From contig NZ_AP024086.1 of the NCBI RefSeq assembly GCF_019703855.1, positions 2,934,501 through 2,998,500 on the forward strand: a DNA stretch of 64,000 nucleotides. The letters are read 5' to 3'. Made by a program: the position numbers and the translations under genes. Position 1 is the stretch's first letter, and each line of letters begins with the position of its first letter. The DNA is from Desulfomarina profundi (GTDB taxonomy: Bacteria; Desulfobacterota; Desulfobulbia; Desulfobulbales; Desulfocapsaceae). Of this stretch, positions 1-64,000 are shown piece after piece. A model generated the notes under the pieces. It was not told the origin of the DNA. It did no database searches and worked only from the letters and a program-made list of their open reading frames with translations.

Positions 1-224
1 CCTGTTACTTGAAATACACTCCTGTAAGCTTAAAATTCCTCCCACAGCCAGATACATAATAAATATTTTTAATTTTTATATACAATTTTTTTTATATTAG
101 AGTTACAATACTATAACAGTTTTCTGCACCGCCATCTTCCCCAATCGCCATCCTCCACCCCGCCTGCTGCAACGGGGAAGAGCGCAGGCAACTATCCTTC
201 CACCCTTTACACAGGAGAATTGCC

Positions 225-437
225 ATGTCTGAAAGTGTCTATAAAATTATCGAAATGGTCGGATCAAGTTCTGAATCCTGGGAAGATGCCACCCAGAATG
301 CGGTAAAGTCGGCAGGTATGAGCCTGCGGGACCTCCGCATTGCCGAAGTTGTCACCCTGGACATGAAGATTGAAAATAACCAGGCAGCGGTGTACAGGGC
401 GCGCGTCAAACTCTCATTTAAAATCCTGTCAGATTAG
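225..437 (+). CDS. Dodecin family flavin-binding protein
   Basis: A 70-residue protein of the usual dodecin size. Dodecins are small dodecameric proteins that store or buffer flavin (FMN/riboflavin) or CoA in the cytoplasm. The sequence has the family layout: an N-terminal strand with VYKIIEMVGSS, a helix (SWEDATQNAVKSA), then two strands ending in the typical RARVKLSFKI. The start follows an AGGAG-type ribosome binding site (cacaggagaattgcc). It stands alone: the upstream sequence is AT-rich and the next gene is on the opposite strand. The family is confident from overall pattern; ligand preference cannot be read. Confidence 0.9.
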   Translation: MSESVYKIIEMVGSSSESWEDATQNAVKSAGMSLRDLRIAEVVTLDMKIENNQAAVYRARVKLSFKILSD

Positions 438-447
438 ACAGTGGTTA

Positions 448-600
448 TCCAGAAATGAGCATTTTCATTTAAGTTCGAGAAGAAAAGATAAAAAAGCGCA
501 TAATATTAGCTATATGCGAGCATTTTATTTTTCCTGGTGACTCAGAAATCGGACCGGCAAGCGAGTTCGCGAGACTCCAGGAAGGCCATTTATGGACAGA
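448..600 (+). repeat. Dispersed intergenic repeat, copy A
   Basis: Noncoding stretch between dodecin and the FAH-family gene that resembles sequences at 27352-27465 and 63848-63981, all in the same orientation. Shared blocks in order are TCCAGAAATGAG, GTTCGAGA, an AT-rich section with GCATAT-like units, CATTTTATTTTTC, GACTCAGAAATCGG and CCATTTATG. Copy A is the most diverged of the three. Confidence 0.6.
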
Positions 601-654
601 CAAACCCGCATGTTCCCATGAACAGTGACTCCATGGGAACTTGCCAGGCCCACT

Positions 655-1362
655 CTACTCATTCCTGACAGGATTCCGCAACAGGCCAATTCCCTCGATC
701 TCAACTTCCACCACATCCCCATCCTGAAGCGGCCCGACCCCGCTGGGTGTACCGGTGACAATTATATCTCCCGGTTCCATGGTGAAATTCCTGGAAACAA
801 AGGCCATGATCTGTTCCACGGAAAAAATCATCCGGCTCGTATTTGATTGCTGAACAACTCTGCCGTTCAACCTGGTTTCAATCTGCAGATCCTGCACATC
901 ACCTATCAGCCCGGGCGGTACAACAACAGGACCAATGGGTCCGAAAGTATCAAGGGATTTACCGCGGAACCAACCAGACTTATCCGAACGCTGCAGATTT
1001 CGCTGACTGACATCATTAAAACAGGTAAACCCGAAGATATGATCAAACGCTTCTGCCTCCTTCAGGTTTTTTATCCGATCCTTGACAATAATCGCCAATT
1101 CTCCCTCATAATCGGTTCTGAGATCCTGGAAATCATACTCATGGAGGAAAGAGGGCAGAATAATCGGTTCTTCGGGCGCGATAAGCACATTGGGCATCTT
1201 GGGAAAGAGAACAGGCTCCGTGGGAATTTCATCCGTAAAATTCTGAACATTCACCGACTCGCTTTCCCTGATATGTTCCAGGTAGTTCAGGCCGAGACAA
1301 ATTATTTTTGATGGTTTGACTGCAATCTCACCACCACCTTTTACCGGCAGAAATAAAGACAT
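655..1362 (-). CDS. Fumarylacetoacetate hydrolase (FAH) family protein
   Basis: A 235-residue protein, the size of the single-domain FAH/HpaG-type hydrolases, isomerases and decarboxylases that act on 2-oxo-acids with a divalent metal. Visible family marks are the metal-ligand pair in DYEGELA (Glu86, Glu88), Asp117 in FNDVSQRNLQ, the active-site Lys in GKSLDTFGPIGP (Lys135) and the TGTPSGVG loop near residues 203-210. It is monocistronic and converges with dodecin. The substrate is uncertain. A role in aromatic ring-fission (fumarylpyruvate or HHDD-type) is plausible because hpaR and hpaF homologues lie at 38.6-39.9 kb, but they are far away and this link is inference. Confidence 0.85.
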   Translation of the reverse strand: MSLFLPVKGGGEIAVKPSKIICLGLNYLEHIRESESVNVQNFTDEIPTEPVLFPKMPNVLIAPEEPIILPSFLHEYDFQDLRTDYEGELAIIVKDRIKNLKEAEAFDHIFGFTCFNDVSQRNLQRSDKSGWFRGKSLDTFGPIGPVVVPPGLIGDVQDLQIETRLNGRVVQQSNTSRMIFSVEQIMAFVSRNFTMEPGDIIVTGTPSGVGPLQDGDVVEVEIEGIGLLRNPVRNE

Positions 1363-1474
1363 GGACGTTTACCTCAAGAGTGAGTAATTTTTAAGAAACA
1401 ATCTCCGACTGTATAATATACAATCGGACAAAAAACAGCACCAGAAGCTTTTCCTCATTTCATAAAACTCATCC

Positions 1475-2599
1475 ATGGCAACAACGACCGAACTCCTCTC
1501 AATAGATCTCATAAAGCGCCCCTCCATTACACCCGATGACTGCAACTGCCAGACAATCCTGGCTGAACGACTCAAAAAACTCGGTTTTCAGATTGAGAAG
1601 CTGCGTTTCGGCAATGTTGACAACCTATGGGCCACCCACGGTGAAACAGGCCCGCTGTTCGTTTTTGCGGGTCATACCGACGTCGTCCCGCCGGGTCCGG
1701 AAGACAAATGGAGTTTCCCGCCATTTACACCAACAATACACAACGGATTTCTTTATGGCCGGGGAGCGGCAGATATGAAGGGCAGCATTGCCGCAATGGT
1801 GACCGGATGTGAACAATTTATACACCATTATCCCCACCACAGGGGAACAATAGGATTTCTGATCACCAGTGACGAAGAGGGCGTCGCCACAAATGGTACG
1901 GCCAGGGTCGTTCAATATCTGCAACAAAAAGGAATTACAATTGATTTCTGTATCGTGGGAGAACCATCAAGCAGGAAAAAGCTGTGTGACACAATCAAAA
2001 ACGGCCGCAGAGGAACTCTGAGCGGGCACCTGACAATCCACGGCACCCAGGGACATGTGGCTTACCCGAAGCCGGGCAGCAACCCCATCCACACGCTGGC
2101 ACCACTGCTGCAGGAACTCTGCTCAATAGAGTGGGACCAGGGCAATGAGTTCTTCCAGCCAACCAGTTTCCAGGTTACAAATATCAACAGCGGCACCGGG
2201 GCCGACAATGTCATTCCGGGTGAGCTGGAACTGGAGTTTAATTTCCGTTACTGTACCGAGCTCACCCACACCATACTCCAGAAAAGGGTCGAAAAAATGG
2301 TGAAGAACTGCAATCACACACTTTCCTGGCGTCATTCCGGCCTGCCTTTTCTTACAAAAGCCGGAGATCTTCTCCAGGCCACCCGGGAGGCAATTCACAG
2401 CGTATGCGGATATCGGGCTACCCTTTCCACGGAAGGCGGAACATCGGATGGGCGGTTTATTGCCCCAACCGGCACGGAAGTCATCGAAATCGGCCCATGT
2501 AATGAGACAATTCACAGGATAGATGAGCGGGTAAAGCTCGAAGAGCTGAACCAACTCTCCACAGTTCATCACCACATCCTGGCAGACCTGCTCGGGTGA
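1475..2599 (+). CDS. dapE: Succinyl-diaminopimelate desuccinylase
   Basis: A 374-residue M20-family dizinc amidohydrolase. DapE removes succinate from N-succinyl-L,L-diaminopimelate in the lysine and meso-DAP (peptidoglycan) pathway in the cytoplasm. Metal and catalytic marks: FAGHTDVVPPG (His67, Asp69), GRGAADMKG (Asp100), TSDEEG (Glu134/Glu135), VGEPS and the C-terminal NETIHRIDE, where the His is the last zinc ligand. The start ATG gives a normal N-terminus. One nucleotide separates its stop from the histidine-kinase start, so these genes are probably cotranscribed. Confidence 0.93.
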   Translation: MATTTELLSIDLIKRPSITPDDCNCQTILAERLKKLGFQIEKLRFGNVDNLWATHGETGPLFVFAGHTDVVPPGPEDKWSFPPFTPTIHNGFLYGRGAADMKGSIAAMVTGCEQFIHHYPHHRGTIGFLITSDEEGVATNGTARVVQYLQQKGITIDFCIVGEPSSRKKLCDTIKNGRRGTLSGHLTIHGTQGHVAYPKPGSNPIHTLAPLLQELCSIEWDQGNEFFQPTSFQVTNINSGTGADNVIPGELELEFNFRYCTELTHTILQKRVEKMVKNCNHTLSWRHSGLPFLTKAGDLLQATREAIHSVCGYRATLSTEGGTSDGRFIAPTGTEVIEIGPCNETIHRIDERVKLEELNQLSTVHHHILADLLG

Positions 2600-2600
2600 C

Positions 2601-4016
2601 GTGATGGTATGGGACTTTATCCTCTATCTGCTTTATGGACTAGCCTTTTTCACCCTGGGTGTCGCCATCCTTTCCCGGGAGATACGACTGAGTGAACTGG
2701 GTATCGCGAGAATCATCTGGCTCCTTGCACTCTTCGGAATAACCCATGGTTTTCACGAGTGGCTTGAGTTTCTTGAACATCTCTCCCCGACAATAAAAAC
2801 TCCCGCTTTTTCCCTTTTCAGACTCGGTGTTGTCAGCGTTTCCTTTATGCTGCTCCTCTATTTCGGACTCTTTATCAATATTATCACTTATTACGGGGAC
2901 CAAGCCCTGAAAACCACGCCGCGAAGTGTCAAAGCTATCATCGGTTTTTCTGCTCTTACCCTTATCCTTCTGACAACCTACCTGGATATGGGGACGGGCA
3001 GGGCAACAGTAACCCGTATCTTCGTGGCCTTTCCCGGTGGCCTGCTCTCGGGAATCGGCCTGATGCTCTATTCACGTACCGCCAGGACATTTTCCAAAAA
3101 AGTGGCAGTCAATTTCATACTGGCAGGCATTTTCATGATCTGCTATGCCATACTGACCGGTCTTATCCCCTCCCAGGTCGTTGTTCCCTTTTTTCATATC
3201 AAGGTAATCTTTTTCAGGAGTGTTTCAGCTTTTCTCATCATGTTCTTTACCATAAGAGCTCTCTCGGTTTTCAGCCTCGAACAGCATGAGCTGATTAATG
3301 AGCGACTGTTACGCTTTTCCCAGTCGGAAAAACTGACTTCCATGGGTATTCTAGCAGCAGGCATTGCCCATGAAATTAACAATCCCCTTGCCAATGTCTC
3401 CCTCAATGTGGAAATGCTCAAAGACCTGACCGGTGACGATGAGCGCATAGCCAGAAAACTGAAAGCCATTGAACGCAATAGTGCGCGGGCCGCAAAAATC
3501 GCACAGGAACTGCTCCATTTCTCACGGGAAAAAGAAACCGGCCTGGAACCTGTTGATATCAATCAGGTCATTACCAGCTCCTGTAATCTGCTCCAGACCC
3601 ATGGCCAGGGGCCTGAAATCAACCTGAATCTTCAGGATGTTCCGGAGATCGATGGTATTTTCTGGAAACTGGAAGAGGTCTTCATCAACCTGCTGATGAA
3701 CAGTATTGATGCCTGCGTGAATGAAGATTCCATTGAGATAGAATCTTTTGTCCAGAACAATACAGTAACCGTAATACTCACTGACACCGGCCACGGTATC
3801 CACGAAAAAGATCTTTTCAAGGTCTTTGACCCGTTTTATACAACCAAACCGGTCGGCAGGGGAACAGGCCTCGGCCTGTCGGTGTGTTATAATATAATCA
3901 AACAGCATGGCGGGGAAATATCTCTTGTTTCAAGTGAATACGGTGGAACTGTTGTAACCGTTTCCTTTCCGGTGGCAGACGGAAAAACCATGGGAGAACA
4001 GGCTGGTGAAAGATGA
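2601..4016 (+). CDS. Membrane sensor histidine kinase
   Basis: A 471-residue protein. About seven hydrophobic segments fill residues 5-225, so the input domain lies in the membrane and no periplasmic sensor domain is evident. They are followed by a HisKA domain with the phosphoacceptor in AAGIAHEINNPLAN (about His257), then an ATPase domain with an N-box (NLLMNSIDAC), DTGHGI and GRGTGLGLSV. It starts at GTG 2601 or at the following ATG 2604. Its end overlaps the response-regulator start by 11 nt, which suggests translational coupling and that the two form a pair. The signal it senses is unknown; coupling to dapE is by position only. Confidence 0.9.
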   Translation: MMVWDFILYLLYGLAFFTLGVAILSREIRLSELGIARIIWLLALFGITHGFHEWLEFLEHLSPTIKTPAFSLFRLGVVSVSFMLLLYFGLFINIITYYGDQALKTTPRSVKAIIGFSALTLILLTTYLDMGTGRATVTRIFVAFPGGLLSGIGLMLYSRTARTFSKKVAVNFILAGIFMICYAILTGLIPSQVVVPFFHIKVIFFRSVSAFLIMFFTIRALSVFSLEQHELINERLLRFSQSEKLTSMGILAAGIAHEINNPLANVSLNVEMLKDLTGDDERIARKLKAIERNSARAAKIAQELLHFSREKETGLEPVDINQVITSSCNLLQTHGQGPEINLNLQDVPEIDGIFWKLEEVFINLLMNSIDACVNEDSIEIESFVQNNTVTVILTDTGHGIHEKDLFKVFDPFYTTKPVGRGTGLGLSVCYNIIKQHGGEISLVSSEYGGTVVTVSFPVADGKTMGEQAGER

Positions 4017-4662
4017 AACCATTTTGGTCATTGATGACGACAGGGATCTGCGCGAATCGATAGTTGAAATTCTTGAAGACAACGGACTGACGGCCACAGG
4101 TTGTGGATCGGCGGAAGAGGCAATTGAAAAAATAAAAATCAGTGTTCCAAGTCTTGTCATCGTGGACAATATGATGCCGGGAATGGGTGGACTGGCCCTG
4201 ATGCCGCTTTTGAAAAATGACTATCCCTGGTTGAAAATTATCATGATTACAGCCTTTTCAACAGTTGACAATGCTGTTGCCGCCATGAAGGGAGGCGCTG
4301 ATGATTATCTGTCAAAACCGTTTAAACGGAATGAACTGCTTGTTGCCGTAAGGCAAAACCTGGAGGAGCTGAGGTTTGAGAAACAACTCTCTGAACATGA
4401 CATGGACTCCACCCTGGTCTGTCTGTCAAACGGAATAAGGAGACAGATCCTGGCAATACTGGCAAAAAACCGGAAAATGCGGTTTATGGATATAACCAGG
4501 AACTTGGAAATCAGTGACCATACCAAGGTCAATTTTCATCTGAAAAACCTCAAGGCAAACAGCTTTGTCACCCAGGACAGCGAAAAGAACTATATGCTGA
4601 CATCCCAGGGAAAAAAAATAATCGACCGCCTCCATCTCTTCCTGCAAAATCTTTCCAAATAA
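4006..4662 (+). CDS. Response regulator with C-terminal winged-helix domain
   Basis: A 218-residue protein starting at GTG 4006 inside the end of the kinase gene. The receiver domain spans about residues 1-120, with the acidic pocket at Asp10-Asp12, phosphoacceptor Asp54 in IVDNMMPG and the conserved Lys in DYLSKPF. The C-terminal part (about 140-218) looks like an ArsR-type winged helix: NGIRRQILAILAKNRKMRF, then a recognition-helix segment and a wing ending in LTSQGKKIIDRL. This is unlike the usual OmpR, NarL or NtrC output domains. It probably acts as the DNA-binding partner of the adjacent kinase. Confidence 0.85.
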   Translation: MKDETILVIDDDRDLRESIVEILEDNGLTATGCGSAEEAIEKIKISVPSLVIVDNMMPGMGGLALMPLLKNDYPWLKIIMITAFSTVDNAVAAMKGGADDYLSKPFKRNELLVAVRQNLEELRFEKQLSEHDMDSTLVCLSNGIRRQILAILAKNRKMRFMDITRNLEISDHTKVNFHLKNLKANSFVTQDSEKNYMLTSQGKKIIDRLHLFLQNLSK

Positions 4663-5021
4663 TATTTGACAGTTACAAAGAGTCTGCGGATTCTATCTCA
4701 CAACGTGGCTTAATTCTATAAAAACCTCGGGAATCGAGGCTCAATGCGGGCTACCATACGAAAACTCTTGAGATGAAGATTGGATAACCCTTCAGCAGTA
4801 AAATTGACCATTTTCAATTTTTTTTATTAAGAATGGTCATTCCCTTCCTTCACTACAGCCCTCCCTTTTCCACCTGAAATTATTCCCTGATTAAAATTTT
4901 TCACCGATTAAGGCCGCACTTGACATAATTATAGACTACTCTCAAATTTTATATTACACCATTATATTGTTATTAAAACAGTGTTCAAATTCAAGAAAAC
5001 AGATGTCTGAGAGGAAATTTC
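4663..5021. other. Intergenic region, no gene seen
   Basis: AT-rich 359-nt gap before the TAXI gene. An 8-bp inverted repeat (TGACCATT at 4805-4812, AATGGTCA at 4832-4839) and a TTGACA hexamer at 4920-4925 are present, but no convincing -10 box sits at the right distance. The TAXI gene has a possible ribosome binding site (gagagg) just upstream of its start. Confidence 0.5.
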
Positions 5022-6002
5022 ATGAAAAAATCAAGAAAAAACCTTGTGCCTGTACTGTTTGTCTTTTTTTCCATATTACAGATAAACCCGGTTGACACAG
5101 CTGCCCGACAGAAACTCGTCACAATTGGAACCGGCAGCATTGCCGGAGTCTACTACCCCTGTGGAGTCGCCATTGGAACCCTTGCCAATCTGCAGAGAAA
5201 AGAGCACGGTCTCAGATTTGCGGTAGAAGCAACATCGGGGTCCAGATTTAATCTGAAGACAGTGGCAGAGGGGGAACTGGATTTTGGATTTGTTCAATCT
5301 GATGTGCAATTTCAGGCGACAAAGGGAACCGGCTCATTTGAGCGGCAGGGGCCAGTAAAATCTTTACGTTCAGTGTTCTCGTTGTCCCCTGAATTTCTTT
5401 TCCTGGTAACCAGGGTCGATGCCTCCATCAAAACCATCGACGATCTTCCCGGCAAACGTGTCAATATAGGCAACAGAGGTTCAGGCCAGGCAGAGACTTT
5501 TAAAAAAATTATGAAAATCATGGGATGGAATACAAAAACCTTTTCTGAAATACTGCGGTTAAAATCGAATGAGCAATCCCGTGCTCTCTGTGACGATAAA
5601 GTCGACGCCATCATATTCACAGCTGCAGATTCCAGCAAATCCATTCTAGACGCAACAAAACAATGCGATACAGTATTCAGCACAATAAGTGGTGAGAAAA
5701 TCACTACTTTGCTGAGCAGATACCCGTACTATAAAAAAATGACAATCCCCGGGAAAAAGTACAGAGGGGTTCCACATGATATCCAGACAATCGGGGTAAT
5801 GACAACTCTTGTCACCGATGCCGATGTTCCTGAGAATATTGTTTATGAACTCGTCAGGGCCGTTTTCGAGAACTTTGACACATTCAAACAGAAACACCCG
5901 GCGCTTACTACCTTAAATAAAGCAGACATGGTCAAAGTCGGTTTATATGCACCTCTGCATAAAGGAGCTCTCAAGTATTTCAAAGAGGCTGGTCTGCTGT
6001 AG
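5022..6002 (+). CDS. TAXI family TRAP transporter solute-binding protein
   Basis: A 326-residue periplasmic receptor. A signal peptide covers roughly residues 1-28 (KKSRKNL start, hydrophobic VLFVFFSILQI, small residues near Thr-Ala-Ala). The mature part begins with the TAXI hallmark LVTIGTGSIAGVYYPCG, followed by AVEATSGSRFNLKTV, FVQSDVQFQATKG and GKRVNIGNRGSGQAETF, all typical of the family. TAXI receptors feed DctQM-type permeases and bind small organic acids or glutamate-like ligands. No permease gene is adjacent, so the partner must lie elsewhere or the protein works as an orphan receptor. The small secreted protein downstream may be cotranscribed. Confidence 0.92.
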   Translation: MKKSRKNLVPVLFVFFSILQINPVDTAARQKLVTIGTGSIAGVYYPCGVAIGTLANLQRKEHGLRFAVEATSGSRFNLKTVAEGELDFGFVQSDVQFQATKGTGSFERQGPVKSLRSVFSLSPEFLFLVTRVDASIKTIDDLPGKRVNIGNRGSGQAETFKKIMKIMGWNTKTFSEILRLKSNEQSRALCDDKVDAIIFTAADSSKSILDATKQCDTVFSTISGEKITTLLSRYPYYKKMTIPGKKYRGVPHDIQTIGVMTTLVTDADVPENIVYELVRAVFENFDTFKQKHPALTTLNKADMVKVGLYAPLHKGALKYFKEAGLL

Positions 6003-6109
6003 TCTGGTTTATATAAACCGGCATGGACAGCCCCAAAGGCTCAACCGTAAAAACCCTACAGCAGTGTAGTTTTTTTGGTAAATATCATTTTATTCCCAGG
6101 AGATCACCC

Positions 6110-6622
6110 ATGGAAAAATATATCGTCAGTTTTCTGTTTGCCATCATATTGATTACAGCCGGTCCTGTACAGGGCGAAGAAAAAGCTGCCGGCACCAATA
6201 TGTACAAAACATGCTCAAATCTGCCATCCTTTACTTTGCTGAACTGCAAAGATAAAGAATCCGTCCACGCCGCCTTAAATGAACTCTACACCTGCATGAA
6301 GTCCAGGTTCACATTTCAGGATAGGATTTACGCTGAGGCCTGGCCGAATATCAATGTTCCCGAATCAGGTCCCGTTACAGGTGGCAATGGTGAGTGGGCC
6401 ATTGCCTGCCTTCAGGCCTGGCCCTGTAAGGAAGGTCGTCTCGCCTTTATGGAAAAGCTTGGAGGTTACCCGCACCTAGCCATGGTCAGTAATGATTTTA
6501 TCCTCGACTATAACCTAGACAGGGTTTACAGGAAAAAAGAATTGTCCCAGTACAGAATGCTCAAAGTCAGTGGTTTAAAAGCGGATCAAGCCTGGTTTAC
6601 TGTGGATCATAAGAAGAAATAA
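6110..6622 (+). CDS. Small secreted protein of unknown function
   Basis: A 170-residue protein. The start at 6110 was chosen over an upstream in-frame start at 6023 because it has an AGGAG site seven bases upstream and yields a clean signal peptide (MEKYIVSFLFAIILIT, with cleavage after about VQGEE). The mature part is soluble with five cysteines, of which an early pair (CSNLP and LLNCKD) and a later pair (AIACLQAWPC) could form disulfides. No family was recognised. It lies about 107 nt after the TAXI receptor on the same strand. Confidence 0.7.
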   Translation: MEKYIVSFLFAIILITAGPVQGEEKAAGTNMYKTCSNLPSFTLLNCKDKESVHAALNELYTCMKSRFTFQDRIYAEAWPNINVPESGPVTGGNGEWAIACLQAWPCKEGRLAFMEKLGGYPHLAMVSNDFILDYNLDRVYRKKELSQYRMLKVSGLKADQAWFTVDHKKK

Positions 6623-6799
6623 CAAAAACTGTCATCCAGTGAATAATTCTCATTTCTGGCCTGACATGTTAAAAAACTTGCCTTCCCCCGGCACACTCAT
6701 TAGGGTTTTGTTATGATTCGCTTACGTATACAGAACTGAAAAACTGAAACTACTTGTTTTCTCAGAGCAATTGATTTCCCTCTGTGGACTGATTAATTT

Positions 6800-8175
6800 A
6801 TGAAACCAAAACTTCTCATCATCGAAGATGAGCTGTCTGTTGCCAAACAATTGAGATGGGGCCTGGATAAAGAATATGACATAACCATCGCAACAACAGT
6901 TAAGCAGGCAAAACCGTTACTTGCCTCAGGTGTCTTCCGTGTTGCCACCCTTGATCTTGGCCTTCCCCTTACCCGGACAGTCCGAAACAGGGGTTTTCCC
7001 TTCTGGAAGAGATTCCCACCCTTGCCCCTCACTGCCGTATAATTGTCATCACAGGAAATGCGGAGAAAGAAAACGCCATCCAGGCTGTTGCCATGGGAGC
7101 AGCCGATTTCTGTGCCAAACCCATTGACCTGAAGGTCCTGAAAATTATCCTGTCCCGTACTTTCAAGATTCATAAACTTGAAGAGGAAAACCGGCAGCAA
7201 CAGTGCAGAAATTATGAAAAGGGCAAATTCTGCGGCATGATCGGCACCTCCCCAATCATGCAGGAGATCTTCAGGCAATTCATCCACGCCGGTAAAACGG
7301 ACTACCCTGTTCTTCTTTCAGGTAATACCGGAACAGGCAAAGAAATAGCCGCCCGGGCAATACACAGCCTCAGCTCACGGTCCGAAAAATCGTTCATAAC
7401 CATTAACTGTGGAGCAATTCCCGAAAACCTGCTGGAAAGTGAATTATTCGGTCACGAAAAAGGTTCCTTTACCGGTGCCACAAAACGTAAAATCGGTAAA
7501 TTTGAACAGGCCGATCACGGCACGATTTTTCTCGATGAAATCGGAGAGCTTCCCCATACTCTGCAGGTAAAACTTCTCCGCGTTCTCCAGGAAGGAACAA
7601 TTGACAGGGTGGGCGGGAATGAAACAATCAAACTCGATATACGCATAATCGCCGCGACAAACAGAAATCTTGAAGAAGAAACTGAAAAAAATCGTTTCCG
7701 TGAAGATCTCTTCTACCGTCTCAATGTTGTGCCGATCCATCTGCCGGACCTGACAAAACGTCCGGAAGATATTCTTCTCCTCGCTCAGGACTGCCTGGCC
7801 AGGGAATCTGAAAAACTGCAGAGAAGAGCATCTTTTACCCCCAAAGCGCTGGCAGCACTTACGGCCCACCCATGGCCGGGAAATGTCAGGGAGCTGCAAA
7901 ATCGTATCAAGAGAGCCCTTGGGTCGACCCAGGACAAGGTCATCACCCTGACGGATCTTGGTTTCCAGCAGATTGACGGCAAAGAAGAAAACCAGACACT
8001 CTCCACATTGAAACAGGCTCGCGATTCGGCCGAATACAGTGCTGTCTGCAAGGCCCTGGCCCTGAGCAACAACAACATCAGCAGAGCCGCAAAACTGCTT
8101 GAGATAAGCAGACCAACCCTGCATGATCTTATAAAAAAGCATGGCGTGGCGACAGGAAAATATAATAAAACCTGA
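6800..8175 (+). CDS. prsR: PEP-CTERM system sigma54 response regulator PrsR (one-base frame break)
   Basis: The repaired product is about 458 aa. It has a receiver domain (KLLIIEDE at the start; phosphoacceptor region TLDLGLP; CAKPID), then an AAA+ sigma54-activator domain with Walker A GNTGTGKE, the sigma54-contact loop as GSFTGA, Walker B TIFLDEIGEL, and a Fis-type helix-turn-helix (NISRAAKLLEISRPTLHDL). This order, and the prsK gene nearby, identify PrsR, which switches on PEP-CTERM/exopolysaccharide genes with sigma54. The reading frame changes at the C run 6965-6968: adding one C gives the expected PP-Y-P-D continuation into LLEEIPTLAP and ITGNAEKENA. The second half is open from before 7021. 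A strong terminator follows. Confidence 0.88.
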
Positions 8176-8179
8176 AGCC

Positions 8180-8208
8180 AAAAAACTCCGATGGAATCGG
8201 AGTTTTTT
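8180..8208 (+). terminator. Rho-independent terminator after prsR
   Basis: Perfect 13-bp inverted repeat AAAAAACTCCGAT (8180-8192), 3-nt loop GGA, ATCGGAGTTTTTT (8196-8208), ending in a T run. It starts five nt after the prsR stop. The mirrored A/T tracts mean it can also terminate leftward transcription from the convergent PEP-CTERM genes. Confidence 0.92.
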
Positions 8209-8255
8209 CGTACTATTTTTTTTCTGAAAACTACTTCTGAAAAACTCTACCAGAC

Positions 8256-8801
8256 CTACTCTTTCCTGTGGGCACCACGCCTGCGATTATAACCAACCAG
8301 TCCGAGAAGACCGATACCCATTAACAAAACAGTTCCGGGCTCCGGAACTGGATTGGAAACTGCCGAAAAACTCGCCTCCGCTGCTCCACCCAAAAAAGGT
8401 ACTCCCCCAGTATCCATGGCAAGTGCAGTAACAAACAAAGTCAGCGTATGAGTGCCGGAACTTAAAAACAGGTTATCATATTGACCTTGAAAATGCCCGG
8501 TACCAAGCGTTGTTGTACTTGTCCAGGGTACTTCAAAACCATCAAGATAGAGAGCAAATTCATCACCCGGAACGAACTGATCCGCTACAGTTACAAGCGT
8601 CATGACGGAATCGGAACCAACAGTGATATTCCAGTCAATATCAGAGCCGAATTCAATACCGTCAATCTGCCCAAGACCATCATCCCAGTCAAAGCTTCCT
8701 GTCCAGCCGACCAGTGGATCTATAATAACAGTACTGTTTGCAGATACGGTGAAGCCCAGCAGGAACACTATTTGACAAAGTATTATTGATATTTTTTTCA
8801 T
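8256..8801 (-). CDS. PEP-CTERM sorting domain protein
   Basis: A 181-residue exported protein. It has an N-terminal signal peptide (MKKISIILCQIVFLLGF, with cleavage near VSANST), a beta-rich middle with no cysteine or repeat of note, and a C-terminal PEP-CTERM anchor: PVPEPGTVLLMGIGLLGLVG followed by the basic tail YNRRRGAHRKE. PEP-CTERM proteins are cut and sorted by exosortase and are linked to exopolysaccharide biofilm or floc matrices. No exosortase is in the window. The gene lies 18 nt after the upstream PEP-CTERM gene, so the two probably form an operon. Confidence 0.88.
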   Translation of the reverse strand: MKKISIILCQIVFLLGFTVSANSTVIIDPLVGWTGSFDWDDGLGQIDGIEFGSDIDWNITVGSDSVMTLVTVADQFVPGDEFALYLDGFEVPWTSTTTLGTGHFQGQYDNLFLSSGTHTLTLFVTALAMDTGGVPFLGGAAEASFSAVSNPVPEPGTVLLMGIGLLGLVGYNRRRGAHRKE

Positions 8802-8819
8802 TTCTCTCCCCTCTTTATA

Positions 8820-9554
8820 TTAGCTATTTTTTTTAAACCGTTTACGGTTATAACCCAGCAAACCGGCAAGACCAAGACCCATCAACAGAACAGTTGATGG
8901 CTCAGGAACAGGATCATTGGGAACAACCTGCTCAAATGTGCCTATAGTCATATCATCAAAACCAAACTGGTCTACCGAAGAGGGATTTATAAAACTGATG
9001 GAGGTGAAAGCTTTTAACGGATCATCCTCATAAAATCCGAAATAGAGAACAGAACCACTGGTGCTGCCTCCCGAACCAACAGTATTACCGACATTCAACG
9101 TTGTGGAACCCCCACCGGCATAAGTCACTGATAATTCACCACCAAAGTCTCCGACATCTGTTGCATAAAACCCGAATGCTGAAATCGCTGCACTGAAACT
9201 GATCGTAAAATTACCTGTTTCCGCTGCCCAGTAATTTGTTCCTGATGTCGCCCATCGTCCAGCAGCAGTTGAATCATCAACAGAACCCGAGCCTGTCAGC
9301 GTTGCAGTTCCTGCTCCGGCAAAAGTGAGTGCAAGTGGTACTCCGGTACCTGTTGAAAAACTCTCAAAGGTCTGAGTTCCAACCCCTGAAAGATTGGAGA
9401 GAAAAGCCGTTGCGGCAGCATCAGAATTCGTTCTTGCTCCACCGACACCAGTTAAATCTTCTCCAAAAAACGTAACCGCTGTGGCATTTGCATTTCCCGT
9501 TAAACCAACCATCAGCAATGCTGCCCCAAATCCATATATTATTTTCTTTTTCAT
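8820..9554 (-). CDS. PEP-CTERM sorting domain protein, first gene of the pair
   Basis: A 244-residue exported protein. The start at 9554 (MKKKIIYG) was chosen because an AAGGAG site lies six bases upstream; a longer TTG start at 9572 would include that site. The signal peptide ends near GNANATA. The middle is a Gly/Ser/Thr-rich beta domain containing FGFYATDVGDFGGEL and a later FYEDDPLKAFTSI segment, a pattern common in PEP-CTERM surface proteins. The C-terminus is VPEPSTVLLMGLGLAGLLG followed by YNRKRFKKNS. A candidate sigma54 promoter at 9608-9623 and upstream repeats link it to PrsR. Confidence 0.88.
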   Translation of the reverse strand: MKKKIIYGFGAALLMVGLTGNANATAVTFFGEDLTGVGGARTNSDAAATAFLSNLSGVGTQTFESFSTGTGVPLALTFAGAGTATLTGSGSVDDSTAAGRWATSGTNYWAAETGNFTISFSAAISAFGFYATDVGDFGGELSVTYAGGGSTTLNVGNTVGSGGSTSGSVLYFGFYEDDPLKAFTSISFINPSSVDQFGFDDMTIGTFEQVVPNDPVPEPSTVLLMGLGLAGLLGYNRKRFKKNS

Positions 9555-9607
9555 TGTATTCTCCTTTTGCAATAATTTGCATCCAGCACATCAGTTGTAT
9601 TACCTGA

Positions 9608-9623
9608 TGCAAATGGTATTCCA
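9608..9623 (-). promoter_or_regulatory. Candidate sigma54 (-24/-12) promoter for the PEP-CTERM pair
   Basis: On the minus strand the sequence is TGGAATACCATTTGCA. It has GG and GC separated by exactly 10 nt and the TTGCA of the -12 element; the -24 element is TGGAAT against the consensus TGGCAC. The predicted transcription start near 9597 gives a leader of about 43 nt before ATG 9554. A sigma54 promoter fits control by PrsR. An 8-bp inverted repeat (9576-9583 and 9606-9613) overlaps the -12 region. Confidence 0.65.
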
Positions 9624-9793
9624 TTTTTTTTGAAATTAAGAATGAATCATATCCCGGCTCAATCTCTTTCGACTGATCCGACGCTATCCCTGGAAAACCG
9701 TGGTGAACAGCTGAACAATCTTTGACTGTATCTTTCTTGTTCAGGGAGAGAAAACCCCTTGGGAAATGACAAAGGAAAGCAAATATGAGAAGA

Positions 9794-9810
9794 TGTCGGA
9801 TAATTTTACA
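9794..9810 (+). promoter_or_regulatory. Possible PrsR enhancer site 1
   Basis: TGTCGGATAATTTTACA, matching 15 of 17 bases with the sequence at 9973-9989. The ends TGT and ACA form a weak dyad. The position upstream of the sigma54 promoter suggests an activator site; that role is inferred. Confidence 0.45.
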
Positions 9811-9972
9811 ACCGACTCCAGAGAAAAAATGTAAGAAATCATCTACGGAAAATTACTGTTAATATCCTATCATCACCCGCAGTTACTTGAGAAAAAGAAT
9901 CACTCTCAGCAAATTTTTTATTTTCCTCAGCACTTTTTATTAGAAATTTATGAGACAATATCGTCTGGTATG

Positions 9973-9989
9973 TGTCAGCTAATTTTACA
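9973..9989 (+). promoter_or_regulatory. Possible PrsR enhancer site 2
   Basis: TGTCAGCTAATTTTACA, the second copy of the 17-nt motif, same orientation, 179 nt from the first. It lies between the 3' end of prsK and the PEP-CTERM promoter. Confidence 0.45.
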
Positions 9990-10056
9990 ATTTATTTTAA
10001 AAAAATCTTTAACGTTCAGAAAAATCATATTGTTTTAATAAGTTACACGGAATCGC

Positions 10057-12138
10057 TCAACCAGCCGCATTTAATTTCAGTCGAAACCGTGCGCCGCCAT
10101 TCTTCCGGTTTCCTGCTGTAATTGTTCCTTCGAGCTTTTCAACCATCTTTTTCACCTGCCATAACCCGATGCCACTTCCTCCCTTCTTTGTTGTTTTAAA
10201 CGGCTCAAACAATGCATCAGGTAGAAGTGCCTCCAGTATCCCCGGTCCATTGTCCAATATTGTTATGACAATTTTTTTTGTGCTACTCTCTTGCACCGCA
10301 ACCATACGAACCGCAAGATTATTTTCTCTCGCCTGATATGCATTGATAAGAATATTTTCAATAATGGAAGTTAAGAGACTTGGATCTCCTTTCACCTGCA
10401 GATTTTCTTTGATATCGATTGAAATTGCCATTGTCGCAAGCTTAGACTGTAACCTGCGACAGCAGTCTTCAAGGAAGTGCCGCAGATCAATTACCTGCCA
10501 GTCGACCACTATCTCATTTTTCAATGTATTCAACCGTTCCTCCACACGGGCCATTCTTCGCAGGGCATCATCCACCGACTCAAGCATATCTCTCTGGAAC
10601 TCAGGTTCATGAATATGATCAACCGCGTTTTCCTGTAACAATGAAAGCATGGTAGCAGCATTTTTTATATCATGGAGAACAAAAGCGGACAGACGGTCCC
10701 ATGCCTGCCGTTCCCTGGCTCCCGCAAGCTGCTCGGCCATACGAACGGCCAGAAGCGCCGAAGCCGTCTGACTGCCGAGGGCCGTAAGCAGATCAAAATC
10801 GTCATAACCATACCGGCCTCCTGTATATTCCGGCCCCAACCCGATTAAACCAGGCAATTGACTGCCGATGGAAACAGGTGCCACAAGAATCAGGTCAAAA
10901 GAAGAGAGAAACTGTTCTTTTTCTTTCAGTACATTTTTCAATGCGTTGCTCTTATTTTTTTCCCCTCCGTGAAAATAGGGATGAACAGATATATACTCAA
11001 TCAGCGGATCATCAGGTTGAAGAAAGTTGTCTTTTTTCCTTCCAGTAAAATTTTCCGGATAAGAGACGAGACTGTACCCCTTTGACCTGTCACCAAGCCA
11101 GATATAAATTTTCGTTGTATAGAGACTGGCTGACAATACCCGTCGCAAAGCCCGGACAACTCCATCCTCGGTTAAGGCACCCTGCAGTTGCTCTGACAGT
11201 GCCAGCCATTCATCCCTGTACTCATATTTGTTGATATAAAAATGTGTTGAAATAAAAAAATGAATCCGGCTTCTGATTTTGCCGGAGAGACCGAAAACGG
11301 TAACTCCAATTCCCCCCAGGACAAGAAACAGCCATTTCAGGACAAAAGACATTTCCAGTCCAAACGTACGCATGACGAGTGTGACTGTGCCAAATCCAAG
11401 AAAATATCCAGCCAGCAGCGAGGGAACAACAAAAGAATAAATCACTTTCCTGGAAACGAAGATCTTCCTGTTCAGCAGTCGATGGTGAATAATTGCATAC
11501 AACATCACGACACCACCTGCCGACAGCAAACCAGCGATAAGAGTTAAATGATCCGGCAGTATAGTCAGGTAGGTCAACCGATAAGACATGACCCAGGCTA
11601 TGGAACCACAAACCAGGTATGCACCGACGATAAAGAATTTATACTCCCATCTCTGCGCCGCCTCCAGACGGCGCCAGAACTGTTCAAGACGCCAGGCAAC
11701 ATAAAGCGTTACGGCAAGAATAAAAATCGCAGCAAAATAGACAGGGTCAAATGTCTGAAAAGACATCTCCACGCTCGAAACTTCGAACAGGGAACAGCAG
11801 AGAATAAAACCACAAACGGCAACAGTTGCTACCGCGGCAATAACAGGTTTGGTTTTAAAACCGGTTGAGATTTTCCCAAAACCTCCAGCTATCACATCAC
11901 GGAGATGAAAGGCCATTAAAAACCAGATAAATGCGAATATAACCTCGGAAACAAGAACCACCTGCACGAAAGACCCAGTCCACTGATAGGCAAGAAAGGC
12001 ATATTCCAGAGAGAGGAGAAAAAGCGCAAACAATGCCTGCACAAGCGCGCGGGAAAACCGTTTTTCAGGTTCTTTCAGGAAAAATGTAAAGAAACCCGAC
12101 AGGAACAGTAATCCATTAATTATATATAATATTACCAA
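10057..12138 (-). CDS. prsK: PEP-CTERM system histidine kinase PrsK
   Basis: A 693-residue membrane kinase. About eight to nine hydrophobic segments cover residues 1-290; a linker with NKYEYRDEWLALSEQL is characteristic of PrsK; a GAF-like domain follows (about 305-465), then a dimerisation helix with the H-box LSAFVLHDIKNAATML (His followed by DIKN), and an ATPase domain with NILINAYQA, DNGPGI and GGSGIGLWQVKKMVE. PrsK is the known partner of PrsR. Here prsK is convergent with prsR, with the PEP-CTERM genes between them. Its start lies 26 nt from the 3' end of dppF on the same strand, so readthrough from the dipeptide operon is possible. Confidence 0.9.
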   Translation of the reverse strand: MVILYIINGLLFLSGFFTFFLKEPEKRFSRALVQALFALFLLSLEYAFLAYQWTGSFVQVVLVSEVIFAFIWFLMAFHLRDVIAGGFGKISTGFKTKPVIAAVATVAVCGFILCCSLFEVSSVEMSFQTFDPVYFAAIFILAVTLYVAWRLEQFWRRLEAAQRWEYKFFIVGAYLVCGSIAWVMSYRLTYLTILPDHLTLIAGLLSAGGVVMLYAIIHHRLLNRKIFVSRKVIYSFVVPSLLAGYFLGFGTVTLVMRTFGLEMSFVLKWLFLVLGGIGVTVFGLSGKIRSRIHFFISTHFYINKYEYRDEWLALSEQLQGALTEDGVVRALRRVLSASLYTTKIYIWLGDRSKGYSLVSYPENFTGRKKDNFLQPDDPLIEYISVHPYFHGGEKNKSNALKNVLKEKEQFLSSFDLILVAPVSIGSQLPGLIGLGPEYTGGRYGYDDFDLLTALGSQTASALLAVRMAEQLAGARERQAWDRLSAFVLHDIKNAATMLSLLQENAVDHIHEPEFQRDMLESVDDALRRMARVEERLNTLKNEIVVDWQVIDLRHFLEDCCRRLQSKLATMAISIDIKENLQVKGDPSLLTSIIENILINAYQARENNLAVRMVAVQESSTKKIVITILDNGPGILEALLPDALFEPFKTTKKGGSGIGLWQVKKMVEKLEGTITAGNRKNGGARFRLKLNAAG

Positions 12139-12164
12139 TGGACAGCCCTTTTATTCTTTGTCCG

Positions 12165-12941
12165 TCACCCATTCTCCCGCCTTTTCTGCACACTGGCCTC
12201 AAGAAGCTCTTTTGTATAAGGATGTTCAGCCTTCAGGGAACGAAGATCTTCCACTCCCAGGACTTCAACAATTTCACCCTGGTTCATTACAGCAATTTCG
12301 CTGCACATATGGCCCACTACGGCCAGGTCATGGGAAACCATGAGATAAGTCAGGTGCCTTTCCCGACGCAGGCGCACCAGCAGGTTTAATATTTCAGCCT
12401 GCACGGAAACATCCAGGGCAGAGGTGGGTTCATCCAGCAGGAGAATGGAAGGTTCAATAATCAGGGCGCGGGCGATGGCCACCCGTTGTCGCTGGCCGCC
12501 GGAAAGCTGATGGGGCCAGCGGAAACGAAAGGACTGGTCAAGCCCCACATCATCAAGAGTTTCCACTATCCGCCTGTTGACATCATCAAAACCATGAAGA
12601 GACAGGGCCTCCTGCAATACATGATCAACTGTCTGCCGGGGATGCAGGGATGCGTAAGGATCCTGGAAAACCATCTGAACCGCCCGATAGAATTCCTTGT
12701 CCCGTTCCTTTCCAAGAACACTGCCCAGTACGGAAATCCTTCCAGACCAGGTCGGAGCAAGGCCGGTAATGGCCCGCAGTATGGTCGATTTTCCTGAACC
12801 CGACTCCCCGACAAGACCGAAACTGTCTCCCAGCGGAACTGAAAAACCGGCATCAATCACTGCATCTACACGATCTTCACCCTCACCGAACCAGACATCG
12901 ACATGCTCGAGTTCTATTCCGTTTTCTTTCCCTTCACGCAC
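12165..12941 (-). CDS. dppF: Dipeptide/oligopeptide ABC transporter ATP-binding protein (DppF/OppF type)
   Basis: A 258-residue cytoplasmic ATPase. Walker A is GESGSGKS, the Q-loop MVFQDPYASLHPR, signature LSGGQRQRVAIARALI and Walker B LLLDEPTSALD with the switch His in MVSHDLAVV. The Q-loop form ASLHPR is typical of the peptide/nickel importer family. It overlaps the end of dppD by 8 nt and is the last gene of the transporter operon. It lacks most of the C-terminal oligopeptide-binding extension of longer OppF proteins. Confidence 0.9.
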   Translation of the reverse strand: MREGKENGIELEHVDVWFGEGEDRVDAVIDAGFSVPLGDSFGLVGESGSGKSTILRAITGLAPTWSGRISVLGSVLGKERDKEFYRAVQMVFQDPYASLHPRQTVDHVLQEALSLHGFDDVNRRIVETLDDVGLDQSFRFRWPHQLSGGQRQRVAIARALIIEPSILLLDEPTSALDVSVQAEILNLLVRLRRERHLTYLMVSHDLAVVGHMCSEIAVMNQGEIVEVLGVEDLRSLKAEHPYTKELLEASVQKRRENG

Positions 12942-13811
12942 GATCTTTCTCCATTTCTACAACACCACTGACACTGGGGTCCAGACTCCAGGCCTCATCA
13001 CGTTTCAGCACTTCAAGATGGTCAACCGGATGGTCCAGCCGTGGCATGGAATTCAGCAGCCCAACGGTATACGGATGAGTGGCTTCATGCAGTCTGTCGG
13101 CCCGGCATGTCTCCACAATCCGTCCAGAGTACATGATCAGCACACGATCACAGAACGCCGACACCACATTGAGATCATGACTGATGAAAATAAGCCCCAT
13201 ACCCCGTTCTCTGACAAGCTTATCCATAATTTCCAAGACCTCCTTCTGTACTGTCACATCAAGAGCCGAGGTAGGTTCGTCCGCAATCAGAATCTGTGGA
13301 TCGGGAATAAGCATCATGGCAATCATGATACGCTGCCCCATGCCACCAGACATTTCATGGGATAGGCATTAAAAACCCTTTCCGGATCCCGAATCAGAAC
13401 ATTTTCAAGCATGGTTAACGTCTTTTTCCTTGCCTCTGCACGGCTGGAACGGGCATGCAGGCGATACGCCTCACAGATCTGGTCTCCGATCCGCATCACC
13501 GGATTGAGGGAAAACTTGGGATCCTGCATGATCATGGAGATCCTGTGTCCCCTTACACTGCGCATCTGTTTTTCGCTGAAATCCAGCAGGTTCTCCCCCT
13601 CAAGAGCGATACGATCAGCCTCAAGAATACCAGGTTTCTTTATCAGTCGCAGAATGGCTCTTCCGGTCATGGATTTCCCGGAACCGGACTCCCCGACAAT
13701 CCCGAGCCGCTCCCGGCCAAGGGAAAAGGAAATTCGGCGAACCGCCTCGAAAATACCGTTTCGGGTTGGAAATTTTACAGTCAGGTTTTCTACTTCAAGC
13801 AGATTCGTCAT
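12934..13811 (-). CDS. dppD: Dipeptide ABC transporter ATP-binding protein DppD (one-base frame break)
   Basis: The repaired product is about 292 aa. The first half has Walker A GESGSGKS and Q-loop MIMQDPKFSLNPV; the second half has the signature MSGGMGQRIMIA, Walker B ILIADEPTSALDVTVQ and the switch FISHDLNVV, plus the C-terminal THPYTVGLLNSMP of the peptide family. The frame breaks at plus-strand GGG 13359-13361 (minus CCC): one extra C restores the family sequence Y-P-H-E-M-S-G-G. Probably a complete gene with a sequencing deletion. It overlaps dppC upstream by 4 nt and dppF downstream by 8 nt. Confidence 0.88.
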
Positions 13812-14740
13812 TTTGAACTCTTCTTTGGATCCAGAACATCCCGCAGACCATCACCCAGCAGGTTGAATGCCAGGGAGACGATGAAAATTGCAAGTCCAGG
13901 CATGGTCGCCACCCACCAGTGATCAAGGATGAATTTGCGTCCGGCAGAAATCATGGCACCCCATTCAGGAGATGGTGGCTGAGCCCCCAGGCCAAGAAAA
14001 CCAAGCCCTGCCGCTGTAAGAATTATTCCGGCCATATCCAGCGTCACCCGGATAACCAGAGAAGAAATACAAAGCGGCCAGATATGGCGTGTGATAATTT
14101 GCAATGACCCCGCTCCCTGGAGTTTAATGGCATGGATAAAATCCGCGTTACGTATAGTCAGGGTTTCTGCCCTGGCAATACGGGCATAAGGTGGCCAGGC
14201 AGTAAGGACAATGGCCAGGACGGCATTTTCAATCCCCGCTCCCAGGGCTGAAACAAAGGCAAGAGCCAGTATCAGCTTCGGGAATGCCAGAAAGATATCG
14301 GTGATACGCATCAGGGTCACATCCACCCAGCCACCGAGATAACCCGCTGCAGTACCGACAAAAAGCCCGACAATTGGTGCCATCAGGGCAACCAGGGAGA
14401 CGATATAGAGTGTAATCCTCGAACCATAGATCAATCTGCTCAGTATATCGCGCCCCAGAGAATCAGAGCCGAGAATATACCCTCCTTCCCCCGGTGGTGT
14501 CAGCCTGGCCGCCAGGTCCTGGGTAAAGGGACTATGGGGTGCCAATAGTGGCGCCAGGGCCGCAACCAGCACCAGGACAAAAAGGATTGTCAGACCGAAC
14601 ATGGCCATTGGATTGGAACGAAAAGCCTGCCACGACCTGTACCAGGCACAGAAACGGGCCTGCCGCCGCGACGTGGGGGTATCCGTGGTCAACCACTCGT
14701 ACAATGTCTGTTTCCGGGGAGTTTCTAGTACCGTACTCAT
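13808..14740 (-). CDS. dppC: Dipeptide ABC transporter permease DppC
   Basis: A 310-residue inner-membrane permease with about six transmembrane helices, starting near residues 42-65 (MAMFGLTILFVLVLVAAL). It carries the periplasmic LGSDSLGRDILSRLIYGSR motif typical of DppC/OppC and the EAA loop (ARAETLTIRNADFIHAIKLQGA) that docks on the ATPases. It starts 2 nt after dppB ends and overlaps dppD by 4 nt, so the operon is tightly coupled. Confidence 0.93.
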   Translation of the reverse strand: MSTVLETPRKQTLYEWLTTDTPTSRRQARFCAWYRSWQAFRSNPMAMFGLTILFVLVLVAALAPLLAPHSPFTQDLAARLTPPGEGGYILGSDSLGRDILSRLIYGSRITLYIVSLVALMAPIVGLFVGTAAGYLGGWVDVTLMRITDIFLAFPKLILALAFVSALGAGIENAVLAIVLTAWPPYARIARAETLTIRNADFIHAIKLQGAGSLQIITRHIWPLCISSLVIRVTLDMAGIILTAAGLGFLGLGAQPPSPEWGAMISAGRKFILDHWWVATMPGLAIFIVSLAFNLLGDGLRDVLDPKKSSK

Positions 14741-14742
14741 AT

Positions 14743-15800
14743 CTATTTTGCCCTCGGATCAAAGAATTTATAGAGCAGGTCCGAAAAAATATTCAGACAG
14801 ACAAAAACCAGGCCCACAACCACAGTCCCACCCAGAACGGCGTTCATATCGGCGGACAGCAGCGCCGTGGTGATATAGGAGCCTATACCCGGCCAGGAGA
14901 AAATCGTTTCGGTGAGAACAGAACCTTCAAGGAGACCGGCATAGGAAAGGGCGATAACCGTTATCAGCGGCACCTTGACGTTACCAAAGGCATGGCGCCA
15001 GATAACGGCTCTCTCCGACAATCCCTTGACCCGCGCGGTGATAATATATTCCTGGTCAAGCTGCTCCAGCATAAAGGACCGGGTCATCCTGGAAATATAG
15101 GCAAGGGAATAATAAGCGAGCAGTCCAGCAGGCAGAACAATATGGGAAATGGCATTGCGGAAAACCTCCATATCTCCGGCAAGCAGACTGTCAATCAGAA
15201 TCATGCCTGTAACCGACGGCACAATATCCACGTAGAAGATATCAAGCCGTCCCGGTCCACCGATCCAGCCAAGAATACCGTAAAAGACCAGCAGACCGAT
15301 AAGACCGATCCAGAACACCGGCATGGAATAACCGATCAGGGCTACAACCCTTGCCACATGATCAATCCAGCTGCCCCGTTTCACAGCGGCCACCACACCC
15401 AACGGAACACCCAGCAGTACCCCGATAATCGTTCCCACAGTAGCCAGTTCCAGGGTCGCGGGAAACACACGCAGCAGATCCTGGGAAACGGGTCGGGCAG
15501 TCAGCAGGGATTCTCCGAAATTTCCCGTGGCAATATCTCTTAGAAAAAAGAGAAACTGAACAAGCAGTGGCTTATCCAGCCCCAACTCATGGTAGGCGGC
15601 TTCATAGGTTGCCCTTGAAGCGCTTTCACCGACAATGGACAGCACCGGATCAATGGGCATGACACGGCCTATGATAAAAGTGACAAACAGCAGACCGATC
15701 ATGGTGATCAGCACCGTGAAGATGGTATTACCGAGTCCAGCCAGCCAGGGGGTACGGTATTGCCTTTATGCTTTTTGGCAGTCTTTGTTTCAGAAGTCAT
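14743..15800 (-). CDS. dppB: Dipeptide ABC transporter permease DppB (probable one-base frame break)
   Basis: An inner-membrane permease with about six helices, an EAA loop (SFMLEQLDQEYIITARVKGL) and the family's C-terminal FFDPRAK. In the plus-1 frame the only usable start is GTG 15714, which would cut into the first helix. Adding one base to plus-strand G run 15748-15752 (minus C5) joins this frame to an ATG at 15800, giving 352 aa with a basic N-terminus (MTSETKTAKKHKG) and a full first helix GNTIFTVLITMIGLLFVTF. The extension is an inference from frame and hydrophobicity. Upstream lies a hairpin after dppA. Confidence 0.82.
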
Positions 15801-15895
15801 CAAATTCGCAAGTAGATAGAAAAAATCAAGGGCAGGGTCTACTCACGAGCCCCACCCTTAATTTCCAGGTTCATCTCAACAGAATAATCACACCT

Positions 15896-15926
15896 GAATC
15901 CTGCAGGCAATCATTCTGCAGGATTC
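15896..15926 (-). promoter_or_regulatory. Intercistronic hairpin between dppA and dppB
   Basis: Perfect 11-bp inverted repeat GAATCCTGCAG (15896-15906) and CTGCAGGATTC (15916-15926) with a 9-nt loop, starting 10 nt after the dppA stop on the transcribed strand. No T run follows, so it is more likely an mRNA-stabilising or partial-attenuation hairpin that raises the binding protein above the permease. That role is inferred from position. Confidence 0.6.
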
Positions 15927-15936
15927 GGGATACAGG

Positions 15937-17535
15937 TTATTTTGTTACCGGCCAATAGGATACGGCGGTAATTGCGCCACCGAGATTCAGACCTTTTACG
16001 TTCGCACGCCTGCCGGTTTGTTCAATCTTCTGAAACATGATGGCAAACGGGGCACGTTCCTGATGTTCCCGCTGAATGGCACGGTACATGGCCGCACGCT
16101 TTTCACGATCCCCTTCCTTAACCGCTTCCTTGGTGGCTTTGGACATCTCAGGGATATACCAGGCATTTCGCCAGGCAAGAAGACCGGTTGCCTTGGCCTC
16201 ATCGGAATTATCCGGATTGTAGGCAAATGTTGCGGCGTTGGTGTTCGGATCGGGATAATCAGGTCCCCATGCACCCACGTAGATCTGGTGTTCACGGGCA
16301 CGATATTTTGCCAGGGTCTGTTTGCCGGTACCGACTTCCAGGGTAACCTTGATACCTGCCTGGGCAAAAGTATTCTGCAGGGACTGGGATATTTCAATAC
16401 GTTCCTGGGCCTCACGCACATTTATTTTCAGAGAAAAACCATCGGCCAGTCCCGCCTCTTTCAGCAGCGCTTTGGCCTTTTCTACATTAAAACTATATGG
16501 CTTATCATCAATCTCACCAAGGTAGGTCCGTGGCAGAAACGCCTGGTGAATAGTGTACTGTCCCTTCAGAAAAGAATCCTGCATTCCCTTGTAATCGATA
16601 AGGTATTTCAGGGCCTTGACGACCTTCGGTTTGGCAAGGTTCGGATCCTTCTGATTCATGGAAATATACATGATACGACCACGCAGATCACTGTCCACAG
16701 CGAGATCTGGATTTCCGCTGATACCGGCCACATCCTGGGGATTGAGATTTCGGGCAACATCGATATCACCTTTTTCCAGCAGCAGACGCTGGGTGGAAGA
16801 TTCCTGAATATGACGGACAATGACCCGGCTGAGCTTGGGTGCTCCGATATAAAAATTGGGATTGGCCTTCAGCGTGTAGGATTCATTAGGTTTCCAGTTG
16901 ACCAGAGTATATGCTCCGGAACCGGCGGTATGGGTCTTCAGCCAGCCATTTCCCATGTCACCATCTTTTTCATGGGCCATAACGGTTTTGGAATCAACAA
17001 TGCCGCCGATGGTTGCCGTCAGACAGTTGAGAACAAAAGAAGTTGCATACTTCTCGTCCGTGGTGATGGAAAAGGTCATATCATCAATCAACTTGATAGT
17101 ATCATCCGCATTTTCCTTGGAAAATCCAAACTGGGTCAGAATAAAAGCGGGTGTCTTGTTCAACTTAACTGCCCGCTGCAGAGAAAAAACCGCATCCCTG
17201 GCCGTTACAGGATTCCCGGACTGAAACTTGACCCCGGGACGCATTTTGAAGGTGATGGTTCTGCCGTCTTCTGAAACCGTCCAGCTTTCAGCCAGATCGG
17301 GCTGATACCCTTTACTGAGATCCGCCGGATCAAAATTAACAAGCTTACCATAAACATTACGGATAAGGTCTGAACCGGCGAACTCAAATGACTGGGCCGG
17401 ATCAAGGGTTGTTATATCATCGATCCTGTTTGCAATCACCAGCATATTCGCTGGTGTTTTCGCGTGTACTGGACCGGTAAGCGCAAGAAGCGCCACCGCC
17501 GCCGAACCTAAGAGCAGTTTTTTGCAGATATTCAT
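15937..17535 (-). CDS. dppA: Dipeptide/oligopeptide ABC transporter substrate-binding protein
   Basis: A 532-residue periplasmic protein of family 5. The signal peptide is MNICKKLLLGSAAVALLALTGPVHA, followed by the mature start KTPANMLVIANRIDD. It shows TLDPAQSFEFAGSDLIRNVY, the family stretch GRTITFKMRPGVKFQSGNPVTARD (cited by its ends) and the later YVGAWGPDYPDPNTN. There is no lipobox Cys, so it is free in the periplasm. It follows the dipeptidase gene (173 nt gap) and heads the transporter genes, with a good GGGAGG-like site before the start. Confidence 0.92.
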   Translation of the reverse strand: MNICKKLLLGSAAVALLALTGPVHAKTPANMLVIANRIDDITTLDPAQSFEFAGSDLIRNVYGKLVNFDPADLSKGYQPDLAESWTVSEDGRTITFKMRPGVKFQSGNPVTARDAVFSLQRAVKLNKTPAFILTQFGFSKENADDTIKLIDDMTFSITTDEKYATSFVLNCLTATIGGIVDSKTVMAHEKDGDMGNGWLKTHTAGSGAYTLVNWKPNESYTLKANPNFYIGAPKLSRVIVRHIQESSTQRLLLEKGDIDVARNLNPQDVAGISGNPDLAVDSDLRGRIMYISMNQKDPNLAKPKVVKALKYLIDYKGMQDSFLKGQYTIHQAFLPRTYLGEIDDKPYSFNVEKAKALLKEAGLADGFSLKINVREAQERIEISQSLQNTFAQAGIKVTLEVGTGKQTLAKYRAREHQIYVGAWGPDYPDPNTNAATFAYNPDNSDEAKATGLLAWRNAWYIPEMSKATKEAVKEGDREKRAAMYRAIQREHQERAPFAIMFQKIEQTGRRANVKGLNLGGAITAVSYWPVTK

Positions 17536-17709
17536 TTTTCCTCCCTTTTTTAGTGCCTTACTCCTGAATTCCTGTCATAAAAAACAAGAAAGGTGAAGGC
17601 GTTTTGAAATTAAATGGTCAGGTTTATTTCCATGGCACTTATACCCCCTTGTGGGGTGTTAATTTATATTCCCCGAAAATGGAGAACAGATCCATCCATG
17701 GAATCCGAT

Positions 17710-18780
17710 TCAGCCTTTCAAAGTCGCTTCAAGAACCCTGAACCAGTTACCATGACAGAGTTTAACCATTGTCTCCTCGTCATATCCATGCTGCCTCATC
17801 GCTGCTCGCAGTTGACAGAGCCCCGCCGCATTCCCGATCTCTGCGGGAATTTTTGCTCCGTCAAAATCGGTGCCGAAACCGACCCCGTCAATCCCCACAT
17901 GCTCTATGAGATGATCAAAATGACGAAGCAAATCGTCCAGATCCGTATCCTCACGCATCTGGCCATCGGCACGAATAAACGCCGTCGCAAAATTAACACC
18001 TACTATTCCGCCGCTCTCAGCGATGGCGGCAAGCTGCCTGTCCGTCAGATTCCGGGTATGTCTGCTGAGAGCATGACAGTTGGAGTGGGTCGCCACCAGG
18101 GGAGCGTCAGTAATTTTTGCCACATCCCAGAAACCGGCTTCGTTAAGATGGGATACATCCACAACTATATTAAGGCGGTTACATTCCCGCACCAGCTCCC
18201 TGCCGAGCGGAGTAAGCCCCGGCCCAGTATCCGGAGAACCCGGAAAACGAAAAGGCACGCCATGACCAAAGCGTGAAGGTCTGGACCAGACCAGTCCCAC
18301 GGACCGCAACCCGGCCCGAAAAAGCACCTCCAGGTTGCAGAACTCATCGTCAATGGCCTCGGCACCTTCAAGATGCAGGACAACAGCTAGAGTTCCAGCA
18401 TCAAAACAGTGACGAACCTCAGCAGCCGTGGTACAGATTTTTATCCGCCCCTCCGACTCCCTTTCAAGGCGGCTGAGAACAGCCACCTCGGCAAGAATCG
18501 TCGGCAGGGCAATATGGACAGGAATTTCTTCGGGTAGTGGCAGGTCGTATTCCGGGCCCATCATATCTCCGGAATCATCGTCATCTTTATTTCTTGAACT
18601 GATATACAACGCAAAAAAACCGCCGCCGAAACCACCCTTTTTTATACGTGGCAGATCCAGATGTCCTTCTTGTCTCCCCTTAAAAAAAAGGCAGTACCTT
18701 TCAGACTCAGATATCTCTAAAAGCCTTAATACAAGGTCATTATGGCCATCATAAATCAAAGGGCTGCTATCCCCGGACAT
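17710..18780 (-). CDS. Membrane dipeptidase (M19 family)
   Basis: A 356-residue dinuclear zinc peptidase of the renal dipeptidase type, which hydrolyses dipeptides including D-residues. Metal and catalytic marks: DGHNDL near residue 11 (His-x-Asp), HLEGAE (bridging Glu), VDVSHLNEAGFWDV and ATHSNCHALSRHTRN (His ligands), and GFGTDFDG (Asp). No signal peptide is present, so it probably acts in the cytoplasm on imported dipeptides. It is the first gene before the dppA-F operon on the same strand, which fits import followed by hydrolysis. Confidence 0.92.
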   Translation of the reverse strand: MSGDSSPLIYDGHNDLVLRLLEISESERYCLFFKGRQEGHLDLPRIKKGGFGGGFFALYISSRNKDDDDSGDMMGPEYDLPLPEEIPVHIALPTILAEVAVLSRLERESEGRIKICTTAAEVRHCFDAGTLAVVLHLEGAEAIDDEFCNLEVLFRAGLRSVGLVWSRPSRFGHGVPFRFPGSPDTGPGLTPLGRELVRECNRLNIVVDVSHLNEAGFWDVAKITDAPLVATHSNCHALSRHTRNLTDRQLAAIAESGGIVGVNFATAFIRADGQMREDTDLDDLLRHFDHLIEHVGIDGVGFGTDFDGAKIPAEIGNAAGLCQLRAAMRQHGYDEETMVKLCHGNWFRVLEATLKG

Positions 18781-19111
18781 CAGAACACCTTAAGAAATGA
18801 ACTCCTTTAACAGGCAAAAACAAAAAGACTGACAATCAACACCCCCCCGATCATTCAATTCAATTGATATATGTTACAAGCAAGTTGTATGCTACAAAAC
18901 ACTAAAATAGAAGTCAACAGCTTTTCCCATGCTATTTACCCCCCAAGTTACAAAGAAATTGTAGAAAATCATGGCCCAAGAGTCTTCCCTGTGTTAGGCT
19001 TTTAGAGAAGCCGGAAAAATTTCTGTAAGGTTTTTCTCCTCACGACGACTAATCTTATAAAGACAATTGAAATTGGGAAATTGTCGTAAAACTTCACACA
19101 AGGAGATATGT
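18781..19111. other. Divergent intergenic region
   Basis: About 330 nt between the leftward dipeptidase and the rightward cytochrome gene. It is AT-rich and should contain promoters for both directions. No clear promoter pair, hairpin or RNA gene could be assigned by eye. The cytochrome gene has an AGGAG site at 19101-19105. Confidence 0.5.
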
Positions 19112-19591
19112 ATGAAAAAAAGGATCCTCACAGGAAGTCTGATGCTGGCAATGATATTTTCCATCAGTTCCCTGACTATGGCAGGGGATATGCCGGGGCC
19201 GGACGGAGACGCTCTCTGGCATTATATTTCCAAAGTTTCACCCTATACAGGCTGGGATTACTGGCCCGACCACAAGGGCATGCAGGAAGGCCGAGCCCCC
19301 CACGCCCCCCTGCACAAGGTTTTTGTCAACAAGCAGGCCCTGGAATCAACCTCAGCTCCCCTGAAATTCGGCGCCATTGAAGTCAAGGAAAACTACAGTC
19401 CCTCCCACGAACTCAAAGCCATTACGGTTATGTACAAGATAAAGGGCTACAACCCCAAAGACGGCGACTGGTTCTGGGTAAAGTACAGCGCCAGCGGAAA
19501 AACCCTGAAATCAGGAAAACCGGGCGGGTGTATCGGCTGCCACGCAACCCGTGTTGCCAACGATTATGTCCTTGTCCACGAATTCAAATAG
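19112..19591 (+). CDS. Cytochrome P460-like periplasmic c-type haem protein
   Basis: A 159-residue protein with a signal peptide (MKKRILTGSLMLAMIF, cleaved near LTMAGD) and one haem c site, CIGCH, close to the C-terminus in GGCIGCHATRVANDYV. The layout (WHYISK near the start, HAPLHKVFVNKQAL, a V-KENY strand, then late CxxCH) fits cytochrome P460 and related haem proteins. The start at 19112 has AGGAG upstream. It sits 3 nt before the flavoprotein gene, so the three genes 19112-21812 form an operon. Confidence 0.82.
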   Translation: MKKRILTGSLMLAMIFSISSLTMAGDMPGPDGDALWHYISKVSPYTGWDYWPDHKGMQEGRAPHAPLHKVFVNKQALESTSAPLKFGAIEVKENYSPSHELKAITVMYKIKGYNPKDGDWFWVKYSASGKTLKSGKPGGCIGCHATRVANDYVLVHEFK

Positions 19592-19594
19592 GAT

Positions 19595-20923
19595 ATGACA
19601 ACATATCGCTGCCCCGTCTGCGGCTACCTGCATTCAGGAAATATCACCTTTCATTTCTGCCCGGTATGCAACAGTGCCGCCCAGGCTTTCCTGCCTGACA
19701 CCACAGCAGACAATTATGGTGGCTGGGACAGTAAAACCAGAAACCTGATCCATTCCATGGCGGCAACGGGAAAGGTTTTCCTGGAGGGCAAGGGAAGCGG
19801 CAGAAAATTCGTCTGCATGGATGACCTGCTTTTCCTGCCCTCCCAGATAAACAGACTCCCCCTGGAAGGAGGGGCAGAAGTAGCAACAGCTGTAACTCTT
19901 GGTAAAAAGACGAAAGTCCCGGTCATTCTACAGACTCCTGTGCTCAATGCCGCCATGTCCTATGGGGCGTTAAGCAGGGAGGCCAAGATGGCCCTCGCCC
20001 TCGGGTCGTCGCTTGCCGGGACGATCGCCAATACCGGGGAAGGTGGCATGCTGGATGAGGAAAGGCAACTTGCCAAACGCCTTACTCTCCAGTATTCCAC
20101 TGGCCGGTTCGGTATCAGCGCAGAACGGCTGAAACTGGCCGACATGATAGAAATAAAGATTTCCCAGGGAGCCAAACCGGGCATGGGTGGAAAACTGCCG
20201 GGGGTAAAAGTCACCGCGGAAATTGCGGCGGCACGACATATTCCGATGGGAAAAACAGCCCATTCCCCCGCCGTCCACCCGGACATACGAAACGGCTCCG
20301 ATCTTTCAGACAAGATACTGGAACTCAGGCGACTGACCGGTGGAAAACCCATTGCCGTAAAAATTGTCGGGGGCCATCTTGAGGCGGATCTCAAGACCAT
20401 ATTCAACCAGAAAAACATTCCCGACGTACTGGTCATCGACGGAGGCGAAGGAGGTACGGGAGCGGCGCCCGTCACCATCAAGGATCATGTGGGTCTGCCA
20501 TTGATCTACTCCCTGCCCCGCGTCAGCGATTTCCTGGACCGCGAAAAACTTCGCGATCGGGTGACTCTTATCTGCGCCGGCGGAATACGTCACCCCGGAG
20601 ATATTGCCAAGGCCCTTGCCCTGGGAGCAGACGGTGTATACATGGGTGGCGCTCTGAAAATAGCCCTGGGCTGCACCTACCTGCGGGAATGTCATCTCGG
20701 CAGCTGCCCGTACGGAATTGCCACACAAGATGGAAACCTCACCAGACGGCTGCACGTGAAAGAAGCGGCAACAAGAGTGGCTAATTTTATTTCCGCCGCC
20801 ACAGAGGAAGTAAAAGATATCTGCCGAATCTGCTCAAAATCATCCATCCATGAGCTCTGCCGGGAAGACCTTACCTGCCTTGATCCGGAACTGTCAAGAA
20901 TAACCGGCATCCCCATGGCCTGA
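19595..20923 (+). CDS. Glutamate-synthase-like FMN protein with N-terminal rubredoxin-type domain
   Basis: A 442-residue protein. Residues 1-30 have two CxxC pairs (CPVCGY and CPVCNS) forming a rubredoxin-like iron or zinc site. The rest is the FMN and iron-sulfur domain of GltB: NAAMSYGALSREAK, ANTGEGGM, GAKPGMGGKLPG, DGGEGGTGAAP and the 3Fe-4S-type CTYLRECHLGSCPYGIATQ. The amidotransferase and C-terminal GltB domains are absent, so it does not make glutamate on its own; it is a stand-alone flavin oxidoreductase. The rubredoxin part may be its electron partner. Function unknown; it is flanked by two haem proteins. Confidence 0.85.
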   Translation: MTTYRCPVCGYLHSGNITFHFCPVCNSAAQAFLPDTTADNYGGWDSKTRNLIHSMAATGKVFLEGKGSGRKFVCMDDLLFLPSQINRLPLEGGAEVATAVTLGKKTKVPVILQTPVLNAAMSYGALSREAKMALALGSSLAGTIANTGEGGMLDEERQLAKRLTLQYSTGRFGISAERLKLADMIEIKISQGAKPGMGGKLPGVKVTAEIAAARHIPMGKTAHSPAVHPDIRNGSDLSDKILELRRLTGGKPIAVKIVGGHLEADLKTIFNQKNIPDVLVIDGGEGGTGAAPVTIKDHVGLPLIYSLPRVSDFLDREKLRDRVTLICAGGIRHPGDIAKALALGADGVYMGGALKIALGCTYLRECHLGSCPYGIATQDGNLTRRLHVKEAATRVANFISAATEEVKDICRICSKSSIHELCREDLTCLDPELSRITGIPMA

Positions 20924-20933
20924 GGAGCCCCCA

Positions 20934-21812
20934 ATGAAACCGTACATGGCATCATTTCTTGCCCTGCTGTTCGTTCTGATCGCCGGAAGTGCCGTTTTCA
21001 TCATGCTTGAAATAACCGGCCGCACTGAAGATCATGGCAATAAATCGGGCTGGATCACCCTGCACAGAATACTCGGATATCTCTACATATCCCTCTTTGC
21101 CGTAATGCTGGTATTTATGATCAGCAAGGTGGCCGGGCTGCAGGAAGAATTGAGCGCCAGAACAATCTTTCATATTGTGATGTCCCTGGTCCTTGTGCCC
21201 CTGATTCTCAGCAAGATCCTGATTGTCAGGCGACACCCGGCCCTCACTTCCCGGCTGCCGATCATTGGTCTTACTATCCTGGCCCTCTCCTTCGCACTGA
21301 CCGGAATCACAGCCGGCTATTATCTTCTCCACAAAAAAGATCTCACTTACACCACCCTCTCCGCCCATGATAATGATGTGCTTGACCTGGAACTGGGCAA
21401 GGCAATAATGAACAGAAAATGCAGCAAATGCCACAGTCTGGAAAGAGTGTACCGTGCCTTTAAAAGTGAAAAGGGCTGGACCGGAACTATTAACAAGATG
21501 GCGACGATGGACACACCCAACATCTCAACCTTTGATATAAAACAGGTTCTGCACTATCTGACCACCCAGCAGAAAAACCGGCAGGCTCATACAGGAACAA
21601 ATCCATTTAAACTTATAGGCAAAAGCCTTGTGACTCGTAAATGCACTGTCTGCCATACCCTGGACAGGGTTTTCGGCGCCCGGAAAACTCTGTCCGAATG
21701 GACAGCCACGGTCAACAGAATGATTGCTACCATGGATGATGAATCCTTCCTTTCAAAAGGTGAAAAAACGGAAATAATAACGTATCTGAGCAATAAAAAG
21801 AAAAAGAAGTGA
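20934..21812 (+). CDS. Membrane protein with two C-terminal haem c sites
   Basis: A 292-residue protein. Four hydrophobic helices (about residues 4-26, 46-66, 76-96 and 102-124) form a cytochrome-b561/DUF4405-like membrane part with His residues in helix contexts (LHRILGYLYISL, FHIVMSLVL). Two haem c motifs follow in repeated units: CSKCH (about residue 161) with LERVYRAFKSEKGWTGTINKM, and CTVCH (about residue 239) with LDRVFGARKTLSEWTATVNRM. The two units are clearly homologous and so look like an internal duplication. It is likely an electron-transfer partner for the two upstream genes. Confidence 0.8.
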   Translation: MKPYMASFLALLFVLIAGSAVFIMLEITGRTEDHGNKSGWITLHRILGYLYISLFAVMLVFMISKVAGLQEELSARTIFHIVMSLVLVPLILSKILIVRRHPALTSRLPIIGLTILALSFALTGITAGYYLLHKKDLTYTTLSAHDNDVLDLELGKAIMNRKCSKCHSLERVYRAFKSEKGWTGTINKMATMDTPNISTFDIKQVLHYLTTQQKNRQAHTGTNPFKLIGKSLVTRKCTVCHTLDRVFGARKTLSEWTATVNRMIATMDDESFLSKGEKTEIITYLSNKKKKK

Positions 21813-21879
21813 TTCAAAAGAGGTGTTGACCACCCGTTTTCATGATATGTTGCCCAAAACAGCATAAGACAAAAAACTC

Positions 21880-22443
21880 ATGACAACGGAAAACATCCTG
21901 GAAAACAATCCGGTAACATGGCTGCACCAATATGGGGATGCTCTTTACAGCTTCGCCCGCAACCGCGTCCGCGATTCTTTTACTGCAGAAGACCTGGTTC
22001 AGGAAACACTGCTTGCCGCCTACCGTTCCCGAAAAAGTTATTCAGGAAAATCCGCGGTTAAGACCTGGCTTACAGGAATTCTGAGAAATAAAATTGTCGA
22101 CCACTACAGGAAATCAGCCTCCGAACAGGGGAGGAAAATTACAGACAGCTTCAGCGATGACAGTCTCTTTGATGAAAGGGAGAAATGGAAGGTAAAACCG
22201 ACCGACTGGTCAAAAGATCCGGCCCGGTTGTATGAAAACAGGGAACTGCTGGCCGTCATCCACAGGTGTCTCGACGAGATGCCTGAAAACCTGTCACGAA
22301 CCTACACAATGCGTGAGATGCAGGGTCTCTCAACAAATGAAATATGCAGCATGTTTCAAATGAAAAAAAACAACTGCTGGGTTATTCTTTACAGGGCAAG
22401 AATGCTCCTCAGGCGCTGTCTGGAATCAGCCTGGTTTGCTTGA
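21880..22443 (+). CDS. ECF-type RNA polymerase sigma factor
   Basis: A 187-residue protein. Region 2 is LYSFARNRVRDSFTAEDLVQETLLAAY with the KTWLTGILRNKIVDHYRK section (cited in pieces); region 4 is MPENLSRTYTMREMQGLSTNEICSMF. The size is normal for ECF sigma factors. The next gene begins just after its stop and encodes a zinc-binding anti-sigma-like protein, which suggests the pair is a transmembrane- or redox-sensing switch. Its target may have been the decayed downstream gene. Confidence 0.88.
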   Translation: MTTENILENNPVTWLHQYGDALYSFARNRVRDSFTAEDLVQETLLAAYRSRKSYSGKSAVKTWLTGILRNKIVDHYRKSASEQGRKITDSFSDDSLFDEREKWKVKPTDWSKDPARLYENRELLAVIHRCLDEMPENLSRTYTMREMQGLSTNEICSMFQMKKNNCWVILYRARMLLRRCLESAWFA

Positions 22444-22456
22444 AAATGGTACCACA

Positions 22457-22711
22457 ATGCACCACTGGATATTGAGCTGTAAAAAAACATCAAAATTGAT
22501 CTCCGAATCCATGGATCGACGGATGACCGTCTATGAAAGAACGGGAATCCGCCTTCATCTGATGATGTGTGTGCTGTGCAGACGTTACAGAAAACAACTG
22601 CTGCTTATCCGCTCCCTGCTTCGCAAAGACAATTCCGACACCACCACCCACCACCTTTCCGAAGAGGCCCGTAAACGAATTGCCAGGGAACTGACCAATG
22701 AGACAGATTAA
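22457..22711 (+). CDS. Putative zinc-finger anti-sigma factor
   Basis: An 84-residue protein that starts 14 nt after the sigma factor gene. It contains the ZAS signature HLMMCVLC (HxxxCxxC) near residues 34-41, preceded by the CKKTSKLISESMDRRM helix typical of zf-HC2 proteins. There is no transmembrane segment, so it would be a soluble anti-sigma factor. The start ATG 22457 is preferred over an in-frame TTG at 22436 inside the sigma gene. Its end overlaps the start of the decayed secreted protein by 13 nt. Confidence 0.78.
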   Translation: MHHWILSCKKTSKLISESMDRRMTVYERTGIRLHLMMCVLCRRYRKQLLLIRSLLRKDNSDTTTHHLSEEARKRIARELTNETD

Positions 22712-23075
22712 ATTTTTCTCTTTACTGCTGTCATCGTTGTTTTTCTTCTTCTCCACCTCATTTCTGGACAGACACAAGCTGAAAACAAAGTTCATCTGCT
22801 GGTTCAAGCTTCTGACGATAATGTGAACTGAATATTATCGACAACTCTCTTACCCCGCACCAGGGAATCCGGGATTCCGGTAAAAAATGAACTTTCCCTG
22901 GCCCTGCATTATTTCATCAAGGAAAAGGAGAAATATAATACTTCCACCAGTGGTGGTATTTCCTGGAATTATGTCTATACAGACCTGCGTTAGCCCGGGA
23001 ATCACCTTCACCCTGGAGGCGGCTTTCGGTTACAACGCCAACGACAGCATGTTCGGCCAGGTCTTCAGTTTTTAA
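22699..23075 (+). pseudogene. Remnant of a secreted or outer-membrane protein
   Basis: It begins with ATG 22699, overlapping the anti-sigma gene, and encodes a signal-peptide-like MRQIKFFSLLLSSLFFFFSTS. After that the frame must shift to read SGQTQAENKVHLLV, then again to reach LSLALHYFIKEKEKYNTSTS and WNYVYTDLR, and finally ITFTLEAAFGYNANDSMF ending in Phe, as outer-membrane barrels do. Several lesions over 380 nt and a short length suggest real decay, not one sequencing slip. The family is uncertain; an outer-membrane barrel under control of the adjacent sigma factor is a guess. Confidence 0.45.
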
Positions 23076-23081
23076 CAGGTA

Positions 23082-24581
23082 TCACGCCGCCTTTCTCCGC
23101 CCCTGATGATCTCTGTCCAGGTGGAAATTAATCCAGGAGGAACTGCCCTTCAACTCCCACTGCCGGGGAGGAATAAACTCCTGGGACAACTGCTCCGCCT
23201 CCCCATGCCTTTTCATACGATGGTAGGCCCTTACCCAGACGCAAAGCCTGTCCTGATTGACCTCACAATACCCGTCATTGCTGCCGCCGCAGGGACCATT
23301 GCGTGTATGCTTTGGACAGCCGGACTCGGGACAGAGAAACCCCACATGTTGTATACCGCAGTCTCCGCAGCTCTCGCAGGAAAGAAAGAGTTTTTTGAAC
23401 GGATCTTCCACCACACGTTTCAGAACCCAGGACATGTTTTTCTTCTCAAGAGAGCTGGAAATCTTCCTGTAGACCGGAGCCATTGCCGCGCCCTTGTCAA
23501 AAAACAGGTCATGGGCCTTGCGCAGAAAAAGATAATGACAGTTATCAATCAACCTGCCGTTAGCCTGAGCGGGCTGAAAAGGTGTCCCGTTTTCTTTTTC
23601 CTTCTTTTCATACAGGTAAAATCCTTCATGATTTTCACAAAACTCAGGGAGAAACTGCTGCCAGTCGTCCTCAAGCTCCTCCATTCTGTCCAGAATGGCT
23701 GCAACATCGTCAAAACTCTTATGAATCCCACCAATATGAATTCCACGGTAACCAAGTCCTTTGAGGATGACCCCAAGTCTGGCGCTTCTCTCGATTGCAT
23801 GGCCCATGCCTTCACCTTCCACAGACCATTCCTGCATTACTTTTTCATAGAGCTTATCAGAAACATGGACGCCCGGAATTCTGTTGGCATGCATCGGCCT
23901 GGCTGAGCGCCTGTCAAGGACATAAAGAGAGGCAAGTACTGGCGTACTGTCCCCCTGCTGGGCCTTGTACTGCAGCAGCTCCGCATACTTGCCGGCATCG
24001 TAACCAAGCTGGGTGATGACAAACGAACTGCCGGCCTCTATTTTTCTGTCCAGCTTCTTATACTGAACCCATGTTTCGGCTTCTGTATACTTGAAAGGAG
24101 AGACGGCACATCCGATCTGAAATATTTCGGAATGACCACTTTTTATCAGGCGCCGGTTGAGATCATTCAGCATGGAGGTCAGGACAACGGAGTCAAAGTC
24201 GAAAACGGGTGTCCCGCGACCACCAAATCCTTTTCCAGAGTAATCACCGGTCAGGGCCAAAATGTTTTTCATTCCCATATGGGCCAGCTGCAGGGCCCGG
24301 CTCTCCATCCCTACTCTGTTGGTATCCCTGCAGGTGAAATGAACGATAACATCCAGACCATACGACCGGATTTCGCTGCCGAGTACATCCGGGCTGAGAG
24401 CCGGATTTCCACCAGGACTGTCAGTAATGGACACGGCGGTTATTCTGCCATCCTCTGCGGCATCCCGACAGATGGAATGAATAGCCCCTATGGACCTGCC
24501 ACTTGATTCCCTTCCCGGAACCAGTTCCAGGGTGACAATAAATTTATGCGGATCTGACAGAGCATCATTAAAAGAACGCAT
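23082..24581 (-). CDS. Methylenetetrahydrofolate reductase-like protein with C-terminal MTHFR_C domain
   Basis: A 499-residue protein. The N-terminal half (about 1-300) is a MetF-type barrel (FIVTLELVPGRE, ITDSPGGNPALSP, NILALTGDYSG, FQIGCAV). The C-terminal part (about 340-480) is the cysteine-rich MTHFR_C domain with CESCGDCG, CPESGCPKHTRNGPCGG and CEV. In acetogens and sulfate reducers such a domain (MetV-like) accompanies MetF and feeds electrons to it. Fusion of both in one chain, without clear MetV/MetF partners nearby, suggests C1 metabolism (Wood-Ljungdahl methyl branch) or methionine supply. Single gene on this strand. Confidence 0.85.
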   Translation of the reverse strand: MRSFNDALSDPHKFIVTLELVPGRESSGRSIGAIHSICRDAAEDGRITAVSITDSPGGNPALSPDVLGSEIRSYGLDVIVHFTCRDTNRVGMESRALQLAHMGMKNILALTGDYSGKGFGGRGTPVFDFDSVVLTSMLNDLNRRLIKSGHSEIFQIGCAVSPFKYTEAETWVQYKKLDRKIEAGSSFVITQLGYDAGKYAELLQYKAQQGDSTPVLASLYVLDRRSARPMHANRIPGVHVSDKLYEKVMQEWSVEGEGMGHAIERSARLGVILKGLGYRGIHIGGIHKSFDDVAAILDRMEELEDDWQQFLPEFCENHEGFYLYEKKEKENGTPFQPAQANGRLIDNCHYLFLRKAHDLFFDKGAAMAPVYRKISSSLEKKNMSWVLKRVVEDPFKKLFLSCESCGDCGIQHVGFLCPESGCPKHTRNGPCGGSNDGYCEVNQDRLCVWVRAYHRMKRHGEAEQLSQEFIPPRQWELKGSSSWINFHLDRDHQGRRKAA

Positions 24582-24724
24582 GGTGGGATTCCTCCTGAAA
24601 AAAACTGGAAAACGGCTTTGTTATATACCACATAGTGGTAACACATTTCGCCATCATTTTGGAGGAAAAACAGGAATTGTCTAATTCTGAATATTGATAT
24701 ATCCCATTACTAAAACTGATTATT

Positions 24725-25396
24725 TCAGGAGTCTCTCAAAACCATTGTTGTTGCACCAACGGGGCAAATTTCAACACAAAGACCACAGCCGAGACACGTT
24801 TGAAAATTGTATTTCATCTCTTTTTCATCGTAGATTCTGGCTTTGAAAAAGCATCGTTCAACACATTCACCACAGTGTACACAGATCTCAAAATCAGTAA
24901 CCGCGACATACTCGGAGCGAACCATCAAATCTTTTCGCCCGGTGAGCCTCACGATCTGCAGTTCATGACAACAACACGGGCAGCAGCTGCACAGGGCAAA
25001 AATTTCATGGTCCGGCATATACAGAGCAAGATGAACCAGGCCGTTTTCATTGGCCTTTTTCAAAATTTCAGTAATTTCAGCTGGAGAAACATAACGGGCC
25101 TTGCCGGAGGAGACGAATTTGTCCCCGACCGAATTGAGAAGAAAACAGACATCCAGGGGCTTGTCACATCTGCTATAATGACTTCTGCAGGCACAATTCT
25201 GTACTGCTACTGAATCTGCATTGCCGAGTATTTCCCTTACCTGTTCTGTCGGCAATACCCACTGTTGCCCACTCAGCGACTCTGAAACGGGAATCACTTT
25301 TGATGATGCCGATATTTGTCCTTCTTTCAGCCATTTATCATAACGAACAATTCTTTTCCCAAGAAAAGGATCTGCCAGTTGTTTGTCCGTCTTCAA
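24725..25396 (-). CDS. 4Fe-4S ferredoxin-type protein with extra cysteine clusters
   Basis: A 223-residue cytoplasmic protein. The C-terminus has two ferredoxin motifs, CVHCGECVERCF and CLGCGLCVEICPVGA. The middle has additional Cys groups, NCACRSHYSRCDKP and CSCCPCCCHELQI, of unknown role (possible further clusters or metal sites). No membrane or signal segment. It is followed on the same strand by two more iron-sulfur genes upstream (25476-27146); spacing of 70-80 nt allows cotranscription. The specific function is not recognised. Confidence 0.75.
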   Translation of the reverse strand: MKTDKQLADPFLGKRIVRYDKWLKEGQISASSKVIPVSESLSGQQWVLPTEQVREILGNADSVAVQNCACRSHYSRCDKPLDVCFLLNSVGDKFVSSGKARYVSPAEITEILKKANENGLVHLALYMPDHEIFALCSCCPCCCHELQIVRLTGRKDLMVRSEYVAVTDFEICVHCGECVERCFFKARIYDEKEMKYNFQTCLGCGLCVEICPVGATTMVLRDS

Positions 25397-25475
25397 CCTT
25401 CCCTCCTTTATTTTTCTGTACGTTGATCTCTGCGTTATGATAAAAAACCAATATCACCATGCCAAAATGGCATAT

Positions 25476-26303
25476 TTAAAGAAATATTTCCGGCTCTTTT
25501 CTTTGACGACATATTATTTGTAATCGGTCAATGGCATCGTTAAAATGCGGATCAACCATCTGCTTCGCCCCTGATGGACAGTTTTTTATGCAGGCGAAAC
25601 AGATTATGCACTGCCATTTGTCAATAACAGAAACGTCCTCGCTATCAATCGCTTCAGCAGGACAGACTTCGGCGCAGAGACCGCATTGAGTGCATTTATC
25701 CAAGTCTGTCTCGGGTGTAAAAGACAGTGTGTTTCTAACCTCTTTGATCTTTAGCAGATTTTCCGGTTCCTTGTATGGAAAATTGCCGGGAACAGTGATT
25801 TTCTGCATATTTTCAATGGAACGGATAGTTCTCAGTTTATCCATGATCCTTGAACCAAATAATTTCGCTGTTTTATCATCTTCCGGATCAGGTCTTGCCA
25901 GGGCAATGGGCCGGTCAGGGCAGGAATAGGAGTGCTCGGCAACGAAAGCTCCACACGCAACCGGAATAAACCCCCGGGCCAGCGAGATATCATGAAGTTC
26001 CAGAAGCGCGTCGTCATATTCACGATTTCCATACACAACCACGATTACAGCCGGTTTATTCTGAACGTTGAGTGTTTTCAAAAAAGGAACAATCTCCTCG
26101 GGAACACGGCCATAATATACAGGAGTTGCGATAATTATGAGATCCTTGGAAAAATCAAATTGACCGTTTTTTCGCCAGGATCGCTTAGTACAATCCATTA
26201 TTTCTACTTGTTCACACCCCATTCCCTGTGCAATTTTTTCTCCAATTCTCCTGGTTGTTCCCGTCGGTGAAAAACATAAACATGCTACGGATTGTATCTG
26301 CAT
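25476..26303 (-). CDS. EFR1-type flavodoxin-ferredoxin fusion
   Basis: A 275-residue protein: a flavodoxin-like N-terminal domain (FSPTGTTRRIGEKIAQGM phosphate loop, ATPVYYGRVPEEIVPFL, VVYGNREYDDALLEL) and two 4Fe-4S motifs at the C-terminus (CTQCGLCAEVCPAEAI, CIICFACIKNCPSGA). This is the EFR1 family layout, thought to carry electrons between flavin and iron-sulfur partners. It lies between two other iron-sulfur genes on the same strand. Confidence 0.88.
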   Translation of the reverse strand: MQIQSVACLCFSPTGTTRRIGEKIAQGMGCEQVEIMDCTKRSWRKNGQFDFSKDLIIIATPVYYGRVPEEIVPFLKTLNVQNKPAVIVVVYGNREYDDALLELHDISLARGFIPVACGAFVAEHSYSCPDRPIALARPDPEDDKTAKLFGSRIMDKLRTIRSIENMQKITVPGNFPYKEPENLLKIKEVRNTLSFTPETDLDKCTQCGLCAEVCPAEAIDSEDVSVIDKWQCIICFACIKNCPSGAKQMVDPHFNDAIDRLQIICRQRKEPEIFL

Positions 26304-26375
26304 TGTTTTCCCTCATTGTGGACTACATCTGCATGTTAATATCTTTCGGCCTTTTTCTCCGGCCTGAATGACATT

Positions 26376-27146
26376 TCAATTCATTTCTTTATTCTCTTTT
26401 TTCTGAACCACATGATCCGGGCCCCTCCCCCAGCTGAAAATTATTGCATTCTCCCTGCAGACATCAACACAATTACCGCATAAAATACACTCGACATTCT
26501 CCATATCGCTTCTGTTTACCATCTCCTCCACCGGCAGGCTCATGGGGCATTTCCGGGTGCAGACCCGGCAATTTACACAAACTGCTGAATTCGCGATTAG
26601 GCGCAGGGAAGACCACTGAAAATAATTACGTATCTTCCTGCCCGTTATCATAAAGGGAGCCATCCAACATAAATGATGACAGAATGATCTTTTGCCAGAA
26701 AGAAATGCAGGAATGACAATGAGGAGAAGAAGGACGAGATAATAGACGACAAGACTCTCAACATTGCCTATCGACAGCCCATAAGTAGTCTGATAAAAAA
26801 AATCGATTTTGTTGTATCCACCAGCCCTGACTGCTGATATCACAATTGCGCCCACCCATGGAACCCATAGGATCCACTTGATATAGTTGCCCCTGGTTAC
26901 CTTTTTACCCCTGACCGGGAAAAGAGCTTCCTGACATCCGGCCGCAGGACAAATCCAGCCACAGAAACCTCTTCCAAAAAAAAGAGCACTGACAAACATA
27001 AGGAAAAAAACGATAAGGCTACCGTTTACAATACCTTTCGAACCGGCATCAAGCACAATAACAGGTGATTGATAATAAAAAAGGGCCGGAAATAAAAAAA
27101 ACATCACCAGTATAATTCCCTGCCTTATTTTCTGTCTTTTTTTCAT
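26376..27146 (-). CDS. Membrane 4Fe-4S protein of the NapH/CcoG type
   Basis: A 256-residue protein with about five hydrophobic helices, the NapH-like motif FFGRGFCGWICPAAGCQEALFP near residues 55-77 (CxxxCPxxxC core), and two C-terminal ferredoxin motifs CVNCRVCTRKCPMSLP and CILCGNCVDVCRENAI. Such proteins move electrons from quinol to periplasmic or cytoplasmic acceptors. It is the first gene of the three iron-sulfur genes on this strand. Confidence 0.83.
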   Translation of the reverse strand: MKKRQKIRQGIILVMFFLFPALFYYQSPVIVLDAGSKGIVNGSLIVFFLMFVSALFFGRGFCGWICPAAGCQEALFPVRGKKVTRGNYIKWILWVPWVGAIVISAVRAGGYNKIDFFYQTTYGLSIGNVESLVVYYLVLLLLIVIPAFLSGKRSFCHHLCWMAPFMITGRKIRNYFQWSSLRLIANSAVCVNCRVCTRKCPMSLPVEEMVNRSDMENVECILCGNCVDVCRENAIIFSWGRGPDHVVQKKENKEMN

Positions 27147-27461
27147 TTCTGCTGAAAGTTATATATTATTAATGAGTTGTAAGTAATTTTGCAGGTTGTG
27201 TAGCTTTTTCAAAACACCTGTATTTCCCTTCAAACTGTGCAAGCATTTCTTTGAACCAGTGCGGATTTTATTCAACCGAAAGCAGATTGTATTATTTTCA
27301 AAGGTGTATGTTCCCTCATCATTAAACTGATGGGTATCTTGAATAATTTGAATTTTCGTTCGAGATCAAGGAACAGGAAAATTAAAAAGCGCAGCATATT
27401 GAGCATATGTGAGCATTTTTCATTTTTCTGTGACGCAGAGATCGGACGAAAAGGCAATTAT
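27147..27461. other. Intergenic region with dispersed repeat
   Basis: About 315 nt between the NapH-like gene and the serine hydrolase remnant. Its right half is repeat copy B. No gene is supported elsewhere in it. Confidence 0.5.
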
Positions 27462-27465
27462 TCAA
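27352..27465 (+). repeat. Dispersed intergenic repeat, copy B
   Basis: Contains CGTTCGAGATCAAGGA, the direct GCATAT units (CAGCATATTGAGCATATG), GAGCATTTTTCATTTTTC and GTGACGCAGAGATCGG. It is very close to copy C at 63848-63981. It abuts the 3' end of the broken serine hydrolase gene. Confidence 0.7.
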
Positions 27466-28260
27466 GGTGACCTGATTTGATTTACACTCAACCTTCCCAC
27501 CTGGATAATACAAAATCTGAAAAGCTTAGCCACTATCGAACTGTTTTCAGCAGCAGGCTGGCTGTGGCCTCCGCCAAACCATCGGCCTGATAATACAACA
27601 GCTACAAATGCATGATCATGCACCAAGTAAGCATCTACAGCTAGCACCACGCGTGCCGCCGCTATGACCTAACCATACCTTGACCTGTCCGTTTTTATCA
27701 GCAGGCAATTCATAAAGCATCACCCCCCGACCATAATAGGTTCCGGGGGCGAACATTGGGTTCAACTTTTCAAACATTCTGGAAGTGCTGACAGGGCTGA
27801 CAAGCTTTGCCGTTAGAAGCGCGTGCCAAAATCTCAGCATGTCTTCCGCCGAGCTGACTACCGAACCCGCAGAATAACCCCATTCTGGGGAATGGTCAGA
27901 CTTCATCCCGTCGGCAGGAACAAGTGGCGCTATATCTGCAGGAGTCTCATGGGGAGCCAACGCACGCAAAGTCGTCAACTACAACCGCTTCGAGATTCGA
28001 CGATTTACCATTTCGTGATACGGCTGCCCCTCGACCGCTTCGATAATTTGACCCAGGATAGTGTAGCCCGTGTTTAAGTAGCGCCAATTTTCACCTGAAC
28101 AGAACATTGCCCCATGGGAAATGGAAATATGAATGGCCTCCCCAGGTGTTATATACCGTGGCGATTTTCGAAACTCGACGTCTTCGTTAGCACTGAAGAG
28201 ACCGGCTGTATGTAAAAGCAGGTCACTCTGTGTCAATGTAATTGAGACAGAGGGATACAC
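27462..28260 (-). pseudogene. Serine hydrolase (beta-lactamase class C-like) remnant
   Basis: Three blocks match the PF00144 family: LLLHTAGLF and YLNTGYTILGQIIEAVEG (the second catalytic Tyr-x-Asn motif) in 27979-28260; WGYSAGSVVSSAEDMLRFW and GHSGGTRGA (the third motif, His-x-Gly) in 27616-27978; and VLAVDAYLVHDHAFVAV in 27462-27650. A TAG stop at 27979-27981 interrupts the frame, a shift near 27645 separates the last block, and the N-terminal part with the SxxK nucleophile is missing because upstream stops follow. With three lesions it is a true pseudogene. Confidence 0.8.
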
Positions 28261-28345
28261 TATGCATCCTACTTCATTTTCGCTTTTTTTCTATCTTTCC
28301 AATATGTTTGTACTATGCACAATGTCACTATTTCATCAAAACATC

Positions 28346-30022
28346 TTATACCTTGAAACGACTAATCATCTCCTCCAGCGAGCCTGCAAGCTTGCTCAAA
28401 TTTTCGGCACTTTCTTTTACCTGTGACGAGCTCTCATTTATTTCATTTGACGAAACGCCAACACCGGTAATATCCGCCGCGATCTCACCTGTCACAGACG
28501 AAGCCTGGGCAACATTTTCATTAACTTCCTGAATACCTTGGGAGGCCTGGGCAACATTATCCGCAATTTCGCGTGTGGCGTTGGCCTGTTCCTGCACGGT
28601 CGCAGAAACAGTCAATACCATCTCACTGGCCTCGGTGATTACCCCGGTAATCTGAGTTATCTCGGTGACCGAATTTTTGGTGGCCTCTTGAATCTTAGTT
28701 ATTCTGGCCTTAATTTCAGCAGTGGCTTCGGAGGTCTGTTTGGCCAGATCCTTTATTTCATTGGCAACCACGGCAAAACCTTTTCCTGCCTCACCCGCCC
28801 GCGCTGCTTCAATGGTTGCATTTAGAGCAAGAAGATTGGTTTGCTCTGAAATCTCTGTTATTGTTTCAGTCACCTGCCCTATTTCGTGAGCCGCCGCTCC
28901 AAGTTCATTGATCTGTACCGATGCATCTTTAGACTGACTGACTGCTGCATCAGTTATGGTTCTTGTTTTTTCTGTATTGGCAGAGATTTCGAGAATGGTG
29001 GCACTCATCTCTTCTGCTGCCGCCGCAACCATATTAACATTGACCGAGGTCTCTTCAGATGCTGCGGCCACCGAATCCATATTCGCACTCATCTCCTCTG
29101 CCGCTGCCGCCACAGTATTGGCTTTTCCCGTTGTCTGTTCGGCATTGCCTGACATTTGGCTGGAAATCGCGGAGAGTTCTGTAGAAGCTGCAGACAACGT
29201 TTCCACCCCCATAATGATGTCCTTAAACATACTGCCAAGACTCTCCTTCATCGAATTCAAGGCCTCAGCCAGAACACCCACTTCATCCTTTTGCGATATG
29301 GCAAGCGATTGTGTCAAATCTCCATCACCCATCCGAGTGGCAAAGGATACCGCCTCCTGAAGCGGTGCAGTAATCTTTACAGCCAGCCAGGAGCCACCAA
29401 CAATCGACAGCAAGACAACCACAATTGTCACAAGCAGTGCCTGAATTTTCACCTGCCGCACAACTGCCGTCATAACATCTTTTGCACTGTTTTCTACATT
29501 ACCCAGAAGTTCCATCAAGTGAGTACCGGTAACATCGGCTCCCTTATCCGTCTCACTGAGGAGGGCCACAACACCGTCTTCCACCTGTCCGGACAACATA
29601 GTTTTACGAAGTGAATAGATTTTTTCAATTGCCGGAACAAATTGGCCATTGTGGAGTGCCTCGGCCTTAACCATTTCAGATCTCACCTGTTCATCATCCG
29701 TGGCAAAAAGAGTCTCTCCTTCTGCCTCAGCACCATTTAAAATGGCATTCTGAAAGGTGTCAAATTGTTGTACCATCTCAACATGTTCCTTCCACATAGC
29801 GTCAAGATCTGTCAAATTATCGGCGGCCAGCAGTTCCATGATCATCTGCATATCCCCCCGCACTGCAAGTTCCATCTCCAAGGCAGAATTCACTACGGTT
29901 GAAACCCGCTTGACCTCCATTGCTGAAGAGAAACCCTGCCAGCCCATGTAGGCGACAGCACAGGCAAGTAATATAAAGGCACCCACAAGTTTGACTTTAA
30001 CGGGCATATCATTTAATCGCAT
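28346..30022 (-). CDS. Methyl-accepting chemotaxis protein
   Basis: A 558-residue transducer: first membrane helix at about residues 10-28, a periplasmic four-helix-type domain (about 30-190), second helix at about 193-215 ([18 protein letters not shown]), HAMP ([12 protein letters not shown]), and a long cytoplasmic signalling domain with the hairpin tip [20 protein letters not shown] near residues 400-420. The alanine- and glutamate-rich repeats before and after the tip are typical methylation helices. It stands alone; no che genes are nearby. The ligand cannot be read. Confidence 0.92.
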
Positions 30023-30143
30023 AAACCTTCCTCCTTTGGCCTGTCACATCCACAATGTAACACCGATCTACCAACTTATTTATAGTAATATTTCTTATTC
30101 TTAACAGGTTATCGTGTTACAAATATTTACACAAGTAAAACTA

Positions 30144-30527
30144 TCATGGTTGCCTGTTGTTTGCTTCCTCGTCAATCTGAATCTGGGCAGGAGGCATTGT
30201 AACTGAAGACGTGACTCTTGCGCTTGTTGATTCAATCATGAACATTGCCATAAAGACCACATTCTCCCGGCAGGCTCTCTCTATTTTACGGCTGCTTGTA
30301 ATCCCTCTGGAATATGCAAACAGAATAGTTTTCAGCAGAATCTTCGGATCATAAGCCGGGGCACCTGAATCATCAGGTATGATAGCGATCATTAAAGATG
30401 GACAGATCAAGTTCATGATCAATAAGAGAATTCAGGGTGTATTCAAAAGTGCCGGGAAGAATCTGATTTGCAAAGTGGATGGGAATGAATTGGCCCTGGC
30501 ATAAGAGTAAGGTTTATACCGTGCCAT
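30144..30527 (-). pseudogene. Transposase N-terminal remnant (IS1182/IS4-like)
   Basis: Reading in shifted frames from ATG 30527 gives MARYKPYSY, then QGQFIPIHFANQILPG and TLNSLIDHELDLSIFNDRY, then after a further shift DDSGAPAYDPKILLKTIL and SRGITSSRKIERACRENVVF. This is the N-terminal region of a common transposase type. The rest, including the catalytic part, is missing, and at least two frameshifts are present. No intact terminal repeats were found. Confidence 0.72.
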
Positions 30528-30639
30528 TGCAGCTCCATTTATCGAAGGTAAGGGGTATTTCGATAAATCTGCAACGGCAGTATAACATTTTATCACGTAT
30601 TATTCAGTAGTTAATTAGATCAAGTGACTTTTTCTACAG

Positions 30640-30700
30640 CTTGAACGTCGCTCTTCATCGGGAGGAGCTTTTTGCGCTCCGCACAAGAGCATGGTTAGCC
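30640..30700 (-). other. attC-like hairpin after the 142-aa orphan gene
   Basis: Nested inverted repeats: AAC/GTT outer pair, 3-nt unpaired spacer, GCTCTT (30650-30655) with AAGAGC (30685-30690), and an inner GGAGC (30664-30668) with GCTCC (30676-30680). Size and order resemble an integron attC site just after a gene's 3' end, with GGCTAAC at its start on the minus strand. The R-box matches are imperfect and no integrase is in the window. Confidence 0.3.
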
Positions 30701-30722
30701 GTCGTTACGCTAATCTCAGATC

Positions 30723-31151
30723 TCATTTTGCTCGTGGAACAACTTGGACCTTGAGCATGACCTCGCCGTATCCATAACAGTCAACGCCAACATCCGGACA
30801 CTGGACGTACCGCATGAAATGAAAGTCATTCGGTTCAAGACCTTCGCTAAGTCTTTCGTTGATCAGTGCCACTGGGATTACAAGTTGTGATATCAAATAT
30901 ACGCACATTCTCTTTGGACAGAACTTGGATATGAAATTACCATCCACATCGAGCATGAATATTTGCCCGTTTTTGTGTCCTGAGTTGCAATTTTTGGCGC
31001 TAACTACCTCGGCCTGAATGGAATACTTGGAGGCTGCTTGGGATAGGCGTTTCACCTGTCTTACCCGGTGCCCCCCTTCATGGAACATTTCAGCTTCCGA
31101 TTCTGTGTATCCTACTCTTTGGCCATACCGTCGAATGATTTCTTCTGTCAT
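30723..31151 (-). CDS. Hypothetical protein, 142 aa
   Basis: A soluble 142-residue protein. It has a basic helical start (MTEEIIRRYGQRVGY), a central beta-rich part and paired cysteines (CNSGHKNG, FCPKRMC, QCPDVGVDC). No family was recognised with confidence; the pattern of a late Cys-rich strand recalls small conserved proteins of unknown function (TIGR04076-like), but this is weak. It sits in an accessory stretch with a transposase remnant on one side and an attC-like hairpin just downstream. The ribosome binding site is weak. Confidence 0.6.
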   Translation of the reverse strand: MTEEIIRRYGQRVGYTESEAEMFHEGGHRVRQVKRLSQAASKYSIQAEVVSAKNCNSGHKNGQIFMLDVDGNFISKFCPKRMCVYLISQLVIPVALINERLSEGLEPNDFHFMRYVQCPDVGVDCYGYGEVMLKVQVVPRAK

Positions 31152-31357
31152 GCTGTATTCCTTTTTGATATCCTGCTAACGGGCATGTAGAAAAATCGTT
31201 CCTGACCATAACAGGTTTCACATCCCAAATATTAAAATAGCTGATTCATGACAATTTTATGCAATTTAAACGCCTTGCGTATGGGCGAGTAGCATGGCCA
31301 CGAATGAAACAATGCCGTAAACATGATGAGTTTGTCGCTGCTTGTTATATGGTTCAT

Positions 31358-31627
31358 TCATATAGTGAATAGCACCAAGTTGAAAACATAATAAATAAAA
31401 ACACAAATGAATATAATTGCCATTGACGTTACTATTCTTCTTTTAAGACTTGCGCTGTTAAAAAAGATGAAAGGAATACTGCCAATAGACCCCATAACCA
31501 CACCAACGATCAACACAACCTTATTATTTTCTGCAGAAAATGGCCAATCCAAAAATTGTAAATTCACCATCACTGACAGAAAAATGCTGGTAATGAAACA
31601 CAATATTATAACCGATACTCTATTCAT
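31358..31627 (-). CDS. Small membrane protein, hypothetical
   Basis: An 89-residue protein that is almost wholly hydrophobic, with three predicted helices (about residues 4-26, 36-57 and 66-88). No family recognised. AT-rich like its neighbours, and 26 nt downstream of the threonine-dehydratase-like gene on the same strand, so possibly cotranscribed with it. Confidence 0.55.
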   Translation of the reverse strand: MNRVSVIILCFITSIFLSVMVNLQFLDWPFSAENNKVVLIVGVVMGSIGSIPFIFFNSASLKRRIVTSMAIIFICVFIYYVFNLVLFTI

Positions 31628-31653
31628 GAGAAGTCACATAGATATATGAGATT

Positions 31654-32652
31654 TCATTTGTTCACCCAGCCATCAGTGAATGACCGTAGGTTATATGCCG
31701 TATTGATTTCGTCCGATGAAGCATTGCATCCGCTGAATTGAAGTACCACCTTTTTACCTTTTAATTGTTCTTTTAATTTGATTGCAGCCATGATTGTCGA
31801 TGCACCCGCTCCTTCGACAAAGTTGTGAGTGTAGTATCCAGCTAATGAAATTCCCTCGTAAATCTCCTCTTCCGATAGAACAACAAAATCAGTAAGATTG
31901 TTTTTGTATATTTCAAATGGGGTTTCGTATGCAATCCCTGTGGCAAAGCCACCTGCAAACGTTGTATTTTCGGATGAAAGTATTTTACCGGACTTCCACG
32001 ATTGAAATGCCGCACTTGAGCATTCTGCCTGTACCGCAAAAATTTGAATATCAGGATTGATGCTTTTTAAAACGACAATAGCTGCTGCCACTTCACTCCC
32101 TGCACCAACTGGTAAAACAACAGCGTCCAATGCAGGAAGCGCTTCGCTGATTTCAATAAATTCAGTACCAACACCATTAATTAAATGTGGTTCATTGGCG
32201 GGATGCGCATAATACAGATTCTCTTTTTCTGATAACCCGTCAACGACAGCAGACGCTTCCTCAAATGTTTTACCTGCCTCAAGCAAAATAGCGCCTGTTG
32301 CTCTAATACTTCGATTTTTTACTGGATTATTGTTCTCTGGAACAACAATTGTCGCTTCAACACCAAGCCACGCTGCGGATTGGGCAATTGAAAGGCCGTG
32401 ATTTCCGGTTGAAAATGTAATCACTCCATTTATCCCGACACTCTTTAAGTGATGTATGAGGTTGATCCCGCCACGAACCTTAAACGAACCCGTGGGATTG
32501 TGATTTTCATGTTTCACATAAATTTCGGCTCCTATTACCGAAGACAGATTCTCGTATCGAATAAGGGGTGTTGGCGTCAGGTGGTTATAAACCACATTTC
32601 GAGCCTTAAGAACCTCAATGTAGGAGATCGGATACCTTTTATGTTCAATCAT
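31654..32652 (-). CDS. Threonine dehydratase-like PLP enzyme
   Basis: A 332-residue fold-type II PLP enzyme. The PLP lysine is in TGSFKVRGG (Lys58), the substrate loop is STGNHG, and the phosphate-binding glycine loop is LPVGAGSEVAAA. This matches serine/threonine ammonia-lyase catalytic domains without the C-terminal ACT regulatory domain, so it is probably a catabolic or racemase-like form. Substrate uncertain. The AT-rich composition compared with flanking housekeeping genes suggests recent transfer. Confidence 0.82.
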   Translation of the reverse strand: MIEHKRYPISYIEVLKARNVVYNHLTPTPLIRYENLSSVIGAEIYVKHENHNPTGSFKVRGGINLIHHLKSVGINGVITFSTGNHGLSIAQSAAWLGVEATIVVPENNNPVKNRSIRATGAILLEAGKTFEEASAVVDGLSEKENLYYAHPANEPHLINGVGTEFIEISEALPALDAVVLPVGAGSEVAAAIVVLKSINPDIQIFAVQAECSSAAFQSWKSGKILSSENTTFAGGFATGIAYETPFEIYKNNLTDFVVLSEEEIYEGISLAGYYTHNFVEGAGASTIMAAIKLKEQLKGKKVVLQFSGCNASSDEINTAYNLRSFTDGWVNK

Positions 32653-33123
32653 TGCTCCTTACCATCCTGTTGAAATCTGACGAGCATGTTGAAAAAGCCT
32701 CCAGACAACAGCAATTTTCACATGTACAATTTTTAAAAAGCTGATTCTTTTCAATTTATTGCAGTTTGGACAAAGATAAAACTGATTACCCTAAAATCTC
32801 TCCGGTAAAATCGTCCACCGGATTACTTTTTCTTTATCCAGTTTATTATTCCACTTGTTTCCTGAGAACCGCGGTTAACCCCAAACTTACACGAAATCAT
32901 TTCCATACGCATGCACCTTTTAAAGGTTATGGATTATACAGGACAGGTTCCATTGGATATTCACTTTCTTTTCTGATCTCAAGGTAAATATGTTCAGACC
33001 TTCTCACTTTTCCCACCATATCAGATATCAACAGGGTAAAACTGGTGATTGAAGCATACAGATGGTAGAATAGTAGAATATTTCCTGTTTTTTCTATTAT
33101 CAAAATCAAATATCCTCTCCATC
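32653..33123. other. Divergent intergenic region
   Basis: About 470 nt, AT-rich, between the leftward PLP enzyme gene and sthA. In-frame extension of the sthA frame back to 33049 exists but lacks a ribosome binding site and does not resemble the family N-terminus. Nothing else recognised. Confidence 0.5.
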
Positions 33124-34533
33124 ATGCAAGAAGAACAGTTTGACTTTATTATTATCGGTACCGGTCCTGCCGGACTGGCTGCGGCGATTATGGCGGCAAA
33201 ATCCAACAGGCGTGTACTTGTTCTGGAAAAAGAGGGCTCACTGGGCGGCGTCTGTGTCAATACCGGTACATTTCCCAGTAAAACATTGCGGGAAGCGGTG
33301 CTTCATCTGACCGGGCATCTGAAAAGGAAGGTCTTCGAGGATGACTACTGCTCCACCAGGGATGCGGAAATCTCAATGGCCAAGCTGCAACAGCGGCTCC
33401 ACCATGTCCGTCAGGAGGAGCACGCGATCATTTCCAGCCAGTTGGAACGTAACAGAATCAGGATTATACGCGGCCACGCCTCTTTTATTGATGAAAACCG
33501 CATTCGAATAGAGCAGCTGAAAGGAAACAAAGCTCTCGAAGTGTGTGGTGAAAGAATTTTGATTGCCACAGGCTCACAACCCCGAAATCCGGCTGATGTT
33601 CCCTTTGACCACCGTGTCATTGTCGATTCCAGCTCCATTCTGAATATTGAAAGCATCCCCAAAACACTGATCATTCTTGGTGGAGGGGTCATCGGCTCGG
33701 AATATGCCACCATCTTCGCCGCTCTCGGCGTCAAAGTGACCCTGCTGGACCGGGGCGACAGGCTGCTGAAATTCCTGGACGAAGAAATTTCCAGTCATCT
33801 CAGGGAAAATTTTCCAAAAGGAAATATCGATTATATCCACAACTGCGGTGATTTTACCATTGAACGTACCCCCGAAGGTGCTTCCCTCAGGCTCAGCAAC
33901 GGCCGTAAAATCCTGGCGGACTGCCTGTTTTTTGCTCTGGGAAGGGAAGCGAACACGAAAGATCTTGCCATTGAAAATGCCGGGATCGAACTGAACAGCT
34001 ACCGCTATATTGAAGTGAATGAGCTCTACCAGACCAACCGCTCACATATCTATGCTGTAGGTGATGTAATCGGCTGGCCGAGTCTGGCCGCCACCTCGAT
34101 TATCCAGGGCAGGCTGGCCACCATGCATGCTCTGAAGCTGCGGGCGGATACGTTTCCGAAAATTTTTCCTTTCGGTATTTATACCATTCCTGAAATCTCT
34201 TTTATCGGCATCACCGAAGAGGAGGCAAGGCAGCGGGATTACAAAATCGTTATTGGGAAATGCATGTATCATGAACTGCCCAGGGGCCAGATATCAGGCG
34301 AAAATGAGGGCATGCTGAAGATGATCGTCCACCGGGATACAAGGGAAATCCTCGGAGTTCATGTCCTCGGTGGCGGGGCCACAGAAATTATCCATATTGC
34401 CCAGATGGCCCTTCTCCACAACGCGAAAATTGACCTGTTGATCGATTCCATCTTTAATTATCCAACATACTCGGAGGCCCTGAAGATTGCAGCCCTGTCG
34501 GCCTCCAACAAGATTGCCAACCTGGCGGGCTGA
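33124..34533 (+). CDS. sthA: Si-specific NAD(P)+ transhydrogenase (soluble)
   Basis: A 469-residue flavoprotein of the disulfide-reductase superfamily, normal for SthA, which interconverts NADPH and NADH in the cytoplasm. FAD site IIIGTGPAGLAAAIMA; the redox-loop region reads GGVCVNTGTFPSKTLREAV, where the second redox Cys is replaced, as in SthA; NAD(P) site IILGGGVIGSEYATIFAALG; YAVGDVIGWPSLAA; and C-terminal dimer-interface segment FNYPTYSEALKIAAL. The start at 33124 matches the family N-terminus. It is followed by an elaborate hairpin region. Confidence 0.93.
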   Translation: MQEEQFDFIIIGTGPAGLAAAIMAAKSNRRVLVLEKEGSLGGVCVNTGTFPSKTLREAVLHLTGHLKRKVFEDDYCSTRDAEISMAKLQQRLHHVRQEEHAIISSQLERNRIRIIRGHASFIDENRIRIEQLKGNKALEVCGERILIATGSQPRNPADVPFDHRVIVDSSSILNIESIPKTLIILGGGVIGSEYATIFAALGVKVTLLDRGDRLLKFLDEEISSHLRENFPKGNIDYIHNCGDFTIERTPEGASLRLSNGRKILADCLFFALGREANTKDLAIENAGIELNSYRYIEVNELYQTNRSHIYAVGDVIGWPSLAATSIIQGRLATMHALKLRADTFPKIFPFGIYTIPEISFIGITEEEARQRDYKIVIGKCMYHELPRGQISGENEGMLKMIVHRDTREILGVHVLGGGATEIIHIAQMALLHNAKIDLLIDSIFNYPTYSEALKIAALSASNKIANLAG

Positions 34534-34616
34534 AGTCCTCTGTACATTTTGTTACAATTAGTAACAGTTCGACAACAGACGAATCAGGCAAACTCTGTCA
34601 TTATGGAGTTCCCCCG

Positions 34617-34723
34617 GTTGAGCAGACCCCCTGCTCAACTCTGATCCTGATTTGAGGGAATATCGCCCTCAATGATACCCACTCCTGTACCGCCCACGGT
34701 ACATGTGCCCTCAAATCGGGATC
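34617..34723 (+). ncRNA. Structured intergenic element (three nested or adjacent hairpins)
   Basis: Hairpin 1: GTTGAGCAG (34617-34625), 5-nt loop, CTGCTCAAC (34631-34639), perfect. A second stem of 16 bp joins 34643-34658 with 34708-34723, one G-T wobble. Inside it is TGTACCG (34686-34692), loop CCCA, CGGTACA (34697-34703), perfect. A T-rich tail follows (tctttatttttc). It begins 83 nt after the sthA stop. It could be a complex terminator or a small structured RNA. Confidence 0.45.
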
Positions 34724-34759
34724 TCTTTATTTTTCAGTTTGCTGAGTTACTGAAAAAGA

Positions 34760-37504
34760 TCAGCCATGATCATATGCTTTCAGACAGAAGGCACAGCCAT
34801 CGTAGCCGAGATTTATTCCCTCCTCAATGGAATCGTAATACCTCATATTCCAGCTGGCCATCCGCTTCACCCACTGACAGGTGGAACGATGGAGCTCTTT
34901 AGTCTTATGATTGCCGATATACTTGGGCCAGGCATCCGAATCCGTACGATATACATTCATTTCCGGATCACCCACCAGGGTCTGCTCGAATATCGTCCAG
35001 ATTTTATAAAGTCGGCTATTGGTGTCACCTGCGAAATAGCAGCGGGAATCGTTGAGTGTGGCAAGGTTTCTTGTGTATTTCATCGCCTTAAAGAAGGCGA
35101 GCCTGAAATCGTCCCCCACACCGATCCAGCTGTAGCGGCTGTTCCCCACATAGGCCACGGCCCCACCACCGGGATATTTCACCAGTTTTTCTCCAATGGC
35201 ATCGTTCACGTCAAAACTGTTGGTCAGGCAGGAATCGGCCACGGCAATAAAGGTTTTTTCTCCATTTGTCAGCTTATTCATCAACCCCTCGTTCAGGTGG
35301 GCCACACCTCCCGAATATCCGTGCCCGGTGAGGCTGACAAAATGAGGCCCGTCATTTAGCTCGTTTTTCAGGTTTTCGCCGGTCAATGTCTTCAGCCCCG
35401 CCCCGGAGAGGGAACCACCCGGCATATCAGTCACATCCGAATAGAGCCGCTGTACCTGATTGATCCGACCGAAATTGCTGCGTACCCAACCACGCAATTC
35501 TTCCTGCTGAGTAACGGAGGAGTCTGTCTCCTCCTTGTCCACATCATAGCGAAGTGGCGAAATATCCGCAGCCGGACCGTACACAACCACCCACTCGGTG
35601 GGAATCGGTATCTTTATTTTGAAAACAATCAGATCAATTTCAACAAGATTCGGGCGAAGATCGTTTGCCGATTTTGCATAATACCAGCCCGGGTTGTTCC
35701 TGTCGGCCTCCTGGGAAAAATGCAGCACCTTTCTTGATATATCACTGTAATGACATATTATTTTCGAGGCCGCATTTTTCTTTGCAAACTTTTCAGCATG
35801 GAGAAGTGCATAGCCACCGACCAGATCAGTGGAAAAACGCTCGTTACCCGGCGGCATGCTGTTGCCTGGCTGTGGCGTCAGGGTATGGAAATGACGGGCC
35901 CAGTGCTCTGCCACAAAGAGCATCTTTTTAAAGTGGTTATACTCACTGATATGGTGACTGTCTCCCCAGTTATCATACGTGATGATCTTATCCACAAAGA
36001 TTCCTGCCTCTGCCGCACTCTCAACCGGTGCCCTGCCGACACCCACATCCACCGAAAAATCGACGCCGTCCAGGGAAATATTTCCTTCATTATGCTGACC
36101 ATATAATTCGTTATCCAGCAGATCCCAGTCGTGACGGCCGGGACGATTATACAACCCGCTGTACAGGCTGGAATAATACATATCCGTGGGGATCATGTTG
36201 GTCGGTGTATACCAGACCATAATTTCATTGGCCACCGCGACCGGCCCGTTGACCCTGATCCACTCCGTGCGAACCGCACTTCTCGTTGCAAAGGTTGAAT
36301 CGGTGGTATGATACCAGCCGGGCGTGACTGAGTTTGACGTACCGCCGGGGTCAAAAGGAATGAGCTCACCCGTCCTGTAGTTGGTCAGGTTGTGGTCCAC
36401 ATGACCAAAAATCCCTGCATCCACATGCATGGCAAGATAGCTGCCCTTCCACTCCGACTTATTCTTTTTATCAAGTGATCCTTTCTCAATACGACCCCAG
36501 GCGCATCCACAGGCCAGCCGGTGCGGAATGATACTGACATCTCCGCCAAGCAGCAGCCATTCCACTCCCCTGGATACAACAAAATGTTTAAGGAAATTGC
36601 GGATAACCTCCTGCAGGTCGCGGGCACCGGCGGAAAAATCCCCGTAACTGCCGTCAACAATATCTCTTATCCTGGCGACATGGGTGCGATATCCCCTTTT
36701 TTTCTTGTGGGCTGCCAACTTTTTAAATTCTGTCACCAGGTCCCCCGTGGAACCGGTCGTTGTCATTGTCTCCCCATCCCACCTGTCATTGTCCGTCAGT
36801 ATCAGGTAATCGACCCGTTTCGGGATAACAAGGGGTGGCGCCCCCATTCTTGTTACACGGCCAGGAATATCTATGGGCTCCGGTATAACTTCCGCAGGTT
36901 TTTTCACCTTTCTCCGATGTAGAGGTGTCCTGCGCACCAGCTCGGGATTCACCACCATCTCATGGACAATGGAATGTTCACGGTATCTCTGGTGGTAGGT
37001 TATCTGGGGCTTAATATAAACATCCTCATCTTTTTCAAGGGAAATGGAGAGAATACAGTGTTCTATCATCCGCACCGTACCATCACTGTCATACCTGAGA
37101 GGAAAAATTTCCACCACGGCAACGGGGAAATTACCGATATACAGCATCTCCCCCATAACAGCGATATCACCTTTTACGGACATGGCCTTCCGGTAGAGTT
37201 TTTCATCAGGCAGAACATGTTCCTGCCTGTTTTTTTCCTGCAGAAACGGACTTACAGGAGGTTGAATACAGGCGACAAATATCCTCCCATGGGTTACAGC
37301 TATTTCGTTGACCACCTTTACCCGCAGTTTGACCGGCCGCATTTTCGGGGGAAGAGCTATTTTCATTTTTTTTACAGGAAAGGCCGGAGCCCCCGGCTCC
37401 CCTTCAATCCTGCACCCTTTGAGAATAAACTTTGTACCTGCAATGGTCTCGTTTACTGTCAGATCATCTCGCTGAAAAAAAAGATGCTGGCTAATCTTTT
37501 TCAT
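34760..37504 (-). CDS. Gingipain-like C25 family cysteine peptidase
   Basis: About 914 aa from ATG 37504, chosen because family similarity begins there (EGEPGAPAFPVKKMKIALP is the usual C25 propeptide start); an upstream in-frame extension to 37729 overlaps the next gene. The caspase-fold catalytic region is near residues 680-850, with the His in LTGHGYSGG and the nucleophile in VADSCLTNSFD, then GGGAVAYVGNSRYSW. Unusually, no signal peptide is visible, although most relatives are secreted. The C-terminus (last 50 residues) looks like a small Cys/His zinc-type module: NHKTKELHRSTCQWVKRM, then GYDGCAFC. Single gene. Confidence 0.8.
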   Translation of the reverse strand: MKKISQHLFFQRDDLTVNETIAGTKFILKGCRIEGEPGAPAFPVKKMKIALPPKMRPVKLRVKVVNEIAVTHGRIFVACIQPPVSPFLQEKNRQEHVLPDEKLYRKAMSVKGDIAVMGEMLYIGNFPVAVVEIFPLRYDSDGTVRMIEHCILSISLEKDEDVYIKPQITYHQRYREHSIVHEMVVNPELVRRTPLHRRKVKKPAEVIPEPIDIPGRVTRMGAPPLVIPKRVDYLILTDNDRWDGETMTTTGSTGDLVTEFKKLAAHKKKRGYRTHVARIRDIVDGSYGDFSAGARDLQEVIRNFLKHFVVSRGVEWLLLGGDVSIIPHRLACGCAWGRIEKGSLDKKNKSEWKGSYLAMHVDAGIFGHVDHNLTNYRTGELIPFDPGGTSNSVTPGWYHTTDSTFATRSAVRTEWIRVNGPVAVANEIMVWYTPTNMIPTDMYYSSLYSGLYNRPGRHDWDLLDNELYGQHNEGNISLDGVDFSVDVGVGRAPVESAAEAGIFVDKIITYDNWGDSHHISEYNHFKKMLFVAEHWARHFHTLTPQPGNSMPPGNERFSTDLVGGYALLHAEKFAKKNAASKIICHYSDISRKVLHFSQEADRNNPGWYYAKSANDLRPNLVEIDLIVFKIKIPIPTEWVVVYGPAADISPLRYDVDKEETDSSVTQQEELRGWVRSNFGRINQVQRLYSDVTDMPGGSLSGAGLKTLTGENLKNELNDGPHFVSLTGHGYSGGVAHLNEGLMNKLTNGEKTFIAVADSCLTNSFDVNDAIGEKLVKYPGGGAVAYVGNSRYSWIGVGDDFRLAFFKAMKYTRNLATLNDSRCYFAGDTNSRLYKIWTIFEQTLVGDPEMNVYRTDSDAWPKYIGNHKTKELHRSTCQWVKRMASWNMRYYDSIEEGINLGYDGCAFCLKAYDHG

Positions 37505-37679
37505 AACTGCCCCCCCGGAAGAAAGAAACCCCGATACAGGGTTCCAAAAAATAAAAGAAAATAAGGAAATACCGCCATCCATATCTCTTTTATACAACCG
37601 ACTTCTTACAAATGTATTACAGATTGTATGTAACGATTGTTTTTCTTTGAAACGGGGTTGAAAACGGGAGAATAATTCT

Positions 37680-38627
37680 TTACGAAGAAAACAGCTTTGC
37701 AAGCAACTGGCTGAAATCATTTGACTCAATTCTTGTCAGGCCACTTTTTTTTGCGGCGGTAATCATTTCCTGATAATAATCAGAAGAAATTGTCCGTCCC
37801 AGCTCAGGAAAGGCTTTTGCCGTACCGCAGGGACGGTATTGCTCCATGATATTCACATAACAGTTCCGGGAGACCCGGTCGGCGAGAAAAGTAAAAATCG
37901 ATTCCGAATCGGCTTTTGCGTCAGGCATCAGGAGATGGCGAACCAGCAGGCCGTTTTCTGCCAGCCCCCTGTCATCAATCTGCAAGTCGCCCACCTGCCA
38001 CTGCATTTCAAGGACAGCTCGCTTTACGGTTTCGGGATAGTCTGCTGCTCCTGCGTAGCGTCCTGCCGATTCAGACGAAAAGAACTTGATATCCGGCATA
38101 TAGATATCGACAATACCGTCAAGAAGCCGGAGAGCCGTCATACTCTCGTAACCACCGCAATTATAAACAATGGGTATCCGCAGGCCATCTTCGACCGCCA
38201 CCTGGAGAGCTGAAAGCAGATGAGGAACAATATGCCCCGGAGTAACAAGGTTAATATTATGGCAACCCTGCTCCTGCAGCCCAAGCATGATGGCTGCCAG
38301 CTGCCCGGAGTCCACTGTCAAGCATTCCTCTTCAAAACAGTGGCTGATTGAATAATTCTGACAGAAAACACAACGAAGATTACAACCACAGAAAAAAATG
38401 GTTCCAGATCCCTTCTCCCCCACAAGCACCTGCTCCTCGCCGAAATGGGGACCATAACCAGCCACTTCCACCCGATCAGCCATACCACAGTATCCTGTTT
38501 CTCCTGCCGTCCGATCCACGGAACAGTTGCGCGGACAGAGGGTGCAGTTTTGCATTATCTCTCTTCCCCTGGCAATTTTTTCCGCCAGTTCCCCGGATTC
38601 GGCGGCCTGTCTCGCTTTTGTGGCCAT
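37680..38627 (-). CDS. Radical SAM protein, AmmeMemoRadiSam/PflA-like
   Basis: A 315-residue radical SAM enzyme. The N-terminal cysteines CTLCPRNC precede GETGYCG; the SAM-cluster motif is CNLRCVFCQN; then NLVTPGHIVPHLLSAL and CGGYESMTALRLLDG. This matches pyruvate-formate-lyase-activase-like proteins of unknown substrate. It lies between the C25 gene and the hpaR-type regulator, all on the same strand. It probably is an anaerobic enzyme activator or modifying enzyme, target unknown. Confidence 0.85.
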   Translation of the reverse strand: MATKARQAAESGELAEKIARGREIMQNCTLCPRNCSVDRTAGETGYCGMADRVEVAGYGPHFGEEQVLVGEKGSGTIFFCGCNLRCVFCQNYSISHCFEEECLTVDSGQLAAIMLGLQEQGCHNINLVTPGHIVPHLLSALQVAVEDGLRIPIVYNCGGYESMTALRLLDGIVDIYMPDIKFFSSESAGRYAGAADYPETVKRAVLEMQWQVGDLQIDDRGLAENGLLVRHLLMPDAKADSESIFTFLADRVSRNCYVNIMEQYRPCGTAKAFPELGRTISSDYYQEMITAAKKSGLTRIESNDFSQLLAKLFSS

Positions 38628-38651
38628 TGTCTTTTGCCCCCACTGAACCGT

Positions 38652-39107
38652 TCAGTCTGATGGATTTATTCGCCTGACTGTTGTCTCCTTTTTCAGCATG
38701 AAATCATCCAGAGCACGGTAGAGCTGGACTATCAGTTCTTTTCCATAGGCTTCCTCCAGCAATTCATATTGCCGCTGAACCAGAGGAACCATCGTTCCGA
38801 TAAGATTACGCCCCTGCTCGGTGAGTGATACGGACACCCTCCTTCGATCACCCTCTATTTTTTTCTTGTGCACCAGGTCGGTTTCCTCCAGTCTTTTCAG
38901 AATACCGGCCATACTAGGACTGAGTATCTGGCAACGCTCGCAGATTTCCCTGGGCTCAAGCTCCCTTTCATAGAGTTCTCTCAGAATACGCCATTGCTGC
39001 TCAGTCAGACCATAATAGTGAAAAATAGGACGAAAATTTGCAATAACAACCTCCCGCACCTGGGAAAGAAGCAGGGGGAGGTTTCTGTTTTTTATTTTTC
39101 TTTTCAT
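38652..39107 (-). CDS. hpaR: MarR-family regulator, HpaR type
   Basis: A 151-residue winged-helix repressor. LPLLLSQVREVVIANFRP and GLTEQQWRILREL are the typical HpaR N-terminus, ILSPSMAGILKRLEETDLV the recognition helix, and GDRRRVSVSLTEQGR the wing. HpaR controls homoprotocatechuate (3,4-dihydroxyphenylacetate) catabolism by binding palindromes and releasing DNA when aromatic acids bind. It is divergent from an hpaD remnant and hpaF, with two 12-bp palindromes in the promoter between. Confidence 0.85.
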   Translation of the reverse strand: MKRKIKNRNLPLLLSQVREVVIANFRPIFHYYGLTEQQWRILRELYERELEPREICERCQILSPSMAGILKRLEETDLVHKKKIEGDRRRVSVSLTEQGRNLIGTMVPLVQRQYELLEEAYGKELIVQLYRALDDFMLKKETTVRRINPSD

Positions 39108-39171
39108 AGTGTTCCTGGAAATAGATTCTGAACCTGACCTGATAAAATTGATTATAATTATTATTTGCGTC

Positions 39172-39201
39172 TTGACAAGCTAATATATTAGTGATTATAA
39201 T
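39172..39201 (+). promoter_or_regulatory. Strong sigma70 promoter of the hpaD remnant-hpaF unit
   Basis: TTGACA (39172-39177) and TATAAT (39196-39201), both perfect consensus, with an 18-nt spacer. The transcription start is predicted near 39208, about 38 nt before the first ATG. It overlaps both palindromic operators. Confidence 0.85.
39180..39191. promoter_or_regulatory. HpaR operator, palindrome 1
   Basis: CTAATATATTAG, a perfect 12-bp palindrome inside the promoter spacer. Identical to palindrome 2, 23 nt away (about two helix turns). A dimer here would block RNA polymerase. Confidence 0.75.
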
Positions 39202-39202
39202 A

Positions 39203-39214
39203 CTAATATATTAG
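39203..39214. promoter_or_regulatory. HpaR operator, palindrome 2
   Basis: CTAATATATTAG, identical to palindrome 1, lying over the predicted start of transcription. The pair is placed for cooperative repression of the rightward unit and probably also for control of hpaR itself. Confidence 0.75.
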
Positions 39215-39245
39215 CAATAATCAACTTCAAATCAGTTTGTCAGTC

Positions 39246-39518
39246 ATGTCTTTATGGAGTTACAGCAAAGGAGTAAAACCAGCCGGATTTCCCGAAACAC
39301 TCCTGGCCCTGGAATACGGATCCCTGGTGCCCATGCGTTACATGAACAGCGACCGCCATTTCAAAGTGGTCTCGGTATCCGCCCAGTGCATGTTCCATAA
39401 GCATGATAACAGCGCGGTTGTCGACCGGGACAAATACCAGGGCAGGGTTGAGGTTCTGACCCCTTATTTTCCAAGCTCGGGAACAGGCCAGATCAACGCC
39501 GTTTTACCCGTGCTTTAA
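39246..39518 (+). pseudogene. hpaD: Deletion remnant of homoprotocatechuate 2,3-dioxygenase (HpaD, class III)
   Basis: 90 codons, open, with a strong promoter. Residues 22-56 (LEYGSLVPMRYMNSD and VVSVSAQCMFHKHDNS) match the middle of LigB-superfamily HpaD enzymes, and residues 60-90 (DKYQGRVEVLTPYFPSSGT, GQINAVLP) match their C-terminus. The N-terminal third, with metal ligands, and about 110 internal residues between the blocks are missing, so it cannot be an active dioxygenase. The reading frame survived the deletion. It may still be translated; no good ribosome binding site is seen. Confidence 0.78.
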
Positions 39519-39567
39519 CATCAAACCATATTAACCATGAAACTCAGCGTATCCGGAGAAACTTATC

Positions 39568-39951
39568 ATGCCCCATTTTATTGTAGAATATACTGATAAC
39601 CTGGAAAAGGAGACAGATATCCGCCCCCTGCTCGAAAAGGCAAACACCATCCTGATAAACCAGAATGGCCTCTTCCCCATCGCCGGAATCCGTTCCCGTG
39701 CCATTAAACTCGACAATTACGTGATTGCCGACGGCGAGGAGGATTATGCCTTTGTCCACGCATCCCTGACCGTTGCCGCCGGACGGTCGGAAGATGATCT
39801 GCAGCGGGTAGCGGAAGAACTCTTTGACATGATAACCGATCATTTTGAGGAAGCAATAAAAGACCGCTACCTGGCTCTCTCCCTTGAGTTGAACGAATTT
39901 ACCAGGCCCACGCTGAAGAAAAGCAATATCCATGCGCGGTTTCAGAAATAA
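39568..39951 (+). CDS. hpaF: 5-carboxymethyl-2-hydroxymuconate delta-isomerase
   Basis: A 127-residue enzyme of the normal size, with the N-terminal proline used as catalytic base after Met removal (MPHFIVEYTDNLE), then KLDNYVIADGEEDYAFVHASL and RTLKKSNIH-type basic end. HpaF isomerises the ring-fission product of the homoprotocatechuate pathway. It lies 49 nt after the hpaD remnant under the same promoter. With hpaD broken and no other pathway genes in the window, its current substrate supply is unclear. Confidence 0.88.
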   Translation: MPHFIVEYTDNLEKETDIRPLLEKANTILINQNGLFPIAGIRSRAIKLDNYVIADGEEDYAFVHASLTVAAGRSEDDLQRVAEELFDMITDHFEEAIKDRYLALSLELNEFTRPTLKKSNIHARFQK

Positions 39952-40309
39952 AAACCAACACACAGGTAAACAACATGATAGCTCAGAAAACTGCGAGAGA
40001 ACTGGCACATGGAACTCAAGTATCTGAATATGGGGGTAGTTTCAGGTAAAGCATTAATAACAGTCGACTTCCCGAAAAAGATAGTACATATTCCCTGAAA
40101 AGAGTGAAATGTTAACACCACTGATTGTTGATCATACCCCAATCAGTGGTGTGACTTTAAGATGAGAATGGTCATTTTAAAATTTATTACTATAAATCTA
40201 TAGAGTTGCCATATAAATGAGACTCTTCTGTATCTGGTAAACCTTGTTGGAACCGGAGTAAAATCATTTTGACTGTATGGTGTGATTTTCATAAGCGTTA
40301 TCCTCTCAT
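39952..40309. other. Convergent intergenic region with a hairpin
   Basis: About 358 nt between the ends of hpaF and the SQR-like gene. It holds a perfect 12-bp inverted repeat (ACACCACTGATT at 40115-40126, AATCAGTGGTGT at 40141-40152, 14-nt loop). No T run follows on either strand, so a terminator role is possible but not proven. No gene seen. Confidence 0.55.
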
Positions 40310-41776
40310 TTATTCCGGAATTATTCTCCACAACGGTTTTAACTTTGCCTTCCAGAGAAAAGCAAAATGTAAGAGATATTTTATCCAGTGACCGGCCAGA
40401 CCAATCTCACCAAATGTACCGTTTAGATCCCGACCATAATCGGGATATTTTTTATAGTCCGGGATAATGGGAAACATGGTCATTGCCACGGCACTGCCGT
40501 TAAACATACCCTTACCCGCACTGGCTATACAGGCAGCACCCATTTCACTCATTTTGGCGGAATGTGTCGGTGTATCAGCACCATTTTTAATCATATCCCT
40601 GATGCTCTGGGCAACGGCCTTACCCATCATGGCACTTGGCATGCCTGTCCTTGGCGGAGCCGGAGTAATCACGGTACCGTTCGAACTGTGCATCGGTTTT
40701 GAGATCTGATGAGGTGGGGCAAAGGCAATACCTATTGCAAAGATATTTTTATACTTTTGATTTTGGCAGTATGAAGGCCAGTCATCGGCATCCCACTCCT
40801 CAAAAGGAGCAGTTCCTTTATTGTAATCGGCATCGACATACATAAATCCTGAGGCGTTAAATAGTGTAGAAGTAATATCATTGCCCACCTTGTCAAATGC
40901 CCGCATTTCAACACCGGAAAACGGTGGTATCAACATGGCGAAATCAAAGTCCTGGGTGTGGCTTGAGCCGTCCAACAGTTCAAAGTGCACCCGCCCTTTT
41001 TCAACCTCTGTGACATGGGCCCGTTTTATCCACTTTACCCCACGTTCCGTATAAAGTGATTCTGCAAACACTTTGCCGCTGGTAATATAACCGCCCAGCT
41101 TAAGATGCAGACCGCCGACACCGAAATCTCCCAGTTCATATTCGTTGGAGATATAGATAATCTCTGCCTTATCTCTTACTCCTTCTTCGTTGAGTTTATG
41201 CTCAACATTAAAGGTATATTCAAAAGCAGCCCCTTGGCAGGTACAGGTACCATGGCCGGTACCGACAAGTATCTTTTTATGGGCACCGTTTTTCATTTCA
41301 GCGATTAATGCATCAAGTTCTTTAGAAGCATGGACGGCATGATCTGCGGTACATACGGAAACAGTGTAACCGTTATCGGGGCCAAGCCCTTTGGTCGCGC
41401 TAAAATTGAGACGTGGCCCGGTGGCATTAATGAGATAGTCGTAGGGCAGGTCTTCTTGTTCTCCAGCCCTGCCCTGGCCGGTGTACTCAACAGTTACAAA
41501 AGGTGTTTCAATACTTTTTCCACCCTCCGGATGGATTGACACACATTTGGCCTGGCGGTAGTCTATGCCTGCTTTGGCGTAGATGGGGGCCAGTTCAAAG
41601 ACAACGCTCTTTTTACTCATGCCACCTACACTAACCCAGATATTTGAAGGAATCCAATTCCAGTTACTGTTTGGAGTCACAACAACAACTTCATGACCGT
41701 TTCCCAGCCATTTTTTTAAAAAGGTGGCTGCTGTGTGCCCGGAAACGCCACCACCCAGGATAACAACTTTTGCCAT
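40310..41776 (-). CDS. Sulfide:quinone oxidoreductase-like FAD flavoprotein
   Basis: A 488-residue flavoprotein. FAD site VVILGGGVSGHTAATFL; YDYLINATGPRLNF; a CTCQGAAFEY segment with Cys near residue 172-174; IFAIGIAFAPPH; and a later CIASAGKGMFNGSAVAM Cys. The C-terminus (YLLHFAFLWKAKLKPLW) is amphipathic and suits peripheral membrane binding. This fits the SQR type III/VI group, which oxidise sulfide and pass electrons to quinone. Other NDH-II-like roles cannot be excluded. It is alone on the minus strand. Confidence 0.82.
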   Translation of the reverse strand: MAKVVILGGGVSGHTAATFLKKWLGNGHEVVVVTPNSNWNWIPSNIWVSVGGMSKKSVVFELAPIYAKAGIDYRQAKCVSIHPEGGKSIETPFVTVEYTGQGRAGEQEDLPYDYLINATGPRLNFSATKGLGPDNGYTVSVCTADHAVHASKELDALIAEMKNGAHKKILVGTGHGTCTCQGAAFEYTFNVEHKLNEEGVRDKAEIIYISNEYELGDFGVGGLHLKLGGYITSGKVFAESLYTERGVKWIKRAHVTEVEKGRVHFELLDGSSHTQDFDFAMLIPPFSGVEMRAFDKVGNDITSTLFNASGFMYVDADYNKGTAPFEEWDADDWPSYCQNQKYKNIFAIGIAFAPPHQISKPMHSSNGTVITPAPPRTGMPSAMMGKAVAQSIRDMIKNGADTPTHSAKMSEMGAACIASAGKGMFNGSAVAMTMFPIIPDYKKYPDYGRDLNGTFGEIGLAGHWIKYLLHFAFLWKAKLKPLWRIIPE

Positions 41777-42401
41777 AACTCACTCCTCGAAATCTCAGCA
41801 GATGAAAGTATTATTACTCTTTATTCCCTAACAACAAGCATATCCAGAAAAAAATGTGCTTGACTATTCTATATTGTTGAAAAATCGCAGTATTGTTTTT
41901 ATGTCGCATTTGTTTATGCTCGATAATTAACTATATATTAAAAAATAATTACAAAGCAAATTTGTCACTCATTTTTATGGAATTTTCCTGGAGTTGGAGT
42001 TTATCCGCCACCTGCGCAAAACAATTGAAGATCCGTATCAGATCATACTCACAGAATATATCACCCCGACAGGACAAACAAAATACCGCCAGAAATTTAT
42101 CGGTTTTTTCCGGGGAAAAAGAAAAGAAGGATTGATCGTAATCGTCGAATTGCTCTATAACGGCACGGTGGTATGGAATATCATGAACACCAGGAGGAGA
42201 AAACATGACAGCAGAAAAAAGGCAGGAGAAAAACAAAACCCCCTGCCTCAAATGACCCACCCGACTGCCATGGATTTTCCGGGCTCCACCAGCCACGGCA
42301 ACCTGTCCATCAACACCTCCCGGAAGGTCAGGACAGGAACCGAGTCATTTCGGGAAAAAATAGTTCAGGGGCCAGAATAAGTCAACAGATGTCTTTTTCT
42401 T
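41777..42401. other. Region between SQR gene and CRISPR array
   Basis: About 625 nt. It should contain the SQR promoter. One doubtful frame on the plus strand (listed next) is the only coding signal. This side is the leader-distal end of the array. Confidence 0.45.
41994..42380 (+). CDS. Doubtful 128-aa protein or remnant beside the CRISPR array
   Basis: The frame starts at a TTG, with no good ribosome binding site. The first 65 residues look protein-like (EFIRHLRKTIEDPYQII, LTEYITPTGQTKYRQKF, IVIVELLYNGTVVWNI) and recall small RelE/barnase-like phage nuclease domains, while the last 50 residues are low-similarity and rich in Ser/Thr/Lys. The open frame continues upstream of the TTG, so the N-terminus may have been lost. 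It is plausible as a gene fragment; function not recognised. Confidence 0.3.
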   Translation: MEFIRHLRKTIEDPYQIILTEYITPTGQTKYRQKFIGFFRGKRKEGLIVIVELLYNGTVVWNIMNTRRRKHDSRKKAGEKQNPLPQMTHPTAMDFPGSTSHGNLSINTSRKVRTGTESFREKIVQGPE

Positions 42402-43035
42402 GTCTCAATCCACGCCCCCGTGCAGGGGGCGACTGATCATTGGCAAACAGAGGTCAGGTCCGGTCGGTTTCAATCCACGCCCCCGTGCAGGGGGCGACGT
42501 ATACCTGGTGTGACGGATGTATACCAGGTGCGACTGTTTCAATCCACGCCCCCGTGCAGGGGGCGACATACCAAATGCGCATATTTGTTGAAACATGGGT
42601 TGTTTCAATCCACGCCCCCGTGCAGGGGGCGACTTACTTGGAGCTGCGCTTGAAAATGCGACAAAGTGGTTTCAATCCACGCCCCCGTGCAGGGGGCGAC
42701 ATGTTCGTTTTTCCGGGTGGCTGCAAGCTGTACCGGTTTCAATCCACGCCCCCGTGCAGGGGGCGACGTCAGCTCAAACTGGATGGTCTTCCCACTTGAT
42801 TCAGTTTCAATCCACGCCCCCGTGCAGGGGGCGACTGGCCCTGTCTTTTAAAACTTGATCTGGTACGCTGTTTCAATCCACGCCCCCGTGCAGGGGGCGA
42901 CAAATGCCCGGAGACCTGGGCCTGAGCCAATAAAAGTTTCAATCCACGCCCCCGTGCAGGGGGCGACGGAGAGCGATAACAAAACTAATAGATTTTTGGG
43001 AGGGTTTCAATCCACGCCCCCGTGCAGGGGGCGAC
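42402..43035 (-). CRISPR. Type I-C CRISPR array, 10 repeats and 9 spacers
   Basis: A 32-nt repeat starting GTTTCAATCCACGCCC and ending GGGGGCGAC on the plus strand. Repeats begin at 42402, 42467, 42536, 42602, 42669, 42736, 42804, 42870, 42936 and 43004; spacers are 33-37 nt. The centre forms a GC-rich hairpin. Read on the minus strand the repeat ends in ATTGAAAC, the type I-C handle, so transcription runs leftward from the leader beside cas2. Nine repeats are identical; the leader-distal one (42402-42433) has one change (GTC for GTT), as expected for the oldest end. Confidence 0.97.
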
Positions 43036-43252
43036 TGTCAGCTTTTTATAGCAAAGCTGACTTAGAGGAAAAGCATATATTTTGCGAACCTCTCAAACTG
43101 CACAGCAACACTTCTCTTAACACATCTGCTTAAAAATAAAAATATCGCAAATACAGAAAGATAATCAAAATGCGAACCTCTACGGGAAACCATGTCCACT
43201 AAGGGTTCGCAGTGTCATAAACTTTTTCAGATAATTCCCTCCTTATATAATG
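43036..43252 (-). promoter_or_regulatory. CRISPR leader
   Basis: AT-rich noncoding stretch between cas2 and the first repeat. It has a perfect 9-bp inverted repeat touching the repeat (GTCAGCTTT 43037-43045, AAAGCTGAC 43053-43061) and three copies of TGCGAACC (43083-43090, 43171-43178, and inverted at 43204-43211). Two of the copies extend to an 11-bp direct repeat. These are likely promoter or integration elements. Confidence 0.75.
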
Positions 43253-43543
43253 TTATACCAGCAATAATCCCTCCTGATCCACTCCCGGTTTGGCACCCAC
43301 ATGCTCTACCCGCCGCTTCCAGTTGGAACCAAGATAATAAAAACGCAGGCTGTCGGTCTCCGGATCAATTTCATCAACCAACTGCTGACGCATCACGGTC
43401 CATTGTGCTGGATCAACCAAACACTCAAACACAGAAAACTGCACCCGCTGACCATAATTCTTGCAAACCTTGGCTACCCTGCGTAAACGCCGCCGGCCTG
43501 CCTTATCAGTAGTGGATACATCATAGCTCACCAACACAAACAT
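43253..43543 (-). CDS. cas2: CRISPR-associated endonuclease Cas2 (type I-C)
   Basis: A 96-residue protein of normal Cas2 size. It starts with the ferredoxin-fold strand MFVLVSYDVST, including the conserved Asp, and has the family's QRVQFSVFECLVDPAQW and RFYYLGSNWKRRVEHVG. Cas2 forms the adaptation complex with Cas1 that inserts new spacers. Nine nt separate it from cas1, and the leader and array follow directly. Confidence 0.95.
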   Translation of the reverse strand: MFVLVSYDVSTTDKAGRRRLRRVAKVCKNYGQRVQFSVFECLVDPAQWTVMRQQLVDEIDPETDSLRFYYLGSNWKRRVEHVGAKPGVDQEGLLLV

Positions 43544-43552
43544 ATAAACACC

Positions 43553-44584
43553 TCACTGCCAACAAAACACGGGATAGCCGTCCAAATCGCCCCGGACATG
43601 CCGGGCCAGGAGCAGGGCCTGGGTATGGAACAGCAGGCCAATGGGCATCTTCTTCTGCAAAAACGGGTGGGTGACCACATCCTGCTTGCGCTTTTGATAG
43701 GCCACCAGCACGGCCTTACGAGTATCGTCGTCCATCAACACGGCCCCGGTCTCCGCCTTCCGAAAGCCCTTACTTTTAACCTGACCAAGATTTACCAGGG
43801 ACAAGGCCAGGCGATCGGCAAAGTAGGGCCTGAATTCTTCCATTAAGTCAAGGGCCAGACCAGGCCTGCCCGGTCGATCCCGATGCAAAAAACCTACTGC
43901 CGGATCAAGCCCCGTACATTCGAGGGCAGAGCGGACATCATGCATGAGCAGGGTATAGAAAAACGACAACAGACAATTGACCCGATCCAGCGGTGGTCTG
44001 CGGCTGCGCCCTTCAAAGAAAAACTCCTTCTTGCGATTGAGAATCAAGTGATCGAACACTCGAAAATAGATCATGGCCCCCTCCCCTTCGTAGCCCCGCA
44101 GCCTGTCGAGCGAAGTACCGACGCGGACATGCATGAGAATGGCCTTCAGGCGATCCATGGCTTGTTTTACACTAACGGTATCCACCTTATCAGGATGATC
44201 ACGCACCACTCGATGCAGCACTTTGCGGCTGTTGACAAGTTTGCCGATGATCACGGCCCTGGCAATTGCCGCCGACCGCTCCGGATCATCCGCCCAGCGG
44301 TACTGCTCCCGACGCAATAGGACGTTGCCGGAGACCGGGCCTTGAACCCGGGCCAGGAACCGGCCATTTTCCGTGAGAAAACTGATGCAGACATCCCGCT
44401 CCGCGCAAAACCCCATGAGAAACGGGCTACACGAAACCTGGCCGAAACAGACAATCCCGTCCAGAGTGTGAATGGGAAGCTGCAAACGTACCTTACCCCC
44501 AACTTTGACAGCTACAGTCTCACCCTCTTTGGCGAGCCAGGCCCCCTGGGTAGTCACAAATAGAGTGTTAAGATGTTTTTTCAT
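43553..44584 (-). CDS. cas1: CRISPR-associated integrase Cas1 (type I-C)
   Basis: A 343-residue protein. Cas1 inserts spacers at the leader end. Family marks include LNTLFVTTQGAWLAKEGET at the start, RLRGYEGEGAMIYFRVF (catalytic Glu), VNCLLSFFYTLLMHDVRSAL, a GFLHRDRPGRPGLALDLMEEF segment (cited by ends; catalytic His and Asp) and the C-terminal YPVFCWQ. It overlaps the cas4 stop by one nucleotide (TGATG). Confidence 0.95.
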   Translation of the reverse strand: MKKHLNTLFVTTQGAWLAKEGETVAVKVGGKVRLQLPIHTLDGIVCFGQVSCSPFLMGFCAERDVCISFLTENGRFLARVQGPVSGNVLLRREQYRWADDPERSAAIARAVIIGKLVNSRKVLHRVVRDHPDKVDTVSVKQAMDRLKAILMHVRVGTSLDRLRGYEGEGAMIYFRVFDHLILNRKKEFFFEGRSRRPPLDRVNCLLSFFYTLLMHDVRSALECTGLDPAVGFLHRDRPGRPGLALDLMEEFRPYFADRLALSLVNLGQVKSKGFRKAETGAVLMDDDTRKAVLVAYQKRKQDVVTHPFLQKKMPIGLLFHTQALLLARHVRGDLDGYPVFCWQ

Positions 44585-45213
44585 CAGTCAGCCATCATCC
44601 GCTTGAGATACCGTTCCACCCGGTGAGGCTTTTCCAGGGTTTTCGGCAAACATAATTCCTTCAAAGAGCAGGAATCGCATTTTTTGTCATACAAGGGTGG
44701 CGGGGTTCGGGCCGAAGCGATCAGCTCGTGGAGACGGGCCGATGTTTCTTCGGTCTCGGCCCGCAGGCAAGAATCGAACTCAACTGACTGCCGTCGCCGG
44801 TTCTTGCCATAAAACAGAGCCCCTTCCTTCACCTTGACTCCCAATGCCTCTTCGAGGCAAATCGCCTGGGCACAAAGCTGCACTCGGTCCCAGTTCTCCT
44901 TCTTGGGCCGGCCCCGCTTATGCTCCACCGGAAAGGGCAGCCACTCTCCCGATTTCTGCTGGTGAAACTCCACCACATCGGCCTTGCCGACCAGCCCCAG
45001 GCGCATGGAGCGCAGGGGCATGGCACACACTGTACGGACATTGCCCCTCCTCTCGTGACCGCCACTATCCACCCGCTCATGCATCAACCGCCCTTGAGCA
45101 GTAAAAAGATTCTCCACCCAGAGCTGCTCCACATGGATCAGGGCGCACTGCCGCTCGCAGAAGAGGAGGTGCTGCAGGGCGGAGAGAGGCAGGAGATCGT
45201 CTTCAGCAAACAT
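44584..45213 (-). CDS. cas4: CRISPR-associated exonuclease Cas4 (type I-C)
   Basis: A 209-residue RecB-type nuclease that trims pre-spacers. It has the first cluster Cys pair FCERQCAL near residue 20, the nuclease core (GKADVVEFH, PVEHKRGRPKK, QLCAQAICLEE) and the C-terminal Cys group KKCDSCSLKELC for the 4Fe-4S cluster. The start may be ATG 45213, or GTG 45216, which overlaps the stop of the RhuM-Fic gene by one base. Either way cas4 translation is probably coupled to that gene. Confidence 0.93.
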   Translation of the reverse strand: MFAEDDLLPLSALQHLLFCERQCALIHVEQLWVENLFTAQGRLMHERVDSGGHERRGNVRTVCAMPLRSMRLGLVGKADVVEFHQQKSGEWLPFPVEHKRGRPKKENWDRVQLCAQAICLEEALGVKVKEGALFYGKNRRRQSVEFDSCLRAETEETSARLHELIASARTPPPLYDKKCDSCSLKELCLPKTLEKPHRVERYLKRMMAD

Positions 45214-45215
45214 CA

Positions 45216-46190
45216 CTACTCCCCGGAAATCAGATGGGTAATCAGCCGCACCAGAACATCCTTCTGGCCCGGATCACTGGCCGCGATTAAAAGAGTCAGG
45301 GCCACCAAGGCATTATTGGAGAAGCGACGCTGGACTCTCAAACGGTTTTTCCGCAGAAAGAGCAGAAACAAAAATGCACCGATGCGCTTGTTGCCATCGC
45401 TGAACGGGTGATCCTTGATGACAAAGTAAAGAAGATGCGCCGCCTTGAGGGCCACACCTGGATAAAGATCGTGACCATCGAAACTCTGGCCCACAGCACC
45501 GAGAATAGCGGCCAGTCCCTCACCGCGCTCCTGGCCGAACAACTCTGTGGCCTCGCCCTTGTGCAAGAGATCTGCCTTGAGACTGGCGATGGCCGCGCGC
45601 GCCCCGGCAGGATCGGGCACCACCCCATCGGTGTCCGGTTCGGTCGGAAGCGCCAGCTGGTCTTCGTCGTACTGCAACAGAAGATTCCAGGTCGCCGCGT
45701 AAGTGGAGACGATCTCCAGCACGGCCCGGCCTTCATCGTTTACCAAGCCGTGGGTTTCCAGGGTACTGGACAACAGGGAAAGAACCTCCTGTAACTCACT
45801 GGTTCCTTTCTCTGCCAGACGCTTTTGATTGAGGGTGTATCCGTTGACTAAATGGTCCTTGAGTACAGAAGTCGCCCAGATGCGGAACCGGGTACCGCGC
45901 CTGGCATTTACGCGATATCCCACGGCGATAATTACATCAAGGTTGTAATGATTTGTCTGATATGTTTTCCCGTCGGTGGCAGTATGTGCAAATTTTGCAC
46001 ATACTGCCGTTTTCTCCAGTTCACCGGTTCTGAAGACGTTGTTTATATGTTTGGTAACTACACTCCGCTCTGCCCCGAAAAGATCCGAGATTTGTTTCTG
46101 AGTAAGCCAAACCATCTCATCTTTAAGTCGCACATCAATTTCAAAACTTCCATCCTCGGACTGATAAATAATAACCTGGCCCTGGTTCAT
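45216..46190 (-). CDS. RhuM-Fic/Doc protein inside the cas operon
   Basis: A 324-residue protein. The N-terminal half (about 1-125) is the RhuM domain: MVWLTQKQISDLFGAERSVV, KHINNVFRTGELEK and a VNARRGTRFRIWATSVL stretch, DNA-binding-like and common in phage and defence loci. The C-terminal half (about 150-324) is a Fic/Doc domain with HPFSDGNKRIG (His261 to Gly271). The NKR form, with Lys where Fic AMP-transferases have Gly, resembles Doc kinases that inactivate EF-Tu. No (S/T)xxxE(G/N) inhibitory motif was seen. It follows cas7 by 166 nt and runs into cas4. Standard type I-C loci lack it. Confidence 0.9.
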   Translation of the reverse strand: MNQGQVIIYQSEDGSFEIDVRLKDEMVWLTQKQISDLFGAERSVVTKHINNVFRTGELEKTAVCAKFAHTATDGKTYQTNHYNLDVIIAVGYRVNARRGTRFRIWATSVLKDHLVNGYTLNQKRLAEKGTSELQEVLSLLSSTLETHGLVNDEGRAVLEIVSTYAATWNLLLQYDEDQLALPTEPDTDGVVPDPAGARAAIASLKADLLHKGEATELFGQERGEGLAAILGAVGQSFDGHDLYPGVALKAAHLLYFVIKDHPFSDGNKRIGAFLFLLFLRKNRLRVQRRFSNNALVALTLLIAASDPGQKDVLVRLITHLISGE

Positions 46191-46356
46191 GCCTGTTCTC
46201 CGTTCAGCTATTTACCCCGCATCCTTTTGACGTTCTCCGGCCTGATCCTGGGGACCGAGATGGGCTGAATTATTCGCCGTTATGTGGAATCCTTCTGACT
46301 CCTTCACTCTTCTTAATGCAACAAGTTTTTTTCCCATCCCATCCCCACTTGCCATA

Positions 46357-47387
46357 TCAGATTTTCTCGACCAGGCTGACACCTGCCGGGGCTTCCCCCA
46401 CCGTCACGGTGTAGTCGGCAAAGGAACGGGGCGGGGTGTCACCGCAGATTTTCTCGACCGTCACCAGGTCAAAGAGTTTGCTAGCTGGGGCATTGCCGAG
46501 TTCGGAATCATGTTTGAAGATAATGAGTTTCCGGGCTGCCATCTCGCCCCGGGCGGCGGAACGGTCGTGGTCGAACATGTTCACCAAGGCATCCCAGAAC
46601 AGTTCAAGGTCGTCTTCTGAGAATCCAGTCTGTTTTGCGAGAGGCGCCGAAATGAAGCCGTGGGCCCGGTATAATCCGTAGGGAACTATGGCCTTCCTTG
46701 CTCCCAGACCTTTGTCATTCGGCTCTTCAACTCTAACTGCCGCTGTACGGAACATCGCCACATCAAGGCCGACTATAGGATCAATACTTCTGGCAAATGC
46801 AAGCTGAACTGGCCCGCGAACCTGACCACAGGTTTTGTCACCTGTAGACATCACCGCCCCGAATGTACGAACATCAAAAAAGTTTTTACACATCCATTTC
46901 TTGGCCACAGCTGCCTTACTATCCACAAACAGCTCTTTCAGCTTCGCTTTTGCGGCATCTGATATATCTTTCAATTTATTGACAGCCTTTTTGGCCTTTT
47001 CTGTATCGATGCACAGCTGAAGATAAATCCCCTCATTTTCAAACCCAATACCTTCTGGGTATCCCATATAGTTTTTCAACTCATCCTGTAAATCCAAAGG
47101 AACATGGATAAATAGCTTTTCATCATCCAAGGCTTTATGTGCCCTTCTGTGATGCTCCGATAAAAAGGCACCTTCGCGGACATGTATTTCATATGGCGAA
47201 ACATTTTTTTTCACCAAATCTACATAATTTCTGACCTTTCGCTTCAAGCAGACATCGGTGGTAATGCCGTGGCCAGTCTCGGGATCTATCCGGGGCAGGT
47301 TTCCGCCATCAGGATCACCGTTGGGGTTGCCGTTTTTTACGTCAAACAACAGGACAAACTCATAACGATTATTCACTGGCTCACTCA

Positions 47388-47388
<1 letters not shown>
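46357..47388 (-). CDS. cas7: Cascade backbone protein Cas7 (Csd2), type I-C
   Basis: A 343-residue protein that lines the crRNA in the type I-C effector. It starts NRYEFVLLFDVKNGNPNGDPDGG, cited here by ends (key residues NGNPNGDP), with DVCLKRKVRNYVDL, NFFDVRTFGAVM, RGPVQLAFARSIDP and GFISAPLAKQTGFSEDDL. It is about 50 residues longer than the usual Cas7c; the extra part is a helical, Lys-rich segment at about residues 100-155. Its start overlaps the cas8c stop by one base (TAATG). Confidence 0.94.
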
Positions 47389-49747
<2,359 letters not shown>

Positions 49748-51918
49748 TTAGCCGAAAAACGCGTTGCCTTGCGGCGGTTTGCATTTTAGCCCCGTTGTGT
49801 CCGAATACAGCTCGGATGAACGAAGTACCCATATTTCCGGGATCGGCTCTTCCAGCCAGTCCCTGATTTCATCAAGTTGATACGGATAAATCTGCACCGT
49901 GAACTGCTGCAGTTTCCGTAAAATGCCGCCCTTATGCTCGGCCGCCTCCAAGGCACGCACCAGGTTCTGCGCCTTTTCATCCCCGGCAATAATCACCGGC
50001 ACCGACGCCGATTGGATCATCCTGAATTTTGCCAGCTCCCGAAACTGGATATCACCGGACTGGGCGGGCAAACAGATCGTGAGTATCCCGTCCCCGTCCA
50101 TCCGTTGTTCGTTATTCCAGAAAAAATCGGCAAAATAGGCCCGCACACATTCAGGGGCGGTCAACCGCCCTTCATATTCACCAAAGAGCTTGGCCGCCGA
50201 CTGGGCCGCCTGGCGGAAAAACGAACAGCCGCCGTCCTCCGGAAAGGCAAAGACAAACACCTTGCCCGGAACCTCGTTGCGGCCGTTTCTGTTACAACGA
50301 CCGGCCGCCTGGGCGATGGAGTCTATCCCGGCCACGGCCCGAAAGACACAGGGGAAGTCCACATCCACTCCGGCCTCGATCAACTGGGTGCTTATCACCC
50401 GGCAGGGACGCCCGCTCCCCGGCTGGAGCCTTTTTCGTATCTCCGTCAGTTTTTCATAACGATGAGCGGGATGCATAAGAGCGCTCAGATGGATGTTTGC
50501 ATCCGACTCCGGCAGGGCTTTAAAGATATCCAGGGCCTGCTGCCTGGTGTTTACCACGCACAGAACCTGTTCATGTTCCAACAGACGGGCTGCTACTTCA
50601 CCCTCGCTCAACTTGCCGACAAAGACCTCCTCCGTACGCTTCAAGGCCTCAAATAATCCCCCACATCCCGGATAATCTCCCGATCAATCTTCAGACCGGC
50701 AGGGAACTGCTCGCTCTGCTCAATGGCCGGTTGGGTGGCGGTGCAGAGCACGGTTGTTACTCCGTAATTTTTTGACAGCTCTTTAATTACTTCGAGGCAG
50801 GGTTTTAATCTCTCAACCGGTATGGCCTGAACCTCATCGAAAATCACTACACTATCGGCGATATTATGAAGCTTGCGGCATTTTGAGGTCCGGTTGCCGT
50901 AAAAGGAGTCAAAAAACTGGACATTGGTGGTGACCACCACTGGCGCGTCCCAGTTCTCCGCCGCCAATCTCGCCCGCCAATCCTTTTCGTCAACCAGAAA
51001 ATTACAATGATGTTCAAGCACAGCCTCCTCGCCCAGCATCTCCCGGAAGACGCCGGCGTTCTGCTCAATGATACTGGTAAAAGGGATGACGTAGATGATC
51101 CTCCTCTTGCCGTGTTTCTTGGCGTGATTCAAGGCAAAGGCCAGCGATGCCAAGGTCTTGCCACCACCGGTGGGCACGGTGAGAGAGAATATCCCTGGCT
51201 CCTCTTCTGCGGCAAGCAAACAGTCGGCCAGGACTTTTTCCCGCTGCTGATTGACCTTTAATCCAGGCTCGGCCATAACCCGCAACTTATTAAAATTGCG
51301 CCAAAAATGCTCATGGAGTTCCCCGCTGGCGGGATAAACACCCCGCCAGCCTGAACGCTTCGGATCAAGAAAGCGCTCCGTATCCAGAAAATCGGCATCC
51401 ACCAGGCAGGAAAAGATCATCCGGGTAAAAAACTGAAGCTGAAACCCGAATCGTTCCGGCTCAATGACACATGGGAGTTCTTCCACCAATTCCGATAGCT
51501 GGTGAGGGAATGCGATTTCTCCGGGAGGAGCAGCAAGTTTCTCCCGCAATGCCGCTGCCCTCCTGTCATCCCAGTTTGGCAAGCCGCCATGATGGCCAGC
51601 AACACAATAGGATAGAAGTTTTCCTGCCTGTTTTGAATGCTTAAATAGCCACTTTGCCCCTTCAATCGCATGACCAGGGTGCCCCTCGTAATAGACGCTA
51701 AATTCATCTTCAATACCGTTCATCCGCCGCAGATATGCCTGCCAAGTATTCGTTCCCTTGCCCACGTCATGATTCTCTCCGGCAGGAGCAGCAAAATTCT
51801 CACCACCAAAGGGCCGCGCGAACTTTGCCGCCATCTCAGCCACATTTTTCAGATGCTCTTCCAACTCCTGCCACTCCTCGGGCGGCCTGCCTTCCAGACT
51901 GTGAGCATAATATTTCAT
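49748..51918 (-). CDS. cas3: Cas3 helicase-nuclease, type I-C (one-base frame break)
   Basis: The repaired product is about 723 aa. The HD nuclease domain (about 1-200) has HSLEG, NHDVGKGTNTW and AGHHGG; the helicase has Walker A VPTGGGKT, the DEVQ box (IFDEVQAIP), CTATQP, and in the second half STQLIEAGVDVDFP and GRCNRNGR. The frame breaks at plus-strand C run 50658-50662: one more base gives D-V-G-G-L-F-E-A-L-K-R and joins both halves. If real, the lesion would remove helicase domain 2 and abolish interference, but a sequencing deletion is more likely. It begins 3 nt after the upstream helical gene. Confidence 0.93.
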
Positions 51919-51921
51919 CTT

Positions 51922-53652
51922 TCAAACCCCCATTCCTGTCAGCAGCGGTGAAGCAGCAACAGCCTCACGGACCTCGCGCCGAAAGGCCGAATACCGACTG
52001 AAAACCTGGTAATAGTATTTATGCAGCAGTTCCTTTGCCTCCTGCTTCGCTCCCTGCGCCACAAGCATCTCGGCCATGGCTCCCAGGGTGCAGGCGGCCC
52101 GATTATAGGCGTTGCGGTATTTGTTCGAGACAATATACTCCACCCTCTTCCGTCCGTTCTCCATGGTCGATGCCTGGTGGCGGATAAAATCCTCCCTCGT
52201 GATGTCAATTTCAGCCAGACCCTTGACAATCTGTTCATAAAATGAGGTGGCAGGTTCTTCGCCATCAGGATCAGTATCGCACCACAGCACGCTGTCAGCA
52301 TAGTCGGCGAGCATTTCGTTATTCAGGACGCAGCGGCTATCTCCCTTGGCGTTGCAATACAAAACCGCACAGAACATAAGGGCTCCGGGCGATCCGCCCG
52401 ACCAGCCATAGACCTTCTCTTCTTTGCAGAGGACGGCAAGGGACTGCAGATCTCCGATCATGAGAAAAGCTCTTGCCAGCAATGACCGAACATGATCCCG
52501 AATGCACCCTGTTCGAATAGTGTCGATGGCGCGCGCGATCTCCTCATTGCGAACATTTCGGCGCTCGGCTTCAGCCACGAGGTGAAGCAGATCCAGGACA
52601 TTGAGCGAGGATACAAAGGCCTCACGCCTGCCCGGCAGGACAAGATCCTCATCACCGCCCCGCCTGCCTGCTTCGACAAGGTACCCCGCAACCCGGCGGC
52701 GGGCAGATCCGACGGACAGGATGGCAAGGGCCTCCCGGGCTGCATCGGCCAGTTGGCGCCACTCCTCGTCTGCCGCAAGATGTTCCAGCCAGGCAAGATA
52801 GCCCACAGGTTGTTCTTTCTTCCAGTCGCGGGCAAGTTCGCGCACCCCGGCAATGCCGTCCTGCAGGAACGACGCCTCAACGCGCAACCGGGCAAGTCGA
52901 TCCGGCATGCGCCCATTTGCTGCCAGAACCTTTTGCCATTGTGTCAGAAAATCCGCCATACCCGGCAATTCACCGACCTGGGCATCAATGACATCCCGGA
53001 GCAGGGCCATGTCCATCTCCCTGAAGTTCTCAAAATCACCAACAGGCTCTTTGATTTTCATGGCCATCGCCATTTCCTGTGCCCGGTCACCGGGCCGGGA
53101 TGTTTCGTATACGGAACGACAATACCTGGCATGGGCCTCCCTGATATCCACTCCGATATCAGGCAAAAAGTCATACTCCTCTACTTTGCCGACCAATGAA
53201 AAAAGGGCAGCATAAACCTGCTTTGCCTCTATCAGCATTCCCTGACAAAAATACTCTCCAGCCTCTGCAAATAATTCTGCAAGTTCAACCATCTGGTCAT
53301 CGCTCAGGCACTCTGGTTCATCATCCCAATAGCCGTCATCCACATCATCAGGATCATCCCAGTAGGAGCCATCTTCTATGGAGGTAATCTTCGCCAGAAT
53401 ATTTTTTTCAAGCTCCTGAACCTTTCCGAGAAGCAGCTCCATTTGCTCCGGCTGATTCTGGTCATTGACCGATTTCCTGTCAGGCAAGCAGCGCATGAGC
53501 CTGGACAGATAATTTTGCCGTTTGTCCGAATCCTCCTCACTTGCCATGGCAACAATCAGAGCTATCAGCTCCTTTTTCTTCAAGCCGCCGCATATCTTTT
53601 CCACCTTCTCGAGATACGGCCGTAATAGCAGTTTTTCTCCGGTCATGCCCAT
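51922..53652 (-). CDS. Uncharacterised helical protein cotranscribed with the cas genes
   Basis: A 576-residue, largely helical soluble protein; its stop lies 3 nt before cas3. The N-terminus (KKKELIALIVAMASEEDSD) resembles a helical module found beside bacterial SWIM zinc-finger proteins; an acidic linker follows at about residues 92-115 (DDPDDVDDGYWDDEPE), then tetratricopeptide-like helical pairs to the end. No catalytic motif, signal or membrane segment was recognised. GGAGG before the start supports ATG 53652 or 53646. It is the first gene of the CRISPR operon, so it may be a regulator, scaffold or independent defence component. Confidence 0.8.
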   Translation of the reverse strand: MGMTGEKLLLRPYLEKVEKICGGLKKKELIALIVAMASEEDSDKRQNYLSRLMRCLPDRKSVNDQNQPEQMELLLGKVQELEKNILAKITSIEDGSYWDDPDDVDDGYWDDEPECLSDDQMVELAELFAEAGEYFCQGMLIEAKQVYAALFSLVGKVEEYDFLPDIGVDIREAHARYCRSVYETSRPGDRAQEMAMAMKIKEPVGDFENFREMDMALLRDVIDAQVGELPGMADFLTQWQKVLAANGRMPDRLARLRVEASFLQDGIAGVRELARDWKKEQPVGYLAWLEHLAADEEWRQLADAAREALAILSVGSARRRVAGYLVEAGRRGGDEDLVLPGRREAFVSSLNVLDLLHLVAEAERRNVRNEEIARAIDTIRTGCIRDHVRSLLARAFLMIGDLQSLAVLCKEEKVYGWSGGSPGALMFCAVLYCNAKGDSRCVLNNEMLADYADSVLWCDTDPDGEEPATSFYEQIVKGLAEIDITREDFIRHQASTMENGRKRVEYIVSNKYRNAYNRAACTLGAMAEMLVAQGAKQEAKELLHKYYYQVFSRYSAFRREVREAVAASPLLTGMGV

Positions 53653-54292
53653 TTTCCTCCAAGATGTGGTCGTGCCAGCAGGATCTACACATATTTCTTC
53701 TGTCTGCTTCTCTTGACGCTTCCCATCCTACCACACCCGCAGTCTCATATAGTGAGCCCCCTTGTGTTTTTTATTTTTTTCAAATCGAATCTGAAGTTTC
53801 CCGTTTTTTTTACAGACCGAACTGGAACGAATTCAAAAATTACTCAATACTGCGCGTGGTGAATATAGACCAATCCCGGCGAAGCAGTGATTTTTTCATT
53901 TATACCTGCCTGAAATCATAAATTATTCCTAAATCAGCTTTTAGGGGAAATTATATTTTTTATTGACAAAGCAGCATGTTACAGGAGAAAACAAAACCAG
54001 ATTATGATATATTGTAGTTGTAAAAAAACAAATCATAACAAAGACCTTGCATACTTATACTACATCCATTGTTTAGAGAACTCAAAGAAGAATTTGCCAA
54101 TTCCAGAAAAAGTGCACCCACAGGGAAATCAGCTGCCGCTCCCGCATTTCATCAAAAACATGGCCAACCCCGAGCTTTACAAAATCTGTATTGATGTGCA
54201 TTATAGAAGTTTCATATCTTCTGCCGGAACACACTTTTTTCCGGTTATACAAAAACAATGTAAAGTCACTTCTGATTTATGGAGAAACAATC
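53653..54292. other. Divergent intergenic region upstream of the cas operon and aroC
   Basis: About 640 nt, AT-rich with several T runs. It must contain the leftward promoter of the CRISPR operon and a rightward promoter for aroC. A TTGACA at 53963-53968 has no matching -10 at standard distance. An open frame at 54004-54372 overlaps aroC and has no coding character. Confidence 0.5.
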
Positions 54293-55386
54293 ATGTCAAG
54301 CAGTTTTGGAACGCTTTTTCGTGTCAGTACATTTGGAGAATCCCATTGCAGGGCGGTGGGAGTTGTTATTGACGGCTGTCCTCCGGGGCTTGAGCTGACG
54401 GAAAAAAATATTCAGGTACAGCTCGACCGGAGACGACCGGGACAGAGTAAACTGACAACGGACAGGCAGGAGGCGGACCAAGTCACTATCCTGTCAGGCA
54501 CGGAACGGGGAAAAACCCTGGGAACACCCATTGCCCTCCATGTAGCCAACAAAGACCAGCGACCTCATGACTATTCCAACATGAAGGACATTCCCCGTCC
54601 CTCCCATGCCGACTTCACCTACCAGATGAAATACGGTATCAAGGCGTCCTCCGGAGGGGGGCGTTCCAGTGCCCGGGAAACTATCGGGACTGTTGCTGCC
54701 GGGGCTGTTGCCGCCAAGGTACTGCATGAAAAATATGGTATTGAGATTGTCGCCTGGGTGTCAGGAATTGGTGAACTACAGCTAAAAGAGATCGATACAG
54801 ACACCATCACCAGGGCAGAAGTTGACAAAAGCGTTCTTCGCTGCCCCTGCAAGACTACCACGGAAAAAATGGTCTCCCTGGTAAAAAAACTCAAGGACCA
54901 GGGTGATTCTATCGGTGGTTTGGTCTCCTGTGTTATCCGTCATGTTCCGGTGGGCCTGGGAGAACCGACCTATGAAAAACTGGAGGCAAAACTGGCCCAG
55001 GGGATGCTGGCCATTCCGGCAACCAAGGGTTTCGAGATCGGCTCCGGTTTTGCAGGAACCCGCATGAAAGGCTCGGAACATAACGATCCCTTTGTTAAAA
55101 AAGAGGGAAGAATCGGCACACTCACCAATAATTCCGGCGGCATCCAGGGGGTATCTCCAACGGGGAACCCATCCTTTTTCGTGTCGCCTTCAAACCCCCG
55201 GCAACCATTTCCCTGCCCCAGGCCAGTGTGGACTTCTCGGGGGAAGAATGTACTCTCGAAGCAAAAGGCAGGCATGACCCCTGTGTTGTACCCAGGGCTG
55301 TCCCCATTGTGGAGGCGATGACTGCACTCGTCATTCTGGACATGGCCTTGCGCCAGGAGGCAAGGAAAGCTCTGGAATTTAATTAA
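54293..55386 (+). CDS. aroC: Chorismate synthase (one-base frame break)
   Basis: The repaired product is 364 aa. AroC makes chorismate from EPSP with reduced FMN, the last shikimate step. Marks: [20 protein letters not shown], the flavin/substrate motifs [11 protein letters not shown] and [17 protein letters not shown]-type [12 protein letters not shown] after repair, then FKPPATI and [21 protein letters not shown] cited by ends. The frame breaks at the G run 55147-55151; one more G gives Q-G-G-I-S-N-G. The start at 54293 has GGAG upstream. As an essential gene it is most likely intact in the organism. Confidence 0.93.
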
Positions 55387-55458
55387 TCCCCGGCTCTGCA
55401 CTTCAGAAAATCCTTGAATAACTCAGGGGAAAGCGGTAATAAACGATGTTCAGGGAAG

Positions 55459-55497
55459 AATATGTCCGCCTGTTCATGGCGGTTCATATTTTTTTCG
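55459..55497 (+). terminator. Probable terminator after aroC
   Basis: ATATG-T-CCGCC, 7-nt loop, GGCGG-TT-CATAT followed by a T run (55489-55495). Stem with one small internal mismatch, about 75 nt after the aroC stop. Confidence 0.7.
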
Positions 55498-55511
55498 TTT
55501 GCCGGTTATAG

Positions 55512-55729
55512 CCCGCATTTCTCATGAACATTGTTCAATTTTGAGAATAACTGTAGAATACAAATAATTAAACAACTGTCAGTAATAGAACAAAATTTAC
55601 ACAATGTTCACCCAAGGTCAGCCCAGGCGACGCCATCTTCTTCAGTATTTCTGCAATAAATATAGATCACTATAATTCACTGCAGAGAACTTTGAACCTG
55701 ACGCCGCCTGAACTGATGAGAAATGCGGG
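55512..55729. mobile_element. Possible 218-bp MITE with 14-bp terminal inverted repeats
   Basis: CCCGCATTTCTCAT (55512-55525) and ATGAGAAATGCGGG (55716-55729) are perfect inverted copies bounding 218 bp of noncoding AT-rich sequence between aroC and the ClC gene. This is the form of a miniature inverted-repeat element. No matching transposase is in the window and no target-site duplication is clear. Confidence 0.45.
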
Positions 55730-55789
55730 ATAGAAAGAGAACTGCATGTGTTGACATGCTCTTCTGACAGTTATTCAAACGGAATTCAA

Positions 55790-57885
55790 ATGACCCCGAA
55801 ACGTCCAACAATAAGCTGGTATCTCGATAGATTTTCTCCACCTGAAAGTATCCTGCTCATCATTCTTTCAATCATCGTGGGAGCAATTTCCGGACTGGCT
55901 TCCGTCGTCTTTGTTAAACTTATTTTTGCCATCCAGGATTTTTCCTACACAACCGTATTTTCATACATCTCATCCATTGACAAATGGATTTATGTCCTTG
56001 TTCCGGTTGTGGGAGGTCTCCTTGTCGGCCCCTTGATTCTCTTTGCAAAAGAAGCTAAAGGCCACGGAGTACCGGAGGTCATGCAGGCACTCATTCTCAA
56101 TGGTGGACGTATCCGTGCCCGTGTCGCGGCTGCTAAAATTGTTGCTTCGGCTCTGTGCATTGGAACAGGCGGGTCTGCCGGGCGTGAAGGCCCGATTATC
56201 CAGGTCGGCTCTGCCCTTGGCTCTTCCCTCGGCCAGGTGCTGCATCTCTCTGATGAGCGGATTCGAAATCTTGTCGCCTGTGGTGCGGCGGCAGGAATCG
56301 CGGCAACCTTCAATGCGCCGATCGCCGGTGTGGCCTTTGCCATTGAAGTACTGATGTGTGGTCTTCAAATGCGCTCCTTCAGCAACGTGGTCATAGCTTC
56401 TGTTGCCGCATCGGTTGTCTCAAGATCAATTATCGGCAACAAGTTTGCCTTCGAGGTTCCAGCCTACCACATGAGTCACCCCTCGGAAATTGTTCTTTAC
56501 CTGATCCTCGGCCTGGTTGCCGCCCTGGTTGGGATCATGTTCATGAAAATGCTTGACTATCTTGAAGATGTCTTCGATGACTGGAAATTTCCCCAGGTCT
56601 TCAAACCGGCCATAGGCGGTTTACTCCTCGGTCTCCTGGGCTTTGCCTATATGCACCTCTCGGGCCTGGAATTTCCTCCATCTTCAGTTGCTCATGGTTC
56701 CGGAACTACCCATATTCCCCATATGTTTGGTGCGGGTTTCCCCTTTATTGAAGCAGCAATCCAGGGAAGAGCAAGCCTGTGGATCATGATCCTTCTTATT
56801 TTCCTCAAACCCATTGCAACTTCATTCACCCTGGGCTCGGGAAACTCCGGTGGTGTTTTTGCTCCCTCTCTCTTTACAGGAGCTGTACTTGGCGGTGCCA
56901 TGGGGCATCTTTTCGGCCTCTGGTTTCCATCAATTGCCGGCAACACCGGTGCCTTCGCCCTGGTGGGGATGGCAGCTGTTTTCGCGGCCACAGCAAGGGC
57001 ACCGCTGACTGCCATGCTCATTGTCTTCGAGATGAGCAACGATTACATGATGATCCTGCCTCTCATGGTTGCTGGAATTACAGCCAGTTATTTTTCCCAG
57101 TGGCTGCACCCCGAATCGATCTATACCATGAAACTGGCCAAGCGCGGCATACGCTTCGTTGATGGCCGAGACATGGATATCATGCAGGGCGTCAAGGTGA
57201 GCGAAGTGATGAAAAGCCACCCGGTAACCATCCATAAGGACCAGTCTTTTTCCGAAGCCATGGCCCTCTTCCAGGAAGAGAACCTGCTCGGTTTTCCTGT
57301 ACTTGGTGATGATGGCAAACTCTGGGGAATACTGACCCTGCAGGACATGCACCGCGTTCAGGCGAATACGGACGTCAGTACCAGGGATCTCAAGGTTGCC
57401 GATTTTGCCGTAGAAGATCCGATAACCGTCTACCCGGATGAACCGATATGGCTGGCTATCCAGAAAATGTCCCCCGTGACCTGGCACGACTGCCGGTTAT
57501 TTCACGGGATGGATCAGGAAGACTTTGTGGACTCATCAGCAGAAGCGATATCCTGCGTGCTTATGATGTGGGAGTCGTCCGCAAACAGCGAGGTAAGCTT
57601 GTTGAACACCAGGTTTCCCTCAGGCAGGCCAGTGAAAACGGTTTCGTGGAATTTGTTCTACAGAAAGACGATGCCTGTAATGATGCCAAGGTGAAAGATC
57701 TTTCACTGCCGGATACCATCAATATGGTCTCCATCAAACGGGGCGGACAAATTATTATCCCCCGCGGGGATACGGAACTCAAGGAGGGTGATGTTATTAC
57801 CGTTTACGGCCGCCTCAAGGACATCGAGGGGATAAGAGACTTTCTCAATACCTGCCCCCTGCCGGACGAACCGGAAGAAGAGTAA
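55790..57885 (+). CDS. ClC-family chloride channel with CBS pair and TrkA-C domain (one-base frame break)
   Basis: The repaired product is about 698 aa. The ClC membrane core (about 20-445) has the selectivity motifs GTGGSAGREGPIIQVGSA and GSGNSGGVFAPSLF; a CBS pair follows (VMKSHPVTIHKDQSF; then EDPITVYPDE and after repair RLPVISRDGSGRLCGLISR), and a TrkA-C-like end (IKRGGQIIIPRGDTELKEGD). The GREGP glutamate suggests an H+/Cl- exchanger type. The frame breaks at C run 57471-57475; one more C gives S-P-R-D-L-A-R. ATG 55790 was preferred to GTG 55748, without strong evidence. Confidence 0.9.
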
Positions 57886-57909
57886 CAGGGAAACAGGGAG
57901 AAGACAGGC

Positions 57910-59340
<1,431 letters not shown>

Positions 59341-62300
59341 CTATTGTACAACCTGCAATGTTTCCCCGGGCGAATGTGTCCTGCGCCCCAGCAGAGACGA
59401 AAGCTCCGTGGTTTTCGGTTTCACCAGTTTAAAAAGTTCACAGTACTGTTCTTCAAAACGTTCCAGAATCTGTTCGGCCCTGCCGGAACCCGTCTCCTCC
59501 AGATGACGGGTGATTATTCCCCGAAGATGTTCCTGCAGCTGCTCCATCCCTTTCAAGGGAAGAATTTCAATCAATTCCCCGTTCACTCTGGAACTGAAAG
59601 CGTCGAACTCATCCAGGACATAACAGAAACCTCCGGTCATACCGGCTCCAAAATTGACACCGGTTTCTCCAAGGATGGTAACACTGCCACCCGTCATATA
59701 TTCACAGCCGTTATCACCGATTCCCTCAATCACTGCCCCGGCTCCGGAATTCCTTACGCAGAACCGCTCCCCGGCACGTCCCGCACCATACAGCCATCCA
59801 CCGGTTGCCCCGTAGAGACAGGTATTACCCATAATTACCGCCTCATGGCTCCTGTAGGAAACACCCGCTGGCGGACGGATAACCAGTTTGCCCCCGGCCA
59901 TTCCCTTACCCACATAATCATTGGCATCACCGGTGAGCTTCATGTGCAACCCGCCGGCATTCCAGGCACCGAAACTCTGCCCGCAACTACCGGAGAGAGA
60001 GAGGGTGACAGGTGCATCCTCCATGCCCTTATTCCCGTGCAGGGCCGCAATCAGACCTGAAAGCGAGGCCCCCACGGCCCTATCCGTGTTACGCACGGAA
60101 AAATCGGCATTACCGCCACTTTTTTCTTTTACGACTTGAGTAAACTGTTCAACCAATTTCAAATTTAACTGACCCGGATCAACATGGCTGTTCAATTGCC
60201 CATGACAGACCTGCTCCCCTCTCCCATTGACAGGGGACAGGATACGGCCAAGCTTCAGTCCGCTACCGTCTTTTCCCGCCAGATCAACTTCCCGCAGCAG
60301 ATCGACCCTGCCAATCAAGTCAATAAACCTGGTCACACCCAGTTGCGCCATGATTGTCCTGGTTTCTTCCACCAGGAACCGAAAATAATTCATCACCATC
60401 TCCGGCACACCTGCAAAATATTCCCTGCGCAGGGTTTCGTCCTGGGTGGCTATTCCCGTTGCGCAGTTATTGAGATGACAGATTCGCAGGAATTTGCAAC
60501 CCAGGGAAATAAGAGGTCCTGTACCGAAACCAAAACTTTCCGCCCCGAGAATGGCCGCTTTGACAATGTCTGTTCCGGTTTTCAGCCCGCCATCGACCTG
60601 GAGGCGAACCCGATGTCTGAGACCATTTGCAACCAGGGCCTGCTGGGTCTCGGCCAGACCCAGCTCCCATGGACTGCCCGCATATTTAACCGATGTCAGC
60701 GGGCTGGCGCCGGTGCCGCCGTCGTATCCGGAAACAGTAATCATATCCGCATAGGCCTTGACCACACCGGTGGCAATTGTACCCACCCCCGGCTCGGAGA
60801 CAAGTTTGACGCTGATCATCGCCTTTGGGTTCACCTGTTTCAGATCAAAAATAAGCTGGGCCAGATCCTCAATGGAATAAATATCATGATGGGGAGGAGG
60901 AGAAATCAGTGTTACCCCGGAATAGCGTAGCGAAGTGCTGCAATCCGTGGTGTTACCTTATGACCGGGCAACTGGCCCCCTTCGCCCGGTTTGGCTCCCT
61001 GGGCCATTTTTACCTGGATCACGTCAGCGTTCACCAGATATTGCGGGGTCACTCCAAAACGCCCCGATGCGACCTGTTTAATCCTTGAACGTCGCTCCGT
61101 ACCGTTTCTGCCCGGATCTTCCCCTCCTTCACCGCTGTTGGAAAACGCCCCCAGCCTGTTCATTCCTATGGCCAGCGCTTCATGGGCCTCCGGCCCAGAG
61201 CCCCTATGGACATAGCGGCGGAATCAAAACGGGGATAAAAATTCTCCGCCGGTTCCACATCTTCAAGCGGGACAGGCTCGGCGGTACATTGCAACTGGAA
61301 CAAATCCCGCAGGCATGAAGGTGGCCTGTCGGTCACTATGCCGGAATAGACCAGATAATCGCTGTATTCACCGCTGCGCACAGCCTTTTGCAGGGACTGT
61401 ACCACATCGGGGTTATACATATGGTATTCTCCGCCATGGATATATTTGAACAGTCCCCCCCTCGGTAGCGGTCTGTACCGCCCTCGCCAGGCCCGCTCGG
61501 AAATCTGCTGCTGTCTCTTGTGGAAATCGTCAAAACAATCCCCGCTGATCCGACTGCACAATCCAGGGAAACAGGTATCGACAATTTTTTCCGACAGGCC
61601 AACCGCTTCAAAAAGGCGGGAGCATCTGTAGGAGGAAATAGTGGAGATACCCATTTTTGACAGGATCTTAAACAGTCCTTTCTCAATACCCAGACGATAA
61701 TTTTTGACTGCCTCAGCAAGAGCCATCCCCGGAGAGCCCTGATCCACAAGCTGTGCCAGGGATTCATAAACAAGCCAGGGATAAACGGCCGTGGCACCCA
61801 TACCGATCAAAACGGCAAAATGGTGCGGGTCACGGGCCGTGGCCGTTTCAACAATGATATTGGCGTCACAGCGCAGATTCTCTTCCACCAGCCGTTTCTG
61901 TACGACTCCAACGGCCAGGACAGCGGGCAGGGGCAGAGTTTTTTCCCCGATATTTCTGTCAGAAAGGACCAGAAGAACAGCCCCGTTTTTCACTCCGGCA
62001 ACTGCCTTCTCTCCTGTTTCCGCCACAACCTCTTCAAGAGTTCTTTCACGATTATAATTGAGGTCAAGTACCACATGGCCGTAATGATCCCCGTCCAGCT
62101 CAAGGAGCTGGCACATATCACTGTAGACGAGAACCGGCGAGTCAAACAACACCCGGTAGGCATGTCCCCTTGCCTCGTCAAAAACATTCTGCTCCCGACC
62201 GACACAGGTAGCCAGGGACATGACATGTTTCTCACGCAGAGGGTCAATGGGCGGGTTGGTCACCTGGGCAAACATCTGTCGAAAATAATCATAAATAGAC

Positions 62301-63799
62301 CGCTCTTTTTTCGACAGAACAGCCATGGGTACATCATCCCCCATGGAGGCAATGGGTTCCTGTGCCGTTTCCGCCAGGACCCGAACCACCTGCTCCAGCT
62401 CTTCATTGGTCAGGCCGAATATCTTCTGGGAAAGCAGGAGCTGATCATTATCAAGAGTCCTCCTGCCACTGCCCACCCTGTCTGAATCAAATTTTCTGAG
62501 ACGCAGACAGCATTTTTCCATCCACTCCCTGTAGGGCTGGCGGGATCGAAGCTCCCTGTCAATAGCCCAGGAACTCCAGCGCTTGCCGGTCAGGGTGTCC
62601 ACCACCAGCAGTTCACCGGGGCCGACCCGCCCTTTTTCCACCAGCTCATCCGGCGCAAAATCAAGAATACCCACTTCGGAAGCCAGGACAATCAAACCGT
62701 CCCTGGTCACCACGTAACGGGCCGGTCGCAGGCCATTACGATCAAGACCGCAGGCAGCAAAACGCCCGTCACTCATAACAATCCCGGCAGGCCCATCCCA
62801 GGGTTCCATGTGCATGGAATTGAAATCATAAAAAGCGCGCAGATCGTCATCCATATCCGGATGATTCTGCCAGGCAGGAGGAATGAGCAGCCTGAAGGCA
62901 CGGAAAAGATCCATCCCCCCGGCCAGGAACAGTTCCAGCATATTGTCGAGGGCCGAAGAATCAGAACCGCTCTCATTTACAAACGGAGCAGCTTCAGCCA
63001 TATCGGGAAGCAGGGGAGAGCGAAATTTATAGGACCTGGCCCGGACCCAGTGCCGGTTACCGCTGATGGTATTGATCTCGCCGTTATGGGCAAGGTAACG
63101 AAACGGCTGGGCCAGCGCCCAGCGGGGCAGGGTATTAGTGGAAAACCGCTGATGGAAAAGACAGATGGCCGACTCCATTCTCAGGTCGGCCAGATCGGGG
63201 TAAAAAAACGGCAGATCTTCTGGTCGACAGAGCCCTTTATAGACGATGACCAGATTTGACAGGCTGGCAATATAAAAGTCAGGATCATCCTTTATTCTCT
63301 TTTCTATCCGCCGCCGCACCATATAGAGACGCCGCTCAAAATCTTTTGATCCCCAGCCGAAAGGTGCATTAAAAACCACCTGGACAATGCGGGGCATATT
63401 GGCCGCCGCCACTGTTCCAAGCACTTCCGGATTGAGTGGAACCTCGCGCCAGCCGACAAGAGCCAGAGTCTCACGGCCCAGCTCTTCGTTGACCACGGTC
63501 TTTGCTCTTTCGGCCGCATCCACCTCGCGGCTGAGAAAAACCATACCGACACCGTAGCGCCCGCCAAGACTCCAGCCCTCTTCACCGGCAATGGCCTGGA
63601 AAAAACCATCCGGTTTCTGCAGCAGCAGACCGCAGCCGTCCCCGGTCCTTCCGTCAGCCGCGACTCCACCGCGATGGGTCATGCGGGCAAGGGCCGTGAT
63701 GGCTGTACGGACCAGCTTATGGCTCGGCCTGCCATCCATCTGGGCCATGAGACCGAAACCACAGTTATCCTTCACCAGATGCGGATCAAAAAGCGCCAT
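59341..63799 (-). CDS. gltB: Glutamate synthase large subunit (two one-base frame breaks)
   Basis: The repaired product is about 1486 aa, normal for GltB. The N-terminal amidotransferase has [10 protein letters not shown] (nucleophile Cys13, after removal of a short propeptide) and THRGG; the central and FMN domains have [34 protein letters not shown] and [11 protein letters not shown], the 3Fe-4S site [12 protein letters not shown], and a C-terminal glycine-rich helix ([17 protein letters not shown]). Break 1: plus-strand GG 61192-61193, one more base gives L-G-P-E-A-H-E. Break 2: C run 60915-60918, one more base gives P-G-V-T-L-I-S. Both point to sequencing loss, not decay. Confidence 0.94.
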
Positions 63800-63847
63800 T
63801 CATTTCCTCCAGAATTCGGTTTTTGTCTATGTATTATCTGGTGTCTG

Positions 63848-63981
63848 TCCAGAAATGAGATTTTTTGTTCGAGATCAAGGAGCATAGAACAATAAAATGC
63901 CCAGCATATTAAGCATATGTGAGTATTTTTATTTTTCGTAGCGACGCAGAAATCGGGTAAAAAGACCATTTATGAACAGGC
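63848..63981 (+). repeat. Dispersed intergenic repeat, copy C
   Basis: Upstream of gltB. Contains TCCAGAAATGAG, TGTTCGAGATCAAGGAGCAT, CAGCATATTAAGCATATGTG, a T-rich block, GACGCAGAAATCGG and CCATTTATG. Shares blocks with copies at 448-600 and 27352-27465 in the same orientation. The leader of gltB runs through its start. Confidence 0.7.
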
Positions 63982-64000
63982 ACTATCTGATTGCCCGGCA

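Follow-up and report, generated by a model that had tools for sequence, protein, structure and literature searches.

A RhuM-Fic gene recurrent between the effector and adaptation genes of type I CRISPR operons, a candidate second-line defence gene with a Doc-like toxin half

Doc of phage P1 phosphorylates EF-Tu, and self-inhibited Fic AMPylators (classes I-III) carry the inhibitory motif [ST]xxxE[GN]. RhuM is often fused to DOC in restriction-modification loci, and the fusion has been proposed to be the protein-modifying toxin of a multilevel defence program (PMC3710099, in the text available); this was the only relevant paper among those found on RhuM, Fic and CRISPR together. According to the available part of another report, RhuM ORFs lie between cas1 and cas9 of the type II-C locus of Bacteroides fragilis (PMC5704556). 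A coupling of immunity to dormancy has also been proposed, the toxin genes predicted for it being located for the most part within type III operons or close to them (PMC3506569). Toxin-antitoxin modules occur near cas genes (PMC10910872), DarTG2 lies inside a type I restriction system (PMC12255303), and PrrC is described in this literature as restrained by its restriction partner. As far as the excerpts of these three papers extend, they resemble the present case in placing a toxin-type gene in or beside an immunity operon; their toxins differ, and a slot of the cas7-cas4 type is not described in them.

The window analysed here is a stretch of 64,000 nucleotides from Desulfomarina profundi (contig NZ_AP024086.1, positions 2,934,501 to 2,998,500). 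As claimed in a first-pass annotation, it carries a type I-C operon in which a RhuM-Fic gene, here found intact, separates cas7 from cas4. Pfam and NCBIfam assignments gave the minus-strand order cas3 (two frames), cas5, cas8c, cas7, RhuM-Fic, cas4, cas1c, cas2 and array, with the following features:

42402-43035, no strand assigned: CRISPR array, 10 repeats of 32 bp, the outermost degenerate
43253-43543, minus strand: cas2 (Pfam, NCBIfam)
43553-44584, minus strand: cas1 of type I-C (Pfam, NCBIfam)
44584-45216, minus strand: cas4, with a GTG start sharing one base with the RhuM-Fic stop (Pfam, NCBIfam)
45216-46190, minus strand: RhuM-Fic gene, intact, 324 aa (Pfam matches)
45216-45905, minus strand: helical linker and Doc-like Fic half, codons 96-324 plus stop, the part that tracks CRISPR loci
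45384-45410, minus strand: Fic motif HPFSDGNKR, residues 261-269 (alignment)
45906-46190, minus strand: RhuM half, codons 1-95, the exchanged part, predicted from a weak fold match to be a winged-helix DNA-binding domain
46191-46356, minus strand: intergenic stretch between cas7 and RhuM-Fic, 166 bp
46357-47388, minus strand: cas7 of type I-C, Csd2 (Pfam, NCBIfam)
47388-49106, minus strand: cas8c, Csd1 (Pfam, NCBIfam)
49103-49732, minus strand: cas5 of type I-C (Pfam, NCBIfam)
49748-51918, minus strand: cas3 in two reading frames, 50641-51918 and 49748-50644 (Pfam, ORFs)

The type I-C gene set (cas5c, cas8c, cas7c, cas1c, cas4, cas2, cas3 and array) is complete in the window, with cas3 in frames of 425 and 298 aa that split near 50641 (window 50600-50760). 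The annotation had described a standard I-C order interrupted by RhuM-Fic. The order was confirmed, with two corrections: cas3 of the window is split by a frameshift, and in relatives the place between cas7 and cas4 very often holds an insert. In nearly all of 40 relatives cas3 is one long ORF of about 730-875 aa, L271 being split too. The split in the window reflects a sequencing error or else a cas3 that is inactive, and the locus may therefore not interfere at all. The proposed overlap of the RhuM-Fic stop with the cas4 start also held, one base being common to both (TAGTG, with an ATG directly after the GTG). No convincing promoter-, terminator- or operator-like site was found at 46100-46450, and no strong palindrome in the 166-bp gap. 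Beside RhuM-Fic we found no Phd-type antitoxin gene: the gap contains no frame longer than 54 aa, cas4 overlaps the other side, and short frames were judged by eye. Immediately before cas3 and in the same orientation, the window encodes a 576-aa protein (51922-53652) without Pfam or NCBIfam match; L275, L282 and L297 likewise encode similar proteins before cas3, and L289 has a short piece of one.

The RhuM-Fic protein matched the Pfam families RhuM (PF13310, residues 62-128, 82 bits, above cut-off) and Fic (PF02661, residues 219-279, 44.5 bits against a cut-off of 24); its match to the NCBIfam family TIGR01550 (DOC_P1) stayed below the family cut-off. The Doc-like NKR form of the Fic motif, noted at first pass, is present as HPFSDGNKR, and H261, D265, G266, N267, K268 and R269 are invariant in all 153 aligned RhuM-Fic copies. 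A sequence check of the window protein for the inhibitory motif [ST]xxxE[GN] was negative. The genome (4.3 Mb, one contig) contains no second match to the protein at E 0.001. Between the window and the closest copy, dN/dS of the Fic half is ~0.23 (0.063/0.274), indicating purifying selection.

Structure prediction yielded a whole-protein model with a pLDDT of 82.7 and a pTM of 0.61, in which the Fic half is predicted to have the fold of Doc from phage P1 (Z 14.2, rmsd 2.4, 120 residues). Further Doc structures matched at Z 13.9 and 13.8, against 7.7 at most for non-Doc Fic proteins. Both hallmarks of the Fic/Doc superfamily, the Fic fold (from the predicted model) and the Fic motif, are thus found in the window protein. 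A Foldseek search with the whole model also returned Doc as top match, at an E of only 2.3e-3, and a sequence search of the PDB returned 5 chains at E ≤10, every one a Doc or Fic protein, with 0.091 as the lowest E; the alignment from this search also shows the likeness to the motif of Doc. Modelled alone, the RhuM half matched, at Z 7.3, a plasmid partition DNA-binding domain (51 residues at an rmsd of 1.6) and, at Z 7.4, DdrC, a DNA-break-binding protein. Since both scores lie in the chance range, DNA binding by the RhuM half is something we infer, and DdrC was dropped as a model for this half because its Z of 7.4 is too weak. Compared with Phd-Doc of phage P1, the predicted fold and the NKR-type motif are alike, whereas the window has no Phd-sized ORF and its protein has additional RhuM and helical parts.

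The PADLOC profile PDC-S23 matched the window protein over its full length (residues 1-322, E 3.6e-125). PDCs were identified through 'guilt-by-embedding' (PMC12988326, in the portion available). Already known are the RhuM-Fic family as PDC-S23 and the embedding of genes in immune operons. The earlier statement that no role in type I-C had been described stands in part: we found no description of the slot, but the family is a listed defence candidate. In the published literature searched, preprints being outside the search, there was no description of an effector/adaptation slot common to types I-C and I-E, of a CRISPR-specific Fic lineage or of an exchange of RhuM halves; the source preprint of the PDCs (10.1101/2024.01.29.577857) may contain part of this. 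The RhuM-DOC fusion of PMC3710099 is the same fusion, placed in restriction loci in the text available, whereas that of the window lies in a CRISPR operon, and the Fic halves of the two settings separate in our tree. The B. fragilis II-C arrangement likewise has RhuM between effector and adaptation genes, but in a class 2 system, and its available text mentions no Fic half.

We next surveyed the order Desulfobulbales. A type I-C cas7 was found at E 1e-30 in 65 of 257 genomes; 72 regions cover the cas7 matches listed, and 47 of these were comparable in having cas7 and cas1 in one stretch. The other 25 were set aside, 23 because no cas1 was visible in the sequence read, mostly at contig ends (L088 and L101 have no cas1 within about 8 kb), and two, L122 and L124, because their cas7 scored below the family cut-off. 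Between cas7 and cas1, 23 of the 47 loci contain an intact RhuM-Fic gene, two a broken copy of full span (L068, L098) and four only a RhuM-side remnant. The remaining stretches hold Bro-N without RhuM-Fic (six loci), another Fic gene (three), other ORFs (two, L078 being doubtful) or nothing (seven). Among the regions set aside, intact RhuM-Fic was present in L046 and L103, a broken copy in L122 and remnants in L089 and L104. The recurrence of RhuM-Fic in this slot is far from chance, which refutes an arrangement confined to the present genome. The strand is that of the cas genes for all 24 single-piece full-length RhuM-Fic genes, 17 Bro-N stretches and four stretches of other Fic genes. Among the 23 loci with an intact copy, cas4 homology begins at most 49 bases from the RhuM-Fic stop in 15; the others have intervening genes, a displaced cas4 or a diverged cas4 start. 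Some I-C regions contain more than one insert, with PIN/Phd-type, YoeB/ParE-like, HicA-like, Gp49-like or YhcG genes. RhuM-Fic is dispensable, because seven of the 47 slots are empty and six copies are broken or reduced to remnants. Nor is it a core cas gene in the sense of being present in most loci of the subtype, being intact in 23/47 loci of the order and in 0/29 outside it. A HEAT-repeat protein whose C-terminal part has no assignment occupies the same slot in L085 (2360-3226) and L087 (2392-3288; both numbered with cas7 on the plus strand).

As a control for the other junctions, the stretch upstream of cas7 was read in 40 loci, and ORFs of at least 60 aa on the cas strand were scored. 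Recognisable cas8c was present in 28; in the other 12, an unrecognised ORF of 340-793 aa after cas5 was taken to be a probable diverged Cas8. No clear insert was found at the cas5|cas8 or cas8|cas7 junctions of the 40 loci, L292 being ambiguous (ORFs of 62 and 340 aa), and both junctions are too closely spaced to offer much room on either strand. At the cas3|cas5 junction, three of the 40 loci, all from a single genus (L271, L276, L292), have ORFs of at least 190 aa, whereas those of L262 and L277 measure 67-79 aa. The spacing between cas1 and cas2 was 7 to 151 bases in the 43 loci showing both genes. Inserts thus concentrate at the boundary between interference and adaptation genes. Upstream of cas3 rather than in the slot, a RhuM-Fic-like stretch was seen in L295 and Bro-N in L294.

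That the gene is a feature of type I-C, as first assumed, was contradicted by its presence in type I-E loci, in one I-F locus and in many type I restriction operons. A cas1e was found at E 1e-40 in 24 genomes of the order, the equivalent slot being that between cas6e and cas1e; type identity was established by NCBIfam for L205 (cas7e, cas5e, cas1e, cas2e) and for cas6e of L209. An intact RhuM-Fic lies just upstream of cas1e in 5/24 (L304, L305, L310, L313, L318; L313 also has Bro-N), and a RhuM remnant in one (L317). Bro-N occupies this position in 10/24 (L301-L303, L306-L308, L314-L316, L319) and is in pieces in L312. L311 has a DUF1016/YhcG-like gene and L309 a gap without assigned gene; in L320-L324 the slot is empty and cas5e precedes cas1e. 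Identity between the Bro-N proteins of I-E slots and the Bro-N queries, which came almost entirely from I-C slots, reaches 86%. Bro-N, which corresponds to PADLOC PDC-S13 and is found in both kinds of slot, is possibly as interesting as RhuM-Fic. Of 10 type I-F loci, three of them breaking off shortly past cas6f, a single one (L230) carries RhuM-Fic, placed immediately behind cas6f and ahead of the array. A distant RhuM-Fic in L146 starts 16 bases after cmr3 of an apparent type III-B locus.

Another 57 copies of the order, taken from outside the I-C regions, were placed as follows: 19 by type I restriction genes, seven in I-E loci, four beside cas4 at broken or partial I-C loci, and 27 elsewhere or unassigned. 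A draw of 297 genomes from the phylum gave 56 with an I-C cas7 at E 1e-60; 30 of the 57 matches were examined, one being from the same order. None of the 29 I-C loci outside the order has a RhuM-Fic of the window's kind in the slot. In 21 of them cas4 lies within about 215 bases of cas7, and the others hold a RhuM-only protein (two), Bro-N (one), a weak Fic match (one) or an unassigned gap (two), cas4 not being found in two. In L333 and L353, which belong to the 21, the flank shows no cas1, so that these two may still have an insert behind cas4. Among the best 80 of at least 580 GTDB relatives, 25 lie beside type I restriction genes and only two beside I-C cas genes, L125 (Desulfobulbus alkaliphilus) and L144 (uncultured Desulfobacteraceae). 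A phage origin was considered and rejected: 129 viral-contig stretches encode a relative, but among the best 80 only five match beyond about residue 190, the best of these with 44% identity.

The two halves of the gene differ in ancestry. A tree was built from 153 RhuM-Fic copies, after removal of seven rows with stops or of insufficient length and five duplicates. BLAST-based context labels were I-C (29), I-E (7), restriction (41) and other (76, a mixed group that includes L230 and L146); since all copies were found by likeness to the window protein, the sample is weighted to the order of the window. A Pfam scan of 112 of the 153 neighbours of copies labelled 'other' returned scattered families only. 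A single clade of 44 copies (SH-aLRT 99) unites all 36 from I-C and I-E loci and has no restriction-labelled member. The other eight are L230 (I-F), L219 and six copies of one genus (L206, L207, L210, L212, L214, L028); the stretches read around these six contain no cas genes or arrays, and likewise no cas genes were present in that of L219. With the alignment split at residue 95, the Fic side kept the CRISPR clade (36/36, support 99). In contrast, a single CRISPR clade was rejected for the RhuM side (77 rows; log-likelihood 288 lower, p-AU 2.8e-19), the details of the RhuM tree being unsure because this side has few columns. The nearest RhuM core of the 36 CRISPR copies is a CRISPR copy in 27 cases, a restriction copy in five and another in four. 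Thus, the toxin half tracks CRISPR loci, and the half that resembles a DNA-binding domain has been exchanged. Between the 36 CRISPR copies and 12 sister restriction copies, only position 232 passed the 85% rule for separating residues.

Judging from sequence identities, the window gene is itself a chimera. In comparison with G070, from a different family of the order, nucleotide identity is low in cas7 (0.678, dS 1.81) and codons 1-95 (0.646, dS 1.67) and high in codons 96-324 (0.897, dS 0.27), cas4 (0.925), cas1 (0.907) and cas2 (0.906), placing a recombination point inside the gene. The RhuM core of the window (26-95) is closest to that of the restriction-embedded L211 (84%), whose Fic half is only 60% identical, and its Fic half is closest to that of the CRISPR-embedded L079 (90%). 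Partial RhuM-Fic pieces in 74 slots numbered nine in eight loci (L066 twice, L067, L074, L083, L089, L094, L104, L317), leaving aside L068, where three pieces span the gene. All nine are RhuM-side and none is Fic-only; since other parts of these genomes do contain matches to the Fic side alone, the one-sidedness holds for slots only. These remnants fit a costly Fic half, and deletions entering from the cas4 side could also have produced them.

We consider that RhuM-Fic may be an embedded second-line defence gene, a Doc-type toxin in an accessory slot of type I CRISPR operons, and on the sequence comparisons we give this reading about an even chance of being correct. The common strand and mostly tight spacing suggest that the gene is read together with the cas genes. 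The RhuM half would recognise DNA, either its own operator or an infection signal, and keep the toxin silent. Infection, or a disturbance of the operon or its products, may act as the trigger, upon which the released Fic half would modify a translation factor by analogy with Doc. The cell would then become dormant, which would gain time for CRISPR or limit phage spread. The nearest published ideas, in the text available, are the RhuM-DOC toxin (PMC3710099) and immunity-dormancy coupling (PMC3506569). The matched toxin half suggests that its restraint or activation may involve something peculiar to CRISPR loci. A more far-reaching version strikes us as unlikely: the slot would be a docking place for exchangeable toxin-like back-ups, with a CRISPR-specific toxin half restrained by Cas proteins or their expression and a sensor half swapped with restriction-operon copies to follow phage signals, as a modular sensor-toxin guard common to innate and adaptive immunity.

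Toxin-like genes might instead be selfish, entering a tolerant gap of an expressed operon and being maintained through addiction or drift, independently of CRISPR function. Such hitchhiking would explain the unrelated cargo of the slots (Bro-N, other Fic families, YoeB/ParE-like, HicA-like, Gp49-like and YhcG genes, and PIN genes with Phd/YefM-like partners on the opposite strand), the frequent decay and the presence of the family in type I restriction operons. It does not readily explain why the CRISPR Fic halves form one lineage apart from the restriction copies, why every full-length RhuM-Fic and Bro-N stretch of the 47 loci lies on the cas strand, or why inserts largely avoid the other internal junctions; we regard it as possible, with a probability well below even. 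An action of the RhuM half on transcription or translation of cas4-cas1-cas2, the Fic part being secondary, appears rather improbable. This regulatory role is consistent with the position just before cas4 or cas1e, often overlapping or with short gaps, with retention of the RhuM side in remnants, and with occupation of the same slot by Bro-N, which weakly matches phage anti-repressors. However, no promoter or operator was seen at the window junction, the catalytic motif is invariant, and cas4-cas1-cas2 run insert-free in 7/47 loci.

The conserved gene body could alternatively serve as a recombination handle through which effector and adaptation modules swap between operons, since the switch from diverged to close sequence between the window and G070 falls inside RhuM-Fic. 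Only one clear event was found, and the proposal accounts for a by-product, not for the retained catalytic motif, making it very improbable. Guards of the CreTA type, known for CRISPR-Cas (PMC9458426, in the part available), offer another model, in which a degenerate repeat near the gene would give rise to a crRNA-like antitoxin and Cascade would silence the toxin. The best repeat match at 46101-46450 in the window was 18/32, within the range of shuffled sequences (average 16.2, maximum 21), and for the window we consider this model hardly credible.

In conclusion, these results suggest the presence of a second, exchangeable defence line within CRISPR operons. If RhuM-Fic acts together with CRISPR, it would provide a built-in dormancy arm for a DNA-targeting type I system. 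The testable candidates that the slot offers are few, namely RhuM-Fic, Bro-N, other Fic genes and YhcG, and the split ancestry points to the Fic half for dependence on CRISPR and to the RhuM half for signal recognition.
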